DNA of 64,000 bases from Sphingomicrobium aestuariivivum (GTDB lineage: Bacteria > Pseudomonadota > Alphaproteobacteria > Sphingomonadales > Sphingomonadaceae). Every line of letters begins with the position of its first letter. The stretch's first letter is position 1. Location of the stretch: positions 496,001 to 560,000 of the forward strand of contig NZ_CP102629.1 in the NCBI RefSeq assembly GCF_024721585.1. Direction: 5' to 3'. Positions 1 through 64,000 of the stretch are shown piece by piece. Both the position numbers and the translations under genes were made by a program. A model generated the notes under the pieces. The model saw only the letters and a program-made list of their open reading frames with translations, had not been told where the DNA came from and did not search any database.

Positions 1-1086
1 CGTGCCCGCGGCGGCAAAAACGGTTTTAATAATGATGAGCAATGGCACCGCCAGCAGGGCACCGAGGAAACCCCAGATCCACGCCCAGAAACTCAGGGAA
101 ATGAGGATCAGGAGCGGCGAAAGGCTGACCCGCTTGCCGACGATCATGGGGGTGAGGACATTGGCCTCGAGATTGTGCAGCACGATGAAGATGAGCGGCG
201 GCAACATCGCCGCCCAGACGTCGACGAAACTCATCAAGCCGCCGATCGCGAGGAGAATCGCCGCGAAGATGGGCCCCAGATAGGGAATGAAATTGGTCAC
301 CGCGACGATACCGCCCCACATGATCGGGCTGTCCATGCCGATCAGCCAGAGGATGAGCGCGGTCACCGTGCCCAGCGTCACGTTGATGAAGGTGATGGTG
401 CCGATATAGGTCGAGGTCGCATCGACCACCTGCTGGATCACCCGCGCGGTGGTCAGCGCCCCCTCGAAGCTGCCGCGGCTGGTGATGGTGCGCTCGCGCA
501 TCCGCGTCCAGCGCGACAGGAAGAAGAAGATCACCAGCATGGCGAAGAACATCTGGATGAGCGCGATGGGCGCCGAGGTGGCGAACAGGTCGAGGAGCGA
601 ATCGGGCGTCGTCAGCGTGACGCTCGCCTGGCGCTCGCCCGACACCGCGATGTCGTCGAAGATGCCCTCGATGAAAGCCTCGAGCTCGGCATAATATTGC
701 ATGATCGGCAGCACCGTCTCGCGGATGCGGTCGATGCGCTCGGGAATGAGCGCGAAATAGTCGATCGCGGGCAGCACGATCGAGGCGATCACGAAGGTCG
801 CGAAGGCGATGAACAGGATCAGCGCGATGATCGCCGCCAGCGCGCTCGGCACGCCGCGCCGCTCGAACCATTCGAGCACGGGCACGAGGGCGATGGCGAT
901 CACCATTGCCGCCGTCACCGGCAGGAAGAATTCCTCCCCCGCCTGCAGCGCGAACGGCAGGGCAAAGAGGAAGCCCGCCCCCAGCACCAGCGCGATGGCC
1001 GCGAGGAGCCGCACCCGCTTGACCTCGAGCGTGTGGCTGTCCTGGAATTCGATCGGGGCGTCGGGATATTGCTGCTGCTCGGCCAT
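1..1086 (-). CDS. AI-2E family transporter (PerM-like), C-terminus cut by window edge
   Basis: An integral membrane protein of the AI-2E/PerM exporter family. The 362 codons present start at ATG 1086 and run off the left edge with no stop. The usual layout is visible: two hydrophobic helices near residues 28-75, a long central soluble stretch, a helix near residues 175-195, then four closely spaced hydrophobic segments that include the family-typical NFIPYLGP and the ending HNLEANVLTPMIVGKRVSLSPL. Family members have about 350-380 residues, so only a short tail is missing. The substrate cannot be read from sequence: relatives export autoinducer-2 or act as Na+/H+ antiporters, and most are uncharacterised. 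The family call is firm and the function is open. Confidence 0.88.
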   Translation of the reverse strand, partial: MAEQQQYPDAPIEFQDSHTLEVKRVRLLAAIALVLGAGFLFALPFALQAGEEFFLPVTAAMVIAIALVPVLEWFERRGVPSALAAIIALILFIAFATFVIASIVLPAIDYFALIPERIDRIRETVLPIMQYYAELEAFIEGIFDDIAVSGERQASVTLTTPDSLLDLFATSAPIALIQMFFAMLVIFFFLSRWTRMRERTITSRGSFEGALTTARVIQQVVDATSTYIGTITFINVTLGTVTALILWLIGMDSPIMWGGIVAVTNFIPYLGPIFAAILLAIGGLMSFVDVWAAMLPPLIFIVLHNLEANVLTPMIVGKRVSLSPLLILISLSFWAWIWGFLGALLAVPLLIIIKTVFAAAGT

Positions 1087-1166
1087 TTCGGCAGCGTAGC
1101 GAGCGTGTCAGGCGCGGAGAAGGGGAAAAAGCGGGGGGAGCGCCGCGCCCTCCCCCGCCATATGGA

Positions 1167-1826
1167 TCAGAAGCGCAGGCCGATGCCGGTCATGACATTC
1201 AGCCGGTCGCCGTCGAGCCGCGCCGAAAAATCGGGCCCGAGATCATATTCGACCGTGGGGAGGCTGGTGTAGCTCATCTCGCCCTTCACATAGGCCGCGC
1301 CGAGAGGAACTTCGATCCCGGTGCCGAGCTGGAAGCCGCTGCGGTCGAAACCGGCGTCGTTGTTGAAGCCCGGCTCGATGGTCTCGCTGTAGCGCACCGA
1401 AAGGTCGCCATTGGCATAGCCGCCCTTCACGAAGAAATTCACGTCGCGGCCGGTCAGCATGGCGAGGCGAAGCCCGACGGCGACCGTCCGCGCCGCTTCG
1501 ACCGTATATTCGGCCCAGACCCTGCCGTCGGAATAGGCGCGCACTTCCTCGTAGGACGCGTCCGACAGGTCGATGCTGGCATAGGGCCCGACCGTGAGGC
1601 CCGACCGCAGGGCGAAATCGAAACCCGCCTCCGCGCCATAGGCGAGTGCGCCCGCCCGGTCGGCGAAGGTGCGCGCATTGATCTGGCTGTCCGCCACGCC
1701 GCTGAGGTCGACCTGGTCGTATCCGATCCGCGCTTCGATGCGGGGACCGGCGGTATCCGGTGCCGCTTCGGCGGCGGGCATGGCGAAGGTCGCGGCGCCG
1801 GCCGCGATCAAAAGCTCGTACATCAT
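1167..1826 (-). CDS. Outer-membrane beta-barrel protein (opacity-porin-like)
   Basis: A 219-aa protein with an N-terminal signal peptide (hydrophobic residues 3-20, likely cleavage after the AAEAA stretch). Alternating polar/hydrophobic strands follow, and the chain ends in GLRF, the C-terminal aromatic signature recognised by the BAM complex. This matches small 8-stranded barrels of the OmpA/OmpW/opacity type. I chose the ATG at 1826, just before the signal peptide. The frame stays open further upstream, but that part runs through tRNA-Leu and is not coding. Specific function is unknown. It is transcribed toward the AI-2E gene with an 80-nt gap. Confidence 0.75.
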   Translation of the reverse strand: MMYELLIAAGAATFAMPAAEAAPDTAGPRIEARIGYDQVDLSGVADSQINARTFADRAGALAYGAEAGFDFALRSGLTVGPYASIDLSDASYEEVRAYSDGRVWAEYTVEAARTVAVGLRLAMLTGRDVNFFVKGGYANGDLSVRYSETIEPGFNNDAGFDRSGFQLGTGIEVPLGAAYVKGEMSYTSLPTVEYDLGPDFSARLDGDRLNVMTGIGLRF

Positions 1827-1946
1827 TGTCCTCTGTCGTTGTGGCAGGACTGCCGCCGACGGAACCCTAATGATGCAGGCTGGAGATGAAAGGCCTTTAT
1901 TGGTGGCCGCGTGCGCCCGCCGGCGCGTCGCTCCGGACCAGCGGCC

Positions 1947-1968
1947 AAACCGTCCCCCCGGACGGTTT
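1947..1968 (-). terminator. Hairpin just downstream of tRNA-Leu
   Basis: A perfect 9-bp inverted repeat (AAACCGTCC / GGACGGTTT, arms 1947-1955 and 1960-1968) with a CCCC loop begins 7 nt past the tRNA 3' end. On the minus strand it is followed by a short T-rich edge only. It probably terminates or processes the tRNA transcript; intrinsic termination strength is doubtful. Confidence 0.5.
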
Positions 1969-1975
1969 GTCTCGC

Positions 1976-2060
1976 TGGTACCTCTGGCCGGACTCGAACC
2001 GGCACTTCCGAAGAAAATCGATTTTGAGTCGATCGCGTCTACCAATTCCGCCACAGAGGC
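1976..2060 (-). tRNA. tRNA-Leu (anticodon CAA)
   Basis: A complete 85-nt class II tRNA cloverleaf. The acceptor stem is GCCTCTG against CAGAGGT. The D arm contains TTGGTAGA, the anticodon stem-loop is ATCGA-CTCAAAA-TCGAT with CAA at positions 34-36, a variable arm follows, and the T arm has GGTTCGAGTCC. The discriminator A and CCA are encoded. CAA decodes TTG. The first acceptor pair is G1-U72 rather than the usual G-C, which is worth noting. It stands alone between the barrel gene and the homocysteine methyltransferase. Confidence 0.97.
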
Positions 2061-2182
2061 AGATACCAGCGGGAGCGCACGCCTAGCGAATGCCGTCCCC
2101 GCTTTCAATTGGAGAATGGCGCCCGCGCACGCGACTCGCCCGTCCATGCTATCATGGTGTCCCCGCGCAACGGAGACGCCCC

Positions 2183-3103
2183 ATGTCCCTGCCCCAGCTG
2201 TCCGCCCCCTTCCTGACCGATGCCGGGCTCGAGACCGACTTCCTCTTCAACAAGGGCTACGACCTTCCCTGCTTCTCGGCGATCACGCTGGTCGATGCGG
2301 GGCACCGCGAGGAAGCGCTGCTCGATTATTATCGCGCCTTCCTCGACCTCGCCGAGGCGCACGGGCTCGGCTTCATCCTCGAGAGCCCGACATGGCGCGC
2401 CAGTCCCGACTGGGCCGGGCCGCTCGGCCTCTCGATGGAATCGCTGGCCGAGCGCAACCACCGCGCCATCCGCATCCTCGACGAGCTGCGCACCGAGAAG
2501 GACCGCGCCATCTCGATGATCCTCTCGGGCTGCATCGGTCCGCGCGGCGACGGCTACAGGCCCGACGCCACGATGAGCGCGGAGGACGCCAAGGCCTATC
2601 ACCAGTGGCAAATCGACATCTTCGCCGATGAGGAGGTCGATCTCGTGACCGGCATGACGATCAACACTGTCGCCGAGGCGACCGGCATCGTCCACGCCGC
2701 AAGGGCCGCCGGCCTGCCCGCCGTCATCAGCTTTACCGTCGAGACCGATGGTAACCTCCCCGACGGCACCGCGCTCGGCCAGGCCATCGCCGCGACCGAC
2801 GAGGCGACGGGCGCCCATCCGGCCTATTATATGATCAACTGCGCCCACCCCGACCATTTCGCCGCCACCCTCGACGAAGGCGCGGACTGGATGGAGCGGA
2901 TCGGCGGGCTGCGCTGCAATGCCTCGCGCTGCAGCCACGCCGAACTGGACGAGGCCGAGGAGCTGGACGCGGGCGATGCCGCCGACCTCGCGCGCCAGCA
3001 TGCCGCGCTGGTGGAGGCGCATCCCCGCCTCCACGTCCTCGGCGGCTGCTGCGGCACCGACCTTGCCCATGTCCGCGCCATTGCCGAGGCGGTGCACGGG
3101 TGA
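2183..3103 (+). CDS. Homocysteine S-methyltransferase family protein
   Basis: A 306-aa protein of the Pfam02574 family (betaine/S-methylmethionine-homocysteine methyltransferases and the MetH N-domain), which transfers a methyl group to homocysteine through zinc-activated thiolate chemistry. The N-terminal motif TDAGLETDF matches the family TDGGxET. The three zinc ligands are present: Cys220 in INCAHP and Cys289-Cys290 in GGCCGTD near the C-terminus. The start at ATG 2183 is supported by GGAG about 8 nt upstream; a longer frame from 2090 has none. Length is normal for stand-alone members. The methyl donor cannot be read from sequence. The next gene starts 15 nt downstream. Confidence 0.9.
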   Translation: MSLPQLSAPFLTDAGLETDFLFNKGYDLPCFSAITLVDAGHREEALLDYYRAFLDLAEAHGLGFILESPTWRASPDWAGPLGLSMESLAERNHRAIRILDELRTEKDRAISMILSGCIGPRGDGYRPDATMSAEDAKAYHQWQIDIFADEEVDLVTGMTINTVAEATGIVHAARAAGLPAVISFTVETDGNLPDGTALGQAIAATDEATGAHPAYYMINCAHPDHFAATLDEGADWMERIGGLRCNASRCSHAELDEAEELDAGDAADLARQHAALVEAHPRLHVLGGCCGTDLAHVRAIAEAVHG

Positions 3104-3118
3104 GCATATAGGCCCCGC

Positions 3119-3682
3119 ATGCCGGGCTATCTCCTCCTCTTCCTTGCCGTCTTCGGCAACAACCTCCTGCCCGCTTTCGGGCCGCCGACCTGGTCGATCC
3201 TCGTCTTCTTCACCCTCAAGGGCGGGCTCGACCCGTGGCTGATGGTGCCGGTCGGCGCGGCGGCGGCGGCGAGCGGACGCTTCGTCCTTGCGCTCGGCTT
3301 TCGCCATTTCGCCACCCGCCTGTCGGCAAAGAGCCGCGCCAATCTCGCCAGCGCCCGCGCAGCGCTCGAGGCGCGGCGGCACCGCTCCATCCTCGCGCTC
3401 GGCCTGTTCGCCTTGTCGCCCTTGCCCTCGGCGCAGCTGTTCGCAGCCGCCGGCATGGCGGGCGTCAGGCTCCTCCCCTTTACCCTCGCCTTCTTCGCGG
3501 GCCGCATGGTGAGCTACAGCCTCTACGTCTGGGGGGCGGTCGAACTGAAGAAGACCAGCTTCGGCGAGACGCTGATGGACAGCTGGAAGGACCCGGTCGC
3601 CATCGCCATCCAGGTCGCGCTGCTCGTCTTCCTCGTCGCCATGACGCGGATCGACTGGAGTCGCTACATCCCCAAGGACTAG
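3119..3682 (+). CDS. Small integral membrane protein, possibly DedA/VTT-like
   Basis: A 187-aa protein with about four hydrophobic segments: residues 3-20, about 40-60, about 90-125 and about 160-178. Between them is a basic loop (RFHATRLSAKSR region). The pattern of a helix, an NNLLPAFGPP re-entrant-looking motif and late helices resembles VTT/DedA-type membrane proteins, but no diagnostic motif is certain. ATG 3119 is 15 nt after the methyltransferase stop, so the two probably share a transcript. Its stop codon TAG lies inside CTAG 3679-3682, which is also the stop of the convergent comM gene. Function unknown. Confidence 0.65.
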   Translation: MPGYLLLFLAVFGNNLLPAFGPPTWSILVFFTLKGGLDPWLMVPVGAAAAASGRFVLALGFRHFATRLSAKSRANLASARAALEARRHRSILALGLFALSPLPSAQLFAAAGMAGVRLLPFTLAFFAGRMVSYSLYVWGAVELKKTSFGETLMDSWKDPVAIAIQVALLVFLVAMTRIDWSRYIPKD

Positions 3683-5187
3683 TTGCGCGGCGGCTGGTGG
3701 CGATAGCTGAGCGCTTCGGCGACATGGATGCGTCCGACCGTCTCTGCCCCCGCCAGGTCGGCAATCGTCCGCGATACCTTCAGCACCCGGTGATAGGCGC
3801 GCGCGGACAATCCCATCGCGCCCGCCGCCTCGGTCAGTAGCCGCCGTCCCGCCTCGTCGGGCGCGGCATGCACCTCTATCGCCTCCGAGGTCGCCTCGGC
3901 ATTGGTGCGAAAGCCCTCCGCCCCGTAGCGCGCCACCTGCACCGCCCGCGCCCGCGCGACACGGCTCGCGACATCCTCGCTCCCCTCCGCGGGTGGCGGC
4001 AGGGTAAGGTCCATCGCGCTCACCGCCGCCACCTCGACATGAAGGTCGATACGGTCGAGCAGCGGCCCCGAAATCTTCGACTGGTAATCGGCAGCGCATC
4101 GCGGTGCACGGCTACAGGCGCGGCTGGCATCGCCGAGATGCCCGCAGCGGCACGGGTTCATCGCCGCGACCAGTTGGACGCGCGCAGGAAAGGTAAGATG
4201 CGCATTGGCGCGCGCCACGCTCACCGTGCCGGTCTCGAGCGGCTGCCTGAGCGAATCGAGCGTCGCGCGCTGGAACTCGGGCAGTTCGTCAAGGAACAGC
4301 ACGCCAAGGTGCGCGAGGCTGATCTCGCCCGGCTTCACCTTGAGGCCGCCGCCGACCAGCGCGGGCATGCTCGCGCTATGATGCGGGTCTCGAAACGGCC
4401 GTCGCCGCTTGAGCCGCCCGCCGTCGAGCGTCCCCGCCACGCTGGCGATCATCGACACTTCGAGCGCCTCGGCCGGTTCGAGGGGCGGCAGGATCGAAGG
4501 CAGGCAGCTCGCCAGCAGCGACTTGCCCGACCCCGGCGGCCCGCTCATCAACAAATTGTGCCCGCCCGCCGCGGCGATCTCGAGCGCACGCTTGGGCGTC
4601 TCCTGCCCCTTCACGCTGCGTAGGTCTGGCCCGCCGACCATCTCTTCGGCCTCGCCCGCCAGCGGCATCTCGAGCGGCTCTGTCCCCTTGAAATGCGCAA
4701 GCAGCGCGAGGAGGTCGCGCGGGGCGATCACCTCCACCTCGCCCGCCCAGCGCGCCTCGGGTCCCTGGTCGTGCGGACAGATGAGCCCCATGTCGCGCCC
4801 CGCCGCATGCATGGCGGCGAGCAGCACGCCGGGCGATGAGGCGATGCGCCCGTCGAGCCCCAGCTCGCCCACCGCGACATAATGCGACAGCATTTCGACA
4901 TCCACGACGCCCATCGCGGCGAGCAGCCCGAGCGCGATCGGCAGGTCGAAGTGCGAGCCTTCCTTGGGCAGGTCGGCGGGCGACAGGTTCACCGTCACCC
5001 TTTTGGGCGGCAGCGAGAGGCCGATCGCCGACAGCGCCGAGCGCACCCGCTCGCGGCTCTCGGCGACCGCCTTGTCGGGCAGGCCGACGATGACGAAATT
5101 GGGCAGGCCGGCAGAGAGCTGCACCTGGCATTCGACGCTGCGCGCCTCGAGGCCGAGATAGGCGACCGTATCGACGATCGCGACCAT
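3679..5187 (-). CDS. comM: YifB/ComM family Mg-chelatase-like AAA+ ATPase
   Basis: A 502-aa AAA+ protein. The N-terminal ChlI-like region begins MVAIVDTVAYLGLEA and contains GLPDKAVAESRERVRSA. A central Mg-chelatase-type AAA module follows, with Walker A GPPGSGKS (about residues 215-222), Walker B FLDELPEF and a cysteine-bearing MNPCRCGHLGD segment, then a conserved C-terminal helical domain (GLSARAYHRVLKVSRTIADL). ComM in Vibrio and Haemophilus is a hexameric helicase that promotes branch migration during natural transformation; many non-competent bacteria also carry it. It is monocistronic here and converges on the membrane protein gene. dprA, another transformation-related gene, lies elsewhere in this window. 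Confidence 0.95.
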   Translation of the reverse strand: MVAIVDTVAYLGLEARSVECQVQLSAGLPNFVIVGLPDKAVAESRERVRSALSAIGLSLPPKRVTVNLSPADLPKEGSHFDLPIALGLLAAMGVVDVEMLSHYVAVGELGLDGRIASSPGVLLAAMHAAGRDMGLICPHDQGPEARWAGEVEVIAPRDLLALLAHFKGTEPLEMPLAGEAEEMVGGPDLRSVKGQETPKRALEIAAAGGHNLLMSGPPGSGKSLLASCLPSILPPLEPAEALEVSMIASVAGTLDGGRLKRRRPFRDPHHSASMPALVGGGLKVKPGEISLAHLGVLFLDELPEFQRATLDSLRQPLETGTVSVARANAHLTFPARVQLVAAMNPCRCGHLGDASRACSRAPRCAADYQSKISGPLLDRIDLHVEVAAVSAMDLTLPPPAEGSEDVASRVARARAVQVARYGAEGFRTNAEATSEAIEVHAAPDEAGRRLLTEAAGAMGLSARAYHRVLKVSRTIADLAGAETVGRIHVAEALSYRHQPPRN

Positions 5188-5341
5188 CAGTCGAGGCCCC
5201 CTCGGGCCGCGTGAAAATCGGGCAAAATCCCCCCTGGCTTCGGCCCTGCCACCCTAGCGCGGCCGCCGCCCTTGGCAAGTTTGTCGAAAAAGCGGGCCCG
5301 CTGTCTTGAGAGAATCATCGATCATCGCCACATGGAGCTTC

Positions 5342-5692
5342 ATGGGTGGGACGAAGAAAAAGTGGATCGACAAGGAGCCGCAGCGGACGATCGCGTTCGT
5401 TGTCGGGGTGCTGACGATTCTCGTCTCGCCCGTCGTCGGCCTGCTGCCCGGCCCCGGCGGGGTCTTCGTCTTTGCCGCCGGCCTTGCCCTGTGCCTGCGC
5501 ACCAGTCGCTGGGCGCGCCGCCAGTATGTGCGGTTCAAGCGCTGGCAGCCCGAGGCGGGTCGCTGGGCCGACTGGGGCCTTCGCCGAAAGTCGGCGCGCC
5601 GCCGAGAACGGCTGCGCAAGGCGCTCCGCGAGGAAAAGTCGGGCAATGGATCTTCCAGGGACATTGCCAAGGATGGGGCGACGGGGATTTGA
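5342..5692 (+). CDS. Small PGPGW-type transmembrane protein
   Basis: A 116-aa protein with a basic N-terminus (GGTKKKWIDKEPQR) and two hydrophobic segments, residues about 16-36 and 37-55, joined by LLPGPGG, the turn that characterises the PGPGW family. A strongly basic C-terminal tail (WARRQYVRFKRW, KSARRRERLRK) should lie in the cytoplasm. I chose ATG 5342, which has GGAG 4 nt upstream; an alternative TTG at 5306 has no ribosome binding site. Function unknown. It is followed by a good terminator, so it is separate from the rpmH operon. Confidence 0.7.
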   Translation: MGGTKKKWIDKEPQRTIAFVVGVLTILVSPVVGLLPGPGGVFVFAAGLALCLRTSRWARRQYVRFKRWQPEAGRWADWGLRRKSARRRERLRKALREEKSGNGSSRDIAKDGATGI

Positions 5693-5720
5693 CTTCCGCC
5701 CTCGCGCCCGCTAATGGCGC

Positions 5721-5768
5721 CCCCAACGGGAGGCCGCGTCCACTCAATTGTTGGGGCGGCCCTTTTTT
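5721..5768 (+). terminator. Rho-independent terminator after the PGPGW-type gene
   Basis: Two nested GC-rich stems are possible: CCCCAAC 5721-5727 with GTTGGGG 5750-5756, or GGCCGC 5732-5737 with GCGGCC 5756-5761. Either is followed at once by six T residues (5763-5768). The rpmH start is 45 nt further on. Confidence 0.75.
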
Positions 5769-5812
5769 GTTCAATCGAATTCGAATGAATTCTCAACATC
5801 GGGATATGAGCG

Positions 5813-5947
5813 ATGAAGCGCACTTTCCAGCCCTCGAACCTCGTCCGCAAGCGTCGCCACGGGTTCCGCACCCGCATGGCCGACGTCAACGGTCGCAAGA
5901 TTCTGGCGCGTCGCCGCGCCAAGGGCCGCAAGAAGCTCAGCGCCTGA
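5813..5947 (+). CDS. rpmH: Large ribosomal subunit protein bL34
   Basis: A 44-aa, extremely basic protein with the diagnostic start [18 protein letters not shown] and end [11 protein letters not shown]. It is a structural protein of the 50S subunit near the exit-tunnel side. A GGGA sequence 8 nt upstream of ATG 5813 is the likely ribosome binding site. It heads rpmH-rnpA-yidD-yidC-engB, a widely conserved order. In the +1 frame a second ATG at 5806 opens a continuous frame through the whole gene into rnpA, which matters for how rnpA is started. Length is exactly the family norm. Confidence 0.98.
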
Positions 5948-6276
5948 TTTCGACGATCCGGGCCCGTCGCGACTTCCTCGCCGCCAATGCGGGGACTCGG
6001 GTCGCGACTCCCGGCTTCGTGTTGCTGGTCCATGACCGGCGCGACGGTGATGACGCGATCCGCGTCGGCTACACCGTGTCGAAGAAGGTCGGCAATGCGG
6101 TCACCCGCAACCGGATGAAACGCCGCCTGCGCGAACTCGCACGGGCGGCGTTGCCGCATTTGGGCCAGCCCGGCGCCGACCATGTCATCATCGGTCGCCA
6201 GCGGGGCGTCGAGCGCGACTGGGACAAGCTCGAACGCGAACTCGCCACCGCCCTGAAGAAAGCCGCCAAGCGGTGA
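5944..6276 (+). CDS. rnpA: Ribonuclease P protein component; start codon unusual
   Basis: The protein subunit of RNase P, which helps the catalytic RNA trim tRNA 5' leaders. The mature part reads [17 protein letters not shown] at its start and contains the family signature [20 protein letters not shown] (RNR box), followed by about 50 residues ending ALKKAAKR. Between the rpmH stop (5945-5947) and the conserved start there is no ATG, GTG or TTG in frame. The candidates are CTG 5944, ATT 5947, or the distant ATG 5806, which lies 7 nt before the rpmH start and would add 46 Pro/Arg/Ser-rich residues. I give CTG 5944 because it yields the usual length of about 110 aa. The next gene overlaps its stop by 4 nt. 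Confidence 0.85.
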
Positions 6277-6485
6277 TCTCCAAGGCGCTCATTCTCGTTG
6301 CCAAGGGTTGGCAGAAGGGCCCCTCGCGGATCCTGCCGCCGACCTGCCGCTACCAACCCAGCTGTTCGGCCTATGCGATCACCGCATGGACGCGCTATGG
6401 CGCCTTCAAGGGCAGCTGGCTCGCCATCAAGCGGATCGCCCGCTGCCATCCCTGGGGGGGACAGGGTCATGATCCGGTCCCGTAA
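6273..6485 (+). CDS. yidD: Membrane protein insertion efficiency factor YidD
   Basis: A 70-aa protein with the family core [11 protein letters not shown] near residues 25-35, preceded by a short amphipathic membrane-binding helix ([13 protein letters not shown]). YidD sits at the inner membrane close to YidC and assists insertion of nascent membrane proteins. It starts at GTG 6273 inside GTGA shared with the rnpA stop, which implies translational coupling. It is 20 nt upstream of yidC. The C-terminal [12 protein letters not shown] is typical, and the length is normal. Confidence 0.95.
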
Positions 6486-6505
6486 GATGAAACGGAATTT
6501 CTGAC

Positions 6506-8254
6506 GTGAACCAGAACCGCAACATGCTGCTCGCCATCGTGCTGAGCGCCCTCGTCCTCATCGGCTGGTCGCTGCTCGGCGACCGCTATTTCCCGACCTC
6601 GACCGAGGACGAGACGAGCCTTGTCGAGGCCGATGCGCCGAGCACGGCGCCCGATGGCGCGGTCGTGCCCACGTCCGACACCCTCCCCGCCGCCGAGGAA
6701 GTCGCCACCGCGCCGCGCGATGCCGATGAAGTGATCGCCGAGGGCGGTCGCGTCACCATCGACACTCCCTCGGTCGACGGCTCGCTCAACCTGACCGGCG
6801 CGCGCTTCGATGACCTCATGCTCAAGCGCCACAGCGTCGAACTCGACGGCGAGGAAGAGGTCCGCCTCCTCGCCCCTGCGGGCTCGAACGGCGCCTATTT
6901 CGCGCAATATGGCTGGACCGGCGAGGGCGTCGAGGTGCCCGGCGCCTCGACCGTGTGGACCGCCGACGGCGACACGCTCACCCCCGAGACCCCCGTCACG
7001 CTGAGCTGGTCGAACGGCACCGGCCAGACCTTCATCCAGAAGATCTCGGTCGACGAGGACTATCTCTTCACCATCGAGCAGCGCGTCGAGAACCGCTCGG
7101 CCAATGCCGTCGCCATCCGTCCCTTCGCGCTCGCCAGCCGCGCCGAGCAGTCGCAGGACGAAAGCTTCTGGACCGTCCATGTCGGCCCGATGGGCGTGTT
7201 CGACGACGCTGCCGATTATGACGTCTCCTACGAGGACCTCGAAGAGGCCGGCCCGCAGGGCGAGCGTCGCACCACCACCGGTGGCTGGCTCGGCTTCACC
7301 GACAAATATTGGCTGACCGCGCTCGTCCCCGATCAGGGCAGCCGCGTCACCGCGACCATGCGCCAGGGCGCCTCGGGCGCCTTCCAGACCGATTATCTCG
7401 GCGCGCCCGTCGTGCTCCAGCCCAACCAGGCCTCGGACTTCCGTGCCCAGCTCTTTGCGGGTGCCAAGGAAAAGGGCGTCCTCGACGCCTATGAGGACGC
7501 CGGCATCCCCAAGCTGTCCAAGTCGATCGACTGGGGCTGGTTCGAGTGGTTCATGCGTCCCCTCTTCGACCTCCTGCGCCTGCTCTTCGACGTCACCGGC
7601 AACTTCGGTGTCGCGATCATCCTGATGACCTTCCTCGTGCGCGGCGCGCTCTACCCGCTCGCCAACAAGCAGTTCCGCTCGATGGCGGGCATGCGCCGCG
7701 TCCAGCCCAAGCTGAAGGCGCTGCAGGAGCGCTACAAGGACGACAAGCCGCGTCTCCAGCAGGAGATGCTCAAGCTCTACCAGGAGGAAAAGCTCAACCC
7801 CGCCGCGGGCTGCCTGCCGATCCTCCTCCAGATCCCTGTCTTCTACGCGCTCTACAAGGTGCTGCTGGTGTCGGTCGAAATGCGCCACCAGCCGTTCGTG
7901 CTGTGGCTGCAGGACCTGTCCGCGCCCGATCCGCTCACCCCGGTCAACCTGTTCGGCCTGCTGCCGTTCGACCCGCCGGGCATGCTGGCGATCGGCATCC
8001 TGCCGATCCTGCTGGGCATCACCATGTGGCTGCAGTTCAAGCTCAACCCCGCGCCGATGGATGACATCCAGAAGCAGGTGTTCGGCATCATGCCGTGGAT
8101 CCTGATGTTCGTGATGGCGCCCTTCGCGGCGGGTCTCCAGCTCTACTGGGTGACCTCGAACATCCTGACCATCGCCCAGCAGAAGTATCTGTACCGCAAG
8201 TACGATCTCGAAAAGGACAGCATGAAGGCGGGTGCCCACCCGAAGGGCACGTGA
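6506..8254 (+). CDS. yidC: Membrane protein insertase YidC
   Basis: A 582-aa insertase of Oxa1/YidC type that places proteins in the inner membrane alone or with SecYEG. The layout is Gram-negative: a signal-anchor helix (residues 6-26), a large periplasmic beta-sandwich (about 60-340), then five helices (from about 350) with the conserved hydrophilic-groove region [18 protein letters not shown] and [23 protein letters not shown] late motif, [15 protein letters not shown], marks the last helix. Translation starts at GTG 6506. Its stop overlaps the engB start in GTGA (8251-8254). An acidic, low-complexity linker follows the first helix, as in other alphaproteobacteria. Confidence 0.97.
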
Positions 8255-8892
8255 GCGAGGGTCCGCAGACCCTCGAGGAGCGCGCCCGCAAGCTCCTGAC
8301 CGGCAAGGTGGAATTCCTACTGTCGGCACCTGCTCTCAAGTTCCTGCCCGACGCGGGCGCGCCCGAGATCGCTTTCGCGGGCCGCTCGAACGTCGGCAAG
8401 TCGAGCCTCTTGAACGCCCTCACGGGCCGCAAGAAGCTGGCGCGCGCCTCGGTCACCCCGGGGCGCACGCAGGAACTCAACTATTTCGAGGCGGGTGAGC
8501 CGGTCGAGATCCGTCTCGTCGACATGCCGGGCTACGGCTTTGCCAAGGCGCCGTTGAAGGTGGTCCAGCAGTGGCGCCACCTCATCAACGACTACCTGCG
8601 CGGGCGTACCACCTTGAAGCGAGCCCTCGTGCTCATCGATTCGCGGCGCGGCATCAAGGATGTCGACCGCGAGGTGATGAAGATGCTCGACGGCGCCGCG
8701 GTGAACTACAACCTCGTCCTCACCAAGGCCGACAAGGTGAAGGCCTCCGAACTCCAGGCCGTGCTCGAGGCGGTGACCGCCGAGGCGCGCAAGCACCCCG
8801 CCGCGCACCCCGTGATCCACGTCACCAGCTCGGAAAAGGGCATGGGCATCGCCGAGCTGCGCGCCGCTATCCTCGAGGCCGCCGAGCTCTGA
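8251..8892 (+). CDS. engB: Ribosome biogenesis GTPase YihA/YsxC/EngB
   Basis: A 213-aa TRAFAC GTPase needed for late 50S assembly. The G motifs are clear: G1 [11 protein letters not shown]2 region with the TPGRT threonine, G3 DMPGYG, G4 TKADK and G5 TSSEKG. The start is GTG 8251, overlapping the yidC stop, so the protein is probably made by coupled translation. Size and motif spacing are standard. In many alphaproteobacteria argB follows directly; here a glycosyltransferase gene on the other strand does. The pair converges with a 16-nt gap. Confidence 0.96.
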
Positions 8893-8908
8893 GCCTTGGG
8901 GCCGGCTG

Positions 8909-10480
8909 TCACGGCCGGTATCGTATCGCCCCGACGACCACCGGCCGGTCGAGCCGATATTCCTCGATCCTGATGGCGTAAGGGAGCGCCAGCCCCGGAT
9001 CGGCGCCTTCGGTGCCGACCGGCGCATGCCACACGCTCGCCGGCGCCCCCAGCCCGAAGGCCTGCGCGATCAGCGCCTCTTCCTCGGGCGAGCACATCGA
9101 CTTTATCACGAAGAGCCGTTCGCGCGCCGTCACGCGGCTAGCCTCCTTTGCCGCCCCGTCGGACGGACCGTAGAGCATCGCCCGCGCCTCCCTCGTCCAT
9201 GTCGGACTGCTTCGCGCATCCACGACTTCGAAGCCCTCGCGCAGCACCGCGGCGCGGCGCCACCCCGCCGGCATGTTGGCAAGATACACCTGTCCCTTCC
9301 AATAGGGGCAGACGACAACCGTTGCCTGTTCGCGCGCCAGCAAGGCCTCGCGCACCGCATACCAGTCCTCGCGCTCGCGTACCGGCCCCTGCGTCACGAA
9401 CCCGCCGAGCGTCGCCACCGACGCAAGGAGGACTGCCACCCCCCGGGCGCGTCCACGCAGCGCCGCAATGCCGACCGCCGCCAGCACGAGCGCGGCGGGG
9501 AGCACCGGCAGGACGGTGCGGCTCATCACCACGGGTTTGATGAGGAAACCCGTCAGCCACAGCCACAAGGGAAGGCTGAGCCATCCCGCCATCACCAGCG
9601 CCTTGCTGTCCCCGCGTGCGAAGGCGGCGCGAATTCGGCCGCGCGCCATCCAGATCGCGCCGCCCGCGACGACGAGCAGCGCCAGCGCGGCCAGCCACAA
9701 GGGCGCGCCGTAGGTCGCCGGCAGCCATTGCCAGCCGATCGCGGCGAGCAGCTTCACGAGCCCGAACTGTTCAAGCCAGCTGAAGAGAAAACCGGAATCG
9801 CGCTCGTAGACGAACATGCGGTGGAGCTCGGCCAGCCCCACCGCCACGACCGGCAGGAGCGTGGTGCCGGCTTCGAGGAGGGTGACCGCGCTGCTCCGGC
9901 GCCAGTTGGACAGGAGCAACCACAGGCTCGACAGGCCGATTACCGGAAAGGCGGCAAGATGCGTCATCAGCGCCAGCCCACCCGTCACCGCGAAGAGCAA
10001 CAGCCACAACCGCCGCGCTCCCCTGCCCACCGTCTCCTCTGCCGCCACCAGCGCCAGCGCATTGGCTGTCAGCAGGAGCGCCAGCAGCATATAGCCGCGC
10101 GCCTCGACACTATAGTCGACGAGCGGGGGCGACAGCGCCACCAGCGCCGCGCTCGCCACCGCCGCCACCGGCCCTGCCAGCCGCCCGCCAAGCAGTGCCG
10201 CGACGGGGATCAGGACGGTGCCCGCGACGAGGCTCGACAAGCGCAGGCTCACGGGGTCGGCTGCGCTGCCCGCCACAAATTTCTGGACGAGATAATAAAC
10301 GGGGCCGCTCGGATCGGCGGGGCCGAACAGGTCGGCCACGGGGATCATGCTGACGAGCGGCGTGAAGGCCTCGTCGATCCACAACGCCTCGCGCCCGATC
10401 ACCGCCCAGCGAATGAGCGCGCCGAGCAAGGTCAGCGCCAGAACGGCGAGCGCAACCGGCATCCTGCCCGAACGTTGCAT
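8909..10480 (-). CDS. GT39/ArnT-like polytopic glycosyltransferase
   Basis: A 523-aa membrane protein with about 10-12 hydrophobic helices and a C-terminal soluble part of about 130 residues, a GT-C fold layout. The first periplasmic loop has the acidic motif WIDEAFT (residues about 34-40), where GT39 and ArnT enzymes place their catalytic carboxylate. Such enzymes move sugars from polyprenyl-phosphate carriers to proteins or lipids on the periplasmic side. The acceptor cannot be inferred. ATG 10480 has GGGGGA 4 nt upstream. It is a single gene on the opposite strand to engB and GST. A second, distinct GT39-like gene lies at 51516-53078. Confidence 0.8.
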   Translation of the reverse strand: MQRSGRMPVALAVLALTLLGALIRWAVIGREALWIDEAFTPLVSMIPVADLFGPADPSGPVYYLVQKFVAGSAADPVSLRLSSLVAGTVLIPVAALLGGRLAGPVAAVASAALVALSPPLVDYSVEARGYMLLALLLTANALALVAAEETVGRGARRLWLLLFAVTGGLALMTHLAAFPVIGLSSLWLLLSNWRRSSAVTLLEAGTTLLPVVAVGLAELHRMFVYERDSGFLFSWLEQFGLVKLLAAIGWQWLPATYGAPLWLAALALLVVAGGAIWMARGRIRAAFARGDSKALVMAGWLSLPLWLWLTGFLIKPVVMSRTVLPVLPAALVLAAVGIAALRGRARGVAVLLASVATLGGFVTQGPVREREDWYAVREALLAREQATVVVCPYWKGQVYLANMPAGWRRAAVLREGFEVVDARSSPTWTREARAMLYGPSDGAAKEASRVTARERLFVIKSMCSPEEEALIAQAFGLGAPASVWHAPVGTEGADPGLALPYAIRIEEYRLDRPVVVGAIRYRP

Positions 10481-10557
10481 TGGTCCCCCTTGCGTTCGTT
10501 CCCGTATCGCGCGATGCGCCGGATACGCCCCCTTCCCTAGCCGACAAAGGCCTATTG

Positions 10558-11217
10558 ATGAAACTGATCATCGGCAACCGCGCCTATTCCTCCTGGTCGA
10601 TGCGCGCCTGGCTGGCGCTCAAGGCCTCGGGCCTCCAATTCGAGGAACTGGTCGTGCCGATGTTCAACGAGGAATGGGAAAAAGCGCGCGAGGGCAATGA
10701 ATTCGCGGCCTCGGGCGGCAAAGTGCCGATCCTGTGGGACGGCGACACCATCATCTGGGACAGCCTCGCCATCATCGAGACCTGCGCCGAGCGCTGCGAC
10801 TATCGCTTCTGGCCCGAGGATCCCGAGCGCCGCGGCATGGCCCGCTCGATGGCCGCCGAAATGCACGCCGGCTTCCCCGCGATCCGCCGCGCGATGCCGA
10901 TGAACGTCAAGAAGCGCGTGAAGGACCATATCCTCTCGCCCGACGAGATCGAGGAAGTGAACCGCCTCCTCAACCTTTGGGCGCAGGCCCGCGCGCGGCG
11001 CACCGGCGATGGCGACTATCTCTTCGGCGACTGGAGCGCGGTCGACATGATGTTCGCGCCCGTCATCACCCGTTTCGCCACCTACAAGGTGCCCATGCCC
11101 AACTTCGCGGCCGAATATGCCAGCGCGGTCCTCCACCACGCCCATGTCGTCGAGTGGATCGAACTGGCGCAGGAAGAGCCGTGGGAAATCACCGCTTACG
11201 AACCGGAGAACCAGTGA
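10558..11217 (+). CDS. Glutathione S-transferase family protein
   Basis: A 219-aa cytosolic protein of the GST fold. The N-terminal thioredoxin-like domain begins MKLIIGNRAYSSWSMRAWLAL, with the candidate catalytic Ser or Tyr in YSSWS. The glutathione-binding cis-Pro lies in GKVPIL and is followed by IWDSLAI (the E/DS pair that holds the gamma-glutamyl part). The all-helical C-domain runs from about residue 85. The substrate is unknown; relatives handle electrophiles or ring-cleavage products. The start is ATG 10558; an upstream in-frame extension lacks family similarity. Its stop overlaps the GTG of dapE (GTGA 11214-11217), so the two are co-translated. Confidence 0.88.
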   Translation: MKLIIGNRAYSSWSMRAWLALKASGLQFEELVVPMFNEEWEKAREGNEFAASGGKVPILWDGDTIIWDSLAIIETCAERCDYRFWPEDPERRGMARSMAAEMHAGFPAIRRAMPMNVKKRVKDHILSPDEIEEVNRLLNLWAQARARRTGDGDYLFGDWSAVDMMFAPVITRFATYKVPMPNFAAEYASAVLHHAHVVEWIELAQEEPWEITAYEPENQ

Positions 11218-12341
11218 CCGATCCCGTCCAGCTCGCCGCCGACCTCATTGCCGTCAAGTCCGTCACCCCCGCCAGGGGCGAGGTGTTCGACGTGCTCGAG
11301 GACGCGCTCCGCCCGATGGGCTTCACCTGCCACCGCTTCGTACTCGGCGAGGAGCCCGACGGGCCGACCGAGAATATGGTCGCGATCCGCGAAACGGGTG
11401 TCGAGGGTCCGCACTTCGCCTTTGCCGGCCATCTCGACGTCGTCCCCGCGGGCGAGGGTTGGGCGCATGACCCCTACACCCCCGTGATCGAGGACGGCAT
11501 CCTCTACGGGCGCGGCGCCTGCGACATGAAGAGCGCGATCGCCGCCTATGTCGCCGCGCTTGGCCAGCGGCTCCCCGAAAAGGGCACCCAGTCGCTGCTC
11601 ATCACCGGCGACGAGGAAGGCTATGCCACCTATGGGACGCCGCGCATCGTCGACTGGCTGAAGGAGCATGGGGTGAAGCCCGACATGTGCCTGATCGGCG
11701 AACCGACCAGCGTCGATACCTTGGGCGACACGGTGAAGATCGGCCGCCGCGGCTCCTTGAACGTGTGGATCGAGATGCCCGGCCACCAAGGCCATGTCGC
11801 CTACCCCCATCTCGCCGACAATCCGATCCCTTCCCTCGCGCGGATCATCAAGGATCTCGACGAATGGGTGATCGACAATGGCAATGAGGCCTTCCAGCCC
11901 TCGAACCTCGAATTCGTCGCGCTGAAGACGCCGACCGACGCCTCCAACGTCATCCCGGGCAGCGCCACCGCACAATTGAACATCCGCTTCACCAGCCTGC
12001 ACAAGGGCGCCGAACTGGCCGATGCGCTCTCGGACCGCGTCCATGCGCTGGTGCCCGAGGCTCGGGTGAAGACCCGCGTGTCGGGCGAGAGCTTCCTCAC
12101 CCCGCCGGGCGAGCTCTATGACGTGGTCGTCGCCGCCATCAAGGACGAGACGGGCATCGACACCGACCTGTCGACCAAGGGCGGCACGTCGGACGGTCGC
12201 TTCCTCATCGAAATCTGTCCGGTGATCGATTTCGGCCTGCCGAATGCCACCATGCACAAGGTTGGCGAGGCAGCAGCCGTCGAGGACATCCGCGCCCTCA
12301 GCCGCATCTACGAACGGGTGATCGCGAAGGTCTTCGCCTAG
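11214..12341 (+). CDS. dapE: Succinyl-diaminopimelate desuccinylase
   Basis: A 375-aa M20 metallopeptidase-like hydrolase that removes succinate from N-succinyl-LL-diaminopimelate in the lysine and peptidoglycan pathway. Metal-site motifs are present: FAGHLDVVPAGEGW (His and Asp), YGRGACDMK (bridging Asp), TGDEEG (catalytic and metal Glu), GEPTS, and a late His in NATMHKVGE. The dimerisation domain with GHQGHVAYPH sits near residue 190. It starts at GTG 11214, coupled to the GST gene. Length matches DapE (about 375) better than ArgE. The convergent GGDEF-EAL gene ends 3 nt downstream. Confidence 0.93.
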   Translation: MTDPVQLAADLIAVKSVTPARGEVFDVLEDALRPMGFTCHRFVLGEEPDGPTENMVAIRETGVEGPHFAFAGHLDVVPAGEGWAHDPYTPVIEDGILYGRGACDMKSAIAAYVAALGQRLPEKGTQSLLITGDEEGYATYGTPRIVDWLKEHGVKPDMCLIGEPTSVDTLGDTVKIGRRGSLNVWIEMPGHQGHVAYPHLADNPIPSLARIIKDLDEWVIDNGNEAFQPSNLEFVALKTPTDASNVIPGSATAQLNIRFTSLHKGAELADALSDRVHALVPEARVKTRVSGESFLTPPGELYDVVVAAIKDETGIDTDLSTKGGTSDGRFLIEICPVIDFGLPNATMHKVGEAAAVEDIRALSRIYERVIAKVFA

Positions 12342-12344
12342 GAT

Positions 12345-14051
12345 CTAGGCGACGCTGTCGCCGCCCGAGGCCACGAGGCGCGGGCCCTTGCGGTTCTCGG
12401 CATTGTCGAGCCAGGTGAAGAACTCGTCCTCGTTCATCGGCGGGGCGAAGACATAGCCCTGCACGACCTGCGCGCCCATGGTGCGCAGGATATCGGCCTG
12501 CGCGGCATTCTCGATCGCCTCGGCGACGATGTCGGCGCCGACGGCATGCACGAGCGTGATGACCGACTGGACGATGTTGCGCGCTTTTTCCGAGCGGTCG
12601 ATGTCGACGACGAGGCTCGGGTCGAGCTTGACGCGGTCGAGCGGCATCGAGCGCAGCCGCGCGATGTTCGAATAGCCGGTGCCGAAATCGTCGATCGCGA
12701 TCGTCGCACCGTCGGCGCGCAGCGCGGCCATGGCGGCGATCTGCTCGTCCGAACAGCGCATCGCGGCGGTCTCGCTGAATTCCAGTTCGACGAGGCTCAA
12801 GGACACGTCGCGCGCCTCGAATGCCTCGCGCACGCGGGCGAAGAAGTCGCCGCGCTCGAGCTGGCGCGGAGACACGTTGACCGCCACGCGGCGAACGCGG
12901 CCACGCTGCTTCCACTGCGAGAGGATGTCGGCGGTCTCGCCCAGCACCCAGTCACCGATGTCGGTGATGACGCCGCAGCTTTCGGCGACCTCGATGAAGT
13001 CCGAGGGGCGCGCCACATTACCGCGCGGGTGGTTCCAGCGCAGCAGCGCCTCGGCGCCGGTCACTTCACCCGTACGCAGGCTCATCTGCGGCTGCAGCGC
13101 AAGGCTGAACTCGCCGCGTTCGAGCGCTTCGGTCAGCGCACGTTCGGTCTCGACCTTATGCTCGTGCTTCTTCGCGAGCGCGTTGGAAAAGAGGACATAT
13201 TGCCCGCCGCCCATGCTCTTGGCCTGGTACATGGCGATATCGGCCGCGCGCATCAGCTTCTCGACGCTGTCGCCATGTCCGGGCGCGATCGCCACGCCGA
13301 CCGAGGCCCCGATGTCGATCGAATGGCCATGCAGTTCGAAGGGCTCGGCGATGGCAAGGCAGATGCGGCGCGCGATGCGCTCGACCTGCGGCGCCTCGAG
13401 CCCGCACAGGAAAATGGTGAATTCATCGCCCGCGAGGCGCGCCACCAGCGGGCGTGCCAGCGCGTCGCTGTCGGTCTCGGCCGACACCACGATGCGCAGC
13501 CGATTGGCGACCATCGTCAGGAGCTGGTCGCCGCGCGCATGGCCGAGGCTGTCGTTGACGCTCTTGAAGCGGTCGAGATCGACGAACAGCATCGCCGAGC
13601 CGCCCTTGTCGCAAGTGGCCAGAAGCTTGTCGGCCTCGCCGCGGAAATGCAGCCGGTTGGGCAGCGAGGTGACGGGATCGAACATGCCCAGCGCATGCGC
13701 ATTGTCGATCGAGGCACGCACCTCGGCGAACAGCTTGTCGACTGCCTGCGCGACCGCGGGCATGCTTTGCTGCACGATCTTCGGCGCGGGGCTGGTCAGG
13801 TCGCCATCCTCGACCGCGAGCAGGCGGTCGCCCAGCGCGGACAGCGCCCGCGCGCTTTCCGAATTGGGTCGCTCGGAGGCGATATAGCAGATGAGGAGAC
13901 AGAAAGTGCCGGCCACGAGGCTGGCGACGATCTTCTCGTCCAGTTCGGTAAGATAGAGTAGCGCCGCGAGGCTGAAGACGAACGACGCCAGACCCGCCGC
14001 TCCGGAGAGCAGCGCATTGGCGCATTTCTGGGCCTTTGCCTTGTCCATCAT
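12345..14051 (-). CDS. Membrane GGDEF-EAL protein (c-di-GMP turnover)
   Basis: A 568-aa protein. Two hydrophobic helices (about residues 12-35 and 42-58) anchor it, a short linker follows, then a GGDEF domain (about 120-290) and an EAL domain (about 300-545). The cyclase signature reads AGDEF at 207-211 instead of GGDEF. The phosphodiesterase motifs look complete: EAL 334-336, NVSP, ELEFSE, DDFGTGYS, VKLD, EAIE and QGYVFAPP. By family knowledge it should degrade c-di-GMP; synthesis is uncertain because of the Ala. The start is ATG 14051, preceded by AGGTGAG. An FNR/FixK-like palindrome lies about 67 nt upstream. Two PilZ c-di-GMP receptor genes are elsewhere in the window. Confidence 0.93.
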   Translation of the reverse strand: MMDKAKAQKCANALLSGAAGLASFVFSLAALLYLTELDEKIVASLVAGTFCLLICYIASERPNSESARALSALGDRLLAVEDGDLTSPAPKIVQQSMPAVAQAVDKLFAEVRASIDNAHALGMFDPVTSLPNRLHFRGEADKLLATCDKGGSAMLFVDLDRFKSVNDSLGHARGDQLLTMVANRLRIVVSAETDSDALARPLVARLAGDEFTIFLCGLEAPQVERIARRICLAIAEPFELHGHSIDIGASVGVAIAPGHGDSVEKLMRAADIAMYQAKSMGGGQYVLFSNALAKKHEHKVETERALTEALERGEFSLALQPQMSLRTGEVTGAEALLRWNHPRGNVARPSDFIEVAESCGVITDIGDWVLGETADILSQWKQRGRVRRVAVNVSPRQLERGDFFARVREAFEARDVSLSLVELEFSETAAMRCSDEQIAAMAALRADGATIAIDDFGTGYSNIARLRSMPLDRVKLDPSLVVDIDRSEKARNIVQSVITLVHAVGADIVAEAIENAAQADILRTMGAQVVQGYVFAPPMNEDEFFTWLDNAENRKGPRLVASGGDSVA

Positions 14052-14111
14052 CGTCTCACCTGACCCCTGCTTGGTACGCCTGCGGAACGAACGCACTCCA
14101 ACCGAGCAGGA

Positions 14112-14125
14112 TTGATCTAGATCAT
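14112..14125. promoter_or_regulatory. FNR/FixK-like binding site upstream of the GGDEF-EAL gene
   Basis: TTGAT-CTAG-ATCAT matches the FNR/FixK consensus TTGAT-N4-ATCAA in 9 of 10 positions and contains a perfect 12-bp palindrome. It sits 61 nt beyond the ATG of the minus-strand GGDEF-EAL gene (centre 67 nt upstream). No convincing -10 box was found at the matching distance. It is the only such site I noticed in the window. Confidence 0.45.
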
Positions 14126-14166
14126 GAGGGTTAAGAAACCGTCACACTTTGACGAAGGGTGTCGGC

Positions 14167-14739
14167 TCAACGACTCCGGCGCAGGACGAGGTAGAGCGCG
14201 CCGCGCCCGCCATGACGCGGCGAGGCGGCGCGAACGGCAGCGATCGCGTCGGCATGGCGCGAGGCCGACAGCCAGCCCTCCACCGCCGCACGGATCTTGC
14301 CGCGCGCGATGGGCGGCTCGCCCTTGGGGGCATGGCCGGTGATGAGGAGGACGAGCCGGTCGCCCGCGCGGATCGCCTGTTCGATGCCGCGGTCGATGGC
14401 ATGCCAGGCATGGTCGAGCGTATGGCCATGCAGGTCGATCACGCGGTCGGGCGCCGCCTTGCCCTGCCGGAGCCTTTTGTCCCAGCCGCCGTCGAGGGTG
14501 GCATCCTGATGCGTGCGCACCGGTGGCGGCACGACGAGCGGTGGTTCACGCCGGACCGCGGCAGCGGCGCGGGCGCGCTGGCGCTCGCTCTTGGGCGGCA
14601 TCCTCGGCGGTGGCGGCGGTCGGTTGGGCTTTTGCGCCGGATCGCTCGCCGCCGCCTTGCGCGGCTCGCGCGACAGGGGCTCGACGGTCGCCACGACCTT
14701 GGCCCACAGCGCCTTTTCCTCAGGGCCGAGCGAGCGCAC
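14167..14739 (-). CDS. Smr-domain protein
   Basis: A 190-aa protein with a variable, Pro/Arg-rich N-terminal half and a C-terminal Smr domain (about residues 105-190). The domain shows the family motifs IDLHGHTLDHA near its start and LITGHAPKGEPP near the middle. Smr domains of MutS2 and stand-alone proteins bind nucleic acid and can act as endonucleases (DNA nicking or mRNA cleavage at stalled ribosomes). The start is GTG 14739, inside the end of mltA (20-nt overlap); no ATG exists in the frame at a sensible place. The order timA-mltA-smr is common in alphaproteobacteria. Its cellular target is unknown. Confidence 0.85.
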   Translation of the reverse strand: MRSLGPEEKALWAKVVATVEPLSREPRKAAASDPAQKPNRPPPPPRMPPKSERQRARAAAAVRREPPLVVPPPVRTHQDATLDGGWDKRLRQGKAAPDRVIDLHGHTLDHAWHAIDRGIEQAIRAGDRLVLLITGHAPKGEPPIARGKIRAAVEGWLSASRHADAIAAVRAASPRHGGRGALYLVLRRSR

Positions 14740-15889
14740 GGCTGACTGCCGACCGTGGCAGGAGGAGGAGCGCCTTGCCGTCCGAGGACATGACGCCCGC
14801 GACGCGCTTGGCGGCGGGCCCTGCGCCCCAGAAGGTGTCGAAGCGGTTGGCGCCCTTGATCGCGCCGCCCGTGTCCTGCGCGACCCACAGGCCGTCGGCC
14901 GCGTCATTGTCCATGTCGAGCCAGACGGGCGCGCCCAGCGGCACGAATTTCGGATCCGCCGCCACGCTGCCCACCGGCACAACCGGCACTTCGAGCGCGC
15001 CCAGCGGCCCCTCGCCCTCGAGCACGCGGAAGAAGACGTAGGACGGGTTCTCGTTCATCAGCGCCTGCCCCCGCGCAGGGTCGGCGCGCAGCCAGTTCTG
15101 CAGGCTGTCGAGCGTGATCGTCCCGCTTTCCATCAATCCGCGCTCGCGCAGCAGTCGGCCGATGGCGACATATTCATGGCCGTTCTGGCCGGCATAGCCG
15201 ATGCGCACCACCTCGCCGTCGGGCATGCGGAGGCGGCCCGACCCCTGGATCTGCAGGAAAAAGAGATCGACGGGGTCGGCATAGCCGAGTTCGAGCCCGC
15301 GCCCGTCGAGCGCCCCCGCCTCGATCTCGGCGCGGTCGTAATAGCGCAAAAAGGCGCCCGTTTCGTCATAGCGGCCCCGCCCCTCGCCCGATCCGTCGCT
15401 GAAGGCGGCGCGGGTGAGGTCTTGCGGAAGCGCATGGACGGGCGCCGACAATTCGGGCGTGGCCGTGCGGCTGCCCGCGATCTCGGGTTCGAAATAGCCG
15501 GTGGCAAAGGCCGTGCCGTCGCCGATCTCGGTCCAGGCGAAGCGCGAGGCGAAGAAGGCGGTGGCGCCCGCGGGATCGAGCGTCTCCGCCTCGGCGCACA
15601 GCGGCGCCCAGTCGGCCTGTGTCGTCAGCCCGCTCGCATCGGTCCGCGCGAGCAGCTTGGGGCAGGAGGTGATGAAGGCCTCGAGCGCACGGCGCGCCTC
15701 TTCGCCGCGCGGACTCTTGGCAGGCACGAGGCGCAAACCGGCCTCGAGCGCATTTTCATAAGTCGGCTCGGGAGCTTCGACGGTGGGCGCAGGCTCGGGC
15801 GTCCCGGCAACCGGCGGCGTGCTGGTGCAGGCGGCAAGGAGGAGCGCCAGCGAACAGCCGGCGCCGCGCGTCAATCCCGCCGCGCTCAT
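14720..15889 (-). CDS. mltA: Membrane-bound lytic murein transglycosylase A
   Basis: A 389-aa lipoprotein that cleaves peptidoglycan glycan strands with 1,6-anhydro ring formation. The signal peptide ends in LLLAAC (lipid-modified Cys21), followed by a Pro-rich linker. The MltA domain (about 130-300) and the 3D domain follow; the latter carries the catalytic Asp in VAQDTGGAIKGANRFDTFWG. FLQIQGSGRLRMPDG is also diagnostic. The ATG overlaps the timA stop by ATGA (15886-15889), and its own end overlaps smr. It is predicted to act at the inner face of the outer membrane. Length is typical. Confidence 0.95.
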   Translation of the reverse strand: MSAAGLTRGAGCSLALLLAACTSTPPVAGTPEPAPTVEAPEPTYENALEAGLRLVPAKSPRGEEARRALEAFITSCPKLLARTDASGLTTQADWAPLCAEAETLDPAGATAFFASRFAWTEIGDGTAFATGYFEPEIAGSRTATPELSAPVHALPQDLTRAAFSDGSGEGRGRYDETGAFLRYYDRAEIEAGALDGRGLELGYADPVDLFFLQIQGSGRLRMPDGEVVRIGYAGQNGHEYVAIGRLLRERGLMESGTITLDSLQNWLRADPARGQALMNENPSYVFFRVLEGEGPLGALEVPVVPVGSVAADPKFVPLGAPVWLDMDNDAADGLWVAQDTGGAIKGANRFDTFWGAGPAAKRVAGVMSSDGKALLLLPRSAVSRALARP

Positions 15890-16539
15890 GCCTCTTCGTC
15901 GGTCTCGACGAGGATCCAGTTGGGGTCGGCCGACGCGATGTCGCGGCGGAAGGTCCAGCGGTCGCGGGTCTGCACCGCATCGTCCATCGAACCCGCGACG
16001 ACATTGCCGTCGGCATCGCGCGTCACCGCGGCGATATCGGCCTCGAAGCGGACGACGAGTTCGGCGACCGAGCGGTCGAGGCTGGCGCCGGTGATGATCG
16101 CCTGGTCGATGTTGATGAGGCGGTTGTCGAGCGTCAGCCCCTGTGCATTACGGGCATCCACCGCGCCCTGGAAGGCGTCATGGACATTGTCGTCGATGAA
16201 TTCCTTCACCGCATCGAGGTCGCCCTGCCAGAATTTCTCGAGGATCATGCGATAGGCGCCCTGCGCGCCCTCGAGGAAGCGGGCAACGTCGAAACCGGGG
16301 TCGGCGGCAAGCAGCGCACGCACGCCCGGCCCCGCGAGCGGGACATAGGACATGCTGTCGGCATCGGCGGTGAGGCTGGCGGCGGCCGTGGCCGGCTTGG
16401 CCTTCTCCTCGACCCGCGGCTCGGCCTCGGGAGCCTTCACGAGCGGGGTCTGCTCATGCCCCGTGCGTTCGCCCAGCACGCTGAACAGGCGAAGCCCGAT
16501 GAACAGGGCGACAAGGGCGAGGATGACGAGTGCGGTCAA
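15886..16539 (-). CDS. timA: Tim44/TimA family putative adaptor protein
   Basis: A 217-aa protein with one N-terminal helix (residues 2-17), a charged linker (EAEPRVEEKAKP) and a C-terminal Tim44-like domain (about 75-215), recognisable from FLEGAQGAYRMILEKFWQGDLD and the ending TFRRDIASADPNWILVETD. Alphaproteobacterial TimA proteins are inner-membrane-anchored relatives of the mitochondrial import subunit Tim44. Their bacterial role is not settled. It is the first gene of timA-mltA-smr, divergent from secB across a 207-nt intergenic region that probably holds both promoters. Confidence 0.9.
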   Translation of the reverse strand: MTALVILALVALFIGLRLFSVLGERTGHEQTPLVKAPEAEPRVEEKAKPATAAASLTADADSMSYVPLAGPGVRALLAADPGFDVARFLEGAQGAYRMILEKFWQGDLDAVKEFIDDNVHDAFQGAVDARNAQGLTLDNRLINIDQAIITGASLDRSVAELVVRFEADIAAVTRDADGNVVAGSMDDAVQTRDRWTFRRDIASADPNWILVETDEEA

Positions 16540-16746
16540 GTTGCTGTTACCTCATGTTTCGCGGGTTACGTCTCGACCCTAACATAGGGGTCTTAACCGC
16601 GGCTTTCAAAGTCCGGCGTATCGGTGTCAACGCACGAAAGGCGCGTTGCGTCGCATGCCTCGGACTGCTAGGCCGCCGAGCGACTTGTGACAAGGGAAAC
16701 CGTAGCGGTCTTCCCGAACGAAAATATAGTGGAAAGACTTCAGATC

Positions 16747-17322
16747 ATGGCCGACGAAACGCCGACCCCGGAAACTCCCGAAACCCCGAATGCCACCCCG
16801 CAGGGCATGGCCGGCCAGCCGGGCGCCGACGCGCCGCAGTTCGCCAACATCGCGCAGTACGTCAAGGATCTCTCGGTCGAGAATCCCAACGCCCCCAAGT
16901 CGTTCCAGTACAAGGGCCAGCCCAAGATCGACCTCGGCTTCAACATCGAGTTGAACCAGGTCAGCGAGGACGTCCATGAAGTCCTCCTGAAGATCGAAGC
17001 CTCGGCCAAGGCCGACGAAGGCACCCAGTTCGTCGTCGACCTGACCTATGGCGGCCTGTTCGGCATCCGCAACATCCCCGCCGAGCAGCTCCAGCCCCTG
17101 CTGCTGGTCGAGGCCCCGCGCCTCATCTTCCCCTTCGCACGCCAGGTCATCGCCGACGCCACCGCCCATGCCGGCTTCCAGCCGCTGCTCCTCGAGCCGA
17201 TCGACTTCGGCGCGATTTTCATGCAGCGCATGGCGCAGGCCCGCGCCCAGCAGGCCGGCCAGCAGCCGCAGACCGGCGGCGTGTCGGGCGAAGGCGCGCC
17301 CGCGCCGACCACCGACGCCTAA
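16747..17322 (+). CDS. secB: Protein-export chaperone SecB
   Basis: A 191-aa tetrameric chaperone that keeps precursors unfolded and delivers them to SecA. The core (about residues 30-165) has the family stretches KSFQYKGQPKIDLGFNIELN, VVDLTYGGLFGI and PRLIFPFARQVIADATAHAGFQPLLLEPIDF. The flanks are low-complexity: a Thr/Pro-rich N-terminus and a Gln/Gly-rich C-terminus, both usual in sphingomonads. I chose ATG 16747; an upstream in-frame ATG at 16687 adds residues with no family similarity. It is divergent from timA and followed by murJ after 18 nt. Confidence 0.96.
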   Translation: MADETPTPETPETPNATPQGMAGQPGADAPQFANIAQYVKDLSVENPNAPKSFQYKGQPKIDLGFNIELNQVSEDVHEVLLKIEASAKADEGTQFVVDLTYGGLFGIRNIPAEQLQPLLLVEAPRLIFPFARQVIADATAHAGFQPLLLEPIDFGAIFMQRMAQARAQQAGQQPQTGGVSGEGAPAPTTDA

Positions 17323-17340
17323 GCGACGGATCCAGCGCCC

Positions 17341-18909
17341 ATGAACCTCGTCAAGGCCGGGGGCACCATCGGCGGCCTGACCCTCGTCAGCCGCATCCTC
17401 GGCTTCGTGCGCGAGATGGTCTTCAGCCGTGTCATGGGCGCGTCCGCCGCGGCGGACCTGTTCGTCTTCGCCTTCACCATTCCCAACCAGCTGCGCCGGT
17501 TGCTTGGTGAAGGCGCCTTTTCCCAGGGTTTCGTGCCGCTCTTCGCCCGCCTCGTCGGCAAGGACGGCGATCTCGACGATGCCAAGCGCTTCGCCGAGGA
17601 AGTGCAGGCGGTGTTCCTGCCCGCGCTCATCCTCATCACCGCCATCTTCGTCGTCGGCATGCCGCTGGTCGTCGCCGCCATCGCCGACGAAAGCTGGCGT
17701 GCCGACCCCGTGCTCTTCGGGCAGGCGGTCGACCTTACCCGCATCACCTTCCCCTATCTCATCTTCATCGCGCTGGTCGCGTTGTTCAGCGGCATCCTCA
17801 ACTCGCTCTCGCGCTTTGCCGTCGCCGCCTTCGTGCCCGCGCTCCTCAACGTCGCGCTGGTCGGCGCGCTCCTGCTGGTCGACGACGGCGGGCTGGTCAC
17901 TGCCCGCGCGCTCGCCTGGGGGGTGATCGTCGGCGGTGTCATCCAGCTCGGCACGCTGGTCATCGCCACGCGCCGCGCCGGCCTTGCGCTCAAGATCCTG
18001 CCGCCGCGCATGACGCCGCGGGTGAAGGAACTCCTGAAACTCATGGTCCCCGCCACCATCGCGGCGGGCGGCTATTATATCAGCCAGCTCTTCTACCTGA
18101 AGTTCGCGACCCGCCTGCCCGACGGCAGCCTCGTGTACCTCTCCCAGGCCGACCGCCTCAACCAGCTCCCGCTGGCACTCATCGGTTCGGCCATCGGCGT
18201 CGCCATCCTGCCCGCCATCAGCCGCCACATCGGGCAGGCGGAGCACCGCCAGGCCTCCAACGTGCAGAGCCGCGCGACCGAGCTCGCCATGCTCCTCACC
18301 CTGCCCGCGACCATCGCGCTCATTGTCATCGCGGGGCCGATCATGACCGTCCTGTTCGAAGGCGGCCGCTTCACCGAGGAAGATGCCGCCGTCTCGGGCG
18401 CGGTGCTGTCCTACATGGTCCTCGGCCTGCCCGCCTATGTCATGATCAAGATCCTCGCGCCGGGCTTCTTCGCGCGCAAGGACATGAAGACGCCTGCCTA
18501 TATCACCATGTCGACCCTCGCCTTGTCGGTCGCCATCTGGTTCGGTTTCATCGACGAGATGGGCATCGTGATCCTGCCCATCGGCACCGCCATCGCGGCC
18601 TGGGTCAACGCCCTCACCCTTTACGTCCTCCTCCACCGCCGCGGCCATTTCAGCTTCGAGCCCTGGCTCGTCGCACGCCTTCTCAAGCAGATTTTCTGCG
18701 CAGGGGTCATGGCCGCCATCCTCTATGTCCTGTCCGAGATGGTCTTCGCCGACTGGTTCGCCGCCGGCGCGGGTCGCCGCAGCATCGCGCTGCTCGTCAC
18801 CTGCGGCGCGGGCGGCCTCGCCTATCTCGTCCTCGCCTGGGTGATCGGCGCGATGGACAAGAAGGACATCCTCCTCCTCCTCGGCAAATCGAAGTTCAAG
18901 GAAGCATAA
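17341..18909 (+). CDS. murJ: Lipid II flippase MurJ
   Basis: A 522-aa MOP-superfamily transporter with about 14 hydrophobic helices that flips lipid II to the periplasmic face for peptidoglycan synthesis. Typical stretches are the start TIGGLTLVSRILGFVREMV, the loop FTIPNQLRRLLGEGAFSQGF and KILAPGFFARKDMKTP. Arg residues of the central cavity appear conserved in those segments. It lies 18 nt after secB, and trpS starts directly at its stop (TAAATG), which suggests one transcript secB-murJ-trpS. Confidence 0.96.
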   Translation: MNLVKAGGTIGGLTLVSRILGFVREMVFSRVMGASAAADLFVFAFTIPNQLRRLLGEGAFSQGFVPLFARLVGKDGDLDDAKRFAEEVQAVFLPALILITAIFVVGMPLVVAAIADESWRADPVLFGQAVDLTRITFPYLIFIALVALFSGILNSLSRFAVAAFVPALLNVALVGALLLVDDGGLVTARALAWGVIVGGVIQLGTLVIATRRAGLALKILPPRMTPRVKELLKLMVPATIAAGGYYISQLFYLKFATRLPDGSLVYLSQADRLNQLPLALIGSAIGVAILPAISRHIGQAEHRQASNVQSRATELAMLLTLPATIALIVIAGPIMTVLFEGGRFTEEDAAVSGAVLSYMVLGLPAYVMIKILAPGFFARKDMKTPAYITMSTLALSVAIWFGFIDEMGIVILPIGTAIAAWVNALTLYVLLHRRGHFSFEPWLVARLLKQIFCAGVMAAILYVLSEMVFADWFAAGAGRRSIALLVTCGAGGLAYLVLAWVIGAMDKKDILLLLGKSKFKEA

Positions 18910-19908
18910 ATGCGCATCGTCTCCGGCATCCAGCCCACGGGTGACCTCCATCTCGGCAACCTCCTTGGCGCGATCCTGCGCTGGACCACGATGCAGGACG
19001 ATGAAGGCGAGCGCTTCTTCTTCCTCGCCGACCTCCACGCCATCACCGTCGACCACGAGCCCGCGCAGCTCCGCCGCAACGTGCGCGAGATGGCCGCAGC
19101 GCTGCTCGCCTCGGGCATCGATCCCGAGCGCTCCACCCTGTTCGCGCAGTCGGACGTCCCCGCCCATGCAGAGCTGCAGTGGCTCCTCGCCTGCACCGCG
19201 CGCATGGGCTGGCTCAGCCGCATGACCCAGTTCAAGGCCAAGTCGGGCAAGAACCGCGAGAAGGCCTCTGTGGGCCTGTTCACCTATCCCGTGCTGCAGG
19301 CCGCCGACGTCATGCTCTACCAGGCCACCCACGTCCCCGTGGGCGAGGACCAGAAGCAGCATATCGAGCTGGCCCGCGACATCGCCGACAGCTTCAACCA
19401 TCGCGTCGATGACGAGGTGTTCGCCGCGCCCGCGCCTTACATCGGCACCGGCCGCGCCGCGCGTGTGATGAGCCTCCGGGATGCCTCGAACAAGATGTCC
19501 AAGTCCGATCCCTCGGACATGAGCCGCATCAACCTTTCCGACGACGATGATGCGATCCGCACCAAGATCAAGAAGGCGCGCACCGACCCCGAACCGCTGC
19601 CCGAGACGCTCGAAGGTCTCGAGGAGCGCGCGGAAGCGCGCAACCTCGTCGGCATCATGGCGGCGGTCACTAATCGCAGCGAGGAGGAGGTGCTGTCCGA
19701 ATTCGCCGGCCAGGGCTTCGGCGCCTTCAAGCCCGCGCTCGGCGATGCGCTCGTCTCGCTGCTCGCGCCGATCCGCGCCCGCCTCGAGGAATATCGCGCC
19801 GATGACAAGCGCCTCGACGCCATCCTCGACGAGGGCGCCGAAAAGGCCCGCCAGACCGCGCAGCCTACGCTCGACAAGGCCTATGCCGCGCTTGGCCTGC
19901 GTCGCTGA
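18910..19908 (+). CDS. trpS: Tryptophanyl-tRNA synthetase
   Basis: A 332-aa class I aminoacyl-tRNA synthetase that charges tRNA-Trp. The HIGH-type motif is GDLHLGN (about residues 11-17) and the KMSKS loop is intact in NKMSKSDPSD (about 195-200). Trp-recognition and dimer segments such as FTYPVLQAADVMLY and VPVGEDQKQHIELARDIA are present. The ATG follows the murJ stop with no gap. Length is normal for bacterial TrpRS. No attenuator was seen upstream. Confidence 0.97.
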   Translation: MRIVSGIQPTGDLHLGNLLGAILRWTTMQDDEGERFFFLADLHAITVDHEPAQLRRNVREMAAALLASGIDPERSTLFAQSDVPAHAELQWLLACTARMGWLSRMTQFKAKSGKNREKASVGLFTYPVLQAADVMLYQATHVPVGEDQKQHIELARDIADSFNHRVDDEVFAAPAPYIGTGRAARVMSLRDASNKMSKSDPSDMSRINLSDDDDAIRTKIKKARTDPEPLPETLEGLEERAEARNLVGIMAAVTNRSEEEVLSEFAGQGFGAFKPALGDALVSLLAPIRARLEEYRADDKRLDAILDEGAEKARQTAQPTLDKAYAALGLRR

Positions 19909-20021
19909 TTTCCCCCGTTACTTAAACGTCGTATAGGCGACTCTAACGCTTCATGGCCGGTTCACGGCCTGATGTGCTATAAGCACGCCAGTTATTCCGT
20001 GAACCCAAGGAAGCATGTGCC

Positions 20022-20705
20022 ATGCGTAAACTGTTGAAAGCGACCGCCGCGAGCGTCGCGCTCCTTGGCCTCACCGGCTGTGCGACCGGCTTTCCGGCGC
20101 AGGTCAGCCGTTTCCAGGCCATGCCCGCCCCTGCCGGCGAGACCTTCGCCGTCATTCCCATGAACGAAGCCGACGCCGGCGGTCTCGAATTCTCGCGCTA
20201 TGCCGAGATGGTCGCCGCCGAACTGCGCGAGGAAGGCTATGTCCAGGCCGCCGACCCCGCTTCGGCCACCATGCTGGTCGAGCTTGGCTATGGTGTCGAT
20301 GACGGCCGCGAGCGCATCGTCGGCAACTATCCTGGCTATCACGACCCGCGCTTCCGCCTCGGCCTCACCTTCGGCCGCTCCTATTACCACCCGTGGTACG
20401 GCTATCGCTATGCGCGCCACCCCTATTTCGGGCGTCGCCTCCCTTATTCGTGGGGCTGGGACGATCCCTTCTGGGCCGGTCCGGGCGTGCGCAGCTACAC
20501 GGAGTATCGCTCGACCGTCGAGGTCGACATCCGCCGTGCCGCCGACAACCAGGCGATCTTCGAAGGCACCGCCAAGGCGCGTAGCCGCACCGACGAGATG
20601 GGCGCGCTCGTGCCCAGCCTCATCGAGGCGATGTTTACCGATTTCCCGGGCCGCAACGGCGAGACCGTACGCATCACCGTTAAGCCCGAGGACGCACGCC
20701 GCTAA
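20022..20705 (+). CDS. DUF4136-type lipoprotein
   Basis: A 227-aa secreted lipoprotein: basic start, hydrophobic helix, and lipobox LTGC with modified Cys20. The mature part carries the DUF4136 pattern: a parallel-sheet-like AEMVAAELREEGYVQAADPASATMLVELGYGV, then a Tyr/Trp/Arg-rich stretch (residues about 115-160) and a closing FEGTAKARSRTDEMGALVPSLIEAMFTDFPGRNGETVRI. The family has no known activity; the fold resembles other periplasmic assembly or accessory lipoproteins. It probably has its own promoter in the 113-nt gap, and it ends at a strong bidirectional terminator shared with dnaA. Confidence 0.82.
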   Translation: MRKLLKATAASVALLGLTGCATGFPAQVSRFQAMPAPAGETFAVIPMNEADAGGLEFSRYAEMVAAELREEGYVQAADPASATMLVELGYGVDDGRERIVGNYPGYHDPRFRLGLTFGRSYYHPWYGYRYARHPYFGRRLPYSWGWDDPFWAGPGVRSYTEYRSTVEVDIRRAADNQAIFEGTAKARSRTDEMGALVPSLIEAMFTDFPGRNGETVRITVKPEDARR

Positions 20706-20730
20706 GGTCCCCGCGCCACTCAGGACACCA

Positions 20731-20766
20731 AAAAACCCGCCCGGTGACCAGACCGGGCGGGTTTTT
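20731..20766. terminator. Strong bidirectional terminator between DUF4136 gene and dnaA
   Basis: A perfect 15-bp inverted repeat (arms 20731-20745 and 20752-20766, core CCCGCCCGGT/ACCGGGCGGG) has a 6-nt loop and is flanked by A and T runs on the two sides. Each strand therefore shows a GC stem followed by T residues. It serves both convergent genes. Confidence 0.92.
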
Positions 20767-20792
20767 CTTTTCCCCCTTATGGAGGGACGAAC

Positions 20793-22190
20793 CTAGTTTT
20801 CCAGCTGGCGCGTGAGCAGCCGGATGTCGGCGTCGAGCTCGGCATCGGCGGCCCGCAGGCTCTCGATACGCTTGACGGCATGGATCACGGTCGTGTGGTC
20901 GCGCCCGCCGAAGCGCCGTCCGATATCCGGCAGCGACTTGGGCGTCAGCTGCTTGGACAGGTACATGGCGACCTGCCTCGGGCGGGCCACTTCGCGGGCG
21001 CGTCTCGCGGAAGTCATCTCGGCCTTGCGGATCGAGAAATGGGCGGCAACCTTGGTCTGGATCTCGTCGATCGAGATGCGGCGCTGGTTGGCGCGCAGCA
21101 CGTTGGCGAGCACTTCCTCGACGAAGGGCACGTCGATGGCGCGGCCGGTCATCATCGCATAAGCGGCGATGCGGTTGAGCGCGCCTTCGAGTTCGCGGAT
21201 CGAATTGGTGATGCGGCGGGCGAGGAATTCGACCACGGCCTCGGGCATGTCGACGCCCGGCAGCCCATCGAGCTTCGACCGGAGGATGTTGTAGCGCAGC
21301 TCGTAATCGGCGGCGTTGATGTCGGCGACGAGGCCCCACGACAGGCGCGACAGGATGCGCGGCTCGATGCCGTCGAGGTCCTGCGGCGCACGATCCGAGG
21401 TAATCACCAGGCGGCGGCCCGCGGTGATGATCTCGTTCATCGTGTGGAAGAACTCTTCCTGCGTCGATTCCTTGCCGGCGATAAACTGGACGTCGTCGAC
21501 CAGGAGGAGGTCGGCCGAGCGCAGCTTCTGCTTGAAGGCGATGGTGTCATTCTCGCGCAGCGCGCGGACGAACTCGACCATGAACTTTTCCGCCGACATG
21601 CTGACGACCAGCGCGTCGGGATGCTGCTCGAGGAAGGCCTGCCCGATGGCGTGCAGGAGGTGCGTCTTGCCGCGACCGGTGCCACCATGGATGAACAGCG
21701 GGTTGAAGGCGACGGTATCGCTATTGGCCAGCGTGCGCGCGGCGGTCGCGGCGACTTCATTGGCCTTGCCGATGACGAAATGTTCGAAATCGTAGCGATT
21801 GTCGAAATTGGGACGCGGATGCTTGGGCGCGGCCTTCGCCGGCGCCGGCGCCGGCGTCTCTTCGACGGTCGGCTCGAGGATCAGCATCGGGCTCGGACGC
21901 GGTGCGCCTTCGGCGGGGATGAGGTTGACCTCGCGCACCAGCGGCAGCGTGTGGCGCCAGGCCAGCGACAGGCGGTCGCCGAAGTGCGACTTCACCCAGT
22001 CGGCCATGAACTGCGAGGGAAGGAGGATGTCGAGCGCGCCCGATTCGGGTTCGAAATGCCCCAGTTCGGCAGGCTTCAGCCAGCCGTCGAACGTGCGCGC
22101 GCCAAGATCCTTGCGAAGGTTCTCGCGGATGCTCTTCCACGCTGCCTCGAGCGGCGCTTCCGTGCCCATCTCGCTGCCCTGCGGACGCAT
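20793..22190 (-). CDS. dnaA: Chromosomal replication initiator protein DnaA
   Basis: A 465-aa AAA+ protein that binds DnaA boxes and opens oriC. Domain I (1-90) contains [10 protein letters not shown]; domain II is a short Pro/Ala linker (about 107-125) encoded by a GCCGGC-rich repeat. Domain III has Walker [10 protein letters not shown] (169-177) and Walker [10 protein letters not shown]. Domain IV ends with the DNA-binding signature [11 protein letters not shown] chose ATG 22190 because AAGGTGAAG precedes it; an in-frame upstream extension to 22388 has no similarity. The gene lies downstream of mutM and rpsT on the same strand, as in many alphaproteobacteria, and away from rpmH. Confidence 0.97.
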
Positions 22191-22530
22191 AGCTTCACCT
22201 TCGCCTTGCACTGGCTCGCGCCTCCCCGTCAAACATGCAATTGGCACAGCGGTTCTGTTGCCCGGAATCGCGTTAACGCGACCCGTGCCCGTGACTACCG
22301 GCTCTACCTTGCCCCCCGGGGCGGAATCGCCGCCGGAGTGATGTTTGTAAGTGGACTGTCGGGCATCGTTCAAGACCCGTTTTTTCATTTTGATGAAATA
22401 AAGTCTATTGACAGCGCAAAGCCGCGAAAAATCGAATAATTAGCAGTTTTCCGCCCTTTATTGATCCGCGTCCGAAGCGGCGGGGAGACGAATCATTGGA
22501 AAGGCTGGACTTTTTCCGGACACCAAAATG
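22191..22530 (-). promoter_or_regulatory. dnaA upstream region with candidate promoter and GANTC sites
   Basis: The dnaA-rpsT gap holds no gene. A candidate minus-strand promoter has TTGAAC (22373-22368), an 18-nt spacer and TACAAA (22349-22344), leaving a leader of about 145 nt. Four GAATC (GANTC) sites lie in the whole gap, at 22265, 22324, 22490 and 22577. The stretch 22380-22460 is clearly AT-rich. No sequence close to the DnaA box TTATCCACA was found, so I do not call an origin. Confidence 0.35.
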
Positions 22531-22564
22531 AAACGGACCGCCGGGTCTCCCCGACGGTCCGTTT
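22531..22564 (-). terminator. Terminator downstream of rpsT
   Basis: Arms AAACGGACCG (22531-22540) and CGGTCCGTTT (22555-22564) pair perfectly over 10 bp. On the minus strand the stem is followed by CATTTTGG, a moderate T tract. It lies 60 nt past the rpsT stop and would separate rpsT from dnaA. Confidence 0.65.
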
Positions 22565-22623
22565 CCTTATCGTGGTGAATCCGTTTTTAATCGGAACCGG
22601 AACGTCCCGAAACGGATCAACCC

Positions 22624-22887
22624 TTAGCCGAGCGCGGCGACGCGCTTCGACAGGCGGCTCATCTTACGGGCCGCGGTGTTCTTGTGCATGACACCCTTGG
22701 CAACGCCGCGAGCGATCTCGGGCTGGGCGTCGCGAAGCGCCTTCTGGGCTTCGTCCTGCTTGCCATTGGCCAGCGCCGTTTCGACGGCCTTGATGAAGGT
22801 GCGGATGCGGCTGACGCGCGCACCGTTGATCTCGGCGCGACGGTCGTTGCGACGGATACGCTTACGTGCCTGCGGCGAATTCGCCAT
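22624..22887 (-). CDS. rpsT: Small ribosomal subunit protein bS20
   Basis: An 87-aa basic three-helix protein that binds 16S rRNA. The start [17 protein letters not shown] is diagnostic, as is the end [20 protein letters not shown]. Length is the family norm. It has its own 3' terminator before dnaA and lies 128 nt after mutM on the same strand. The mutM-rpsT-dnaA order is a conserved alphaproteobacterial arrangement. Confidence 0.97.
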
Positions 22888-23015
22888 GGATGGACCTCAA
22901 CTCGTTCGTTTAAAAAGAAAATCGGTGCAAAGCCGCTCTGGCCTGCACCGGCATGGGAGCCCCCTTACCCAAAGCCTCCCTGCCCGTCAAGCATCTGCGC
23001 GGCTCTCTCCTGCGC

Positions 23016-23828
23016 TTAGCGCTGGCACGTCGGGCAATAGAAGGTCGAGCGCCCGCCCTGGACGCGCCGCCGGATCGACCCGCAGCCACGGCGGCAGGGC
23101 TCGCCTTCGCGGCCATAGACATCGAAGCTCTTGGAGAAATAGCCGAGCTCGCCATCGGGCTGCGCATAATCGCGCAGGGTCGAGCCGCCCGCCGCCACCG
23201 CTTCGGTAAGCACCTCGCCGATCGCCTGTCCGAGGGCCTCCACGCGCCCCGTTCCGATCGAGCCCGCCTTGCGACCCGGTGCGATCCTCGATCGCCACAG
23301 CGCCTCGCATACATAAATATTGCCCAGCCCCGCGATCACCCGCTGGTCGAGGAGCGCCAGCTTGATCGCCGTCCCCTTGCCCGCCAGCCGCGCCTTCAGC
23401 GCCTTCGCATCCACTTCAGGCAGCGGTTCGGGCCCCATCCCCTCGAAGCCCGCATAATCCCCGATCTCCGATGTCGGCTCGAGATCGACGAATCCGAACC
23501 GCCGCGGGTCGTTGAGCGCGAGCCTGCGCCCCGCCCCCGTTTCGAGCAGGAGATGGTCATGCTTGCCGATCTCATGCGGATCGATCCGCCAGCTGCCCGA
23601 CATGCCGAGATGGAAGACGAGCGTATCGCCGCGATCGGTATCGATGAGGCCATATTTGGCCCGCCGCCACAGCCGTGTCACCGTGGCGCCCGTCAATCGC
23701 TGGCCGAGGCCATCGGGAAAGGGTTTGCGCATGTCGGGCCGGCGCACCTCGACCCGCGCGATGCGCTGGCCTTCGAGCACGGGCGCGAGCCCGCGCACGG
23801 TGGTTTCCACTTCGGGCAGTTCAGGCAT
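23016..23828 (-). CDS. mutM: Formamidopyrimidine-DNA glycosylase
   Basis: A 270-aa bifunctional glycosylase/AP lyase that removes 8-oxoguanine and ring-opened purines. The catalytic N-terminus PELPEVETTVRGL supplies the nucleophilic Pro and the Glu. The H2TH region contains LLDQRVIAGLGNIYVCEALW. The C-terminal zinc finger CRRGCG...CPTC has its four cysteines and ends in CQR. Length is typical. The gene is transcribed away from ubiE, and its 73-nt upstream gap must hold both promoters. Confidence 0.97.
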   Translation of the reverse strand: MPELPEVETTVRGLAPVLEGQRIARVEVRRPDMRKPFPDGLGQRLTGATVTRLWRRAKYGLIDTDRGDTLVFHLGMSGSWRIDPHEIGKHDHLLLETGAGRRLALNDPRRFGFVDLEPTSEIGDYAGFEGMGPEPLPEVDAKALKARLAGKGTAIKLALLDQRVIAGLGNIYVCEALWRSRIAPGRKAGSIGTGRVEALGQAIGEVLTEAVAAGGSTLRDYAQPDGELGYFSKSFDVYGREGEPCRRGCGSIRRRVQGGRSTFYCPTCQR

Positions 23829-23901
23829 CGGGCATCACTCGCATGAAAAGGGCGCTTAAGACCCGTTCCCCATGCCCTCAACCCCTGCTAGGGCCAAGCC
23901 C

Positions 23902-24633
23902 ATGCAGGATCCCGTCTATTTCGGCGACGAACAGGTCGCCCCCGAAGAGAAAACCCAGCGCGTCCACGGCGTCTTCGCCTCGGTCGCGGCGCGCTACGAC
24001 CTCATGAACGACCTCATGTCGGGCGGCCTCCACCGCCTGTGGAAGGACCGTTTCGTGGCCCGCGTCGCCCCGCGCCGGGCTGAGCGCATCCTCGACATGG
24101 CGGGCGGCACCGGGGACATCGCCTTCCGCATGGCGGCCAAGGGCGCCGAGGTCACCGTCGCCGACATCAACGAGCATATGCTCGAGGTCGGCAAGGACCG
24201 CGCGAAAAAGCGCGGTATCGAGGGCCTCGCCTGGCGCGTCGAAAATGCCGAGACGCTCGGCCTCGAAGACGCACAGTTCGACGCCTACACCATCGCCTTC
24301 GGCATCCGGAACGTCACCGACATCCCTGCGGCGCTCAAGGAAGCGCACCGTGTCCTAAAGCGCGGCGGCCGCTTTTACTGCCTCGAATTCTCGACCAGCG
24401 AATGGCCGGGCTTCGGCAATCTCTACGAGGCCTATGCCGAACATCTCATCCCGCGCATCGGCGAAGTCGTCGCGCAGGACCGCGACAGCTACCAGTATCT
24501 CGTCGAATCGATCCGCCGCTTCCCGCGCATGCCCGCCTTCGAAAGTATGATCCGCCAGGCCGGCTTCGAGCGCACCGGCTACCAGCCCATCCTCGGCGGC
24601 CTCGTCGCCATCCACTGGGGGTGGAAGCTCTAG
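23902..24633 (+). CDS. ubiE: Ubiquinone/menaquinone C-methyltransferase
   Basis: A 243-aa SAM-dependent methyltransferase acting on the benzoquinol ring in ubiquinone synthesis. Signatures are FASVAARYDLMNDLMSGGLHRLWKD, the SAM loop ILDMAGGTGDIAF, FGIRNVTD and RVLKRGGRFYCLEFS. I chose ATG 23902, which gives the usual N-terminus (FGDEQVAPEEKTQRVHGVF); an in-frame ATG 30 nt earlier is possible. The stop overlaps the ubiB GTG (TAGTG), so the two quinone genes are translationally coupled. Confidence 0.94.
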   Translation: MQDPVYFGDEQVAPEEKTQRVHGVFASVAARYDLMNDLMSGGLHRLWKDRFVARVAPRRAERILDMAGGTGDIAFRMAAKGAEVTVADINEHMLEVGKDRAKKRGIEGLAWRVENAETLGLEDAQFDAYTIAFGIRNVTDIPAALKEAHRVLKRGGRFYCLEFSTSEWPGFGNLYEAYAEHLIPRIGEVVAQDRDSYQYLVESIRRFPRMPAFESMIRQAGFERTGYQPILGGLVAIHWGWKL

Positions 24634-26165
24634 TGGCCAGTACGCTTACCCATGTCTCGCGTCTCCTGCGCTGGGGGCGCACGCTCGCCCGCCACGGCGC
24701 GCTGCGAGGGATCGAGAACGATCCACTGACCCCGCCCAACATGAAACGGCTCCTTCGCCTTGCCCGCTTCGGCCTCAGGCAGCCCGATCAGCCCGACTAT
24801 GCCGCCGCGCTGCAGGAAATCGGCCCCGCCGCCATCAAGCTGGGACAGGCGCTCGCCACCCGACCCGACCTCGTCGGCGAGGAGGCGGCCGAAAATCTCC
24901 TCAGCCTGCAGGACAACCTCCCGCCCGCGCCGATCAGCATCATCGAGCCCGCGGTCGAGAAGGCGCTGGGCGCGCCCATCGACCGACTCTTTGCCGAATT
25001 CGCCGAGCATCCCGTCGGCGCCGCCTCGATCGCGCAGGTCCACAGGGCCGTCACCATCGACGGCAAGACCGTTGCGGTGAAGGTCCTGCGTCCCGGCATC
25101 GAGGAGCAGTTCGCCGAAGCGCTCGAAACCTATGAATGGGCCGCCGCCCAGCTCGAAGGCTATGGCGGCGACGAAACCCAACGCCTCCGCCCGCGCCAGG
25201 TCATCGCCCATTTCCGCCAGTGGACCAACCGCGAATTGGACCTCCAGCGCGAGGCCGCCTCCGCCTCCGAGCTGCGCGAGAATATGGTCGCCGAACCCGG
25301 CTTCTACGTCCCCGAGATCGACTGGCGCCGCACCGCGCGCCGCGTCCTCACGATGGAATGGCTCGAAGGCACCAAGCTCACCAAGAAATCGGAACTCGTC
25401 GCCAAGGGCCATGACCTCCACGCGCTCTCGCAGATCCTCGTGCGTGGCTTCCTCCGGCAGGCGGTCGTCGACGGCTTCTTCCACGCCGACTTGCACCAGG
25501 GCAATCTCATCGCGCTCGATAACGGCCAGCTCGCCGCGGTCGACTTCGGCATCATGGGCCGCATCGACCGGCAGGCCCGCCTGTGGCTCGCCGAAATCCT
25601 CTACGGCCTCATCACGGGCAACTACAAACGCGTCGCCGAAATCCATTTCGAGGCGCAATATGTGCCCGCCCATCACAGCGTCGACGAATTCGCCACCGCG
25701 CTGCGTGCCGTCGGCGAACCGATTCGCGGCCTGCCGGTGAAGGACATCTCGATCGGGCGCATGCTCGAGGGGCTCTTCTCGATCACCCGCGATTTCGACA
25801 TGGCGACCCAGCCCCATCTCCTCCTCCTCCAGAAGACGATGGTGATGGAGGAAGGCGTGGTCGTCAGCCTCGATCCCGACATCAACATGTGGGAGGCGGC
25901 CGAGCCCTTCCTGCGCGAATGGATCCGCTCGGAGCTCGGCCCCGAGGCGTTCATCGCCGACCGCCTCACCGCGATCCGCCGCGCCTTCCAGAAGCTGCCT
26001 CACCTCATCGACAAGATCGACGCCACCTATCCCGAACCGGGCGGTGCCCCGCCCATGCCCCCCTTGCCCGAAGTGCGGCTGATCGAGCGCCCCCGCTGGG
26101 GCGGCTACCTCCTCACCGCGCTGATCGCGGGCGCGGCGGGCGCGGGGCTGGTGGCGGTGTTGTAG
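24633..26165 (+). CDS. ubiB: UbiB (ABC1/ADCK family) ubiquinone biosynthesis protein
   Basis: A 510-aa membrane-anchored atypical kinase/ATPase that supports ubiquinone synthesis. The family features are AAIKLGQALATRPDL (the KxGQ motif), the Ala-rich loop GAASIAQVHRA in place of a Gly loop, invariant Lys in VAVKVLRPG, FFHADLHQGN and VDFGIMG. Two C-terminal hydrophobic helices (after residue about 470) anchor it. Translation begins at GTG 24633 overlapping the ubiE stop. It is followed without a gap by a small membrane protein gene. Confidence 0.94.
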   Translation: MASTLTHVSRLLRWGRTLARHGALRGIENDPLTPPNMKRLLRLARFGLRQPDQPDYAAALQEIGPAAIKLGQALATRPDLVGEEAAENLLSLQDNLPPAPISIIEPAVEKALGAPIDRLFAEFAEHPVGAASIAQVHRAVTIDGKTVAVKVLRPGIEEQFAEALETYEWAAAQLEGYGGDETQRLRPRQVIAHFRQWTNRELDLQREAASASELRENMVAEPGFYVPEIDWRRTARRVLTMEWLEGTKLTKKSELVAKGHDLHALSQILVRGFLRQAVVDGFFHADLHQGNLIALDNGQLAAVDFGIMGRIDRQARLWLAEILYGLITGNYKRVAEIHFEAQYVPAHHSVDEFATALRAVGEPIRGLPVKDISIGRMLEGLFSITRDFDMATQPHLLLLQKTMVMEEGVVVSLDPDINMWEAAEPFLREWIRSELGPEAFIADRLTAIRRAFQKLPHLIDKIDATYPEPGGAPPMPPLPEVRLIERPRWGGYLLTALIAGAAGAGLVAVL

Positions 26166-26579
26166 ATGAAGGCGATCCGCTTCCTCCTCGCTGCCATCCT
26201 CAGCGCCTGGGCGGGTGGTTTCACCTTCCTGTTCGCCATGACCCTCTACGAAAATGACGGCGCGCCCATGTCGATCATGCTCGAACCGCTCGGCTGGCTC
26301 ATCGCCATCATGGCGGGCTTCGCTCCTGCGCTGATCGGCGGTATCGTCATGACGGCGGCTTCTGGCGTTTCGGCAAAACTGCGCGCGCCCGCCTCCTGGG
26401 CGGTGGCGGGCGCCATTGGCGGCGTGGCCGCGATGCTGATGCTCCCTACCGGCGTGAAGTATGAGCTGCCGCTGCCGGTCCTCGTGGCCAGCGCCATATC
26501 GGGGCTGGCGGCAGCGCTCGTTTTCCGCGCCGTGGTGCAATTGCCGCCGCTCGAGCCGCGCATTAGGATCGGCGACTGA
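26166..26579 (+). CDS. Hypothetical four-helix membrane protein
   Basis: A 137-aa protein with four predicted transmembrane segments (about residues 5-27, 40-64, 74-94, 100-124) and short polar loops. No family is recognised. It starts directly after the ubiB stop and its stop overlaps the coaBC ATG by one base (TGATG), so it is embedded in the ubiE-ubiB-coaBC-dut transcript and probably real. A link to quinone or CoA synthesis is only suggested by position. Confidence 0.7.
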   Translation: MKAIRFLLAAILSAWAGGFTFLFAMTLYENDGAPMSIMLEPLGWLIAIMAGFAPALIGGIVMTAASGVSAKLRAPASWAVAGAIGGVAAMLMLPTGVKYELPLPVLVASAISGLAAALVFRAVVQLPPLEPRIRIGD

Positions 26580-27772
26580 TGGCCCGACTGCTTCTCATCA
26601 TCGGCGGGGGGATCGCCGCCTACAAGGCTGCCGAGCTCATCCGCCACGCCCGCAAGGCGGGTCACGAGGTCACGCCCGTCCTGACCGAGGGCGGCGCGCA
26701 TTTTGTGACGCCCATGAGCCTCGCCGCATTGGCCGAAAGCCCGGTCTACACCAGCCTGTGGGATTTGAAGGACGAGGCCGAGATGGGGCATATCCAGCTC
26801 TCCCGCGCTGCCGACCATGTCCTCGTCTGCCCCGCCACCGCCGACATGATCGCCAAGATGGCCGCCGGCATCGCCGACAATCTCGCGACCACGCTGCTGC
26901 TGGCCACCGACAAGCCGGTGACCATCGCGCCCGCGATGAACGTGCGCATGTGGGAGCATCCGGCGACCCAGCGCAACATCGCCCAGCTGCGCGCCGACGG
27001 CATCACCGTGCTCGATCCCGACGACGGCGCCATGGCCTGCGGCGAGTTCGGACCCGGCCGCCTGCCCGAACCCGAAGCCATCCTCGCCGCGCTGCCAATC
27101 GACAAGCCGAGCGCCTCCCCCTTCCGGAATGAAGGCTCGCTTGCCGGCAAGCACATCCTGATCACCGCCGGCCCGACCCACGAGCCGATCGACCCCGTCC
27201 GCGTCATTGCCAACCGCAGCTCGGGCAAGCAGGGCTTCGCCATCGCGAGAGCCGCCGCTGCCGCCGGTGCCCGCGTCACCCTCATCGCCGGTCCCGTCTG
27301 CCTCGCCACGCCCCCCGGCGTCGCCCGCGTCGACGTCGAGACCGCCGTCCAGATGCGCGATGCGGTGATGAACGCGCTGCCAGCCGACGCCGCCATCATG
27401 GTCGCCGCCGTCGCCGACTGGCGTGTCGAGGGTGCGGCCACACAGAAACTCAAGAAGGGCAAGGGCGCGCCCGAGCTGAAGTTCGCGCCCAACCCCGACA
27501 TCCTCGCCGAACTCGGCCAGCATCCCGACCGCCCCGCCCTCCTCGTCGGTTTCGCCGCCGAGACCAATGACGTGATCGAGAACGCCACGTCGAAGCGGGA
27601 GCGCAAGAAGGCCGACTGGATCCTCGCCAACGATGTCTCCGGCGACGTCATGGGCGGCGAGAATAACCGCATCCACCTCGTCACCGCCGATGGTGTCGAG
27701 GATTGGGAGCAAGGCTCTAAAGACGCCGCTGCCCAAACCCTTATCGACCGGATTTCACAGGAACTCTCATGA
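26579..27772 (+). CDS. coaBC: Bifunctional CoaBC: phosphopantothenoylcysteine decarboxylase/synthetase
   Basis: A 397-aa bifunctional enzyme of coenzyme A synthesis. The N-terminal flavoprotein half (1-185) is the decarboxylase: [16 protein letters not shown] binds [19 protein letters not shown] carries the catalytic His, and [13 protein letters not shown] carries the active Cys on the substrate flap. The C-terminal half (from about 190) is the CTP-dependent synthetase, starting [18 protein letters not shown] and containing [10 protein letters not shown]. The start overlaps the upstream stop by one base, and the stop overlaps the dut ATG by 4 nt. Confidence 0.96.
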
Positions 27773-28212
27773 CCATTTCGATCCAGCTCGCCCGCCTTCC
27801 CCATGGCGAAGGCCTGCCGCTGCCCGCCTACGCCACCCCCGGTGCCGCGGGCATGGACATCCAGAGCGCCGAGGACGTGACCATCCCGCCCGGCGGCCGC
27901 CATGCCGTCGCCACCGGCTTCCGCGTCGCCATTCCCGAAGGCTATGAGATCCAGGTCCGCCCGCGTTCGGGTCTCGCCATCAAGCATGGGGTCACCGTCC
28001 CCAACACCCCCGGCACCATCGACAGCGACTATCGCGGCGAGCTGAAGGTGCTGCTCATCAACCACGGCCCCGAGGATTTCATGATCGAACGCGGCATGCG
28101 CGTCGCCCAGATCGTCCCCGCCGCCGTAACGCAGGCCGCCTTCGTCGAGGTCACCGAACTCGACGAAACGACACGCGGCCATGGTGGCTTCGGGAGCACC
28201 GGTACCAAGTGA
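27769..28212 (+). CDS. dut: dUTP diphosphatase
   Basis: A 147-aa trimeric dUTPase that hydrolyses dUTP to dUMP and keeps uracil out of DNA. All five family motifs are seen: [43 protein letters not shown] and the C-terminal flexible GGFGSTG. It is coupled to coaBC (ATGA 27769-27772) and to the next gene (GTGA 28209-28212). coaBC-dut pairing is conserved across alphaproteobacteria and gammaproteobacteria. Confidence 0.97.
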
Positions 28213-28973
28213 GCCTGTTCGACGACCCCGACGCGCTGAGCGACGACGAACTCGACCGCTATGCCCGCCACATCGTCCTGCCGATGATCGGCGGCGTCGG
28301 GCAGAAGCGGCTGAAGAAAGCCCGCATCGCCCTGATCGGCGCGGGTGGTATCGGCTCGGGCGTCCTGCCCGCGCTGGTCGGCGCCGGCATCGGCCACGTC
28401 ACGCTGGTCGACGACGATGCCGTCAGCCTCTCCAACCTCCAGCGCCAGTGGCTCTTCACGACCGGCGACGTCGGGGCGGCAAAGGCACCCCTCGCCCGCC
28501 GCTTCGCCGAAGCGCGCAACCCGCATGTCCACATCGACGCGCACGGCGTGAAGGTCACTGCCGATAACGTCGGCGACCTCCTCACCGGCCACGATCTCGT
28601 CATCGACGGCACCGACAATTTTGCCACCCGCCTGCTCGTCAGCGACACATGCGTGGCACTCGGCATCCCGCTGATCAGCGCCGCCGCGCAGCAGCTCCAG
28701 GGGCAGATCGGCCTGTGGCGCGGCGAGCCCTGCTACCGCTGCTTCGTCGGCGATGCCTTCGATGCCGAGGATTGCGACACCTGCGCCGAAACCGGCGTGG
28801 TTGGCGCGCTCACCGGCATGGTCGGCAACATGGCCGCGCTGATGGCGATCCGCCTGATCTGCGACATCGGCGATGAAGGCGCCGGGCGCCTCCATCTCTA
28901 CGACGGGCTCGCCAACAGCTGGCGCGCCATCTCCATCCCCGCCGACCCGGCCTGCCGGGCCTGCGGGGGCTAG
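28209..28973 (+). CDS. HesA/MoeB/ThiF family ubiquitin-like-protein activating enzyme
   Basis: A 254-aa E1-like enzyme that adenylates the C-terminus of a sulfur-carrier protein (MoaD or ThiS type). The Rossmann loop is [19 protein letters not shown], the acidic nucleotide contact is [13 protein letters not shown], and TDNFATRL is conserved. Zinc is probably bound by CYRC (about residues 177-180) and CRAC near the end. A Cys in DTCAETGV lies where related enzymes place a catalytic or sulfur-accepting residue. Without a carrier-protein gene nearby I cannot choose between MoeB and ThiF. GTG start 28209 is coupled to dut. Confidence 0.88.
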
Positions 28974-28976
28974 GGC

Positions 28977-31484
28977 CTACTTCTTCTTGGCGGCGGGTTT
29001 CTTCTTGGCCGGCGCCTTCTTCTTCGCAGGGGCCTTGCGCTTCTTCTTCGCCGGCGCCTTGGCGGCGCGCTCGTCGATCAGCTGCACCGCCTGCTCGAGC
29101 GTCACGTCCTTGGGCTCGGTGCCCTTGGGCAGCGTCGCATTGGTCGTGCCGTCGGTGACATAGGGGCCATAGCGCCCGTCCATCACCTTCACCTCCGCCT
29201 CATTGGTCGGATGCTTGCCCAGCACCGCGATCGGCTCGCGGCTCTGGCGCCCGCCGCGCTGGCCCTTCTGCGCCGCCGCTTCGGCAAGCTTGGCGACCGC
29301 CGCGTTCATGCCCGTCTCGAACACTTCGTCGGTGCTCTTCAGCCGCGCATAATTTCCGTCGTGCAAGAGGTACGGCCCGTAACGCCCGATCGAGGCCGAG
29401 ATCGGCTTCCCCGTCTCGGGATGGTTGCCGATCTCGCGCGGGAGCGAGAGCAGCTTCTTGGCCATCACGAGGTCGAGCAGCGAACGGTCGACATCCTTGG
29501 GGATGGAGGCGCGCTTCTTCTCGCCGTCGACTTCCTGTTCGAGATAGGGGCCGAAGCGCCCCGTCTTCAGCTCGATCCCCTCGCCCAGCTCCTGCGGCCC
29601 GTCGGAGGCATCCTCCCCGCGCACGCCGAAGGGGCGGGTGTAATTGCATTCGGGATAGTTGGCGCAGGCGATGAACGCGCCGAACTTGCCACCGCGAAGC
29701 GACAGCTTGCCGCCGTCCTTGGGACAGGCGCGCGGGTCGGTGCCGTCCTCCTTTTCGGGGAAGAGATAAGGCTCGAGGAACTCGTCCAGCGCGGCGGTGA
29801 TGTCCGACGGCTTCTGCTCCATGACCTCGCCCGCCTTGGGCTTGAAGTCGCGCCAGAAGGCCTCGAGCATCGACTGCCACGCCATGCGCCCGCCCGACAC
29901 GTCGTCCAGTTCCTCCTCGAGGCTGGCGGTATAGTCGTAGCTCACATAGCGCTCGAAGAAGCGCTCGAGGAAGGCGGTGACGAGGCGTCCCGAATCTTCG
30001 GGCAAGAAGCGCTTCTGCTCGAGCCGGACATAGTCGCGGTCCTTCAGCGTCTGCAGCGTCGCCGCATAGGTCGACGGACGCCCGATACCGAGCTCTTCCA
30101 GCCGCTTGACGAGGCTGGCTTCCGAAAAGCGCGGCGGCGGCTGGGTGAAATGCTGGGTCGCCTTCACCTCGCGCTTGGCGGGCGCATCGCCTTCGCGCAG
30201 GAGCGGCATCTTGCCCGCTTCCTCGTCGCCAGCATCGTCGCGGCCTTCCTCGTAGAGCGCGAGGTAGCCCGGGAATTTGACGACCTGGCCGGTCGCACGC
30301 AGTGTCGCGCGCCCCGCGCCGTCCGACAGTTCGACGGTCGTACGCTCGAGGCGCGCCGCCGCCATCTGGCTCGCCAGCGCGCGGTTGTAGATCAGCGTGT
30401 AGAGCTTGGCCGCATCGCCCGAACCGGCGCGGTCCTTGCGGAAGTTGGTGGGCCGGATCGCCTCGTGGGCTTCCTGCGCATTCTTCTGCTTCGACTTGTA
30501 CTGGCGCGGCTTGTCGGGGAGGTAGCCCGCGTCATAGCGGTCGGCGATGGCATGGCGCGCGCCGGCCAGCGCCTCGCCCGCCATGGTCACCCCGTCGGTA
30601 CGCATGTAGGTGATCGCGCCCGCCTCGTAGAGCCCCTGTGCAAGGCTCATCGTGTGGCTCGCCGAATAGCCGAGCTTGCGCGCCGCTTCCTGCTGCAGCG
30701 TCGAGGTGGTGAAGGGCGGCGGCGGGTTGCGCGTCAGCGGCTTCTGCTCGACGCTCTCCACCGTGAAATTGCCCGCCTCGATCACGGCTTTCGCGGCATC
30801 GGCATCGCCCTTGTTGCCGATGGTGAGGCGGTCGATCTTCTTGCCGTCGAGCTTCACGAGGCGCGATTCGAACTGGGTGCCTTCCTGCTCGAACATGGCG
30901 CCAAGCTGCCAATATTCGCGCGGCTCGAAAGTCTCGATCTCGCGTTCGCGGTCGACGATCAGCCGGAGCGCCACCGACTGCACGCGGCCCGCCGAGCGCG
31001 CGCCCGGCAGCTTGCGCCAAAGGATCGGCGACAAGGTGAAGCCGACGAGATAGTCCAATGCACGGCGCGCCAGATAGGCCTCGATCAAATCGTGATCGAG
31101 ATCGCGCGGATGCGCCATCGCGTCGGTCACCGCCGACTTGGTGATCTGGTTGAAGGTCACGCGCTTGGTGTCGGAGGGCAGCGCCTTGCGCTTCGACAGC
31201 ACCTCCTGGACGTGCCAGCTGATCGCCTCGCCTTCGCGATCAGGGTCGGTCGCGAGGATCAGCGTCTCCGCCTCCCTGGCCGCGTCGGTGATCGCTTTCA
31301 GCTGCTTGGTCTTGTCGGCGCTCGCCGCCCATTTCATCGCGAAGCCCTCGTCCGGATCGACCGAACCGTCCTTGGGCGGCAGGTCGCGGACATGGCCGTA
31401 GCTGGCGAGGACCTTGTGCCCCGGCCCCAGATATTTCTCGATGGTTTTCGCCTTGGCGGGCGATTCGACGATGACGAGCTTCAC
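28977..31484 (-). CDS. topA: DNA topoisomerase I
   Basis: An 835-aa type IA topoisomerase that relaxes negative supercoils. It begins KLVIVESPAKAKTIEKYLG (Toprim). ATDPDREGEAISWH follows, and the catalytic Tyr lies in ITYMRTDGV. A C-terminal zinc-ribbon region near residues 585-620 reads CPKDGG..CANYPEC, so one of the four expected cysteines is replaced by Asp. Several repeated TOPRIM-C modules follow (GRYGPYLLHDG, GRYGPYVTDGT), then a Lys/Ala/Pro-rich tail with KAPAKKK repeats. The start is GTG 31484, matching the family N-terminus. It is the last gene of plsY-dprA-topA. Confidence 0.96.
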   Translation of the reverse strand: MKLVIVESPAKAKTIEKYLGPGHKVLASYGHVRDLPPKDGSVDPDEGFAMKWAASADKTKQLKAITDAAREAETLILATDPDREGEAISWHVQEVLSKRKALPSDTKRVTFNQITKSAVTDAMAHPRDLDHDLIEAYLARRALDYLVGFTLSPILWRKLPGARSAGRVQSVALRLIVDREREIETFEPREYWQLGAMFEQEGTQFESRLVKLDGKKIDRLTIGNKGDADAAKAVIEAGNFTVESVEQKPLTRNPPPPFTTSTLQQEAARKLGYSASHTMSLAQGLYEAGAITYMRTDGVTMAGEALAGARHAIADRYDAGYLPDKPRQYKSKQKNAQEAHEAIRPTNFRKDRAGSGDAAKLYTLIYNRALASQMAAARLERTTVELSDGAGRATLRATGQVVKFPGYLALYEEGRDDAGDEEAGKMPLLREGDAPAKREVKATQHFTQPPPRFSEASLVKRLEELGIGRPSTYAATLQTLKDRDYVRLEQKRFLPEDSGRLVTAFLERFFERYVSYDYTASLEEELDDVSGGRMAWQSMLEAFWRDFKPKAGEVMEQKPSDITAALDEFLEPYLFPEKEDGTDPRACPKDGGKLSLRGGKFGAFIACANYPECNYTRPFGVRGEDASDGPQELGEGIELKTGRFGPYLEQEVDGEKKRASIPKDVDRSLLDLVMAKKLLSLPREIGNHPETGKPISASIGRYGPYLLHDGNYARLKSTDEVFETGMNAAVAKLAEAAAQKGQRGGRQSREPIAVLGKHPTNEAEVKVMDGRYGPYVTDGTTNATLPKGTEPKDVTLEQAVQLIDERAAKAPAKKKRKAPAKKKAPAKKKPAAKKK

Positions 31485-31553
31485 AGGCGCCTGTTCCCCA
31501 CTTTTCTCACGTACGCGCGATGGTGTCGCAGCGCATGTGGGCGTCAAGGGACT

Positions 31554-32654
31554 TTAGCGCAAGCTGACTTTTCCGCCGGCATGGCGATCGAGCCGGCCGC
31601 CAAGGTCGAGTTCGAGCAGCGCGAGCTGCACCTCGGGCGGGGTCAGCCCCGACTGGCGGATGATCTCGTCCACCCCCACCGCGACCGGTCCGAGCAGCGC
31701 CTCGACCCGCTCGCTCGCGGCCGCGTCCACATCCTCGGCAATCGGCGCGGGCGCGCGCTCCTCGGCGACATGCTCCATCCGCGCATCGATCGGGCGCAGC
31801 GTCGCGAGCACGTCCTCGACATCCTGCACCAGCACGGCGCCGTCGCGGATGAGCCCGTTGCAGCCCCTTGCCCTCGGATCGAGCGGGCTGCCGGGCACCG
31901 CCATCACCTCGCGCCCCTGTTCGCCCGCCAGCCGCGCGGTGATGAGGCTGCCCGATCGCGGCGCCGCCTCGACCACCACCGTGCCGGCGCAAAGCCCCGA
32001 GATGATGCGGTTGCGGTTGGGGAAATGGCGCGCCGTGGGCTTCGTGCCGGGCGGCATCTCGGCGACGACAAGTCCCTGCTCGGCGATATCCTCCTGCCTC
32101 GCCGCATTTTCGGGCGGATAGGCGATGTCGATCCCGCCTGCGATCACCGCGACGGTGCCGGTGGGCAGCGCGCCGTCATGCGCGGCGCTATCGATGCCGC
32201 GGGCAAGGCCGGAGACGACCACCTGCCCCGCCCCGCCGAGGTCATGCGCCAGCTGGCGGGCGAAGCGGCAGGCCGCGGCGCTGGCGTTGCGCGCGCCGAC
32301 CATCGCGATGGCGGGCCGGTCGAGCAGGTCGCTGCGCCCCTTCACGGTGATCACCGGCGGCGCGCCGTCGATCTCGGCCAAGAGCGCCGGATAGGCCGGC
32401 GTGCCGATGAGCAAATAGTGCGCGCCGTGGCGCTCGACCTCGCGCATCTCCGCCTCGACCTCTCGCGGGTCGGCGAGCCGCGGCGGCCGTCCCCGCCCGC
32501 GCCGTGCGAGTTCGGGGATCATGGCGATCGCTTCGGATGCACTGCCGAAGCGCTGCATCAAATGGCGATAGCTGATCGGCCCGATACCGCGCGAGCGGAT
32601 CAGGCGGAGATGGTCATGAAGGTCGGTCGGAGGGCTCTTGAGCAAGCGCGGCAT
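31554..32654 (-). CDS. dprA: DNA-processing protein DprA
   Basis: A 366-aa protein that in transformable bacteria loads RecA onto incoming single-stranded DNA. An N-terminal SAM-like region (RLIRSRGIGPISYRHLMQRFG) leads into the Rossmann-like DprA domain (about 100-290): MVGARNASAAACRFAR, VVSGLARGIDSAAHDGAL, GGIDIAYPPENA, PNRNRIISGL and EAAPRSGSLITARLA. A C-terminal winged-helix DML1-type segment follows. It overlaps plsY by 41 nt at its start and lies 69 nt before topA. comM is also in the window, but no uptake genes are apart from the partial prepilin-peptidase-like gene at the right edge. Confidence 0.95.
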   Translation of the reverse strand: MPRLLKSPPTDLHDHLRLIRSRGIGPISYRHLMQRFGSASEAIAMIPELARRGRGRPPRLADPREVEAEMREVERHGAHYLLIGTPAYPALLAEIDGAPPVITVKGRSDLLDRPAIAMVGARNASAAACRFARQLAHDLGGAGQVVVSGLARGIDSAAHDGALPTGTVAVIAGGIDIAYPPENAARQEDIAEQGLVVAEMPPGTKPTARHFPNRNRIISGLCAGTVVVEAAPRSGSLITARLAGEQGREVMAVPGSPLDPRARGCNGLIRDGAVLVQDVEDVLATLRPIDARMEHVAEERAPAPIAEDVDAAASERVEALLGPVAVGVDEIIRQSGLTPPEVQLALLELDLGGRLDRHAGGKVSLR

Positions 32655-33246
32655 CCTTCTTCGCGCCGAACCGCGGTTCCTCTCCCTTGAGGATCCGCGT
32701 GATATTGGCGCGATGCTTCCACCAGATGAGAAGCGTGATACCGAGCAGCAGGTTGAACAGCATGTCCTCGCCCAGCGCGAGCGCCGAGACGGGGGCCGAG
32801 GCGGCGGCGAGCAATCCGCCCGCCGACGACATTTTCGTGATCAGGAAAGCGGCGACCCAGATGCCGAGCGCGATCGCGCCGATCCGCCAGTCGAGGGCAA
32901 ACAGGATGCCGAACAGCGTGGCGACGCCCTTGCCGCCCTTGAAGCGGAGCCAGACCGGATAGAGATGGCCGATGAGCGCGCCTGCCGCGGCGAACAATTC
33001 GGCCTGTTCGCCCATATACTGGCGCGCGATGAGGACCGCGACCGCGCCCTTCAGCGCATCGAGCAGGAAGACCAGCGCGCCGATCTTCTTGCCTGCCGCG
33101 CGGACCGCGTTGGTGGCGCCGATATTGCCCGAACCCTGCGCGCGGATGTCGCCCTTGCCCAAGGCCAGGACAAGCACGAGCCCGAAGGGGATCGAGCCGA
33201 GGAGATAGCCCATGAGGAAGGGCCAGGTCTGGAAGTCGCCGAACAT
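32614..33246 (-). CDS. plsY: Glycerol-3-phosphate acyltransferase PlsY
   Basis: A 210-aa inner-membrane enzyme that transfers an acyl group from acyl-phosphate to glycerol 3-phosphate, the first step of phospholipid synthesis. Its three loop motifs are visible: LLGSIPFGLVL, RAQGSGNIGATNAVRAAGKKIG and GHLYPVWLRFKGGKGVAT. Five hydrophobic segments are present. I chose ATG 33246, with GAGA 6 nt upstream, over ATG 33252. Its 3' end overlaps dprA by 41 nt. It is divergent from the HTH/EF-hand gene; two overlapping palindromes lie 40-64 nt upstream of this start. Confidence 0.94.
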   Translation of the reverse strand: MFGDFQTWPFLMGYLLGSIPFGLVLVLALGKGDIRAQGSGNIGATNAVRAAGKKIGALVFLLDALKGAVAVLIARQYMGEQAELFAAAGALIGHLYPVWLRFKGGKGVATLFGILFALDWRIGAIALGIWVAAFLITKMSSAGGLLAAASAPVSALALGEDMLFNLLLGITLLIWWKHRANITRILKGEEPRFGAKKDAALAQEPSDRPS

Positions 33247-33285
33247 CGTCATTCTCGATAGCAGGCGGGCCGATAGTGGCAAGGG

Positions 33286-33310
33286 CCGTAACGATTACGG
33301 TCCGACCGTA
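33286..33310. promoter_or_regulatory. Two overlapping palindromes (candidate operator)
   Basis: CCGTAA-CGA-TTACGG (33286-33300) and TACGGT-CCG-ACCGTA (33296-33310) are both perfect 6+6 inverted repeats with 3-nt centres, and they share the middle half-site. They sit in the 100-nt divergent region between plsY and the HTH/EF-hand gene, 36 nt before the latter's ATG. The layout suggests cooperative binding by a dimeric regulator, possibly the adjacent LuxR-type protein itself. Confidence 0.5.
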
Positions 33311-33346
33311 CTTTGTGTCGCGGCGGGCGGGCGCTAGGGAAGGGTC

Positions 33347-34291
33347 ATGGCTGACGACACGACCGGACTGACGAGGCGCGAGCGCGAGGTGCTCGCCGGC
33401 ATCCTCGAGCGCAAGACCGCCAAGGAGATGGCGCTCGACCTCGGCATCTCGCACCATGCGGTCGAGAAACGGCTGAAGCGCGCCCGCCACAAGCTCGGCG
33501 CCGCCACCTCGCTCGAGGCCGCACGGCGCTACGAGGAGCGGTACGGACAGGCCGTATCCGGTCCGTCGGACCTCGGCGGCGACCCGGCAGACGGTGCAGC
33601 AGTGGCTCCAGCCGCACCACGTCGGTCGCGGCGTCGACTGTTCGGAGTGTCTCTCATGCTTATCGCCATTGCCATCGCCGCCGCTGCCATCATGCACCCC
33701 GCTGACGAAACCAACGCCTTCGTCGCCCTCGACCGCGACGGCAACAACTTCATCGAACGCAATGAATTCCTCGCCCGCAGCACCCACGCCACCCGCGTGA
33801 GCGAGGACAGGAGCGAAAACCTCGACGCCGCCGAGGTCAATGCACTGATGGGCCGGCTGTTCGGCGAACTGGACAAGGATGGCGACGGGCGCCTCACGGC
33901 CGAGGAGTTCGGCACCGGCGAAGTCTCGTTCCGCACCGTCAAGGTTCGCGACGGCCAGCGCCCCCCCGAAGCCGTCGTGCCGCGCAACCGCTATCGTATC
34001 GTGATGGCCCCCGAGCCAGGCAACGATCCTTACGACATGGGCTTCGAGGTAACCGACAGCGATCGTTCGAACAGCCTGTCGCGCGACGAATTTCTCGGTG
34101 GCGCGAAAACGTTCGACAATGCCGGCTATCGCGCCAGTGGCGGCGAGGATGGCGGGCTCGGCAAACTCTTCGAACGGCTCGACCGCGACGGCAGCGGCAT
34201 GATCGAGCGGGCCGAATATCGCGACCTCTCCTTCACGGACGAGGACGGCGAGGACTATCTGTTCGAGCTGGTCTATCCCGGCAAGGACTGA
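33347..34291 (+). CDS. LuxR-type HTH protein with transmembrane helix and four EF-hands
   Basis: A 314-aa protein of unusual architecture. Residues 6-62 form a LuxR/GerE-type HTH (LTRREREVLAGILERKTAKE, then ISHHAVEKRLKRARHKLGA). A linker rich in Ala, Pro and Arg leads to one hydrophobic helix (about 98-116). The rest, predicted periplasmic because the HTH must be cytoplasmic, has four EF-hand loops with full ligand sets: 129-140 (DRDGNNFIERNE), 176-187 (DKDGDGRLTAEE), 237-248 (DSDRSNSLSRDE) and 279-290 (DRDGSGMIERAE). The topology is like ToxR or CadC, with a calcium-binding sensor instead. Direct Ca2+ sensing and transcription control are inference. ATG 33347 has GAAGGG just upstream. murI begins at its stop. 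Confidence 0.85.
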   Translation: MADDTTGLTRREREVLAGILERKTAKEMALDLGISHHAVEKRLKRARHKLGAATSLEAARRYEERYGQAVSGPSDLGGDPADGAAVAPAAPRRSRRRLFGVSLMLIAIAIAAAAIMHPADETNAFVALDRDGNNFIERNEFLARSTHATRVSEDRSENLDAAEVNALMGRLFGELDKDGDGRLTAEEFGTGEVSFRTVKVRDGQRPPEAVVPRNRYRIVMAPEPGNDPYDMGFEVTDSDRSNSLSRDEFLGGAKTFDNAGYRASGGEDGGLGKLFERLDRDGSGMIERAEYRDLSFTDEDGEDYLFELVYPGKD

Positions 34292-34292
34292 T

Positions 34293-35126
34293 GTGACGCT
34301 TGCGTATCGACAAGGGGACGGGGTAGCCCCGCAGGCGATGCAGCCCGACGCGCCCCTCCTCTTTTTCGATTCCGGTATCGGCGGCCTGTCGATCCTCGGG
34401 CCGACGCGCGCGCTGATGCCCTCGGCGCCGATCGTCTATGCCGCCGACAATGCGGCCTTTCCCTATGGCACCCGCTCGGAGGGCGAGATCGCCGCGCGCG
34501 TCCCCGCCCTCCTCGGCCGCCTCGTCGAGCGAGTGCGCCCGCGGCTGGTCACCATCGCCTGCAACACCGCCAGCACCATCGCCCTGGACCATGTCCGCGC
34601 CGCGCTCGACGTGCCGGTCGTTGGCACCGTCCCCGCGATCAAGCCCGCGGCCGAACTGTCCGCGACCCGCGTCATCGGCGTACTGGGCACCCGCGCCACC
34701 GTTCGCCAGCCCTATGTCGACGATCTTGCCGCCAGGTTCGCGGGCGACTGCACCGTCCTGCGCCACGGCTCGGCCGACCTCGTCGAGCTGGCGGAGGCGA
34801 GGCTACGCGGCGAGCAGGTCGACCCCGCCGCCGCCGTCGCTGCGGCCCAGCCGCTGTTCGACCAGCCGGACGGCGACAAACTCGACACCGTCGTGCTCGC
34901 CTGCACCCACTTCCCGCTCCTCGCCGACTGGCTCGCCCACGCCCATCCTCAGGTGCGGTTCATTGACGGTGGTCAAGGTATCGCGCGGCGAATCGCCTAT
35001 CTGACAAAGGGACAGAGTTGGCCCGACGATGCCCCGCCGGGACGCGCGCTCTTCACCGCCGGGATTCCGCCCGGCATGAACACAGCGCTCGCGCCCTTCG
35101 GGATCACCGACCTAGGCTCGCTTTGA
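34293..35126 (+). CDS. murI: Glutamate racemase
   Basis: A 277-aa cofactor-independent racemase that makes D-glutamate for peptidoglycan. The family motifs are FFDSGIGGLSIL, YAADNAAFPYG, the first catalytic Cys in IACNTAS and the second in LACTHFPLL, plus IDGGQGIARR. The start is GTG 34293, which has AAGGA 5 nt upstream inside the previous gene's end; ATG 34338 is an alternative that gives a shorter N-terminus. It follows the HTH/EF-hand gene with a 1-nt gap, so co-transcription is likely. Confidence 0.94.
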   Translation: MTLAYRQGDGVAPQAMQPDAPLLFFDSGIGGLSILGPTRALMPSAPIVYAADNAAFPYGTRSEGEIAARVPALLGRLVERVRPRLVTIACNTASTIALDHVRAALDVPVVGTVPAIKPAAELSATRVIGVLGTRATVRQPYVDDLAARFAGDCTVLRHGSADLVELAEARLRGEQVDPAAAVAAAQPLFDQPDGDKLDTVVLACTHFPLLADWLAHAHPQVRFIDGGQGIARRIAYLTKGQSWPDDAPPGRALFTAGIPPGMNTALAPFGITDLGSL

Positions 35127-35174
35127 TCTTTTCGTTAAAAGGCCTTAAGGGGTCGCCCGACAAGAGCGAGGACC

Positions 35175-36389
35175 ATGGATTACAACGGAATTTTCCAGGC
35201 GGCCATCGACCGGTTGCATGACGAGGGACGCTATCGCGTCTTCATCGACATCCTGCGCAACAAGGGCAATTACCCCAATGCGCGCTGCTTCCACGGTCAC
35301 AACGGTCCGCGCCCGATCACCGTCTGGTGCTCCAACGACTATCTCGGCATGGGCCAGCACGATGTCGTCATCAAGGCGATGGAAGAGGCGCTGCATGATG
35401 TCGGCGCCGGCTCGGGCGGCACCCGCAACATCGGCGGCAACACCCATCTCCATGTCGACCTCGAGGCCGAACTCGCCGACCTCCACGCCAAGGAAGGCGC
35501 GCTCCTCTTCACCTCGGGCTATGTCTCGAACGAGGCCGCGCTGTCGACGCTCGGCAAGCTCCTGCCCGGCTGCGTCATCTTCTCGGACGAACTCAACCAC
35601 GCCTCGATGATCGCGGGCATCCGCAATTCGGGCTGCGAGAAGCGCATCTTCAAGCACAACGACCTCGAGCATCTCGAGCAGCTCCTGATGGAAGTCGAGC
35701 CCGACGCGCCCAAGCTCATCGCCTTCGAGAGCGTCTATTCGATGGACGGCGACGTCGCCCCGATCGAGGCGATCTGCGACCTGGCCGACAAATATGGCGC
35801 GCTGACCTATCTCGACGAAGTTCATGCCGTGGGCATGTACGGCGCGCGCGGCGGCGGCATCTCCGAGCGTGACGAGGTGGCGAGCCGCGTCACCATCATC
35901 GAGGGGACGCTCGGCAAGGCCTTCGGCGTGATGGGCGGCTACATCACCGCCGACAGGAATATCATCGACTGCATCCGCAGCTATGCGCCGGGCTTCATCT
36001 TCACCACCTCGCTCTCGCCCGTCCTCGCGGCAGGCGCGCTGGCGAGCGTGCGCCACCTCAAGGGCTCGAGCGTCGAGCGGCAGGCGCAGCAGGATGCGGC
36101 CGCCATGCTCAAGACCAAGATGCGCGAGGCAGGACTGCCCGTCATGGACAGCGTCACCCACATCGTGCCGCTGATGGTCGGCGATCCGGTGAAGGCCAAG
36201 GAAATTAGCGACATCCTGCTCGCCGAATATGGCGTCTACGTGCAGCCGATCAATTTCCCGACCGTGCCGCGCGGGACCGAGCGCCTGCGCTTCACTCCCG
36301 GCCCCTTCCACACCGCCGCGATGATGGACGATCTCGTCACCGCCCTCGTGGAAATCTGGAACCGGCTCGAACTCAAGCTGGCCGCCTAG
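35175..36389 (+). CDS. hemA: 5-aminolevulinate synthase
   Basis: A 404-aa PLP enzyme of the alpha-oxoamine synthase family that condenses glycine and succinyl-CoA, the first step of the C4 (Shemin) haem pathway typical of alphaproteobacteria. Seen are [48 protein letters not shown] and the PLP lysine in [19 protein letters not shown] precedes ATG 35175. Its stop shares CTAG 36386-36389 with the convergent DUF3429 gene. Glycine demand links it to glyA and the gcv operon in this window. Confidence 0.96.
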
Positions 36390-36841
36390 GCCGCCAGCCA
36401 GCCGCAGATGACGGTGAGCAGGCCGAGGCCTGCCGACAGGGGCACGCGCAGGGTCATCCACCAGCGCGGCGTCACGCGCTTCAATGACAAGTGCCGGTCG
36501 ACCAGCGGCGACAGCCACAGCGCGCCGCCGACCATCGCCCCCGCCACCAGCGGCGAGAGCGAGGCAAAGCTGAACAGGCCGATGAGCAGCGCGAAGGCGC
36601 CGAGGCTCGGCAGCACCGAGACCAGCAGGATGACATTCGAGACCGGGCGCATGTTGCTCGCGAAGGCCCACCAGCACCCGCCGAGGAACGTCAGGATCAG
36701 CGCGCCATAGACCACGCCCCAGAAGGCGATCGAATGGGTCGCGGGGCTGTCGATGAAGCTGGCGAGGATCAGGCCCAGCGGGGGCAGCAGCCCGCCCGCG
36801 CCGAGGAGGATTACCGGAAGAGGCAGGCCGAAGGGTCGCAT
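36386..36841 (-). CDS. DUF3429 family membrane protein
   Basis: A 151-aa protein with five hydrophobic helices (about residues 8-30, 36-56, 66-88, 92-112 and 130-150). The stretch [22 protein letters not shown] matches the DUF3429 family, whose function is unknown. The start is ambiguous: ATG 36841 gives the normal family N-terminus, ATG 36871 adds 10 polar residues, and neither has a clear ribosome binding site. It is convergent with hemA, sharing CTAG as both stop codons, and lies downstream of the DUF5694 gene on the same strand (39-nt gap). Confidence 0.8.
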
Positions 36842-36880
36842 GGCCGGACCATGCGCACCCTCGGCCCGCACATCAAGCCG

Positions 36881-37723
36881 CTATTGGCAGCGGTTGCCCT
36901 CGGCGGCGAGGAGGTAGGGCGTGGCATCCACGCCGCGGTAGCCCGGCATCGCGTCGACGAAATGGTCGAGCCAATATTTGTGCCCCGAGCCGACGATGAT
37001 CAGCACGCGGTCGCCCGGTTCGACGACCAGCATGGCCTTCCCGAACATCTTGGCGTTGCGCATGTACCAATAGGCGTTCAATTCGGCGCCCGGCTGGTCG
37101 GTCCCGTCGCCATAGTCGAGGAAGCCGTAATAGAGCTTCTCGTGCCCCTGCCGCATCAGCGCGCTGTCATTGTGCATGAGGAGCTTTTCGGCGATCGTGC
37201 AGTCGGCGGTCTTCGCCATCTCGCCCTCGATGAAAGCCTGCGCCCAGCCGAGCAGTGCGCCGAACTCGCCCTGCTTGTCATTGGCCTCCACCCACGCCTG
37301 CACAGGCCCCATCGGGAAATAGGCGGGCTCGTCGCCCGTCGGCTGCTCGTCGAAGCCGTAGATGTCGGCATGGCCGAGCATCTGCCCGAGGCGATAGCCG
37401 ACCTGGTAGGTCTCGCTGCGCTCCTCGGCGATGCGCTTTTCCGCATTGTCACGATAGTCGGCGATGCTGAGATCCCCGGCATCGGACATGTCCTCCACGA
37501 GGATCTTGGTCGGCTGCCACGTCGCCAGCGAGGCATTCAGTGCCGCCAGCTCGGCCTGCGCCTGCGGCTCGAGCACGTCGCCCGCATCGACATTGATCAT
37601 GTCGAGCCCCGGATTGGCGAGGTGGTACATGCCGAGCACCATCACCTCGACGTCGCCGTCTTGCGCTTCGGGCGCGGCGGGATGCGCCAGCGCGGCGGCC
37701 ATGGCAGCAATCGTGAGCATCAT
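36881..37723 (-). CDS. DUF5694 family secreted protein
   Basis: A 280-aa protein with a short signal peptide (hydrophobic residues 2-14, Ala-rich cleavage zone). The mature part holds family stretches VMVLGMYHLANPGLDMINV, KILVEDMSDAGDLSIADYRDN and a late VLIIVGSGHKYWLDHFVDAMPGY. The pattern of an early His plus Glu/Asp and a late GSGH is reminiscent of TraB/GumN-like hydrolases, but activity is unproven. ATG 37723 has a GGGGA box 8 nt upstream. A well-formed sigma-70-type promoter and a palindrome lie just ahead, so it appears individually regulated. Confidence 0.78.
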   Translation of the reverse strand: MMLTIAAMAAALAHPAAPEAQDGDVEVMVLGMYHLANPGLDMINVDAGDVLEPQAQAELAALNASLATWQPTKILVEDMSDAGDLSIADYRDNAEKRIAEERSETYQVGYRLGQMLGHADIYGFDEQPTGDEPAYFPMGPVQAWVEANDKQGEFGALLGWAQAFIEGEMAKTADCTIAEKLLMHNDSALMRQGHEKLYYGFLDYGDGTDQPGAELNAYWYMRNAKMFGKAMLVVEPGDRVLIIVGSGHKYWLDHFVDAMPGYRGVDATPYLLAAEGNRCQ

Positions 37724-37739
37724 GTCCAATTCCCCCCTC

Positions 37740-37754
37740 ATACGGTTACTGTAT
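37740..37754. promoter_or_regulatory. Near-perfect 15-bp palindrome in DUF5694 leader
   Basis: ATACGGTTACTGTAT reads ATACAGTAACCGTAT on the minus strand; six of seven base pairs are symmetric around the central T. It lies just downstream of the predicted transcription start and upstream of the ribosome binding site, where a repressor would block elongation. Confidence 0.35.
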
Positions 37755-37761
37755 TGCCAAT

Positions 37762-37790
37762 CTAATACACAAGTGCGATTTTCACGTCAA
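37762..37790 (-). promoter_or_regulatory. Sigma-70-type promoter for the DUF5694 gene
   Basis: On the minus strand TTGACG (37790-37785), an exact 17-nt spacer and TATTAG (37767-37762) form a good -35/-10 pair. The predicted start is near 37755, about 30 nt before ATG 37723. Confidence 0.55.
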
Positions 37791-37834
37791 GAAACGGGTG
37801 GCGCACCGGGCCCCCCGGCCTTATCAGGGAGGCC

Positions 37835-38263
37835 ATGAAAATCGCGCTGGCTTCCGATCACGCAGGCTTCGACCTGAAGGCCCTGCTCGTCTCCCACCTG
37901 ACCGACGCCGGTCACGAGGTCACCGACCTCGGACCCGATGCCAAGGACAGCGTCGACTATCCCGATTACGGGCGAAAGCTCGCCGACCATGTCGCCGCCG
38001 GTAATGCGGAACGCGGCATCGCCATCTGCGGCTCGGGCATCGGCATCTCGATCGCGGTCAACCGCAATCCCGCCTGCCGCTGCGCCCGCGTCGACGAGCC
38101 GCTCTCGGCCGCACTCGCCCGCCAGCACAATGACGCAAATGTCATCGCCATCGGCGAGCGCCTTGTCGGTTCGGACATGGCCAAGGCGATCGTCGAGGCA
38201 TTCCTCACCACTCCCTTCGAAGGCGGTCGCCACCAGCGCCGCGTCGACAAACTCTCGGATTAA
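37835..38263 (+). CDS. rpiB: Ribose-5-phosphate isomerase B
   Basis: A 142-aa sugar isomerase of the RpiB/LacAB family interconverting ribose 5-phosphate and ribulose 5-phosphate. The start [14 protein letters not shown] is diagnostic, Cys65 in ICGSGIGIS is the catalytic base, and [15 protein letters not shown] carries the phosphate and ring-opening residues. GGGAGG precedes ATG 37835. It is 11 nt upstream of glyA, so rpiB-glyA-nrdR-trmJ is probably one operon, an order shared by many alphaproteobacteria. Confidence 0.95.
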
Positions 38264-38274
38264 GAAAGACCCTC

Positions 38275-39576
38275 ATGGCCTCCGCAGCTGATATCCGTAG
38301 CCACGGCTTCTTCACCGATGGCGTCGCCGCCACCGATCCCAAGGTCGCCGAGGCGCTGGGCGCCGAGCTGAAGCGCGAGCAGAAGCAGATCGAGCTGATC
38401 GCGTCCGAGAACATCGTCTCGAAGGCGGTGCTCGAGGCGCAGGGCAGCGTGCTGACGAACAAATATGCGGAAGGCTATCCGGGCAAGCGCTATTATCAGG
38501 GCTGCGAACCTTCGGACGCGGTCGAAGCGCTGGCGATCGAGCGGGCGAAGAGCCTGTTCGACTGCGCCTATGCCAACGTCCAGCCCCATTCGGGCGCGCA
38601 GGCCAATGGCGCGGTCAATCTCGCGCTTCTCCAGCCCGGCGACACCATCCTCGGCATGAGCCTCGATGCCGGCGGCCACCTCACCCATGGCGCGCGCCCC
38701 GCGCAGTCGGGCAAATGGTTCAACGCCGTGCAATATGGCGTCACCGAAGACACCCACCTCATCGACTATGACGAAGTCGAAGCCCTCGCCGTCGAGCATA
38801 GCCCCAAGCTCATCATCGCGGGCGGCTCGGCCTATCCGCGCGTCATCGACTTCGCGCGCTTCCGCGCCATCGCCGACAAGGTGGGCGCGATCCTCCACGT
38901 CGACATGGCGCATTTCGCCGGCCTCGTCGCGGCCGGCGAGCACCCCTCGCCGCTCCCGCATGCCCATGTCGTCACCACGACCACGCACAAGACGCTGCGC
39001 GGCCCCCGCGGCGGCATGATCCTCTCGAATGACGAAAAGCTCGGCAAGAAGCTCAACTCGGCGGTCTTCCCCGGCCTCCAGGGCGGTCCTCTGATGCACG
39101 TCATCGCCGCCAAGGCGGTCGCCTTCGGCGAAGCGCTCCAGCCCGAATTCAAGACCTATTCCAAGGCGGTCATCGCCAATGCCAAGGTGCTGTGCGAGAC
39201 GCTGAAGGGGCGCGGCGCCGACCTCATTTCGGGCGGCACCGACACCCATGTCGGCCTCATCGACCTTCGCCCGCTCGGCATTTCGGGCAAGGATGCCGAC
39301 GAAGCGCTTGAGCGCGCCGGCATCACCTGCAACAAGAATGGCGTGCCCAACGACCCGCTGCCGCCGATGAAAACGAGCGGTATCCGCGTCGGTTCGCCCG
39401 CCGGCACCACCCGTGGCTTCGGCACCGAAGAGTTCAAGGCGATCGGCGACATGGTCGCGGACGTCCTCCACGGCGTCGCCAAGACCGGCGGCGAAGGCGA
39501 TGCCTCGGTCGAGGCCGAGGTGAAGGGCCGCGTCGAGGCGCTGTGCGACCGCTTCCCCATCTACGAGGGGTTCTGA
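38275..39576 (+). CDS. glyA: Serine hydroxymethyltransferase
   Basis: A 433-aa PLP enzyme converting serine and tetrahydrofolate into glycine and methylene-THF, the cell's main one-carbon entry. Motifs are [48 protein letters not shown] and the PLP lysine in [13 protein letters not shown]. The C-terminal part has the usual [15 protein letters not shown]. It produces the glycine that hemA and the gcv enzymes use. It lies within rpiB-glyA-nrdR, with 4 nt to the next start codon. Confidence 0.97.
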
Positions 39577-39580
39577 TCCG

Positions 39581-40036
39581 TTGCGCTGCCCTTTCTGCAC
39601 CCATGAACAGAGCCAGGTGAAGGACAGCCGCCCGTCGGAAGACGGCGCGGCCATCCGTCGCCGCCGCCAGTGCGAAGGCTGCGGCGCGCGCTTCACCACC
39701 TTCGAGCGCGTCCAGCTACGCGACCTCACGGTGGTCAAGAAGGACGGCAAGCGCGAGCCTTTCGAACAGCCAAAGCTGCAGGCTTCGATCCGCCACGCCT
39801 GCCGCAAGCGCAACATCTCCGAAGGCCAGATCGAACGGCTCGCCCATTCGATCCAGCGCCAGCTCGAGACGCAGGGCGACGAAGTGAACGCCGACCTTAT
39901 CGGCGAGGCGGTCATGGACGGGCTGAAGGCATTGGACAGCGTCGCCTACATCCGCTTCGCCAGCGTCTATCGCGACTTCAAGGAAGCGGGCGATTTCGCC
40001 GATTTCGCCGAGAGCGTGGACGGGCATGATGAATAA
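39581..40036 (+). CDS. nrdR: Transcriptional repressor NrdR
   Basis: A 151-aa regulator of ribonucleotide reductase genes. The N-terminal zinc ribbon is CPFC (residues 3-6) with CEGCGARF, followed by an ATP-cone (about 45-140; [26 protein letters not shown]). It senses ATP/dATP and binds NrdR boxes. The start codon is TTG 39581, fixed by the invariant MRCPFC N-terminus. The 3' end overlaps trmJ by 11 nt. glyA-nrdR adjacency is conserved in proteobacteria. Confidence 0.96.
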
Positions 40037-40745
40037 GCCCGTCATCGTCCTCGTGAACCCGCAGCTGGGGCAGAATATCGGCAAGGCCGCGCGCGCCATG
40101 CTCAACTTCGGCCTCACCGAGATGCGCCTCGTCGCCCCGCGCGACGGCTGGCCCAATCCCGAGGCCGGCCCCGCCGCTTCCGGCGCCGACATGGTGCTCG
40201 ATGGCGCGCAGGTCTTCGACACCACCGCCGAGGCGCTGGCCGACTGCAGCCTCGTCTTCGCCTCCACCGTGCGCCGCCGCGACCTCGTCATGCCGGTGGT
40301 CGGCCCCGAGGAGATGGCGAAGGAAATCCACGCCCTCCCGCAAGGCAGCCGCACCGCCATCCTGTTCGGCCCCGAACGCTCGGGGCTCGAGACCGAGGAC
40401 ATCGGCCGCGCCGACAAGATCGTCACCGTGCCGATCAACCCCGAATTCGGCAGCCTCAACCTCGCGCAGGCGGTGATCCTGCTCGCTTATGAATGGTCGC
40501 GCGGCGCGGGCGACGAACTCGTCCAGCCGACCGACAAGGAACTGGAGCCCCCCGCCACCAAGGCCGAACTCGACGCGCTCATCGGGCACCTCAACAGCGC
40601 GCTCGACGAAAAGGGCTATTTCTTCCCGCCCGAGCGCACGCAAGCGACGCAGGCGACCCTGCGCACCATTCTCACCAAGCCGGGCTGGTCGGAGCGCGAA
40701 CTGAAGGCGCTCCACGGCGTCATCCGCCAGCTCATGAAAGCCTAG
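40026..40745 (+). CDS. trmJ: TrmJ-type tRNA 2'-O-methyltransferase (SpoU family)
   Basis: A 239-aa SPOUT methyltransferase. Motif 1 is [20 protein letters not shown], motif 2 is [18 protein letters not shown], and motif 3 is [22 protein letters not shown], the knot signature of TrmJ/LasT-like proteins. A C-terminal helical extension (about 165-239) is typical of TrmJ, which modifies position 32 in the anticodon loop; the exact target is not proven here. It overlaps nrdR by 11 nt and shares CTAG (40742-40745) with the convergent chorismate-mutase-like gene. Confidence 0.9.
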
Positions 40746-41050
40746 CCGCGGGTCGCGTCGTAGCGCTCGAACTCGTAAGCGATCGACTGCTCCATCAGCT
40801 CTTCCCACACCGGCCACAGCCGTTCTGCGGGAAGGCCGGCTGCCTTGGCCGCAGCGGCGACCTTGGCATGGACATCGTCCTTGCGGTCCTGGTCTCGTAC
40901 GGCCTCCCGGGTCGGCTTGATGCGCGCGGCGGCGCGCATGTATCCGAAGCGGCGCTTCAGCAGCGCCACCAGCTGGCGGTCGACGTCATCGACCCCGGCG
41001 CGCACATGCACCATGGTCTCGCAGGCTTCGGGATCGCGGATCTCGTTCAT
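40742..41050 (-). CDS. AroQ-type chorismate mutase family protein
   Basis: A 102-aa all-helical protein of chorismate mutase type II. The signature includes VRAGVDDVDRQLVALLKRRFGYMRAAARIK and VRDQDRKDDV, with a closing SIAYEFERYD. The stretch before the first helix (DPEACETMVHVR) resembles isochorismate-pyruvate lyases such as PchB as much as housekeeping mutases. The reaction could therefore be chorismate to prephenate or a weak lyase activity; no siderophore genes are nearby. It stands alone and converges with trmJ. A 173-nt gap separates it from rpsD. Confidence 0.85.
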   Translation of the reverse strand: MNEIRDPEACETMVHVRAGVDDVDRQLVALLKRRFGYMRAAARIKPTREAVRDQDRKDDVHAKVAAAAKAAGLPAERLWPVWEELMEQSIAYEFERYDATRG

Positions 41051-41088
41051 GCGCCCGCCATGGCAGGGTCCTTAAGTGGCTGCAACGC

Positions 41089-41223
41089 TTGACCTTGAAG
41101 CACGCCTCGGCTAGGCGCGCCTTCGCAATTGATCCCACATGTCCGGTGAAGTGGTGATCGCGTCAGCCCCCCGGGGCGGGCGGAGCGGTCCGGACACGGA
41201 AAAAAGCTAGTTGGAGAAATACC
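41089..41223 (+). promoter_or_regulatory. Candidate rpsD promoter and structured leader
   Basis: TTGACC (41089-41094), a 17-nt spacer and TAGGCG (41112-41117) form a plausible but weak promoter. The leader of about 100 nt contains long-range arms TGTCCGG (41140-41146) and CCGGACA (41190-41196) enclosing a GC-rich hairpin. The second arm ends 27 nt before the rpsD ATG, and GGAG lies 8 nt before the ATG. Binding by S4 is a guess based on S4 autoregulation elsewhere. Confidence 0.35.
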
Positions 41224-41838
41224 ATGTCGAAGCGCACCAGCGCCAAGTATAAACTCGACCGCCGCATGGGCGAGAACGTCTTCGGTCGTCCGAAGAGCCC
41301 GGTCAACCGCCGCGAATACGGCCCCGGCCAGCACGGCCAGCGCCGCAAGGGCAAGATGTCGGACTACGGTCTGCAGCTGCGCGCCAAGCAGAAGCTCAAG
41401 GGCTATTACGGCGACGTCACCGAAAAGCAGTTCAAGCGCACCTTCCAGGACGCCAGCCGCATGAAGGGCGACGCCTCGCAGAACCTCATCGGCCTGCTCG
41501 AGCGCCGTCTCGACATGATCGTCTACCGCGCCAAGTTCGCGCCGACCATCTGGGCCGCGCGCCAGCTCGTTTCGCACGGTCACATCCGCGTCAACGGCGT
41601 GAAGTGCAACATCGCCTCGCGTCGCTGCGACGTCGGTGACGAGATCTCGCTCGGCTCGAAGGCCAAGGAAATGGCCCTCGTCCTCGAAGCGCAGGGCCTC
41701 GCTGAGCGCGACATCCCCGACTATGTCTCGGTCGACAGCGATCACCAGGTGAGCTTCACCCGCGTCCCCACGCTGGACGAGGTTCCCTACCCCGTTCGCA
41801 TGGAACCGAACCTGGTCGTCGAATTCTACTCGCGCTAA
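41224..41838 (+). CDS. rpsD: Small ribosomal subunit protein uS4
   Basis: A 204-aa primary 16S rRNA-binding protein. Diagnostic parts are the start [45 protein letters not shown] and the S4 RNA-binding domain [34 protein letters not shown]. The end VEFYSR is canonical. It is alone rather than in the alpha ribosomal operon, as is usual for alphaproteobacteria. A strong terminator follows. Length is normal. Confidence 0.98.
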
Positions 41839-41864
41839 GCCGCGAGGGTTCTCGGACCAAAGAA

Positions 41865-41895
41865 AAAGGGCGGTGCCGAAAGGCGCCGCCCTTTT
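41865..41895 (+). terminator. Rho-independent terminator of rpsD
   Basis: AAAGGGCGGTGCC (41865-41877), a GAAA tetraloop and GGCGCCGCCCTTT (41882-41894) form a 13-bp stem with one G-T pair, continuing into TTTT. The A run on the other flank lets it also serve the convergent S9 peptidase gene. Confidence 0.93.
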
Positions 41896-41920
41896 CTGTT
41901 GGAGCGAGTGACCGGCTCCG

Positions 41921-43888
41921 TCAGGAGCCGATCGTCGCGTCGAGCAATTCGCCCGCCGCCCCCAGCATCCGGATGCGCGCCTCGCTGTCGGCAAGCCCAT
42001 GGTCGAGCTCCTCGAAGGCGATGAGCTCGACCGCGCCGCCGCGATCGGAAAGCGCATCCTCCATCAGGCGGCTGTGGTCGAAGGACACGTTGGTGTCGCG
42101 CCCCCCGTGAACGAGCAGCACCGGCACCGAGATGTCGTCGGCGCGGTGGCGCGGCGAGCCGGCGACGAGATGGTCGCCCGAGCCCAGCATGTCCTCGACC
42201 AGTTCGCCGCTGGTGAAGTCGCGCGCCTCGCGGCGCATCAGGCGAAGGTCGGTGACCGGCGCGATGGCGATGGCGGCCTTGTAGAGGTCGGGCGCCTCGG
42301 CCGCGCCGAGGAGCGCCGCATAGCCACCATAGGACCAGCCCGCGATGGCGACCCGCTCGGGGTCGGCCACCCCTTCGGCGATGAGGTAGCGCGCGGCATC
42401 CTCGATGTCGCTGACGGCGGTCTGCCAGTTGCGGAAACCGTTGTCGTTTCGGAAGTCCTGACCGTAGCCGGCCGAGCCGCGGAAATTGGGCTGGATCACC
42501 GCATAGCCGCGCGCCGCGAAATATTGCGCCAGCCAGTCGAAGCCCCACGTGTCGCGCGCCTCGGGCCCGCCATGCGGCAGCACCACCGCGCCGAGCGCGC
42601 CGCCCTCATGGCCGGCGGGCAGCGTGACATAAGCGGGGATGGCGGCGCCGTCGCGCGCCGCGTAGGTCACCGCCTCGACTGTCGCGAGCGAGCGCCCGTC
42701 GAACTGCGGCCGGAGCCCCATCAGCGGCGACATCTCGCGCGTCGCGCGGTTCATCACATAATAGGCGCCCGGGTCGGCATCCGAGCCCGCGTGGAGCAGC
42801 AATATGTTGCCGTTCGCGCTCGCGCCGTGGAAGGTTACCGTGCCATCGCCCGGCAGCGCCTTGGCGAGACCGCGGCTCAGCGCGTCATATTGCGCGTCGA
42901 AATAGACGATATGGTCGCGCTCGTCGGTATATTGATAGCCGATCACCGGCAGCCCGCGCCCGAGGCGCACCGGCCCGCCGATATCGACCCGCTCGTGGCT
43001 GGCGACCAGTTCCTTGGCCCCGCTGCCGTCGAGCGTCATCCGATAGAGCGCATCGCGCCCATCGAGCGGCTCGAGCCCGTAGACGCTGTTGCCCTGCGCC
43101 TCGACGAGGACGGGGCGGAAGCCGCTGTCGCGGTCGGCCATGCCGAGATCTTCCCACTTGCTCTTGCCCGCGAGGCGATAGTCGTAGCGCGTGCGCCCCG
43201 TGTAATCGCCATTGCTGTCGCGCTCGTGACGGATGCGGATGCGCACGTCGCCCCGCCCGTCGCTGAGGAAGCCGTCGACCGCGTCATTGGGCCGCTCGAC
43301 GCGGCGCGGGCGGAAATCGCCCATCCCGATGCGGTCGAGCCCGAGCCCGCTCGTGGTCTTGGAGATGTTCGAATTCTCGCGCGCCGTCTCGGGGACATAG
43401 TTGCGCGCCATCAGCACCGCATCCTCGCCCGGCAGGAAATCGACGATACCGCCGTCGAACTGGCGGATCTGCGAATCATAATTGCTCGACCGCTCGCCCA
43501 GCGGGGTGGGATCGAAGCTGCCGTCGGTCGACACGGCGACAAGCCGCCCCCAGTCGAGCAGCAGGCCATTGACCTCGGCCTGCCCCGAATAGCGGCAGAC
43601 GAGCGCGGTTTCGGACCCGAAGCGGCACCAATCGAGCTGCTGGTCGACCCCATCGACCCCGAACAGCGTCTTCGGCGCGCTGCCGTCGAGCCGATAGGTC
43701 TGGACGAAGGTCCTGGCCCCCTCGCCCGCGGTCAGCACCGCGATGGTCTCGCCCGTCGGCGAGATATCGGCGCCCCAGAAGGTCTGCCGCGAGCCGAAAT
43801 CGCGCGCTGCATCGCCCGCCGACATGAGCTGCGCACCGGCGCTCGTCCCGGCCAGCAGGGCCGCGGCGCCAAACAACATCATTTTCAT
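41921..43888 (-). CDS. S9 family (prolyl oligopeptidase-like) serine peptidase
   Basis: A 655-aa exported peptidase with a signal peptide (MMLFGAAALLAGTSAGAQ). The first two thirds form a beta-propeller-like region of WD-like blades. The last third (about 400-655) is the alpha/beta-hydrolase: oxyanion-side LPHGGPEARDTWGFD, the nucleophile in GWSYGGYAALLGA, the acid in VHGGRDTNVSF and the base in ELDHGLAD. Such enzymes cleave oligopeptides, often after Pro or Ala; specificity is unknown. I chose ATG 43888 because GGGGGG lies 5 nt upstream. It is monocistronic and divergent from aguA. Confidence 0.93.
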   Translation of the reverse strand: MKMMLFGAAALLAGTSAGAQLMSAGDAARDFGSRQTFWGADISPTGETIAVLTAGEGARTFVQTYRLDGSAPKTLFGVDGVDQQLDWCRFGSETALVCRYSGQAEVNGLLLDWGRLVAVSTDGSFDPTPLGERSSNYDSQIRQFDGGIVDFLPGEDAVLMARNYVPETARENSNISKTTSGLGLDRIGMGDFRPRRVERPNDAVDGFLSDGRGDVRIRIRHERDSNGDYTGRTRYDYRLAGKSKWEDLGMADRDSGFRPVLVEAQGNSVYGLEPLDGRDALYRMTLDGSGAKELVASHERVDIGGPVRLGRGLPVIGYQYTDERDHIVYFDAQYDALSRGLAKALPGDGTVTFHGASANGNILLLHAGSDADPGAYYVMNRATREMSPLMGLRPQFDGRSLATVEAVTYAARDGAAIPAYVTLPAGHEGGALGAVVLPHGGPEARDTWGFDWLAQYFAARGYAVIQPNFRGSAGYGQDFRNDNGFRNWQTAVSDIEDAARYLIAEGVADPERVAIAGWSYGGYAALLGAAEAPDLYKAAIAIAPVTDLRLMRREARDFTSGELVEDMLGSGDHLVAGSPRHRADDISVPVLLVHGGRDTNVSFDHSRLMEDALSDRGGAVELIAFEELDHGLADSEARIRMLGAAGELLDATIGS

Positions 43889-43980
43889 TGGTCCCCCCAA
43901 AACGCTCACTTGAACTCGCCTCATGCTTGCAAAGCCCGATGCGCGTTGCAACCACCATGAAGCGCGCTTATCTGCGGGGC

Positions 43981-44988
43981 ATGACCAACCCCCCGCACAA
44001 TATTCCCCTCGCCGAATGGGCCCCGCACGACGCCATGTGGATCGGCTTCCCGAGCCATGAAGAGTTGTGGGAAGACGATCTCGCCCCCGCGCAGGCCGAG
44101 GTCGCCGCGCTGGCGACCGCGCTCCATGCCGATGGCGAGGGCGAGGAGGTCCGCCTCGTCGCTGCCAACGAGGAGGCCGCCGCCGAGGCGCGGCGCCTCT
44201 GTCCCTTCGCCACCGTCATCGTCGAACCCTTCGGCGACATCTGGCTGCGCGATACCGGCCCGATCGTCACGGGCACAGGCGCCGACCGCCGCGCGCAGGG
44301 CTTCGGCTTCAACGGCTGGGGCGGCAAATATGAGCTCGAGGGCGATGACAGCGTGGGCGAGCGCCTCGCGGCCACCACGTCCCTGCCCTATGCAAAGGCC
44401 GACTGGATCCTCGAGGGCGGCGCGGTCGATGGCGACGGCACCGGCACCTACCTCACCACCGAGGAATGCCTCCTCAACAAGAACCGCAATCCGGGCCTCA
44501 GCCGCGAGGACATCGAGGCGCGGTTGAAACGCGACCTCGGCGCCACCCGCGTGGTCTGGCTCGGCAAGGGCCTCGTCAACGACCACACCGACGGCCATGT
44601 CGACAATCTCGCGCGCTTCGTGGGCGAAGGCCGCGTCGCCATCCCCGAACCCATGGGCGAGGACGATCCCAACGAGGAAGCCTACGCCGAAGCCGCCGCC
44701 GCGCTCTTGGAGGCCGACCTCGAGGTGACCGCCATCCCCTCACCGGGCGCGGTCATCCGCCCCGACCCCGAAACGGGCGAGGACCGCATCGTGCCGGCGA
44801 GCTACATGAACTTCCTGATCGGCAACGCCGCGGTCGTCGTGCCGCTCTATGGCAGCGAGGCCGACCTTGCCGCCATCGAGGCGATCGGCGGGCTCTTCCC
44901 CGACCGCCGCGTGACCGGTATCCGCGCCGACCACATCCTCACGGGTGGCGGCTCCTTCCACTGCATTTCACAGCAGGTGCCGCGATGA
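43981..44988 (+). CDS. aguA: Agmatine deiminase
   Basis: A 335-aa enzyme of the guanidino-group-modifying (peptidyl-arginine-deiminase-like) family that converts agmatine to N-carbamoylputrescine. Signs are AEWAPHDAMWIGFPSHEELW, IWLRDTGPIV, FNGWGGKY, LEGGAVDGDGTGTYLTTEECLLNKNRN, NDHTDGHVDN and the catalytic Cys in GGGSFHCISQQ. ATG 43981 fits the family N-terminus; an ATG at 43957 is possible. Its stop overlaps the aguB ATG (ATGA), so the two steps of the pathway are translationally coupled. Confidence 0.95.
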   Translation: MTNPPHNIPLAEWAPHDAMWIGFPSHEELWEDDLAPAQAEVAALATALHADGEGEEVRLVAANEEAAAEARRLCPFATVIVEPFGDIWLRDTGPIVTGTGADRRAQGFGFNGWGGKYELEGDDSVGERLAATTSLPYAKADWILEGGAVDGDGTGTYLTTEECLLNKNRNPGLSREDIEARLKRDLGATRVVWLGKGLVNDHTDGHVDNLARFVGEGRVAIPEPMGEDDPNEEAYAEAAAALLEADLEVTAIPSPGAVIRPDPETGEDRIVPASYMNFLIGNAAVVVPLYGSEADLAAIEAIGGLFPDRRVTGIRADHILTGGGSFHCISQQVPR

Positions 44989-45839
44989 GCGACAAGATCA
45001 CCGTCTCCGCCCTCCAGCTCGCCCTCGGTGGCGGCGTGGAGGAAAATATCGCCAATGTCTCCGAGCTCGTCCGCGAGGCGGCGGGCAAGGGCGCGCAGGT
45101 CGTCCTCCCGCCCGAGCTGTTCGAAGGCCCCTATTTCTGCCGCGAGGAAGACGAGACCCTCTTCGCCACCGCCAAACCCACTGCCAAGCACCCGAGCGTG
45201 CTCGCCATGCAGGAGCTCGCCGACGAGCTCGACATCTGGATCCCGACCAGCTTCTTCGAGGCCGACGGTCACCACCATTACAATTCGCTCGCCTGGATCG
45301 CGCCGTGCGGGAAGATCGCGGGCGTCTACCGCAAAAGCCACATTCCCGACGGCCCGGGCTATGAAGAGAAATTCTACTTCCGCCCCGGCAATACCGGTTT
45401 CAAGGTCTGGGACGGCCCCGAAGATCGCGTCATGGGCGTCGGCATCTGCTGGGACCAATGGTATCCCGAGACCGCGCGCGCGATGATGCTGATGGGCGCC
45501 GAGATCCTCTTCTACCCCACCGCCATCGGTTCGGAGCCGCACGACCCCGACCTCGACACCAGCCGCATGTGGCGCCGCGCCATGATCGGTCATGCCGTGT
45601 CGAACGTCGTGCCCGTCGTCGCCGCCAACCGCATCGGCAGCGAGTGCGGCCAGAATTTCTACGGCCACAGCTTCATCTGCGACGAACGCGGCGACCTCGT
45701 CGCCGAATTCGGGGCCAAGGAGACGGGCGTGCTCACGGCAAGTTTCGACATCGCCCAGATCCGCCAGCACCGCGCCGCCTTCGGCTTCTTCCGCGACCGC
45801 CGCCCCGAGCTTTACAAGAGGCTCGCCGAAGACCTCTAG
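44985..45839 (+). CDS. aguB: N-carbamoylputrescine amidase
   Basis: A 284-aa nitrilase-superfamily amidase that hydrolyses N-carbamoylputrescine to putrescine, CO2 and ammonia. The Glu-Lys-Cys triad is visible: VLPPELFEGPYF (Glu), YRKSHIPDGPGY (Lys) and GVGICWDQWYPE (Cys). FYPTAIGSEP and GHSFICDERGD are typical of AguB. It is coupled to aguA, completing the agmatine route to putrescine; no arginine decarboxylase gene is in the window. Its stop shares CTAG 45836-45839 with the convergent UDG-GNAT gene. Confidence 0.95.
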   Translation: MSDKITVSALQLALGGGVEENIANVSELVREAAGKGAQVVLPPELFEGPYFCREEDETLFATAKPTAKHPSVLAMQELADELDIWIPTSFFEADGHHHYNSLAWIAPCGKIAGVYRKSHIPDGPGYEEKFYFRPGNTGFKVWDGPEDRVMGVGICWDQWYPETARAMMLMGAEILFYPTAIGSEPHDPDLDTSRMWRRAMIGHAVSNVVPVVAANRIGSECGQNFYGHSFICDERGDLVAEFGAKETGVLTASFDIAQIRQHRAAFGFFRDRRPELYKRLAEDL

Positions 45840-47005
45840 AGGTCGATGCGCAGATACACGCTGTCGACCCACCGGTCGCCGTGCATCATCGCCTTTTCCT
45901 TGTACCCCGAGCGGGTGAAGCCGATCTTCTCGAGCGCTTTCAGCGAGCCGACATTGGCGGGATCGACGTCGGCGAACATGTAGGGCAGCCCGCGGGCGCG
46001 GATATAGTCGCGATAGGCCGCGAGCGCCTCGGTGGCATAGCCATGCCCCCAATGGTCGCGGCGGATCATCATGCCGATCTCGGGCACGTCCCACAGCCCG
46101 CACTTGCCGATGAGCTCGCCATCCTTCTCGACGATGAAATCGTCCGAATGGGGGCCCGCCGCCTCTATCATGCCGCGCAGCCACTCCTCGGTCTCGAACA
46201 TCGTGTCATGGACGGTGGTCGACCAGCTCTGCATCGTCTCCTCGTCGGTGAACAGCGTATGCAGCGCGTCGGCATCCTCCTTGCGCGCGCGCCGGAGGAC
46301 GAGCCGCTCGGTGCGCAGTTCGTCTGCCGCCTCACCCTTGAGGCCGGGCGAGACCGCCTTGCGTAGCGCCATCAGGAACATCTCGTCCGACAAACGCCCC
46401 GTATTCTGGTTGTAGCGGCTGCAATGATAGCTATCGACCAGCCGCAGTCCGTTCGGCGCATGGTGCACATTGCCATGCCCGAACTTGTTGGCGCTCAATG
46501 TCATGCCGAGCGCGCGGCAGGCGGCGTCATGCGCGATCTTGCCGAGCGCGAACAGCGTGTGGACCTTGGGCAGCTTGCCCAGCATCTCCTCGAGAAACGG
46601 CCGGCAATGCTGGATTTCATTACCCGTGGGCTTGTTCTCGGGCGGCAGGCATTTCACCGCATTGAGGATGATCGCGCCCTTCAGTTCGACCCCGTCGTCG
46701 ATGCGGCTCTGATAGTCGCCGACCGAAAGCCCCGTGCGCATCAGCACGTCGAACAACAGGTCGCCCGCATAGTCGCCGGTAAAGGGCCGCCCCGTGCGGT
46801 TGGCGCCGTGCTTGCCCGGTGCCAGCCCGATGATCGCGACGCCGGCATCGGGGTCGCCAAAGGCGGGCACGGGCGCATTGTACCAGTCGGGATGCTCGCT
46901 CCTCAGCTCCATCCGCAGGTCGACCAGCCGCGGGCACAGCGGGCAATCGCGCAGCGGTTCGCAGTCGGGCAGCGGCGAGAGATCGGCAGGGCTGGTCTTG
47001 TTCAT
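45836..47005 (-). CDS. Uracil-DNA glycosylase (family 5, Fe-S) fused to a GNAT acetyltransferase
   Basis: A 389-aa continuous fusion. Residues 1-220 are a family 5 (UdgB-type) uracil-DNA glycosylase: motif A GLAPGKHGANRTGRPFTGDYAGD (60-82) and motif B HCSRYNQNTGRL (194-205). Likely [4Fe-4S] ligands are Cys21, Cys24, Cys119 and Cys134. Residues about 230-389 are a RimJ/RimL-like GNAT domain beginning LRTERLVLRRARKEDADAL, with acetyl-CoA loop RRDHWGHGYATEAL (315-328) and ending ALEKIGFTRSGYKEKAM. No stop or ribosome site separates them. Uracil excision from DNA is likely; the acetyl acceptor is unknown. aguB converges from the left, and folK is divergent on the right. Confidence 0.9.
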   Translation of the reverse strand: MNKTSPADLSPLPDCEPLRDCPLCPRLVDLRMELRSEHPDWYNAPVPAFGDPDAGVAIIGLAPGKHGANRTGRPFTGDYAGDLLFDVLMRTGLSVGDYQSRIDDGVELKGAIILNAVKCLPPENKPTGNEIQHCRPFLEEMLGKLPKVHTLFALGKIAHDAACRALGMTLSANKFGHGNVHHAPNGLRLVDSYHCSRYNQNTGRLSDEMFLMALRKAVSPGLKGEAADELRTERLVLRRARKEDADALHTLFTDEETMQSWSTTVHDTMFETEEWLRGMIEAAGPHSDDFIVEKDGELIGKCGLWDVPEIGMMIRRDHWGHGYATEALAAYRDYIRARGLPYMFADVDPANVGSLKALEKIGFTRSGYKEKAMMHGDRWVDSVYLRIDL

Positions 47006-47039
47006 GCCGCTGGCCTATCGGAGCCGCAGAAAGAGGACA

Positions 47040-47525
47040 ATGGACAAACATCTTTACGGCATCGGCATCGGCTCCAACCGCCCCCATTCGACCTACGGCC
47101 GCCCGCAGGCGGTGGTCGAGGCAGCAATCGCGCGGCTGGCGCGCGACCATGAGCTGTTCGACGCCTCCCCCATCCTCCTCAACCCCGCCTTCGGCGGCGC
47201 GGGACGCGATTTCGCCAATGCCGCCGCACTGGTCGAGAGCGAGCTCGAGCCCGAGGCCATGCTGGTCGCGCTCAAGTTCATCGAGCATGAGTTCGGTCGC
47301 CGCGCCGGCAAGGCGTGGGGCCCGCGCGTCCTCGACCTCGACATTCTCGCCTGGGACGGCGGCGAATATCATGCCCAAGGCCTGACCATCCCCCATGAAG
47401 CGCTGGCCGAGCGCCCCTCGGCGCTCTTCCCCCTCGCGCAGATCGCGCCCGACTGGCGGATCACCGGCGGGCTGGCGCTGCGCCACCTCGCGGCACGGCT
47501 GCGGGCAGCCCGGCCGAAAAACTGA
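47040..47525 (+). CDS. folK: 2-amino-4-hydroxy-6-hydroxymethyldihydropteridine pyrophosphokinase
   Basis: A 161-aa HPPK that pyrophosphorylates 6-hydroxymethyl-dihydropterin in folate synthesis. Motifs are the start YGIGIGSNRP, the pterin-binding DFANAAALVESELEP, and WGPRVLDLDILAWDG with the two metal-binding Asp residues, then LTIPHEALAERPSALFPLAQIAP. AGAGGAC lies just before ATG 47040. folP and folB are not adjacent. It is divergent from the UDG-GNAT gene by 34 nt, and tRNA-Lys follows on the same strand. Confidence 0.94.
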   Translation: MDKHLYGIGIGSNRPHSTYGRPQAVVEAAIARLARDHELFDASPILLNPAFGGAGRDFANAAALVESELEPEAMLVALKFIEHEFGRRAGKAWGPRVLDLDILAWDGGEYHAQGLTIPHEALAERPSALFPLAQIAPDWRITGGLALRHLAARLRAARPKN

Positions 47526-47579
47526 AATTCATGCCTTGATCGCGCGGGAGCCTCCCGCTAGGTCGGCACCCGGCTGGTT

Positions 47580-47655
47580 GGGCCGTTAGCTCAGTTGGTA
47601 GAGCAACTGACTTTTAATCAGTAGGTCGCAGGTTCGACCCCTGCACGGCTCACCA
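47580..47655 (+). tRNA. tRNA-Lys (anticodon TTT)
   Basis: A 76-nt cloverleaf with CCA encoded. The acceptor is GGGCCGT against ACGGCTC, with a G2-U71 wobble. The D arm is GCTCAGTTGGTAGAGC, the anticodon arm is ACTGA-CTTTTAA-TCAGT with TTT, the variable loop is AGGTC and the T arm is GCAGGTTCGACCCCTGC. About 35 nt downstream an 8-bp GGCGCGCG/CGCGCGCC hairpin (47691-47716) without a T run may help end the transcript. Confidence 0.98.
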
Positions 47656-47728
47656 GCCTTCCACTTCACCGACGAGCATGACGCGACGATGGCGCGCGAG
47701 CGGTTGCCCGCGCGCCGGTGCCGTGTCG

Positions 47729-48331
47729 TCAGAAGCCGAAAGTCCCTGCTTCGCCGGACAGGATGATGCTGATTTCGATACCGTCGCTCGCGCGCGGCGT
47801 CTCATCGCCCATCTGGTCGGCGAGGCGGTCGAGGAATTCGGTGATGTTGGTCCGCACCGAGCCCTCGATCGCCTTGCGCAGGCGCGTTTCCCCGAGAAGC
47901 GCCGAGCCGAAGGACTGGGTATAGTCGACCTCGACAAGCTCATCCATCAACAGCTCGCCCGTCGCCATGTCGGTGAGCTGGTAGCGCACTTCCGACGTCA
48001 CCTTGGCGTTGACCATGACCATCGGCTTCTTGATGCGCATGAGCTCGGCCGTCAGCTGGTAATCGCCCCCGCTCGAGGCCAGCAGGCCATTATTTGCCAG
48101 CGACTGGCGCAGCGCCGCCTGGAAGTCCTCGTTCGAGACCTCCGCCACGACGGTCGTCTTCTTGCCACCCGAGATCTCGCCGACTCTGATCGTCTGGCCG
48201 AGCGAGGCGAGCCGCTGCCCTTCCGCCGCGGGCACCTGCCCGATCGACATGTTCACGGGCTTGGCCGCGCAGGCCGATATGCTGACGGCGCAGGCTGCGA
48301 TCACGACAGGTTTGACGAGTTTGGATTTCAT
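47729..48331 (-). CDS. Hypothetical lipoprotein
   Basis: A 200-aa protein with a lipoprotein signal peptide: basic start KSKLVKP, hydrophobic helix, lipobox ISAC and modified Cys21. The mature part contains EDFQAALRQSLANNGLLA, a helix pattern seen in periplasmic lipoproteins of LptE- and CsgG-related folds, then alternating strand-like stretches (YQLTAELMRIKKPMVMVNA). No family is assigned. Cys21 would be the only cysteine after processing. It is divergent from the large ankyrin protein gene across 160 nt, so the two may share regulation and perhaps an envelope location. Confidence 0.75.
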   Translation of the reverse strand: MKSKLVKPVVIAACAVSISACAAKPVNMSIGQVPAAEGQRLASLGQTIRVGEISGGKKTTVVAEVSNEDFQAALRQSLANNGLLASSGGDYQLTAELMRIKKPMVMVNAKVTSEVRYQLTDMATGELLMDELVEVDYTQSFGSALLGETRLRKAIEGSVRTNITEFLDRLADQMGDETPRASDGIEISIILSGEAGTFGF

Positions 48332-48491
48332 TGATTGTCCCCCGGTTGATTCGCCGCGACGCTAACGCCCCGATCGGAGCCTGTCACCTTTGTTAATTTG
48401 CCGTGGTAAACGGAATTAATAATAGGATTTTACGAAACGGCAGGACCCTGTTAGCTATGCGGGGCGAGCGATATTCTCGGGGGGTACCACC

Positions 48492-51400
48492 ATGTTCCGC
48501 TTTCATCAGGGCCGCTTCGGCCTGCGCCGCACTGCGGCCTTTCTCGGCGCCGTGCTGCTTGCCGCCACGCTGTCGCCGCGCGCGGCATCGGCCCAGTCGC
48601 TCGTCGACATGCGCACTTACACCTCCGACTATTTCGGCCTCGATCCCTTCGATACGCAGGATGCCTTCGACATCGCCTGCGCCGCGGGGGAGCAAAAAGC
48701 GTGCAGCCAGGCCGACGAGATGCGCGGCGGCAAGCATTTCGCTCCGAAGAAGGGCTATGCCGCCCTGCGTTCGGCCTGCCGCAACGATGCTGCCCGCGCC
48801 TGCCTCGTGCAGGGCTGGTGGCAGCAGATGGGGCTCGGCACCGACGCCGATCTCGAGGAAGCGGTCCCGCTGTTCGAACAGAGCTGCCTCGGGGGTGACC
48901 AGGTCGGCTGTTTCCAATATCTGTTCTTCGCGAGGACGGGCGAGCACTGGGGCGTCACCAAGCTCGACGAGACAGCTGTCCGTTCGCGGATGCAGGCCCT
49001 GTGCGATGCGGGCTTCGACCCGGGCTGCGTGGGCACGACGCTGTACCTTTCGAATGAGGAGCTCGGCGCGCCGGCCGATGTTGCCCGGCATCTCCAGCCA
49101 CTCCTGTCGATGTGCGAACGCAATCCCGGTCCGTGCAACTTCACCAACGTGATCAATGCGGTAACGCCGCGCACCGCATCCCCGATTGCGACCCATCTCG
49201 CCGCGCAGGCGGGCCCGCAGGCACGCGCCGGCCTTGAACGGAGCATTGTCCGTTATATCGAGACGATGGCCGAGGCCGAGGTCTCCCCTGTCGGGGCCCT
49301 CTCGATGCTCCGCGCGATGCAGCAAGCGGGCGCCCCCGTCGTCTCGGACGAGCTGCTGGCGCTGGCCAACGACGATCCCGACCTCCTCGCCGTGATGCTG
49401 GCGGGCGACAGCGGTGTCATCTCCGACGACGCCAAGCGCCTTGCGCTGCTCACCGCCGCCAATGATGGCAATGCCACCACCATCCGCTCGCTCCTCGAGG
49501 CCGGCGCCAATCCCGATGTCCGCTCGAACAGCGATGCGGGCTGGACCGCCCTCCAATATGCGATCGTCGAAGGGCACCAGGACGCTGTCGATGCCCTGCT
49601 CGACGGCGGCGCCGACCCCTCCTTCGCCAGCAGCCAGGGTATCTCCCCCCTGCTTTCGGCAGCCAAGCGCGATCGCATCGACGCTATCAATTCGCTCGTC
49701 GAGGCCGGCGTCGATCTGTGGGCCACGGTTCCCGAGACCGACTTCACCGCGCTTCACATGGCGGCCAGCGAGGGCCAGACCCGCGCTGCGGCGCTCCTCC
49801 TGCGCGCCGGCGCCGATGTCGACCCGCAGGATTCCTCGAAGCAGACACCACTCCACTACGCCTTGGGGCATGAAAAGCTCGACACCGCTCGCTTGCTGAT
49901 CGCGCAAGGGGCCGATGTCGACCGCCCCTTCCCCAAGACCGGCCTGCCGCTGCTCACTGTCGCCATCAACGGCAACAATGAAGAAATGGCGGCAATGCTG
50001 CTGTCCGCAGGTGCCTCACCCAATGTCGAGGACAATAAGGGCGAGACCCCGCTGTTCGCGGCCATCCGTGCCGAGAACGACCCGCTTGCCGAGCTGCTGC
50101 TCGATGCCGGCGCCGATGCCGGTCACGTCAGCCTGTCGGGCGAAACGCCGTCGATGCTCTACGCCGCGCTCACCGAGAAGCGCGAGGCCGCCGCGGCCGC
50201 GGAGGCCGAGCGCCAGCGCCGCGAGGCCGAAGCGCGTCGCCGTGCCGAACAGCAGCGCATCGCCGAACAGCAGAACAAGAAGCGCGACGGCCTGCTCGGC
50301 GGGTTGATCGGCGCGGTCGCCGGTGCCGCCATCGGCACCGAGATGGGGCTCGGCGCCGAACAGGTCGGCCAGCTTGCCTCGACGCTCGGCCAGGTCGGCA
50401 TGCACGCCGAACAGGGCGAGGCCGACAGCTTCCAGAAAGCGCAGCGCGCTGTCAGCTCGCTCGAAGGGCGCCTCGCGATGACCGCCCCCACCAACCCCGA
50501 TGCGCAGGCCAATGCCTCGCGCCTCTACGCCGAACAGATGCGCGAGGCCGCGCGGCAGGGTGGCGATCCCGTCGCCATGGCGCTCACCGAAAGCGCGCTC
50601 GAGGCGGGCCAGAAGATCGGCCAGGCCATGGCCGACCAGCGCGAGTTCGAGAACGAGATGGCGCGGATGCAGGCCGAAATGGCGCAGCAGCAGGCCGCCG
50701 CGCGCGCCCCTTCCCCCAGCAATGCGGCCGCGACCACTTCGACGGCCCGCCAGCGGCAGGAAGCGCGTCGACAAGAGCAGGTCGCCCGTCGCCGCACCAA
50801 TACGCAGGCGCCGCGCCAGATGACGCTCAAGGTGAACATGCCGACGCTGAGCAACTGCACCACCATGGAGAAGGACGACCCCTATGACGTCGTCCAATAT
50901 GGCGATTGCGCGAACCGGTCGGGTGCCAACGGCAATGGCGACAACGCAGGCGGCAATGGCGGCGACGGCTCGGGCGCCCCGCGCTACGCCGACAATGGTC
51001 ATGGCAACGACACCGGCGACAATGGAGGCGAAGGCTCCAACGGCAACGGAAACGGCGGCGACAATGGCGGCCTGACGCCGGTCGAGGGCCGTGTGGAAAC
51101 CCATGTCCGCGGCAGCCAGCCCCCGCTCACTTGGGAAGAGCATGCCGAGATGCAGGAGCGCTACGGCTGCTACAAACCCGCTGCCGGCTGCGTCGTGCTC
51201 GTCGAGACCGTCTACGACAGCCGCTCGGGTATGATGAAGTTCAAGTTCCGTAACGATTGTTCGGGCGTGATCTACTATCGCTACAGCCTGCCCAAGAAGG
51301 ACGGCGGTCTCGACGAGGGCTCGTGGACGGTCCAGCCCGGACGCCCGTTCGAATTCTACAGCTATGCGGGCGATGAACTGATGTGGCAGCGCCACTTCGC

Positions 51401-51503
51401 CGAGTTCATCGGCTCGAAGAGTTCGACCGGCTCGATGTGCCGCAACGAGATCTTCCGCACCGATGTCGGCGGGGTCGCCTACGCCAAGAAGACCCGGCGT
51501 TAG
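48492..51503 (+). CDS. Exported Hcp/Sel1-like and ankyrin-repeat multidomain protein
   Basis: A 1003-aa protein. A signal peptide (1-34, cleavage near ASA-QS) is followed by five cysteine pairs spaced 7-8 residues apart (63/71, 96/104, 132/140, 171/179, 208/215), the disulfide pattern of Helicobacter Hcp/Sel1-like repeats. About seven ankyrin repeats follow (316-546; cores TALQYAIVEGHQDAVDALLDGGA, TALHMAASEGQ). Next come a charged coiled coil (562-598), a glycine-zipper helix (600-622, GLLGGLIGAVAGAAIGTEMG), an Ala/Gln/Glu-rich helical part, a Gly/Asn-rich linker (about 860-895) and a C-terminal domain with four Cys. Each module is a protein-interaction or membrane-association type; overall function is unknown. 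It is monocistronic. Confidence 0.85.
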   Translation: MFRFHQGRFGLRRTAAFLGAVLLAATLSPRAASAQSLVDMRTYTSDYFGLDPFDTQDAFDIACAAGEQKACSQADEMRGGKHFAPKKGYAALRSACRNDAARACLVQGWWQQMGLGTDADLEEAVPLFEQSCLGGDQVGCFQYLFFARTGEHWGVTKLDETAVRSRMQALCDAGFDPGCVGTTLYLSNEELGAPADVARHLQPLLSMCERNPGPCNFTNVINAVTPRTASPIATHLAAQAGPQARAGLERSIVRYIETMAEAEVSPVGALSMLRAMQQAGAPVVSDELLALANDDPDLLAVMLAGDSGVISDDAKRLALLTAANDGNATTIRSLLEAGANPDVRSNSDAGWTALQYAIVEGHQDAVDALLDGGADPSFASSQGISPLLSAAKRDRIDAINSLVEAGVDLWATVPETDFTALHMAASEGQTRAAALLLRAGADVDPQDSSKQTPLHYALGHEKLDTARLLIAQGADVDRPFPKTGLPLLTVAINGNNEEMAAMLLSAGASPNVEDNKGETPLFAAIRAENDPLAELLLDAGADAGHVSLSGETPSMLYAALTEKREAAAAAEAERQRREAEARRRAEQQRIAEQQNKKRDGLLGGLIGAVAGAAIGTEMGLGAEQVGQLASTLGQVGMHAEQGEADSFQKAQRAVSSLEGRLAMTAPTNPDAQANASRLYAEQMREAARQGGDPVAMALTESALEAGQKIGQAMADQREFENEMARMQAEMAQQQAAARAPSPSNAAATTSTARQRQEARRQEQVARRRTNTQAPRQMTLKVNMPTLSNCTTMEKDDPYDVVQYGDCANRSGANGNGDNAGGNGGDGSGAPRYADNGHGNDTGDNGGEGSNGNGNGGDNGGLTPVEGRVETHVRGSQPPLTWEEHAEMQERYGCYKPAAGCVVLVETVYDSRSGMMKFKFRNDCSGVIYYRYSLPKKDGGLDEGSWTVQPGRPFEFYSYAGDELMWQRHFAEFIGSKSSTGSMCRNEIFRTDVGGVAYAKKTRR
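50925..51075 (+). repeat. Degenerate Gly/Asn-coding repeat
   Basis: Imperfect repeats of GGCAATGGCGAC-like units encode alternating Gly, Asn and Asp in the large ankyrin protein. The tract is an obvious site for slippage and length variation between strains. It forms a flexible linker before the C-terminal domain. Confidence 0.7.
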
Positions 51504-51515
51504 TCGGCAGCCGGA

Positions 51516-53078
51516 TCAATCGGCGGGGCGCAGCCAGAAGGTCGCCCCGCCGATCCCGCTTTCCACGCGGCGATAGCCCGCCTCGCGCGCAAAACCCTCG
51601 ATCGGCACCTCCAGCCCGATGCGGTCGACCGTGTGGCTCGCTTCATAGCCGGTCACGATCGCCGCCGGACGGCTTTCCTCGAGATAGTCGGTGATCGTCG
51701 AGGGCGAGACGAAGCCCACCGCGTCGCGGTCGGCCGCGTCGATCATGTCGCCGGTGCGATAGGCAAAGGGGCCGGTCGCGAACATCGGGTCGAGCGCCAG
51801 TCCGCTCCCGACCACGGTTTCGGGGCTGAGCGTGGCCACTTCGCCCTCGATCCCCTCGGCGCCGAGCAATGCGGCAAGCGCGCGCCCTTCCTCGGCGACC
51901 ACCGTGGGCGTGGGCTTGTCGAGCGCTGCGCCGCCGAGGTTGTAGACGGGCTGGACGAGGCCGATCGCGAGGAACAGGCCGACCGCGGGCTTCAGCCAGT
52001 GCTTGTCCACGAATGCCCCTCGGTCGCGCGCCCAGGCCAGCCCGAGGCCGACGAACAGCGGCGGCAGGAGCGGGATCGCATATTGGCGATGGATCGGCGT
52101 CGGCGCGAGCGTGGCGACCAGTCCCGCGAGGATGGCAAGGTCGGTGAGCAGCAGCGCGGGGATCTGGGCCTCGCGGGCCTTCAATGAGCGCAGCCGCAGC
52201 AAGGTGTAGAGGACGAGCGCGAGCAGCGCGGGTCCCCGCACCAGCGTCAGCAGCCCGTCGATGGCCTTCATGCCCAGCGTCAGGCGGTGGGCGCGGCCAT
52301 TGGCCTCGTACCAGAGGAAGGGCGCCTCGGCATGATAATGGAAATTGCCATAGTCGAAGGCGGTCGGCGCGGTCTCGCGGATCCACAGCATCGGCACCAG
52401 CGCCAGCACCACGCCCGCGCTCGTCACCAGCGTCGTCGCCACCGCACGGCGCTTGCCCATCACCCCGAAGATGGCGGCGAGCAGCGGGAAGGCGGCAAAG
52501 GCACCCGCCATCACCGCATAGCTGATCTTGGTGCCCGTCGCGGCGCCGATGGCGAGCCCCGCGAGCAGCCACTTGTAGCGGCGCCCGGGTTGCGCCGGAT
52601 CGACCGCGCCCATCGCGACGAAGAAGGCGAAGGCGAGCAGGAGCGCTGGCAGCGCATCGTTGCGCACCAGCGTCACCCCGAACAGGAAGGCATGGCAGAA
52701 CCAGATGGCGCCCGCCGCCATCATCGCGTGATGCCGCGCCACCCCGCCCTCGCGAAGCGCGCCATAGACGAGCGCGATCACGCCCGCCCCCATCAGCCCC
52801 GAGAAGAGCCGCGCGGCGAGGAGGCCGTGCCACTCGGGATCGCCGAACAGCGGGGCGAGGACATAGAGCTGGTAGGGCGTCTGGAGGTAGAGGAAGTCGC
52901 GGAACGGCGACATCCCGCCCGCGACCAGTTCGGCGGCGGCAAGATATTGCGTCTCGTCATGGTCGATCGGGCTCAACAGCGCGATCAGCGGCAGGCTCGC
53001 CATAAGGAGGACGAACAGGAGCGCATGAGGATGGGCGCGCGCCCGCGCGGGCGTCATTCGCCTGACGATGTCGATCAT
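51516..53078 (-). CDS. GT39-like polytopic glycosyltransferase
   Basis: A 520-aa GT-C-type membrane protein with about 11 helices. The first loop carries the acidic motif SPIDHDETQYLAAAELVAGG (Asp/Glu pair near residues 39-42), followed by a conserved FLYLQTPYQLY. The C-terminal 110 residues form a soluble periplasmic domain. It should transfer a sugar from a polyprenyl-phosphate donor; donor and acceptor are unknown. It is distinct in sequence from the protein at 8909-10480. The ATG at 53078 has no strong ribosome site. It converges with the ankyrin gene across 12 nt and is divergent from the PilZ gene. Confidence 0.8.
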   Translation of the reverse strand: MIDIVRRMTPARARAHPHALLFVLLMASLPLIALLSPIDHDETQYLAAAELVAGGMSPFRDFLYLQTPYQLYVLAPLFGDPEWHGLLAARLFSGLMGAGVIALVYGALREGGVARHHAMMAAGAIWFCHAFLFGVTLVRNDALPALLLAFAFFVAMGAVDPAQPGRRYKWLLAGLAIGAATGTKISYAVMAGAFAAFPLLAAIFGVMGKRRAVATTLVTSAGVVLALVPMLWIRETAPTAFDYGNFHYHAEAPFLWYEANGRAHRLTLGMKAIDGLLTLVRGPALLALVLYTLLRLRSLKAREAQIPALLLTDLAILAGLVATLAPTPIHRQYAIPLLPPLFVGLGLAWARDRGAFVDKHWLKPAVGLFLAIGLVQPVYNLGGAALDKPTPTVVAEEGRALAALLGAEGIEGEVATLSPETVVGSGLALDPMFATGPFAYRTGDMIDAADRDAVGFVSPSTITDYLEESRPAAIVTGYEASHTVDRIGLEVPIEGFAREAGYRRVESGIGGATFWLRPAD

Positions 53079-53341
53079 GGATGAACCCGCTAAGATGTTG
53101 AACCTTTTGCCGAAATTGCCCCTTTACCATGTCGCGCCTGAAGTCAAGGGCGCTGCGGCGCCTCGCCTGTTCAAGATGGACCGAAGGCGCATTTCGATCC
53201 GATCCGGAGCAAACCTGCCCCGGCCCGCACCATAGCGGTGAATGCCCTAACGAGTTGGTAAGGTGGTCGCCTTTATTCCTCGGGCAGGACATGACGACGT
53301 TGCGCCATGCAATGATCTCCACTTCGGCAAAGGAGGCCCCC

Positions 53342-53989
53342 TTGAGCGACCAGATGATGGAAACCACGCTCTATTCGCTCGACGAGGAGACCCCGTCCGC
53401 CGACCGCCTCGACCAGCGCGATGGCGAGCGTCACCTGACGCTCTACCGCGTCGGCTCGGTGATGCTCGGCGACCGCCGCGAACTGTGCCTCATCAAGAAC
53501 ATCTCGGCGGGCGGCATGATGATCCGCGCCTACTGCCGCATCGCGGAGGGCGATGCGCTCACCGTCGAGCTCAAGAATGGCGAGCCCGTCTCGGGCAAGG
53601 CGATCTGGACCAAGGGCCAGAATGTCGGCGTCCAGTTCGACGAGAAGATCGACATCCTCTCCATCCTCTCGACCTCGATGGAAGGGCCCCGCCCCCGCAT
53701 GCCGCGGATCGAGGTCAGTTGCCCCGTCAGCCTCTATGTCGACAGCCACCCCATCCCCGCGCAGGTCGAGGACATCAGCCAGGGCGGGGTCAAGGTCGCC
53801 GTCCGCCAGCCGCTACCGCGCGGGGAGAAGGACCTCGGGGTGGCCTTGCCCGGCATGGCGCCGATCCGCGCCTCGGTGCGCTGGCAGAGTGACGAGAGCG
53901 CAGGGATCACCTTCAACACGCTCATGCCGCTCGGCGACCTCGTCGCCTGGCTCGAACGCCAGCGCGCGCCCATCTCCAAGGCGAGCTGA
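53342..53989 (+). CDS. Tandem PilZ-domain protein
   Basis: A 215-aa cytosolic protein with two PilZ domains. Domain 1 has the c-di-GMP signature RDGER (26-30) and NISAGG (53-58). Domain 2 (about 120-205) has DISQGG (144-149), but its arginine motif is only RPRMPR (wrong spacing), so it may be structural. The start is TTG 53342, chosen because a full AGGAGG (53331-53336) lies 5 nt upstream; in-frame ATGs at 53291 and 53312 have none. By family knowledge it binds c-di-GMP through domain 1. The output partner is unknown. The 263-nt region upstream shows no gene. Confidence 0.85.
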   Translation: MSDQMMETTLYSLDEETPSADRLDQRDGERHLTLYRVGSVMLGDRRELCLIKNISAGGMMIRAYCRIAEGDALTVELKNGEPVSGKAIWTKGQNVGVQFDEKIDILSILSTSMEGPRPRMPRIEVSCPVSLYVDSHPIPAQVEDISQGGVKVAVRQPLPRGEKDLGVALPGMAPIRASVRWQSDESAGITFNTLMPLGDLVAWLERQRAPISKAS

Positions 53990-54044
53990 GCGCTCTCACG
54001 ACTTCGTTTCGAAAAGGCCGCTGCGCGCGGCCCGAACGACGGGC

Positions 54045-54458
54045 CTAGTCCTCGATCTGGGCGCCGGGACCGCCAAACAGCCACTCCTGCGCGAACTTGC
54101 GTTCGCCGTCGCTGAGCTGGCTGGTGCGCACCGGCGGACGCTTGGCCGCGCTCTGGGCACGCATCTTGGGCGCGGGCACATGGCGCAGCACCACTTCGGG
54201 CTCCAGCGCCTGGGCAAAGGCGATGCCGGCGCGGCCATTGGCGCTCCACGCCACGCGGCCCGGGACCGACAGCCCCTCGCGGCGGAACAGCACGCGGCAG
54301 CCCTCTACCGGCAGCTTGTCGGCCTCGACCAGCGCGCCTTCGGCGGACAGGTTGCGCAGGCGCACCTCTTTCTGGCGCCCCCCGCATTCGAGGGCGGCTT
54401 TCATGTAGAAGCTCGAGCGCGGGCTCTTGCGGTTCTGCGGTGCGTTGCTCTCGTCCAT
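54045..54458 (-). CDS. Single PilZ-domain protein
   Basis: A 137-aa protein with one PilZ domain (about residues 8-95). The binding residues RKSPR (about 10-14) and NLSAEG (about 36-41) both match the c-di-GMP consensus. A C-terminal tail (about 96-137) with KMRAQSAAKRPPV and QEWLFGGPGAQIED is not part of the domain. It converges with the tandem PilZ gene at 55 nt. A role as c-di-GMP receptor is likely; the process controlled (surface polysaccharide, motility) cannot be told. Confidence 0.85.
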   Translation of the reverse strand: MDESNAPQNRKSPRSSFYMKAALECGGRQKEVRLRNLSAEGALVEADKLPVEGCRVLFRREGLSVPGRVAWSANGRAGIAFAQALEPEVVLRHVPAPKMRAQSAAKRPPVRTSQLSDGERKFAQEWLFGGPGAQIED

Positions 54459-54511
54459 GCCCCGAAATTAGGCGCGGGCGAGTAAATGCCGGGTTAAAAA
54501 CGGGGCCGAAA

Positions 54512-55156
54512 TCACGCCCTGCGAATGAGCCGCAGCATGAAGTTGTTGGCGGGCATGGCGACCCGTTCGGCAAGCTCCAGCCCGCGCTTGCCAGCGGCCA
54601 CCGCGAGCGTCTCCACCTTGCGCAGCCCCCAGGCGCGGTCACGACCGCGCAGGCTCTCGTCGAAAGCAAGGTTGCTCGGCGCGGTCTCGACATCCTCCGC
54701 CAGCCATGGCCCGTAGAAGATCAGAGGTGCGCCCGGTGCCAGCAGCCGCGCCGCCCCGTCGAGAAGCCCGAGCGTCGCGCCCCACGGCGCGATATGCGCC
54801 ATGTTGATCGACAGCATCGCATCGGCCTCGCCCACCGGCCAGTCGGCCATGCCCGTGTCGATCTCGACCGGCGGGAGGAGATTGTCGGGCCCGCCCTCGC
54901 GCCATGCCGCGATCGAGGCGAGCGCGGCGGGATCCATGTCGGAAGGTTGCCAGTCGAGTTGCGGGAAATGTTCGGCAAAGGCGCGCGCATGCTGCCCCGT
55001 CCCGCTCGAGGTCTCGAGCACCAGCCCCCCGTCCGGCAGCCAGCGTTCGAGCACCTTGACGATATGCCCCACGTTGCGCGTCGCGGCGGGCGCCTCGCGG
55101 CGCGCCTCGGTGCCGAGATCTTCCATCGTGTAAGGCGGCAGTGAGGGCTCGGTCAT
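54512..55156 (-). CDS. DUF938 family SAM-dependent methyltransferase
   Basis: A 214-aa class I methyltransferase-like protein. EAPAATRNVGHIVKVLERWLP near the start, the SAM loop VLETSSGTGQHARAFAEHFP, the acidic WQPSDMDP and NMAHIAPW are the DUF938 signature. Substrate unknown. The ATG at 55156 overlaps the stop of the ABA4-like gene (ATGA 55153-55156), so it is the last gene of the gcv transcript as far as spacing shows. Upstream in-frame sequence is antisense-like and not coding. Confidence 0.85.
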   Translation of the reverse strand: MTEPSLPPYTMEDLGTEARREAPAATRNVGHIVKVLERWLPDGGLVLETSSGTGQHARAFAEHFPQLDWQPSDMDPAALASIAAWREGGPDNLLPPVEIDTGMADWPVGEADAMLSINMAHIAPWGATLGLLDGAARLLAPGAPLIFYGPWLAEDVETAPSNLAFDESLRGRDRAWGLRKVETLAVAAGKRGLELAERVAMPANNFMLRLIRRA

Positions 55157-55602
55157 CCGCGCATTTTCAGGCCGGCCATTGCCCGCGCGCGCCGTTCGCG
55201 CACGACCATCCAGATGAACAGGCCGAGCGGCCCGGCCATGAGCGTGAGGAACAGGATCGGCGCCTGCACCCAGCGATTGACCAGCTTGTGGTCGGCATCC
55301 TTGGCGATCCACTGGCCGACGAACAGGTCGAAGGCGAGATAATGGATCCATCCGAGGGTGACGCCTGCGTCACTGGCAAACAGGCATCTCACCCCCTCGA
55401 TTGTCCCCAGGGACGCCCAATCGATCCCGCCTGGCGAGAACATCATGACCAAGATCACGACGCTGTAGGCCAGCGCGAGAAGTCCGATCCCCAGATAGAA
55501 GATCAGCGCATGCGTCTTCGGGCCCCTTGGCCCCGCGATGAGCACGATCCAGGGAACGAAGACCCCGGTGACCACGATCGAAAAGAGCGTCTCCCAGTCC
55601 AT
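55153..55602 (-). CDS. ABA4-like (DUF4281) membrane protein
   Basis: A 149-aa protein with four helices (about residues 6-24, 34-55, 80-98, 110-134). The stretch DAGVTLGWIHYLAFDLFVGQWI is the family core shared with plant ABA4, which is needed for neoxanthin formation. Bacterial members are uncharacterised. The ATG at 55602 uses the last base of the gcvPB stop (TGATG), and its stop overlaps the DUF938 start, so it is tightly coupled inside the gcv operon. A carotenoid role is only an analogy. Confidence 0.82.
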   Translation of the reverse strand: MDWETLFSIVVTGVFVPWIVLIAGPRGPKTHALIFYLGIGLLALAYSVVILVMMFSPGGIDWASLGTIEGVRCLFASDAGVTLGWIHYLAFDLFVGQWIAKDADHKLVNRWVQAPILFLTLMAGPLGLFIWMVVRERRARAMAGLKMRG

Positions 55603-57281
55603 CAACCGCCGCCATACTTGGCGGCCATGCCGGTGGAGGAGGCCTCGGGCACGGCTTCCTTATAGGCAAGCACGGGCTTGCGCGCGGCCTGCGTCTCGTC
55701 GAGGCGGCGGCGCGGCGCATAATAAGGCGCGGCCTTCATGCCTTCATCGCCAGCCTTCGCACGCTCCGCCACGCTGCGCAGCGCGGTGATGAACTGGTCG
55801 AGCGTGGCCTTGCTCTCGGTCTCGGTCGGCTCCACCAGCATCGCGCCATGCACCACCAGCGGGAAGTACATGGTCATCGGGTGATAGCCCTCGTCGATCA
55901 GCGCCTTGGCGAGATCGAGCGTCGAGATGCCCTCGCCGAAGCCTTTGTCGCTGAACAGTGCCTCGTGCATGCAGGGACCCGAATGGGCGAAGGGCGCGTC
56001 GAGCACGTCCTCGAGGCTCCTGAGGATGTAATTGGCGTTCAGGACCGCATCCTCGGCGACCTGCCGCAAGCCGTCGGCACCATGGCTGAGGATATAAGCG
56101 AGCGCGCGGGTGAACATGCCCATCTGGCCGTGGAAGGCGGTCATGCGCCCGAAATGCTTCAGCGGCCCGCCGAAATGCTCCTTGGCGAAGCTTTCCGCAT
56201 CCTCTTCCTCGACGAGGTGCACGACGCCGTCCTTGGTGCGCGCGGTATAGGGCAGCGGGCCATAGGCCGCGAGCGCTTCCGACAGCACCACCGGCCCCGA
56301 CCCCGGGCCGCCGCCGCCATGCGGGGTGGAGAAGGTCTTGTGCAGGTTGATGTGCATGGCATCGACGCCGAGATCGCCGGGGCGCACCTTGCCGACGATG
56401 GCGTTGAAATTGGCGCCGTCGCAATAGACATAGCCGCCCGCTTCATGGACCGCGTCAGAGATCGCCTTCATGTCGCGCTCGAACAGGCCGAGCGTCGAGG
56501 GGTTGGTGATCATCACGCCCGCCACGTCAGGACCGAGCCGCTCCTTCAGCTTGTCGAGATCGACGCGCCCGTCGCTGTTGGCGGGAATATTCTCGATCCG
56601 GTAGCCCGCGAAGGCGGCGGTGGCGGGGTTGGTGCCATGCGCGCTTTCGGGCACGAGGATGACCTCGCGCGCATCGCCCTTCGCCTCCAATGCGGCGCGG
56701 ATGCACAGGATGCCGCACAATTCGCCATGCGCGCCCGCCTTGGGGCTCATCGCCACGCTGTGCATGCCGGTCAGCTTCACCAGCCAGAAGGCGAGCTCGT
56801 TGATCACCTCCAGCGCCCCGCGCACCGTGTCGACCGGCTGCAGCGGGTGAACGTCGGCAAAACCCGGCATCCGCGCGATCTTCTCGTTGAGGCGCGGATT
56901 GTGCTTCATCGTGCACGAACCGAGCGGGAACAGGCCGAGGTCGATGGCGTAATTCTGGCGCGACAGGCGGGTATAATGGCGCACCGTCTCGGGCTCGGTC
57001 AGGCCCGGCAGGCCGATCGCGCCCTTGCGCTCGAAGCCACCGAGGCGGCTCGTCGTCTCGCCCATCGGGGTCGGCTCGGGCGGCTGCTCGACGCCTGCCA
57101 GCGCGAGCTTGCCCGCATATTCGAAATCGACGCCGGTGGTCTCGGTATCGCCGATCTCGAAAATGAGCGGCTCTTCCAGCATCAGCGCGCGGTTGCCGGT
57201 GGTCGTGTCGGGCCCGCTCATGGCGTTATGGCCCTCGACGGGGGTGCCGGGTTTCCAGCCGCTCTCGTTGGTCTTGGTCAT
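55602..57281 (-). CDS. gcvPB: Glycine dehydrogenase (decarboxylating) subunit 2
   Basis: A 559-aa C-terminal half of a split P-protein. It carries the PLP lysine in [20 protein letters not shown] and the family stretches [43 protein letters not shown] and CDGANFNAI. With GcvPA it decarboxylates glycine and passes the aminomethyl group to lipoyl-GcvH. The N-terminal 35 residues are a variable extension. ATG 57281 overlaps the gcvPA stop (ATGA 57278-57281). Confidence 0.96.
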
Positions 57282-58645
57282 GACAGCGCCTCCGTCAGCG
57301 CATCGCAGAGGATGTCGATATCCTCCTCGGTGGTCGTCTCGGTGAGCGCGACGAGCAGCGCGTCGTCGAGCCCCTCGCTGTCGGGATAGAGCCGCCCGAG
57401 CGAGACGCCCGCGAGGATCCCCTTGTCGGCCAGCTCGCGCACCAGCGCGCGTGCATCGCGCCCGACCTTCAGCGTGAATTCGTTGAAGAAATGCTCGTTG
57501 AGGAGCGTGACGCCCGGCACCGCGGCAAGCTTGTCGGCGGCGATGCAGGCAAGGCGGTGGTTCTCGGCGGCAAGGCTGCGCAGCCCCTTCTCGCCGAGCA
57601 GCGTCATGTGGACGCTGAAGGCCAGCGCGCAGAGCCCCGAGTTGGTGCAGATGTTGCTGGTCGCCTTCTCGCGGCGGATATGCTGCTCGCGGGTCGACAG
57701 GGTGAGCACGAAGCCGCGCTTGCCCTCGGCATCGACCGTCTCGCCGCACAGGCGGCCCGGCATCATGCGCACATGCTTCTCGTCCTTGACCGCGAACAGC
57801 CCCAGATAGGGCCCGCCGAACTGGAGGCCAACGCCGATCGCCTGCCCCTCGCCCACCACGATGTCGGCGCCAAGGTTGCCCGGCGCCTCGATCGCGCCCA
57901 ATGCGACGGGCTCGGTGTTGACGACGATGAGCAGCGCGCCCTTCTCATGTGCGGCATCGGCGATGCGGGCCACATCGGGGATGCGCCCGAGGATGTCGGG
58001 ATATTGCACGACGACGCAGCTCGTATTGTCGTCGATGCGCGCGATCAGCCCGTCATCGTCGGGACGCGGCGTGAGGCTCGGCGGCGCGCCCGCGATCTCG
58101 TCCTCGGTGAACTTGGCCATCGTCCGCACTACCTCGGCATAATGCGGGTGGAGCGCGCCCGAGAGCACGACCTTCTTCTTCTTGCCACGCGCGATGCGGC
58201 TGGCCATCGCGACGGCTTCCCAGCAGGCGGTCGAGCCGTCGTACATCGAGGCATTGGCCACCGCGCAGCCATAGAGCCGCGCCACCTGGCTCTGGAATTC
58301 GAACAGCATCTGCAGCGTGCCCTGCGCGATTTCGGGCTGGTAGGGCGTGTAGGCGGTCAGGAACTCGCCGCGCTGGATGATGTGATCGACGCTCGCCGGC
58401 ACATGGTGGCGATAGGCCCCTGCGCCGAGGAAGAAGGGCGCATCCGCCGCCGCGAGGTTCTTCTTCGACAGGCGGCGCATATGCTTTTCCACCGCCATTT
58501 CGGAGGCGTGCATCGGCAGGCCGTGGATCGGCCCGTCGAGCCGCGCCTCTTCGGGCACATCGACGAACAAATCATCGATGCTGGCGGCACCGACCTTCTC
58601 GAGCATGGCGGCCCGGTCGGCCTCGTTCAGCGGCAGGTATCGCAT
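57278..58645 (-). CDS. gcvPA: Glycine dehydrogenase (decarboxylating) subunit 1
   Basis: A 455-aa N-terminal half of the split P-protein, lacking the PLP lysine. Motifs are [18 protein letters not shown] at the start, [42 protein letters not shown] and [14 protein letters not shown] chose ATG 58645 with GGA 7 nt upstream; the GTG one codon earlier is possible. It lies 29 nt after gcvH and is coupled to gcvPB by ATGA. Confidence 0.95.
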
Positions 58646-58674
58646 CACTTCATCCTTTGTCGCGCCGGTCGCGC

Positions 58675-59046
58675 CTAGAGAGTGCCGAGGAAATCCTTGT
58701 AGGCGGCCTCGTCCATCAGGCCCTCGAGCTCCGACGGGTCCGACAGTTTGATCTTGAAGAACCAGCCCTCGCCCTCGGGATCCGAGTTGACGAGGCTGGG
58801 GTCGCCGTCGAGCGCCTCATTGCCCTCGACAACCTCGCCCGAGACCGGCGCATAGACGTCGCTGGCCGCCTTCACGCTCTCGACCACGGCGGCATCGTCG
58901 CCCTTGGCCACGGTGCGGCCCGCTTCGGGCACTTCGGCGAAGACGATGTCGCCCAGCGCTTCCTGCGCGTGGTTCGAAATGCCGACGGTGGCGACATCGC
59001 CCTCGACGCGCAGCCACTCATGTTCCTTGGTGTAATAGAGGGTCAT
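58675..59046 (-). CDS. gcvH: Glycine cleavage system H protein
   Basis: A 123-aa lipoyl carrier that shuttles the aminomethyl group between P-, T- and L-proteins. Lys59 in [24 protein letters not shown] is the lipoylation site. The start [17 protein letters not shown] is diagnostic. ATG 59046 uses the last base of the gcvT stop (TGATG). The L-protein (dihydrolipoamide dehydrogenase) is not in the window and would be shared with other complexes. Confidence 0.96.
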
Positions 59047-60161
59047 CACTTCTTCCCCTGCTTGCGATGATAATTGTGCGGGACGAACGGCATGTCGGTC
59101 ACCGTCACGTCGAAAAGCTTGCCGCGCTGCTCGGCCTTCACGAACGCGTCATCATCGACGAGGTGCGTGGCCAGATAGCCCATGGCGATGGGCCGCTCCA
59201 AGCTGGGCGAAAAGCCACCCGAGGTGATCTTGCCGACGACATTGCCCTCGCCGTCGAGGAGCGGCGCGCCCTCGCGCACCGGCTGGCGCCCGTCGACGAA
59301 GAAGCCGACGCGCTTCACCAGCGCGCCTTCCTCGCGCTCCTTCAGGATGCGCTCGGCGCCCGGAAAGCCGCCTTCCTCGCGGCGGCGCTTGGAAATGGCA
59401 AAGCCGAGGTCGGCCATGACCGGCGTGATCTCGGGATCAAGGTCATGACCGTAGAGCGGCAGCCCCGCCTCGAGCCGCAGCGAATCGCGCGCGCCGAGCC
59501 CGATCGGCTTGACGCGCTCGTCAGCGATGAGCGCATCGGCAAAGGCGGTGACCTGTTCGGGCGAGATGGAAATCTCGTAACCGTCCTCGCCGGTATAGCC
59601 CGAGCGGCTGATCCACAGGAAGTCGCCCTCCCACATGAAACCCGCGCCCTGCATGAAGGCGAGTTCGCCGACCCCCGGCACGATGCCCTCGAGCACCGCG
59701 GCGGCCTCGGGCCCCTGCAGCGCGAGCAGCGCGCGGTCTTCGAAATGTTCGAGGCTGACGCCTTCGGGCAGGTGCTTCTCGATATAGGCGATGTCGTCAT
59801 GCTTGACCGCGCCGTTGACGACGACGGCGAACTGTACGCCCTCGGGCGTTTCGACCTTGGTGACGATGAGGTCATCGAGGATGCCGCCATCATCGGCGAG
59901 CAGCATCGAATAGCGCGCGCGGCCGGGCTTCAGGATCCTGAAGTCGCCGGGCATCAGCGCCTCGAGCGCGTCTGCCGCGCCCTCGCCCTTCACGACGAGC
60001 TGGCCCATGTGGGAAACGTCGAACAGGCCGGCATGCTCGCGGGTCCAGCGATGTTCGGCGATGATCCCCTCATATTGGATCGGCATGGCATAGCCGGCGA
60101 ATTCGACCATCCGCGCGCCTTGCGCGACATGCCAGCTGTCGAGGGGAAGGGACTTGGTCAT
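59046..60161 (-). CDS. gcvT: Aminomethyltransferase (glycine cleavage T protein)
   Basis: A 371-aa THF-dependent enzyme that releases ammonia and forms 5,10-methylene-THF. Seen are [27 protein letters not shown] with the conserved Asp, [33 protein letters not shown] and a closing [22 protein letters not shown] 60161 has AAAGG 8 nt upstream; an upstream in-frame ATG (60188) lies in the leader. It is the first gene after a tandem glycine riboswitch, so the operon should turn on when glycine is plentiful. Confidence 0.97.
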
Positions 60162-60229
60162 GCGCAGGCCTTTCAAGGTCCGAGGCACACGGGGTCATCC
60201 CCCGCATGCCGGTCAAGTACCGGACCCCC

Positions 60230-60440
60230 GCCTGTCTTTGGACCTGAGAGTTTCGACGATGGGCCTGCCGCCTCTCCTGCCAGCGGGCCTCGCCTTCCCC
60301 TTCGGTGGCGTCGCGATCCCTGACGGGCGCGCCGCGCTTTCCAGACTGTCACCGGGGCCAGACGGTCCTTTTGCCTGAGAGATTCCGGGGGCGGTTGCTC
60401 CTTCGGCGCCGTCTTTTGGACGGTCTCTCCCGCATGGCCC
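60230..60440 (-). ncRNA. Tandem glycine riboswitch of the gcv operon
   Basis: Two aptamers can be read on the minus strand. The first (about 60440-60355) has GGGAGAGACC, the core CGCCGAAGGAGCAACCGCC and the closing CTCTCAGGCAAAAGGAC (60381-60365). The second (about 60350-60232) has ACGCCACCGAAGGGGAAGGCG, an enlarged P3 region and the closing CTCTCAGGTCCAAAGACAG (60250-60232). The short linker between them is typical. A GC-rich leader of about 70 nt then leads to gcvT; an expression hairpin CCGGTACTTGACCGG lies in it. Classes of this kind usually switch the gcv operon on with glycine. Confidence 0.93.
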
Positions 60441-60482
60441 CCCGGTGCAGCGTGGGGCAGCACCGGAGACGGCTCAGGCTTT

Positions 60483-60506
60483 GGCCCCGCGCCCCCGCAC
60501 TGTCAA
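60483..60506 (-). promoter_or_regulatory. Weak candidate promoter for the gcv riboswitch transcript
   Basis: A perfect -35 hexamer TTGACA (60506-60501) lies at the right distance upstream of the first aptamer. The facing -10 region about 17 nt on (CAAAGC) is poor, so only half of the promoter is convincing. Confidence 0.3.
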
Positions 60507-60537
60507 TCGCCCGCGTGCGCGAGGGCGCGCGAATATT

Positions 60538-61173
60538 TTACTTGGTCGCGTTGTAGCGCAGCTGGGCATCATTGAGCTGGAAGCCGACGAGCTGTTCGAA
60601 GCTGGCGCGGGCGACGGCATCGCGAATCTCGGGCTTGGACAGCGGATCGATCGCGGCATCGACTTCGCCCGGGCGACGCTTGCGGGTCAGCTCGCGGCGC
60701 ACCTCGCTCGGCAGGGTGACGGCCGAGCGGGCGACGCGGATGCTCGCCTGGCCGCGCGCGCTGGTGCGGGTCTGGCCGTCGGCGAAGTCGAGCTGCACCG
60801 AGCCGACGCGCTTGGCGATCACGTCGGTGCCGCCCTGCACCGCGGTGTTGAAGATCGGCAGGACGACGCTGCGCGCGGGGCCGGCATCGCGGCGCGAGGC
60901 ATAGACGTCATAGGTCACGTTCGAGGTGACGAACTCGCTGTCCTCGTAGCACTGGTCGTCGAGATTGGTGATCGCCGCGGTCACGTCGATCGCATTGGCC
61001 TGCGTCGAACCGGCGGGGTCGAACAGGGTGACCGAGCCGGTGCCGGCGGGGATGGCGACCTGCGGGCAAAGGCTGCGCAGCTGGACGATACCCCCGTTCT
61101 CGATCCGCCCTTCCCCCGAACAACCGGCGAGAATCAGCGAAAAGGACGTGGCGAGAAGCAGCTTGCGAACCAT
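60538..61173 (-). CDS. Hypothetical lipoprotein
   Basis: A 211-aa lipoprotein: basic start VRKLLL, hydrophobic helix, lipobox LAGC with Cys18. The mature N-terminal part is strand-rich ([43 protein letters not shown]) and could form an immunoglobulin-like fold. The C-terminal part is helical ([24 protein letters not shown]). A pair of cysteines (SLCPQ and DQCYED) may form a disulfide. No family is recognised. It lies upstream of the gcv leader on the same strand, with about 30 nt to the candidate gcv -35, and is divergent from ispH. Confidence 0.72.
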
Positions 61174-61260
61174 CGGTTACACCTTCGAAATTCGTGGAAA
61201 GTCCGCTCCTCCATAGGAAGCCCCTTCACGCTTGCCAAGCAATCGCTTACATCGCCCCCC

Positions 61261-62205
61261 ATGAGCACTGCCCCCGCCCTTGAAGTCCTGATCGCCGCGC
61301 CGCGCGGTTTCTGTGCCGGCGTCGACCGCGCCATCAAGATCGTCGAACTGGCGCTCGAGCGCTACGGTCCGCCGGTCTATGTCCGCCACGAGATCGTCCA
61401 CAACAAGTTCGTGGTCGACCGGCTGCGCGGCCTCGGCGCGGTGTTCGTCGAGACGCTGGACGACGTGCCCGCCAACCGCCCCGTCGTCTTTTCCGCCCAC
61501 GGCGTGCCCAAGGCGGTTCCGCAGGCGGCCGAGGCGCGCGGGCTCGACTATCTCGACGCCACCTGCCCGCTCGTCTCCAAGGTCCACCGCCAGGCCGAGC
61601 GCATGATCGAGGCGGGGCGCCACATCCTGTTCATCGGCCATGCCGGCCACCCCGAGGTCATCGGCACCTTCGGACAGGTTCCCGAGGGCCACATGACCCT
61701 CGTCGAGACCGAGGCGGATGCGCGCAGCGTCACGGTCGAGGACCCCGAATGCCTCGGTTTCCTCACCCAGACCACCCTGTCGGTCGACGACACCGACGCG
61801 ATCATCGCCGTGCTCAAGGATCGCTTCCCCGCGATCCAGGGCCCCAAGGGCGAGGACATTTGCTACGCCACTTCCAACCGGCAGGCGGCGGTCAAGGCGA
61901 TCGCCCCGCAGGTCGACAAGATGCTCGTCATCGGCGCGCCCAACTCGTCGAACAGCCGCCGCCTCGCCGAGCTGTCCGACCGGCTCGGCACGCCCGCCGT
62001 CCTTATCCAGCGCGCCGCCGACATCGACTGGGAGTGGATGGGCACGCCCGCCCGTGTCGGCATCACTGCAGGCGCCTCCGCCCCCGAGATCCTCGTTCGC
62101 GAGGTCGTCGAATCGCTGGGCGACCGCTTCGCCGTGACCGAACATGAGGTCAGCCACGTCGACGAGAATATGGTCTTCAAGCTGCCCCGCACGCTGGTTG
62201 CCTGA
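61261..62205 (+). CDS. ispH: 4-hydroxy-3-methylbut-2-enyl diphosphate reductase
   Basis: A 314-aa Fe-S enzyme catalysing the last step of the MEP isoprenoid pathway. The three cluster cysteines are in [24 protein letters not shown] and [10 protein letters not shown]. Substrate-binding His residues are in [11 protein letters not shown] and [10 protein letters not shown], and [10 protein letters not shown] is conserved. I chose ATG 61261; sequence upstream is antisense to the lipoprotein. rnhA follows after 6 nt. Products feed ubiquinone (ubiE, ubiB here) and polyprenyl carriers used by murJ substrates and GT39-type enzymes. Confidence 0.97.
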
Positions 62206-62211
62206 AACCCC

Positions 62212-62646
62212 ATGCAAGAAGTCGAGATTTTCACCGACGGTGCCTGCAAGGGCAATCCGGGTCCCGGCGGCTGGGGCGCGATCATGCGCTCGGGGACCCA
62301 TGAAAAGGAACTGTCCGGCTCGGAAGCCGACAGCACCAACAACCGCATGGAGCTGATGGCCGCCATCGCCGCGCTCGAGGCACTCAAGCGCCCGTGCAAG
62401 GTCCACCTGACCACCGACAGCGTCTATGTCCGCGACGGCATCACCAAGTGGATCCACGGCTGGAAGAAGAACGGCTGGAAGACCGCCGCGAAAAAGCCGG
62501 TCAAGAATGCCGAGCTGTGGCAGCGCCTCGCCGCCGCCGCCTCCCCGCACATGGTCGAATGGCATTGGGTGAAGGGCCACGCCGGCCATCCCGAGAACGA
62601 ACGCGCCGACGAGCTCGCCTGCGCTGCCGCCGAGGCGATCCGCTAG
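62212..62646 (+). CDS. rnhA: Ribonuclease HI
   Basis: A 144-aa endonuclease that cuts RNA in RNA-DNA hybrids. The catalytic carboxylates are in [16 protein letters not shown] (Asp), [10 protein letters not shown] (Glu), [11 protein letters not shown] (Asp) and NERADELA (Asp), with the basic handle [17 protein letters not shown]. Length is standard. It is 6 nt after ispH, probably co-transcribed. Its stop TAG abuts the stop of the convergent FAD oxidoreductase. Confidence 0.97.
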
Positions 62647-63762
62647 CTAGCGAAAACGCTCGGGCAGGAATGCCCGCGCCGTGAGGCCCTTGGCGGTCCC
62701 CGTCGGTGCCTTGCCGAGGAACAGCGCGCGCGCCAGCGCGGCGGCGGCGGGCTGGGTCTGGATGCCCGTGCCCCCCTGCCCCGCATACCAAAAAAAGGAC
62801 GGGCAACCGGGATCGCGCCCGATCACCGGCAGCCGGTCGGGGGCGAAGGTGCGCAGCCCCGCCCATTTGCGCGTGACCGCCGCGATCTTCCAATCGACCA
62901 CTTCTTCCAGCCGCGCGATCGCCTCCGCCACCGCCAGCTCCTCGGGCGCGGCATCGCACGGGGTGCTCGCCGTCTCGTCATGCGGGCTGAGCCAGACGCT
63001 GTCCGTCCCCTCCCCGCGGAAATAGAAAGTGCCGCGCGCATCGCTGACGAGCGGCAGGTCCGCCACGCCCTCGCGCTCGATCCTCAGCTGCACCATCGTG
63101 CGCCGCATCGGGGTAAAGCCCAAAGGCGCGATGCCGCAGGCGCCCGCGACCTCGTCGACCCACGCCCCCGCCGCATTGACGAGGTCGCGCGCATGGAAGA
63201 CGCGCCCGTCCTCGGTCCGCACCGTCCAGCGCCCGTCCTCGATCCGTCCGTCGGCGACGCGTGCCCCGCAGGTCACCGTGCCGCCGGCCCGCGCCAGCGA
63301 GGCGGCATAGGCCTGGTGCAGCCCCGCGACATCGATCTCGCGGCACGAGGGCTCGGCAAGCCCGAGGCTCCAGTCCTCGCGCAGTCCCGGGATCATCGTG
63401 CGCAGCCGTTCGGGGCCCAGCCGCTCGGTCGCCGTGCCGGGCGGCAAGGCATCGAACGCCGCTTCATCGCCGCCCCGCGCCAGGTGGATCGCCCCGCGCG
63501 GCTTCAAGAATCCCCGCGCGGAGAAATTGGCGGGCGGCTGGTCGAGGAAACCGCGGCTGGCGGCGGTCAGCGGCATCACCGCCGCGCCGCCATAGCTTTC
63601 GAGCCAGAAGGCCGCCGAGCGCCCCGTCGCATGATAGCCCGGCCGTTCCTCGGCCTCGAGCACGCGCACCGACAGCCCCGCCCGCGCAAGGTGCGCGCCG
63701 AGGGCAAGGCCGGCAATCCCGGCCCCGACGATCAGGACATCTGAGGCGTTTTCCTCGCTCAC
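62647..63762 (-). CDS. FAD-dependent amine/hydroxyacid oxidoreductase (DAO family)
   Basis: A 371-aa flavoprotein. The N-terminal dinucleotide loop is VLIVGAGIAGLALGAHLARAG, followed by VLEAEERPGYHATGRSAAFW. The DAO-fold middle and the C-terminal FAD contact TFAPDRLPVIGRDPG...GQGGTGIQTQPAAA are visible. Relatives oxidise D-amino acids, glycine, sarcosine or 2-hydroxyglutarate; the substrate is not clear. The start is GTG 63762 because it is the first start codon just before the flavin loop (residue about 10). The next in-frame ATG is 51 nt further upstream and lies in the divergent promoter zone. Confidence 0.87.
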   Translation of the reverse strand: MSEENASDVLIVGAGIAGLALGAHLARAGLSVRVLEAEERPGYHATGRSAAFWLESYGGAAVMPLTAASRGFLDQPPANFSARGFLKPRGAIHLARGGDEAAFDALPPGTATERLGPERLRTMIPGLREDWSLGLAEPSCREIDVAGLHQAYAASLARAGGTVTCGARVADGRIEDGRWTVRTEDGRVFHARDLVNAAGAWVDEVAGACGIAPLGFTPMRRTMVQLRIEREGVADLPLVSDARGTFYFRGEGTDSVWLSPHDETASTPCDAAPEELAVAEAIARLEEVVDWKIAAVTRKWAGLRTFAPDRLPVIGRDPGCPSFFWYAGQGGTGIQTQPAAAALARALFLGKAPTGTAKGLTARAFLPERFR

Positions 63763-63811
63763 GGCCCGCTGGTTACGGTTTGGAAAGGCCCGCCGTCTAG
63801 ACCTTAGCGAC

Positions 63812-64000
63812 ATGATGAATGCCGACTTTACCTTCCTGCTGAATGCCGGGCTCGCGCTGCTCATGCTCTACATGGCGGTGCGCGACGTGCAGACCTACCG
63901 CATCGCCAACTGGATCGTCGGCGCGACGATCCTCGGCGCGCTGGCCTATTGGGTGTCGATCGACATCAGCCTGACGGGCGCGCTCATCCGGCTCGGCATG
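63812..64000 (+). CDS. Prepilin peptidase-like (A24/CpaA-type) membrane protein, cut by window edge
   Basis: The first 63 codons only. A hydrophobic helix (about 6-21) is followed by RDVQTYRIANWI, which matches the A24 aspartic prepilin peptidase motif with its catalytic Asp and the usual R-I-x-N, then a second helix (about 34-50). CpaA-type members process Flp/Tad pilins. The rest is outside the window, so the second catalytic Asp cannot be checked. ATG 63812 and 63815 are both possible. It is divergent from the FAD oxidoreductase. Confidence 0.6.
   Translation, partial: MMNADFTFLLNAGLALLMLYMAVRDVQTYRIANWIVGATILGALAYWVSIDISLTGALIRLGM

Follow-up and report, generated by a model that had tools for sequence, protein, structure and literature searches.

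A putative membrane-tethered one-component regulator with predicted periplasmic EF-hands and a conserved dyad at its own predicted promoter in sphingomonads

We analysed a 64,000-nucleotide stretch of DNA from Sphingomicrobium aestuariivivum (contig NZ_CP102629.1, positions 496,001 to 560,000; hereafter the window). The locus described here lies between plsY and murI and contains the following features, with the basis of each in brackets (HTH, helix-turn-helix; TM, transmembrane):

32614..33282, minus strand: plsY, acyl-phosphate glycerol-3-phosphate acyltransferase, divergent neighbour (tblastn synteny)
33286..33300, no strand: second, imperfect dyad CCGTAA-CGA-TTACGG, overlapping the next (a perfect 7-1-7 dyad in L048, the closest relative)
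33296..33310, no strand: perfect 7-1-7 palindrome TACGGTC-C-GACCGTA, candidate operator (family PWM score 26.6)
33311..33316, plus strand: predicted -35 box CTTTGT, adjoining the candidate operator (conserved CTT[T/G]G after the dyad)
33334..33339, plus strand: predicted -10 box CTAGGG, 17 nt past the -35 box (TA at a fixed offset in the family)
33347..34291, plus strand: HTH-TM-EF regulator gene (314-aa ORF, ATG to TGA)
33368..33526, plus strand: GerE/LuxR-type HTH, residues 8-60 (Pfam, AlphaFold2, family conservation)
33638..33694, plus strand: single TM helix, residues 98-116, with RRSRRR just before it (hydropathy, K/R bias, AlphaFold2 helix)
33731..33766, plus strand: EF-hand loop 1, residues 129-140, DRDGNNFIERNE (Pfam EF-hand; D1 and E12 invariant in 34 homologues)
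33872..33907, plus strand: EF-hand loop 2, residues 176-187, DKDGDGRLTAEE (Pfam best stretch 170-189)
34055..34090, plus strand: EF-hand loop 3, residues 237-248, DSDRSNSLSRDE, clade-specific (motif; Pfam EF-hand_8 217-250)
34181..34216, plus strand: EF-hand loop 4, residues 279-290, DRDGSGMIERAE, clade-specific (motif; three EF stretches pass in Pfam)
34293..35126, plus strand: murI, glutamate racemase, probable co-transcribed neighbour (tblastn synteny, 15 loci including the window)

The regulator gene and plsY share a 94-bp intergenic region. The murI frame opens at GTG 34293, yet homology begins only at about residue 10-19, which makes ATG 34338 the likelier start. An initial reading of the sequence alone (the sequence-only reading) had the regulator gene divergent from plsY and abutting murI; the divergence stands, and the abutment gives way to a likelier gap of 46 nt, instead of 1.

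The regulator carries a GerE domain (PF00196) at 30.8 bits, above the curated cut-off of 23.5, which places it in the GerE/LuxR superfamily, and has one hydrophobic segment only (mean Kyte-Doolittle 2.62 over 19 residues), in agreement with the LuxR/GerE HTH and one TM helix initially proposed. The HTH is predicted by AlphaFold2 with a pLDDT of ~97, together with a helix at residues 96-115, and has a mean top-residue frequency of 0.81 in the family. Foldseek searches with the model ranked GerE (1fse) first, followed by EF-hand pairs, at E ~2e-3 and with no match below E 1e-3. The PHROGs search returned sigma-factor-like HTH matches only, and some HTHs of the family score equally with Sigma70_r4_2 and GerE. 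Pfam gave neither an autoinducer-binding domain, as LuxR quorum-sensing regulators would have, nor a receiver domain, as NarL/FixJ response regulators would, in the regulator, in which the HTH begins at residue 8.

The part of the protein after the TM helix belongs to the EF-hand superfamily, with paired helix-loop-helix units carrying D-x-D/N/S-x-D/N/S...E ligands and Pfam scores of 57.9 bits for EF-hand_1 (cut-off 25.4) and 57.4 for EF-hand_7 (cut-off 30). The four canonical loops of the sequence-only reading were recovered, and 20,000 residue shuffles of this part never gave four loops (maximum three, once). Loop position 2 is R, K, S and R in the four loops. AlphaFold2 predicts the EF1-EF2 pair with a pLDDT of ~80-95, dropping in the hairpin that joins the loops, and places bridge residues in both loops in the manner of an EF pair; EF3-EF4 is modelled at low confidence (pLDDT 47-61). 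In the two-loop relative L120, the corresponding values are 97 for the HTH and ~75-96 for the EF loop regions, with a TM helix at 95-111.

Conservation in the outer part is concentrated on the predicted Ca2+-ligand positions. Among 34 EF-type proteins, the mean top-residue frequency is 0.91 at ligand positions 1, 3, 5 and 12, a figure that is biased upward because the set was picked partly by the EF pattern, compared with 0.30 at loop positions 2, 4, 10 and 11 and 0.29 in the remainder of the outer part. D1, E12 and the D5 of loop 2 are invariant although the pattern permitted alternatives (in loop 2, D1, D5 and E12 in all 34 homologues), and Gly6, on which the pattern set no constraint, is retained in 32/34 and 29/34. 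The sequence between the loops is highly variable in length across the family.

The charge distribution around the TM helix supports a predicted topology in which the HTH is cytoplasmic and the EF-hands are periplasmic, since positive charge lies N-terminal of the helix. The window regulator has five K/R before the helix and one after, and 37 EF-type homologues have 107 K/R in the 20 residues before and 56 after; the bias is weak in some Sphingomonas members. Hydropathy and this positive-inside bias thus back, as a prediction, the earlier placement of the EF-hands.

A search of 299 family genomes gave matches in 117, mainly to the HTH-TM part. Fifteen of the 30 top matches in other genomes combine HTH, one TM helix and EF loops; ~45 homologues in Sphingomonadaceae (sensu GTDB) have this layout, and syntenic orthologues of the gene are present in other genera. 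The usual number of EF loops is two. Four occur in the window, in L050 and L051, which have aligned counterparts of loops 3 and 4, and in L009, so that the four predicted EF-hands are an elaboration of the window clade (L050, L051), separate in L009. The calcium-binding input proposed at the outset is consistent with the EF-hand architecture and ligand conservation; its four loops are not typical. A scan of 84,980 species returned 73 loci, with at least two EF loops in 37 proteins, from Erythrobacter, Porphyrobacter, Citromicrobium, Qipengyuania, Croceibacterium, Sphingomonas and relatives. That scan gave no EF-type relatives outside sphingomonads and unnamed bins, and 337 genomes sampled across the class gave no HTH+EF fusion outside the family; both rely on similarity to the family, so convergent fusions could escape them.

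The closest relative, L048 (803-1447), has a murI 90% identical to that of the window and a regulator only ~55% identical, with two EF loops against four, which indicates that the regulator evolves fast. Tandem regulator pairs lie between plsY and murI in L111 (2501-4461) and L118 (1565-3057), with the upstream motif described below at each copy; the second copy in L118 has no recognised EF loop. Apparently disrupted copies occur in L149 (broken frame) and in the matches of G480 and G461 (L090, L091; one in-frame TAG each). Outside the family, the EF domain has its nearest relatives in small EF-hand proteins, most of which have signal-peptide-like N termini. One small protein of the window's own genome, L208 (C1:1403424-1403888), combines a hydrophobic segment at its N terminus with four EF-like loops and is possibly a secreted relative of the outer domain.

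The HTH-TM module also occurs with other outer domains. Paralogue L129 (2501-3247) joins it to 2CSK_N and paralogue L170 (2447-3355) to NtrY_N, both above cut-off. 2CSK_N and NtrY_N are sensor regions of histidine kinases, and their presence supports the view that the outer part serves as an input. The module appears to be a general chassis on which sphingomonads build membrane one-component regulators. Judged by eye, L032, L033 and L035 combine it with DUF4019-like tails. A duplicated outer repeat of ~100 residues (ALRNLVAGLASGSPDYDKLSPQFAEIVRRDLPMTH...) is present in L013, L016, L023 and L024; the repeat of L013 and L016 had no Pfam match.

The position between plsY and murI is shared by nearly all Erythrobacter-type members and some Sphingomonas members, and 14 of the 15 HTH-TM-EF proteins among the best 30 matches have plsY-murI placement followed by hemA, as in the window. 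At plsY-murI loci of the 84,980-species scan, 28 of 32 HTH frames have at least two loops. Within the genus, the gene is present at 8 of 30 plsY-murI junctions (own included) and missing from 22, a distribution that requires five changes on the murI tree. Together with the location common to Erythrobacter-type and Sphingomonas members, this suggests an ancestral gene that was lost several times and that is, because of these losses, dispensable.

Upstream of family genes we found a conserved motif, most commonly GGTACCAgCCGACCGtACTTgGg and in the window clade TACGGTCCGACCGTACTTTG. Its profile matches 59 of 78 non-redundant family upstream regions with scores of 9.6-31 (shuffled sequences: mean -4.8, 0.5% at 9 or above), although the profile was trained on these same sequences and the independent controls therefore weigh more. 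Among genus-mate plsY-murI junctions, scores reach 9.6 or more at 7 of the 8 that have the gene and stay below 5 at all 22 that lack it. On both strands of 394 kb of loci, 59 matches score 14 or more; with about five exceptions, these lie upstream of family genes. The motif lies at -53 to -55 in 39 of the 59 motif-bearing upstream regions, and 58 of the 59 have a -10-like TA 16-18 nt downstream. The motif likewise stands upstream of family members without EF-hands at other loci, and it is missing at several Sphingomonas EF-type members at other loci. Its occurrence before EF-less members makes the family HTH, not the locus, the likely reader.

A generic sigma-70 scan found no promoter, and the -10 box CTAGGG matches the consensus only weakly. 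From the boxes listed above, transcription would start near 33346, beside the ATG, placing the dyad centre near -43, the usual position of LuxR-type activators (lux boxes). The dyad lies directly next to the predicted -35 box of the regulator gene itself, a position that predicts direct autoregulation, with murI reached by read-through. The mode is, by analogy, probably LuxR-like class II activation, which fits a centre at this distance and makes positive autoregulation with murI read-through the most likely outcome. The exact dyad is present in a single copy in the window's own genome, and pattern scans of that genome gave no second strong site that would point to a wider regulon; two 2-mismatch dyads lie outside the regulator gene, no excess over a reversed-pattern control. 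Another 2-mismatch dyad, TACGGACAGGCCGTA at 33542-33556 inside the regulator coding sequence over YGQAV codons, is probably due to chance. Because the sole strong site is at the regulator's own promoter, the supported targets are the regulator, murI by read-through and possibly plsY, and the earlier proposal of envelope synthesis as the target was not directly borne out.

The architecture, topology signal, ligand conservation, sensor swaps in paralogues and operator-like site together make a one-component membrane regulator with a predicted periplasmic EF-hand input well supported. We infer metal binding, DNA binding by the HTH, the sign of regulation and the signal. In the proposed mechanism, the GerE-type HTH would lie in the cytoplasm, with a single helix crossing the inner membrane and the EF-hand pairs in the periplasm, where Ca2+ would follow the outside level and bind to them. 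Occupancy or folding of the EF pairs would alter the HTH, either in its dimeric state or in its position, and the HTH would bind the dyad at 33296-33310 adjoining the -35 box and activate its own gene, with read-through into murI; plsY might be affected too, via the common short intergenic region. We consider it fairly probable that the protein is a putative membrane-tethered one-component regulator with a periplasmic EF-hand Ca2+ input that autoregulates via the dyad. The further proposal, a new class of one-protein Ca2+-sensing transcription factor that activates its own operon and links murI, and possibly plsY, to outside Ca2+, is a tentative one, with the balance somewhat against it.

The same protein could be a membrane regulator whose bound Ca2+ is always present and has a structural role, as it has in dockerins and many other secreted proteins with EF-hands, the signal being something else, for example a partner protein, lipid, peptidoglycan fragment or envelope stress. 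High-affinity EF-hands may be permanently saturated by periplasmic Ca2+, paralogues carry other sensor domains, and the length-variable sequence between the loops could form a separate binding surface; however, conservation outside the HTH centres on the metal ligands and no further conserved patch hints at a partner site, and we regard a purely structural ion as unlikely. The sign of regulation is a separate matter. An HTH on the dyad could block RNA polymerase; autoregulation would then be negative, and Ca2+ would relieve or strengthen it. A dyad adjoining the -35 box fits occlusion as well as activation. Repression is nevertheless somewhat doubtful, given a dyad centre where LuxR-type activators usually bind and -35 boxes (CTTTG, CTTGG) that are poor, as in activator-dependent promoters.

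The motif itself might be recognised by a particular sigma factor as a promoter element, or be the site of another regulator common to these genes, as its fixed spacing to the -10-like TA and the equal Sigma70_r4_2 and GerE scores of some family HTHs would allow. But it is a dyad, unique in the genome, and it tracks family members at unrelated loci and not the plsY-murI junctions that lack the gene; we consider such an origin unlikely. Patchy presence, repeated losses and the disrupted copies could also be expected if the fusion arose by chance or has decayed, leaving an EF-hand membrane protein with a non-working HTH or the reverse. Retention of the layout in ~45 proteins, with HTH conservation and ligand conservation at the levels given above, makes this highly improbable, and we retain the Ca2+-responsive, autoregulating one-component regulator as the preferred reading.

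What is new here is a conserved dyad that adjoins the regulator's own predicted -35 box and goes with the gene. To our knowledge, the conversion of Ca2+ into gene expression in bacteria is poorly known. Input and output would here share one chain with a predicted site, which makes Ca2+-to-transcription coupling testable on a single gene and its promoter. The family also shows that the HTH-TM module is reusable and that its outer sensor domains can be exchanged, some of them being known from histidine kinases. If the proposal is true, the supply of D-glutamate (murI), and possibly of phospholipid (plsY), would be tied to outside Ca2+.

In the literature searched, with subscription journals largely outside it, we found no description of an HTH/LuxR domain and EF-hands in one bacterial regulator, which accords with the earlier remark that the layout had no known description. 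The predicted layout resembles that of ToxR and CadC, with an N-terminal cytoplasmic DNA-binding domain, one TM helix and a C-terminal periplasmic input. Those proteins have an OmpR-type winged helix, whereas the regulator has a GerE-type HTH and EF-hand pairs, without homology to them. We rejected membership in the ToxR/CadC group, as Pfam gave GerE and no Trans_reg_C (PF00486) match; the likeness first proposed therefore holds for the layout and not for the type of HTH. Like GerE/LuxR/NarL proteins, the regulator has a GerE-type DNA-binding domain, and its predicted site is placed near -43 like lux boxes, but its HTH is N-terminal and membrane-tethered, with no autoinducer, receiver or ligand domain before it.

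Lanmodulin is likewise an alphaproteobacterial EF-hand protein, and its NCBIfam profile scores weakly on the regulator (29.2 bits, cut-off 135). Lanmodulin differs in EF spacing, has neither HTH nor TM helix and typically has Pro at loop position 2, where K/R/T are common in the regulator family. A lanmodulin-like lanthanide sensor was rejected for now on the profile score and the absence of Pro at position 2.

The reported EF-hand sensors EfhP and CaBP work through partners that are unknown or are separate proteins. EfhP (PA4107) of Pseudomonas aeruginosa has a predicted periplasmic pair of canonical EF-hands, in which D1 and E12 are essential for Ca2+ binding (Kd 13.7 uM); it has no HTH and influences transcription only indirectly (PMC9132961). 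The Caulobacter CaBP-SigV system ties a periplasmic EF-hand Ca2+ sensor to transcription in an alphaproteobacterium with sensor and sigma factor as separate proteins (PMC13171946), whereas the regulator described here would combine the two functions in one chain.

Follow-up and report, generated by a model that had tools for sequence, protein, structure and literature searches.

A putative exported fusion of Hcp-type and ankyrin repeats, encoded beside a divergent lipoprotein gene at a variable tRNA-Lys site in Sphingomicrobium

What role might be served by a single bacterial protein in which Cys-paired Hcp/Sel1-like repeats are joined to ankyrin repeats, a glycine zipper, and a further Cys-containing domain, all behind a signal-peptide-like N-terminus? 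Such a protein is encoded in a 64,000-nucleotide stretch of DNA, hereafter the window, from Sphingomicrobium aestuariivivum (NZ_CP102629.1, positions 496,001 to 560,000), a marine bacterium. Its parts are known elsewhere, and the combination was found in two species only. A literature search found no paper combining Sel1, ankyrin repeat, and glycine zipper, and a search on Sphingomicrobium with ankyrin gave nothing related.

Read from sequence, the gene (48492..51503, + strand, ATG start) encodes 1003 residues arranged in a series of distinct segments, whose coordinates below are all on the + strand. The signal-peptide-like N-terminus (residues 1–35, ending in AASAQ; 48492..48596) was recognized by eye, without a signal-prediction program, from its hydropathy and from an ASAQS motif kept in the one full-length relative. 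It is followed by five Cys-paired Hcp/Sel1-like repeats (residues 36–225; 48597..49166), by a Cys-free stretch leading from the Hcp part to the ankyrin part and modelled as helices with block pLDDT values of mostly 71–86 (residues 226–312; 49167..49427), and by an ankyrin domain of seven repeats and a partial one (residues 313–552; 49428..50147). Beyond these lie a long charged helix, possibly a coiled coil (residues 553–597; 50148..50282), a putative glycine zipper of (GxxxG)4 type (residues 600–621; 50289..50354), a helical stretch predicted by a low-confidence model and conserved in the alignment (residues 622–775; 50355..50816), a Gly/Asn-rich linker with 21 Gly and 12 Asn in its 56 residues (residues 807–862; 50910..51077), and a C-terminal Cys-containing domain (residues 863–1003; 51078..51500). 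The zipper glycines, G603, G607, G611, G615, and G619, form the motif GxxxGxxxGxxxGxxxG, which is shared with the relative; the segment is weakly hydrophobic (best 19-residue hydropathy 1.43), and the Pfam glycine zipper model (PF05433, Rick_17kDa_Anti) matches below its cut-off (E 0.0024; 18.2 bits against 24.2). These segments and their order are as the first-pass annotation gave them, and the open reading frame is exactly placed.

The protein contains 16 Cys residues. Five pairs at a spacing of 7–8 fall in the Hcp part (63/71, 96/104, 132/140, 171/179, and 208/215), a sixth lies in the C-terminal domain (893/900), and further Cys residues occur at 789, 806, 923, and 983. Among 20,000 shuffled versions of the mature protein, six such pairs never occurred, nor did five in any of 20,000 shuffles restricted to residues 36–300. 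In a phmmer search of residues 35–303 against the PDB, the best two of four matches were HcpC (1ouv, E 4.6e-5) and HcpB (1klx, E 0.0011), with Cys 96, 104, 132, and 140 aligned on Cys residues of HcpC. A two-sequence profile of the Hcp part again matched HcpC (1ouv, E 8.4e-8), and designed PPR proteins scored equally by summing weak repeats; thus, the Hcp kinship rests mainly on the Cys register. The earlier reading of these pairs as Hcp-type agrees with the aligned Cys residues and with pairing far above that of the shuffles.

Each hairpin of HcpB, HcpC, and Csep1P is described as having an internal disulfide that holds it together (PMC12904459). By analogy, the fusion protein would resemble these Helicobacter (HcpB and HcpC) and Campylobacter (Csep1P) proteins in being exported and in having alpha-hairpin repeats, each with a Cys pair 7–9 residues apart. 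However, those proteins are repeat-only or otherwise extended, whereas the fusion adds the ankyrin, zipper, and tail segments. Furthermore, its Hcp repeats have diverged beyond Pfam Sel1 detection, a Pfam scan of the fusion protein giving no Sel1 match.

The ankyrin part is the most readily recognized. Pfam Ank_2 (PF12796) matches it with an E-value of 2.2e-42 (143.9 bits against a cut-off of 27.3), seven units of 33 residues and a partial one are discernible by eye, sequence matches in the PDB agree, and a Foldseek search with the modelled ankyrin part returned ankyrins at E of about 1e-12. An AlphaFold model of the full-length protein, built on a two-sequence alignment, has a mean pLDDT of 50.9, with the ankyrin blocks at 65–91, the Hcp and tail parts poor, and one long helix at residues 553–595. 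When the Hcp part was modelled alone, the mean pLDDT was 60.5, with blocks of 35–62 over the Cys repeats and mostly 64–86 beyond them. In this low-confidence model, the first Cys pair falls within a single long helix, and the other four of the five are found at helix ends, or close to them, around predicted turns. Foldseek with the N-terminal model gave no match at E ≤ 0.001, HcpC being absent among the 50 matches listed, and VIA returned generic solenoids, the best of which (Z 7.8) was an unrelated one.

Searches with the individual parts place them in wider families. In the order Sphingomonadales, a profile of the Hcp part matched 49 of 396 genomes. Twenty of the matching loci were fetched and inspected, two being the window and its relative; all of the other 18 encode a signal-like hydrophobic N-terminal stretch and 4–9 Cys pairs, none carries ankyrin repeats within the reading frame, and Pfam Sel1 (PF08238) was called in each of the three tested. 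Thus, exported Cys-Sel1 proteins appear to be ordinary in the Sphingomonadales, and the claim of the first-pass annotation that Hcp-type repeats are rare does not hold. It is the fusion to ankyrin that is not ordinary: the signal-like start and Cys pairs are common to the fusion and to these proteins, whereas, among these loci, ankyrin repeats occur in the fusion only.

A similar revision applies to the C-terminal domain, which had been considered novel. At E ≤ 0.01, its profile matched 11 of 377 genomes of the family, comprising the two fusions, seven free proteins, and two weak matches, so that the same domain stands alone as a free, apparently exported protein in seven other genomes. The free proteins are of about 130 residues, have a signal-like start in 7/7 cases, and share six Cys residues. 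The homologous tail of the fusions, in contrast, retains Cys 1, 2, 3, and 6 and is without Cys 4 and 5; the joint absence of the latter suggests that Cys 4 and 5 may pair with each other in the 6-Cys proteins. Comparison of this family with Pfam and NCBIfam gave no convincing name, the best match being DUF1283 (E 0.0082, in one of nine members), and comparison with the PDB gave no match (best E 0.47).

The whole protein has a far narrower distribution. At E ≤ 1e-20, the only match among 149 sampled genomes of the family was the source genome itself. Of the 71 genus genomes, 51 have a match at E ≤ 1e-5, and only two have one at full length, namely the source genome and that of S. astaxanthinifaciens JCM 18551 (G266), whose copy is 52% identical; the remaining matches are short and lie in or around the ankyrin part. 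A scan of the genome collection for the fusion protein led to the same G266 locus, and a scan with the single sequence as query gave no match. The segment order is retained in the S. astaxanthinifaciens copy, and all 16 Cys residues are invariant in this single full-length relative. Identity in the Hcp part is 41% between the two carriers, as against 71–96% for most chromosomal neighbours; that of the lipoprotein and methyltransferase-like genes is 58–64%. Matches in or around the ankyrin part came from four phage and five plasmid records, none spanning 80% of the query, and a phage or plasmid origin of the fusion was rejected on this ground. Viral contigs searched for the Hcp and tail parts gave no match.

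Neither the divergent neighbour of the gene nor the tRNA-Lys site beside it appears in the earlier annotation, and both are added here. Upstream, separated by a 160-bp divergent intergenic region (48332..48491) with a G-run leader ahead of each start codon, lies a gene on the − strand (47729..48331) for a small putative lipoprotein of 200 residues, the proposed partner, in which a lipobox-like ISAC motif with Ala after the Cys was recognized by eye. The S. astaxanthinifaciens gene on contig 1 has the same divergent neighbour, the lipoproteins being 57% identical. Both genes are present in the same two of 71 genus genomes, adjacent and divergent, and in two different genomic places. Under independence, and ignoring relatedness, the chance of hitting the same two genomes is 1 in 2485, a co-occurrence that rests on two genomes. 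As judged from the identity of neighbouring core proteins, G266 and another genome of the genus, G264, are about equally near to the source genome, and G264 lacks both genes.

The lipoprotein family extends beyond the pair, with members in 10 of the 396 Sphingomonadales genomes and in five plasmid records, from Skermanella, Amphritea, and Vibrio. No Hcp-ankyrin gene was annotated or called beside these relatives at the plasmid and order loci that were opened. Since the family occurs without the big gene, the lipoprotein appears to have a role of its own. S. astaxanthinifaciens also carries an orphan lipoprotein gene, described below, which allows the copies to be compared. Over residues 106–160, a region picked after the alignment had been viewed, there are 15 positions at which the two pair copies share a residue different from that of the orphan and 4 at which the window copy sides with the orphan alone; the rest of the protein has 13 and 28 such positions (Fisher p 0.0008). 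This pattern is a lead only on coupling of the two proteins; gene conversion would look alike.

In the window, the gene order is folK, tRNA-Lys, the lipoprotein gene, the big gene, and a glycosyltransferase gene, with tRNA-Lys(ttt) (47580..47655, + strand, called by ARAGORN) at the edge of the variable site. G264 represents the empty site, in which folK and tRNA-Lys are followed by a glycosyltransferase gene ending about 90 bp past the tRNA gene, with nothing between. G267 has a different gene after tRNA-Lys, which appears glycosyltransferase-like by eye. At the same place on contig 2, G266 carries the orphan lipoprotein gene without the big gene. The tRNA-Lys end is repeated there as a 40-bp copy (92.5%, E 3e-13), situated between the orphan and the glycosyltransferase gene, of the kind that integration into a tRNA gene leaves behind. 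Such a copy was looked for in the window and at the G266 contig 1 locus and was not found, and no integrase was seen among the seven neighbouring proteins scanned. The contig 1 pair, for its part, lies within a 19-kb stretch of lower G+C content (0.611 versus 0.690 around the contig 2 site) that contains MobA/MobL-type genes. As read from these genomes, the empty site in G264, the tRNA-end copy in G266, and the low G+C content and MobA/MobL-type genes of contig 1 together indicate that the gene pair is accessory and probably mobile.

Several observations bear on where the protein resides. We infer that the fusion is exported because its start is signal-like, because the inspected proteins that carry Hcp-type repeats (18/18) or the tail domain (7/7) elsewhere look exported, because the number of Cys residues is invariant and even, and because DsbB is present in both carrier genomes. 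Of the exported scaffold suggested by the first-pass annotation, it is the exported location that gains support in this way. Lysines and an arginine sit just ahead of the zipper, and by our reasoning from the positive-inside rule, the zipper could serve as a single inner-membrane span only with difficulty either way. With an exported N-terminus, such a span would place the Cys-containing tail inside the cytoplasm, a poor fit for a domain that elsewhere occurs in exported proteins. A role of the zipper in self-association or outer-membrane contact fits better.

The protein is best explained as a multivalent binding scaffold of the periplasm or outer membrane that acts together with its lipoprotein, a proposal to which we give about even odds. 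In outline, the Sec pathway would export the fusion, which would remain periplasmic or associated with the outer membrane, where the Hcp solenoid, presumably stapled by disulfides, may combine with the ankyrin solenoid into a single extended binding surface. The charged helix and the zipper could mediate self-association or membrane contact, and the Cys-containing tail, on its flexible Gly/Asn tether, might act as a separate binding head. The divergently encoded lipoprotein would anchor or recruit the fusion at the outer membrane, and the two genes would travel as an accessory module, here beside tRNA-Lys. A more specific version, which we consider speculative and rather unlikely, would make the gene pair a mobile envelope module, whose receptor-like extracytoplasmic scaffold, loaded on an outer-membrane lipoprotein, would achieve strain-specific capture of foreign proteins, such as toxins, phage proteins, or the surface proteins of neighbours.

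The most serious competitor, though itself doubtful, is an acquired immunity or envelope-defence module, whose repeats would neutralize incoming bacterial toxins or block phage receptors, by analogy with the Sel1-repeat immunity proteins that bind the phospholipase PldB in Pseudomonas aeruginosa. The patchy presence in two of 71 genus genomes, the variable tRNA-Lys site with mobile-gene neighbours in G266, and the fast divergence of the Hcp part relative to most chromosomal neighbours would all suit such a module. In addition, Tli5b of P. aeruginosa is described as an envelope immunity protein with Sel1-like repeats (PMC13133936), a feature common to it and the fusion. However, no toxin gene was recognized beside the fusion gene, and the matches of the window protein to PADLOC models are confined to the ankyrin part, on which grounds identity as a known defence system was set aside. 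The type VI secretion sheath gene VipA (PF05591) was searched for in both carriers and found in neither, with an E. coli control positive; a T6SS effector–immunity pair was rejected on this basis, a result that bears on the carriers' own secretion system and not on defence against foreign attackers. Tli proteins are, moreover, much simpler in architecture than the Hcp-ankyrin fusion, and Tli5b is not known to have an ankyrin, zipper, or tail domain.

It is distinctly unlikely that the protein is instead secreted to act on eukaryotic cells, such as those of protists or marine animals, in the manner of Helicobacter Hcp proteins or Legionella ankyrin effectors. Both repeat types are known in host-acting bacterial proteins, and NCBIfam models of Dot/Icm ankyrin effectors do match the ankyrin part. 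Nevertheless, the best score, 97.4 bits, is far under the cut-off of 600 and reflects generic ankyrin similarity, so that identity as a Dot/Icm effector was rejected. Exported Cys-Sel1 proteins are also spread across the order, and a type IV effector would need no Sec signal.

Periplasmic ankyrin proteins paired with catalase, for example AnkB of Pseudomonas, suggest another analogy, in which the fusion would serve a single client enzyme as a chaperone-like adaptor in the periplasm. The ankyrin domain looks exported, as in AnkB, and solenoid surfaces suit protein binding. However, no gene for catalase or another enzyme is co-conserved alongside, the sole co-conserved neighbour being the lipoprotein gene, and AnkB is not known to have Cys repeats or the tail domain; we regard this reading as very unlikely. 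A chance fusion spread by a mobile element and not itself selected for any function would accord with the finding of just two carriers and is the least probable of all, given a full-length open frame at 52% identity, with 16 Cys residues, domain order, and the gene pair retained at two loci.

If the scaffold protein is exported as inferred, it would be an example of an extracytoplasmic, disulfide-stapled solenoid extended by ankyrin repeats in a bacterium that is not known as a pathogen, and its conserved putative lipoprotein partner makes the function testable. With respect to the wider group, exported Cys-Sel1 proteins, best known from Helicobacter, appear to be an ordinary part of Sphingomonadales genomes, and the tail of the fusion points to an unnamed family of 6-Cys exported domains.

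In the sequence, the start codons of both window genes, namely the Hcp-ankyrin fusion gene (48492-51503, + strand) and the divergent lipoprotein gene (47729-48331, - strand), were found to be preceded at a distance of 5-7 nt by a run of 5-7 G, with the leaders located at 48478-48486 (+) and 48336-48344 (-), respectively. The same arrangement was observed at both genes of the second pair, in S. astaxanthinifaciens (with the position for the lipoprotein gene of this pair counted from an internal ATG), and at the orphan lipoprotein gene of that genome. The motif CGGGGGRYA is not over-represented across the whole window, with three occurrences found versus 2.9 expected; two of the three are the leaders of the lipoprotein and fusion genes.

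Free homologs of the C-terminal domain of the fusion protein (loci L095-L101) are small, apparently exported six-Cys proteins from several genera of Sphingomonadaceae, forming a family without a name for which Pfam, NCBIfam, and PDB gave no convincing match.

Elsewhere in the window, domain scans identified a single reading frame combining uracil-DNA glycosylase-like and GNAT acetyltransferase domains (45839-47005, -), with full-length counterparts (91% identity) in S. astaxanthinifaciens and the congener with the empty tRNA-Lys site (G264); two oppositely oriented PilZ-domain genes (53129-54458) adjoining the glycosyltransferase gene that follows the fusion gene; and an ABA4-like membrane protein gene (55153-55605, -).

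In S. astaxanthinifaciens, MobA/MobL-type genes lie in a low-G+C stretch close to the second gene pair (L048, 15937-18999). At the other locus of this genome, a 40-bp near-copy of the tRNA-Lys end adjoins the orphan lipoprotein gene (L047, 7761-7800), and is likely an attachment-site remnant.
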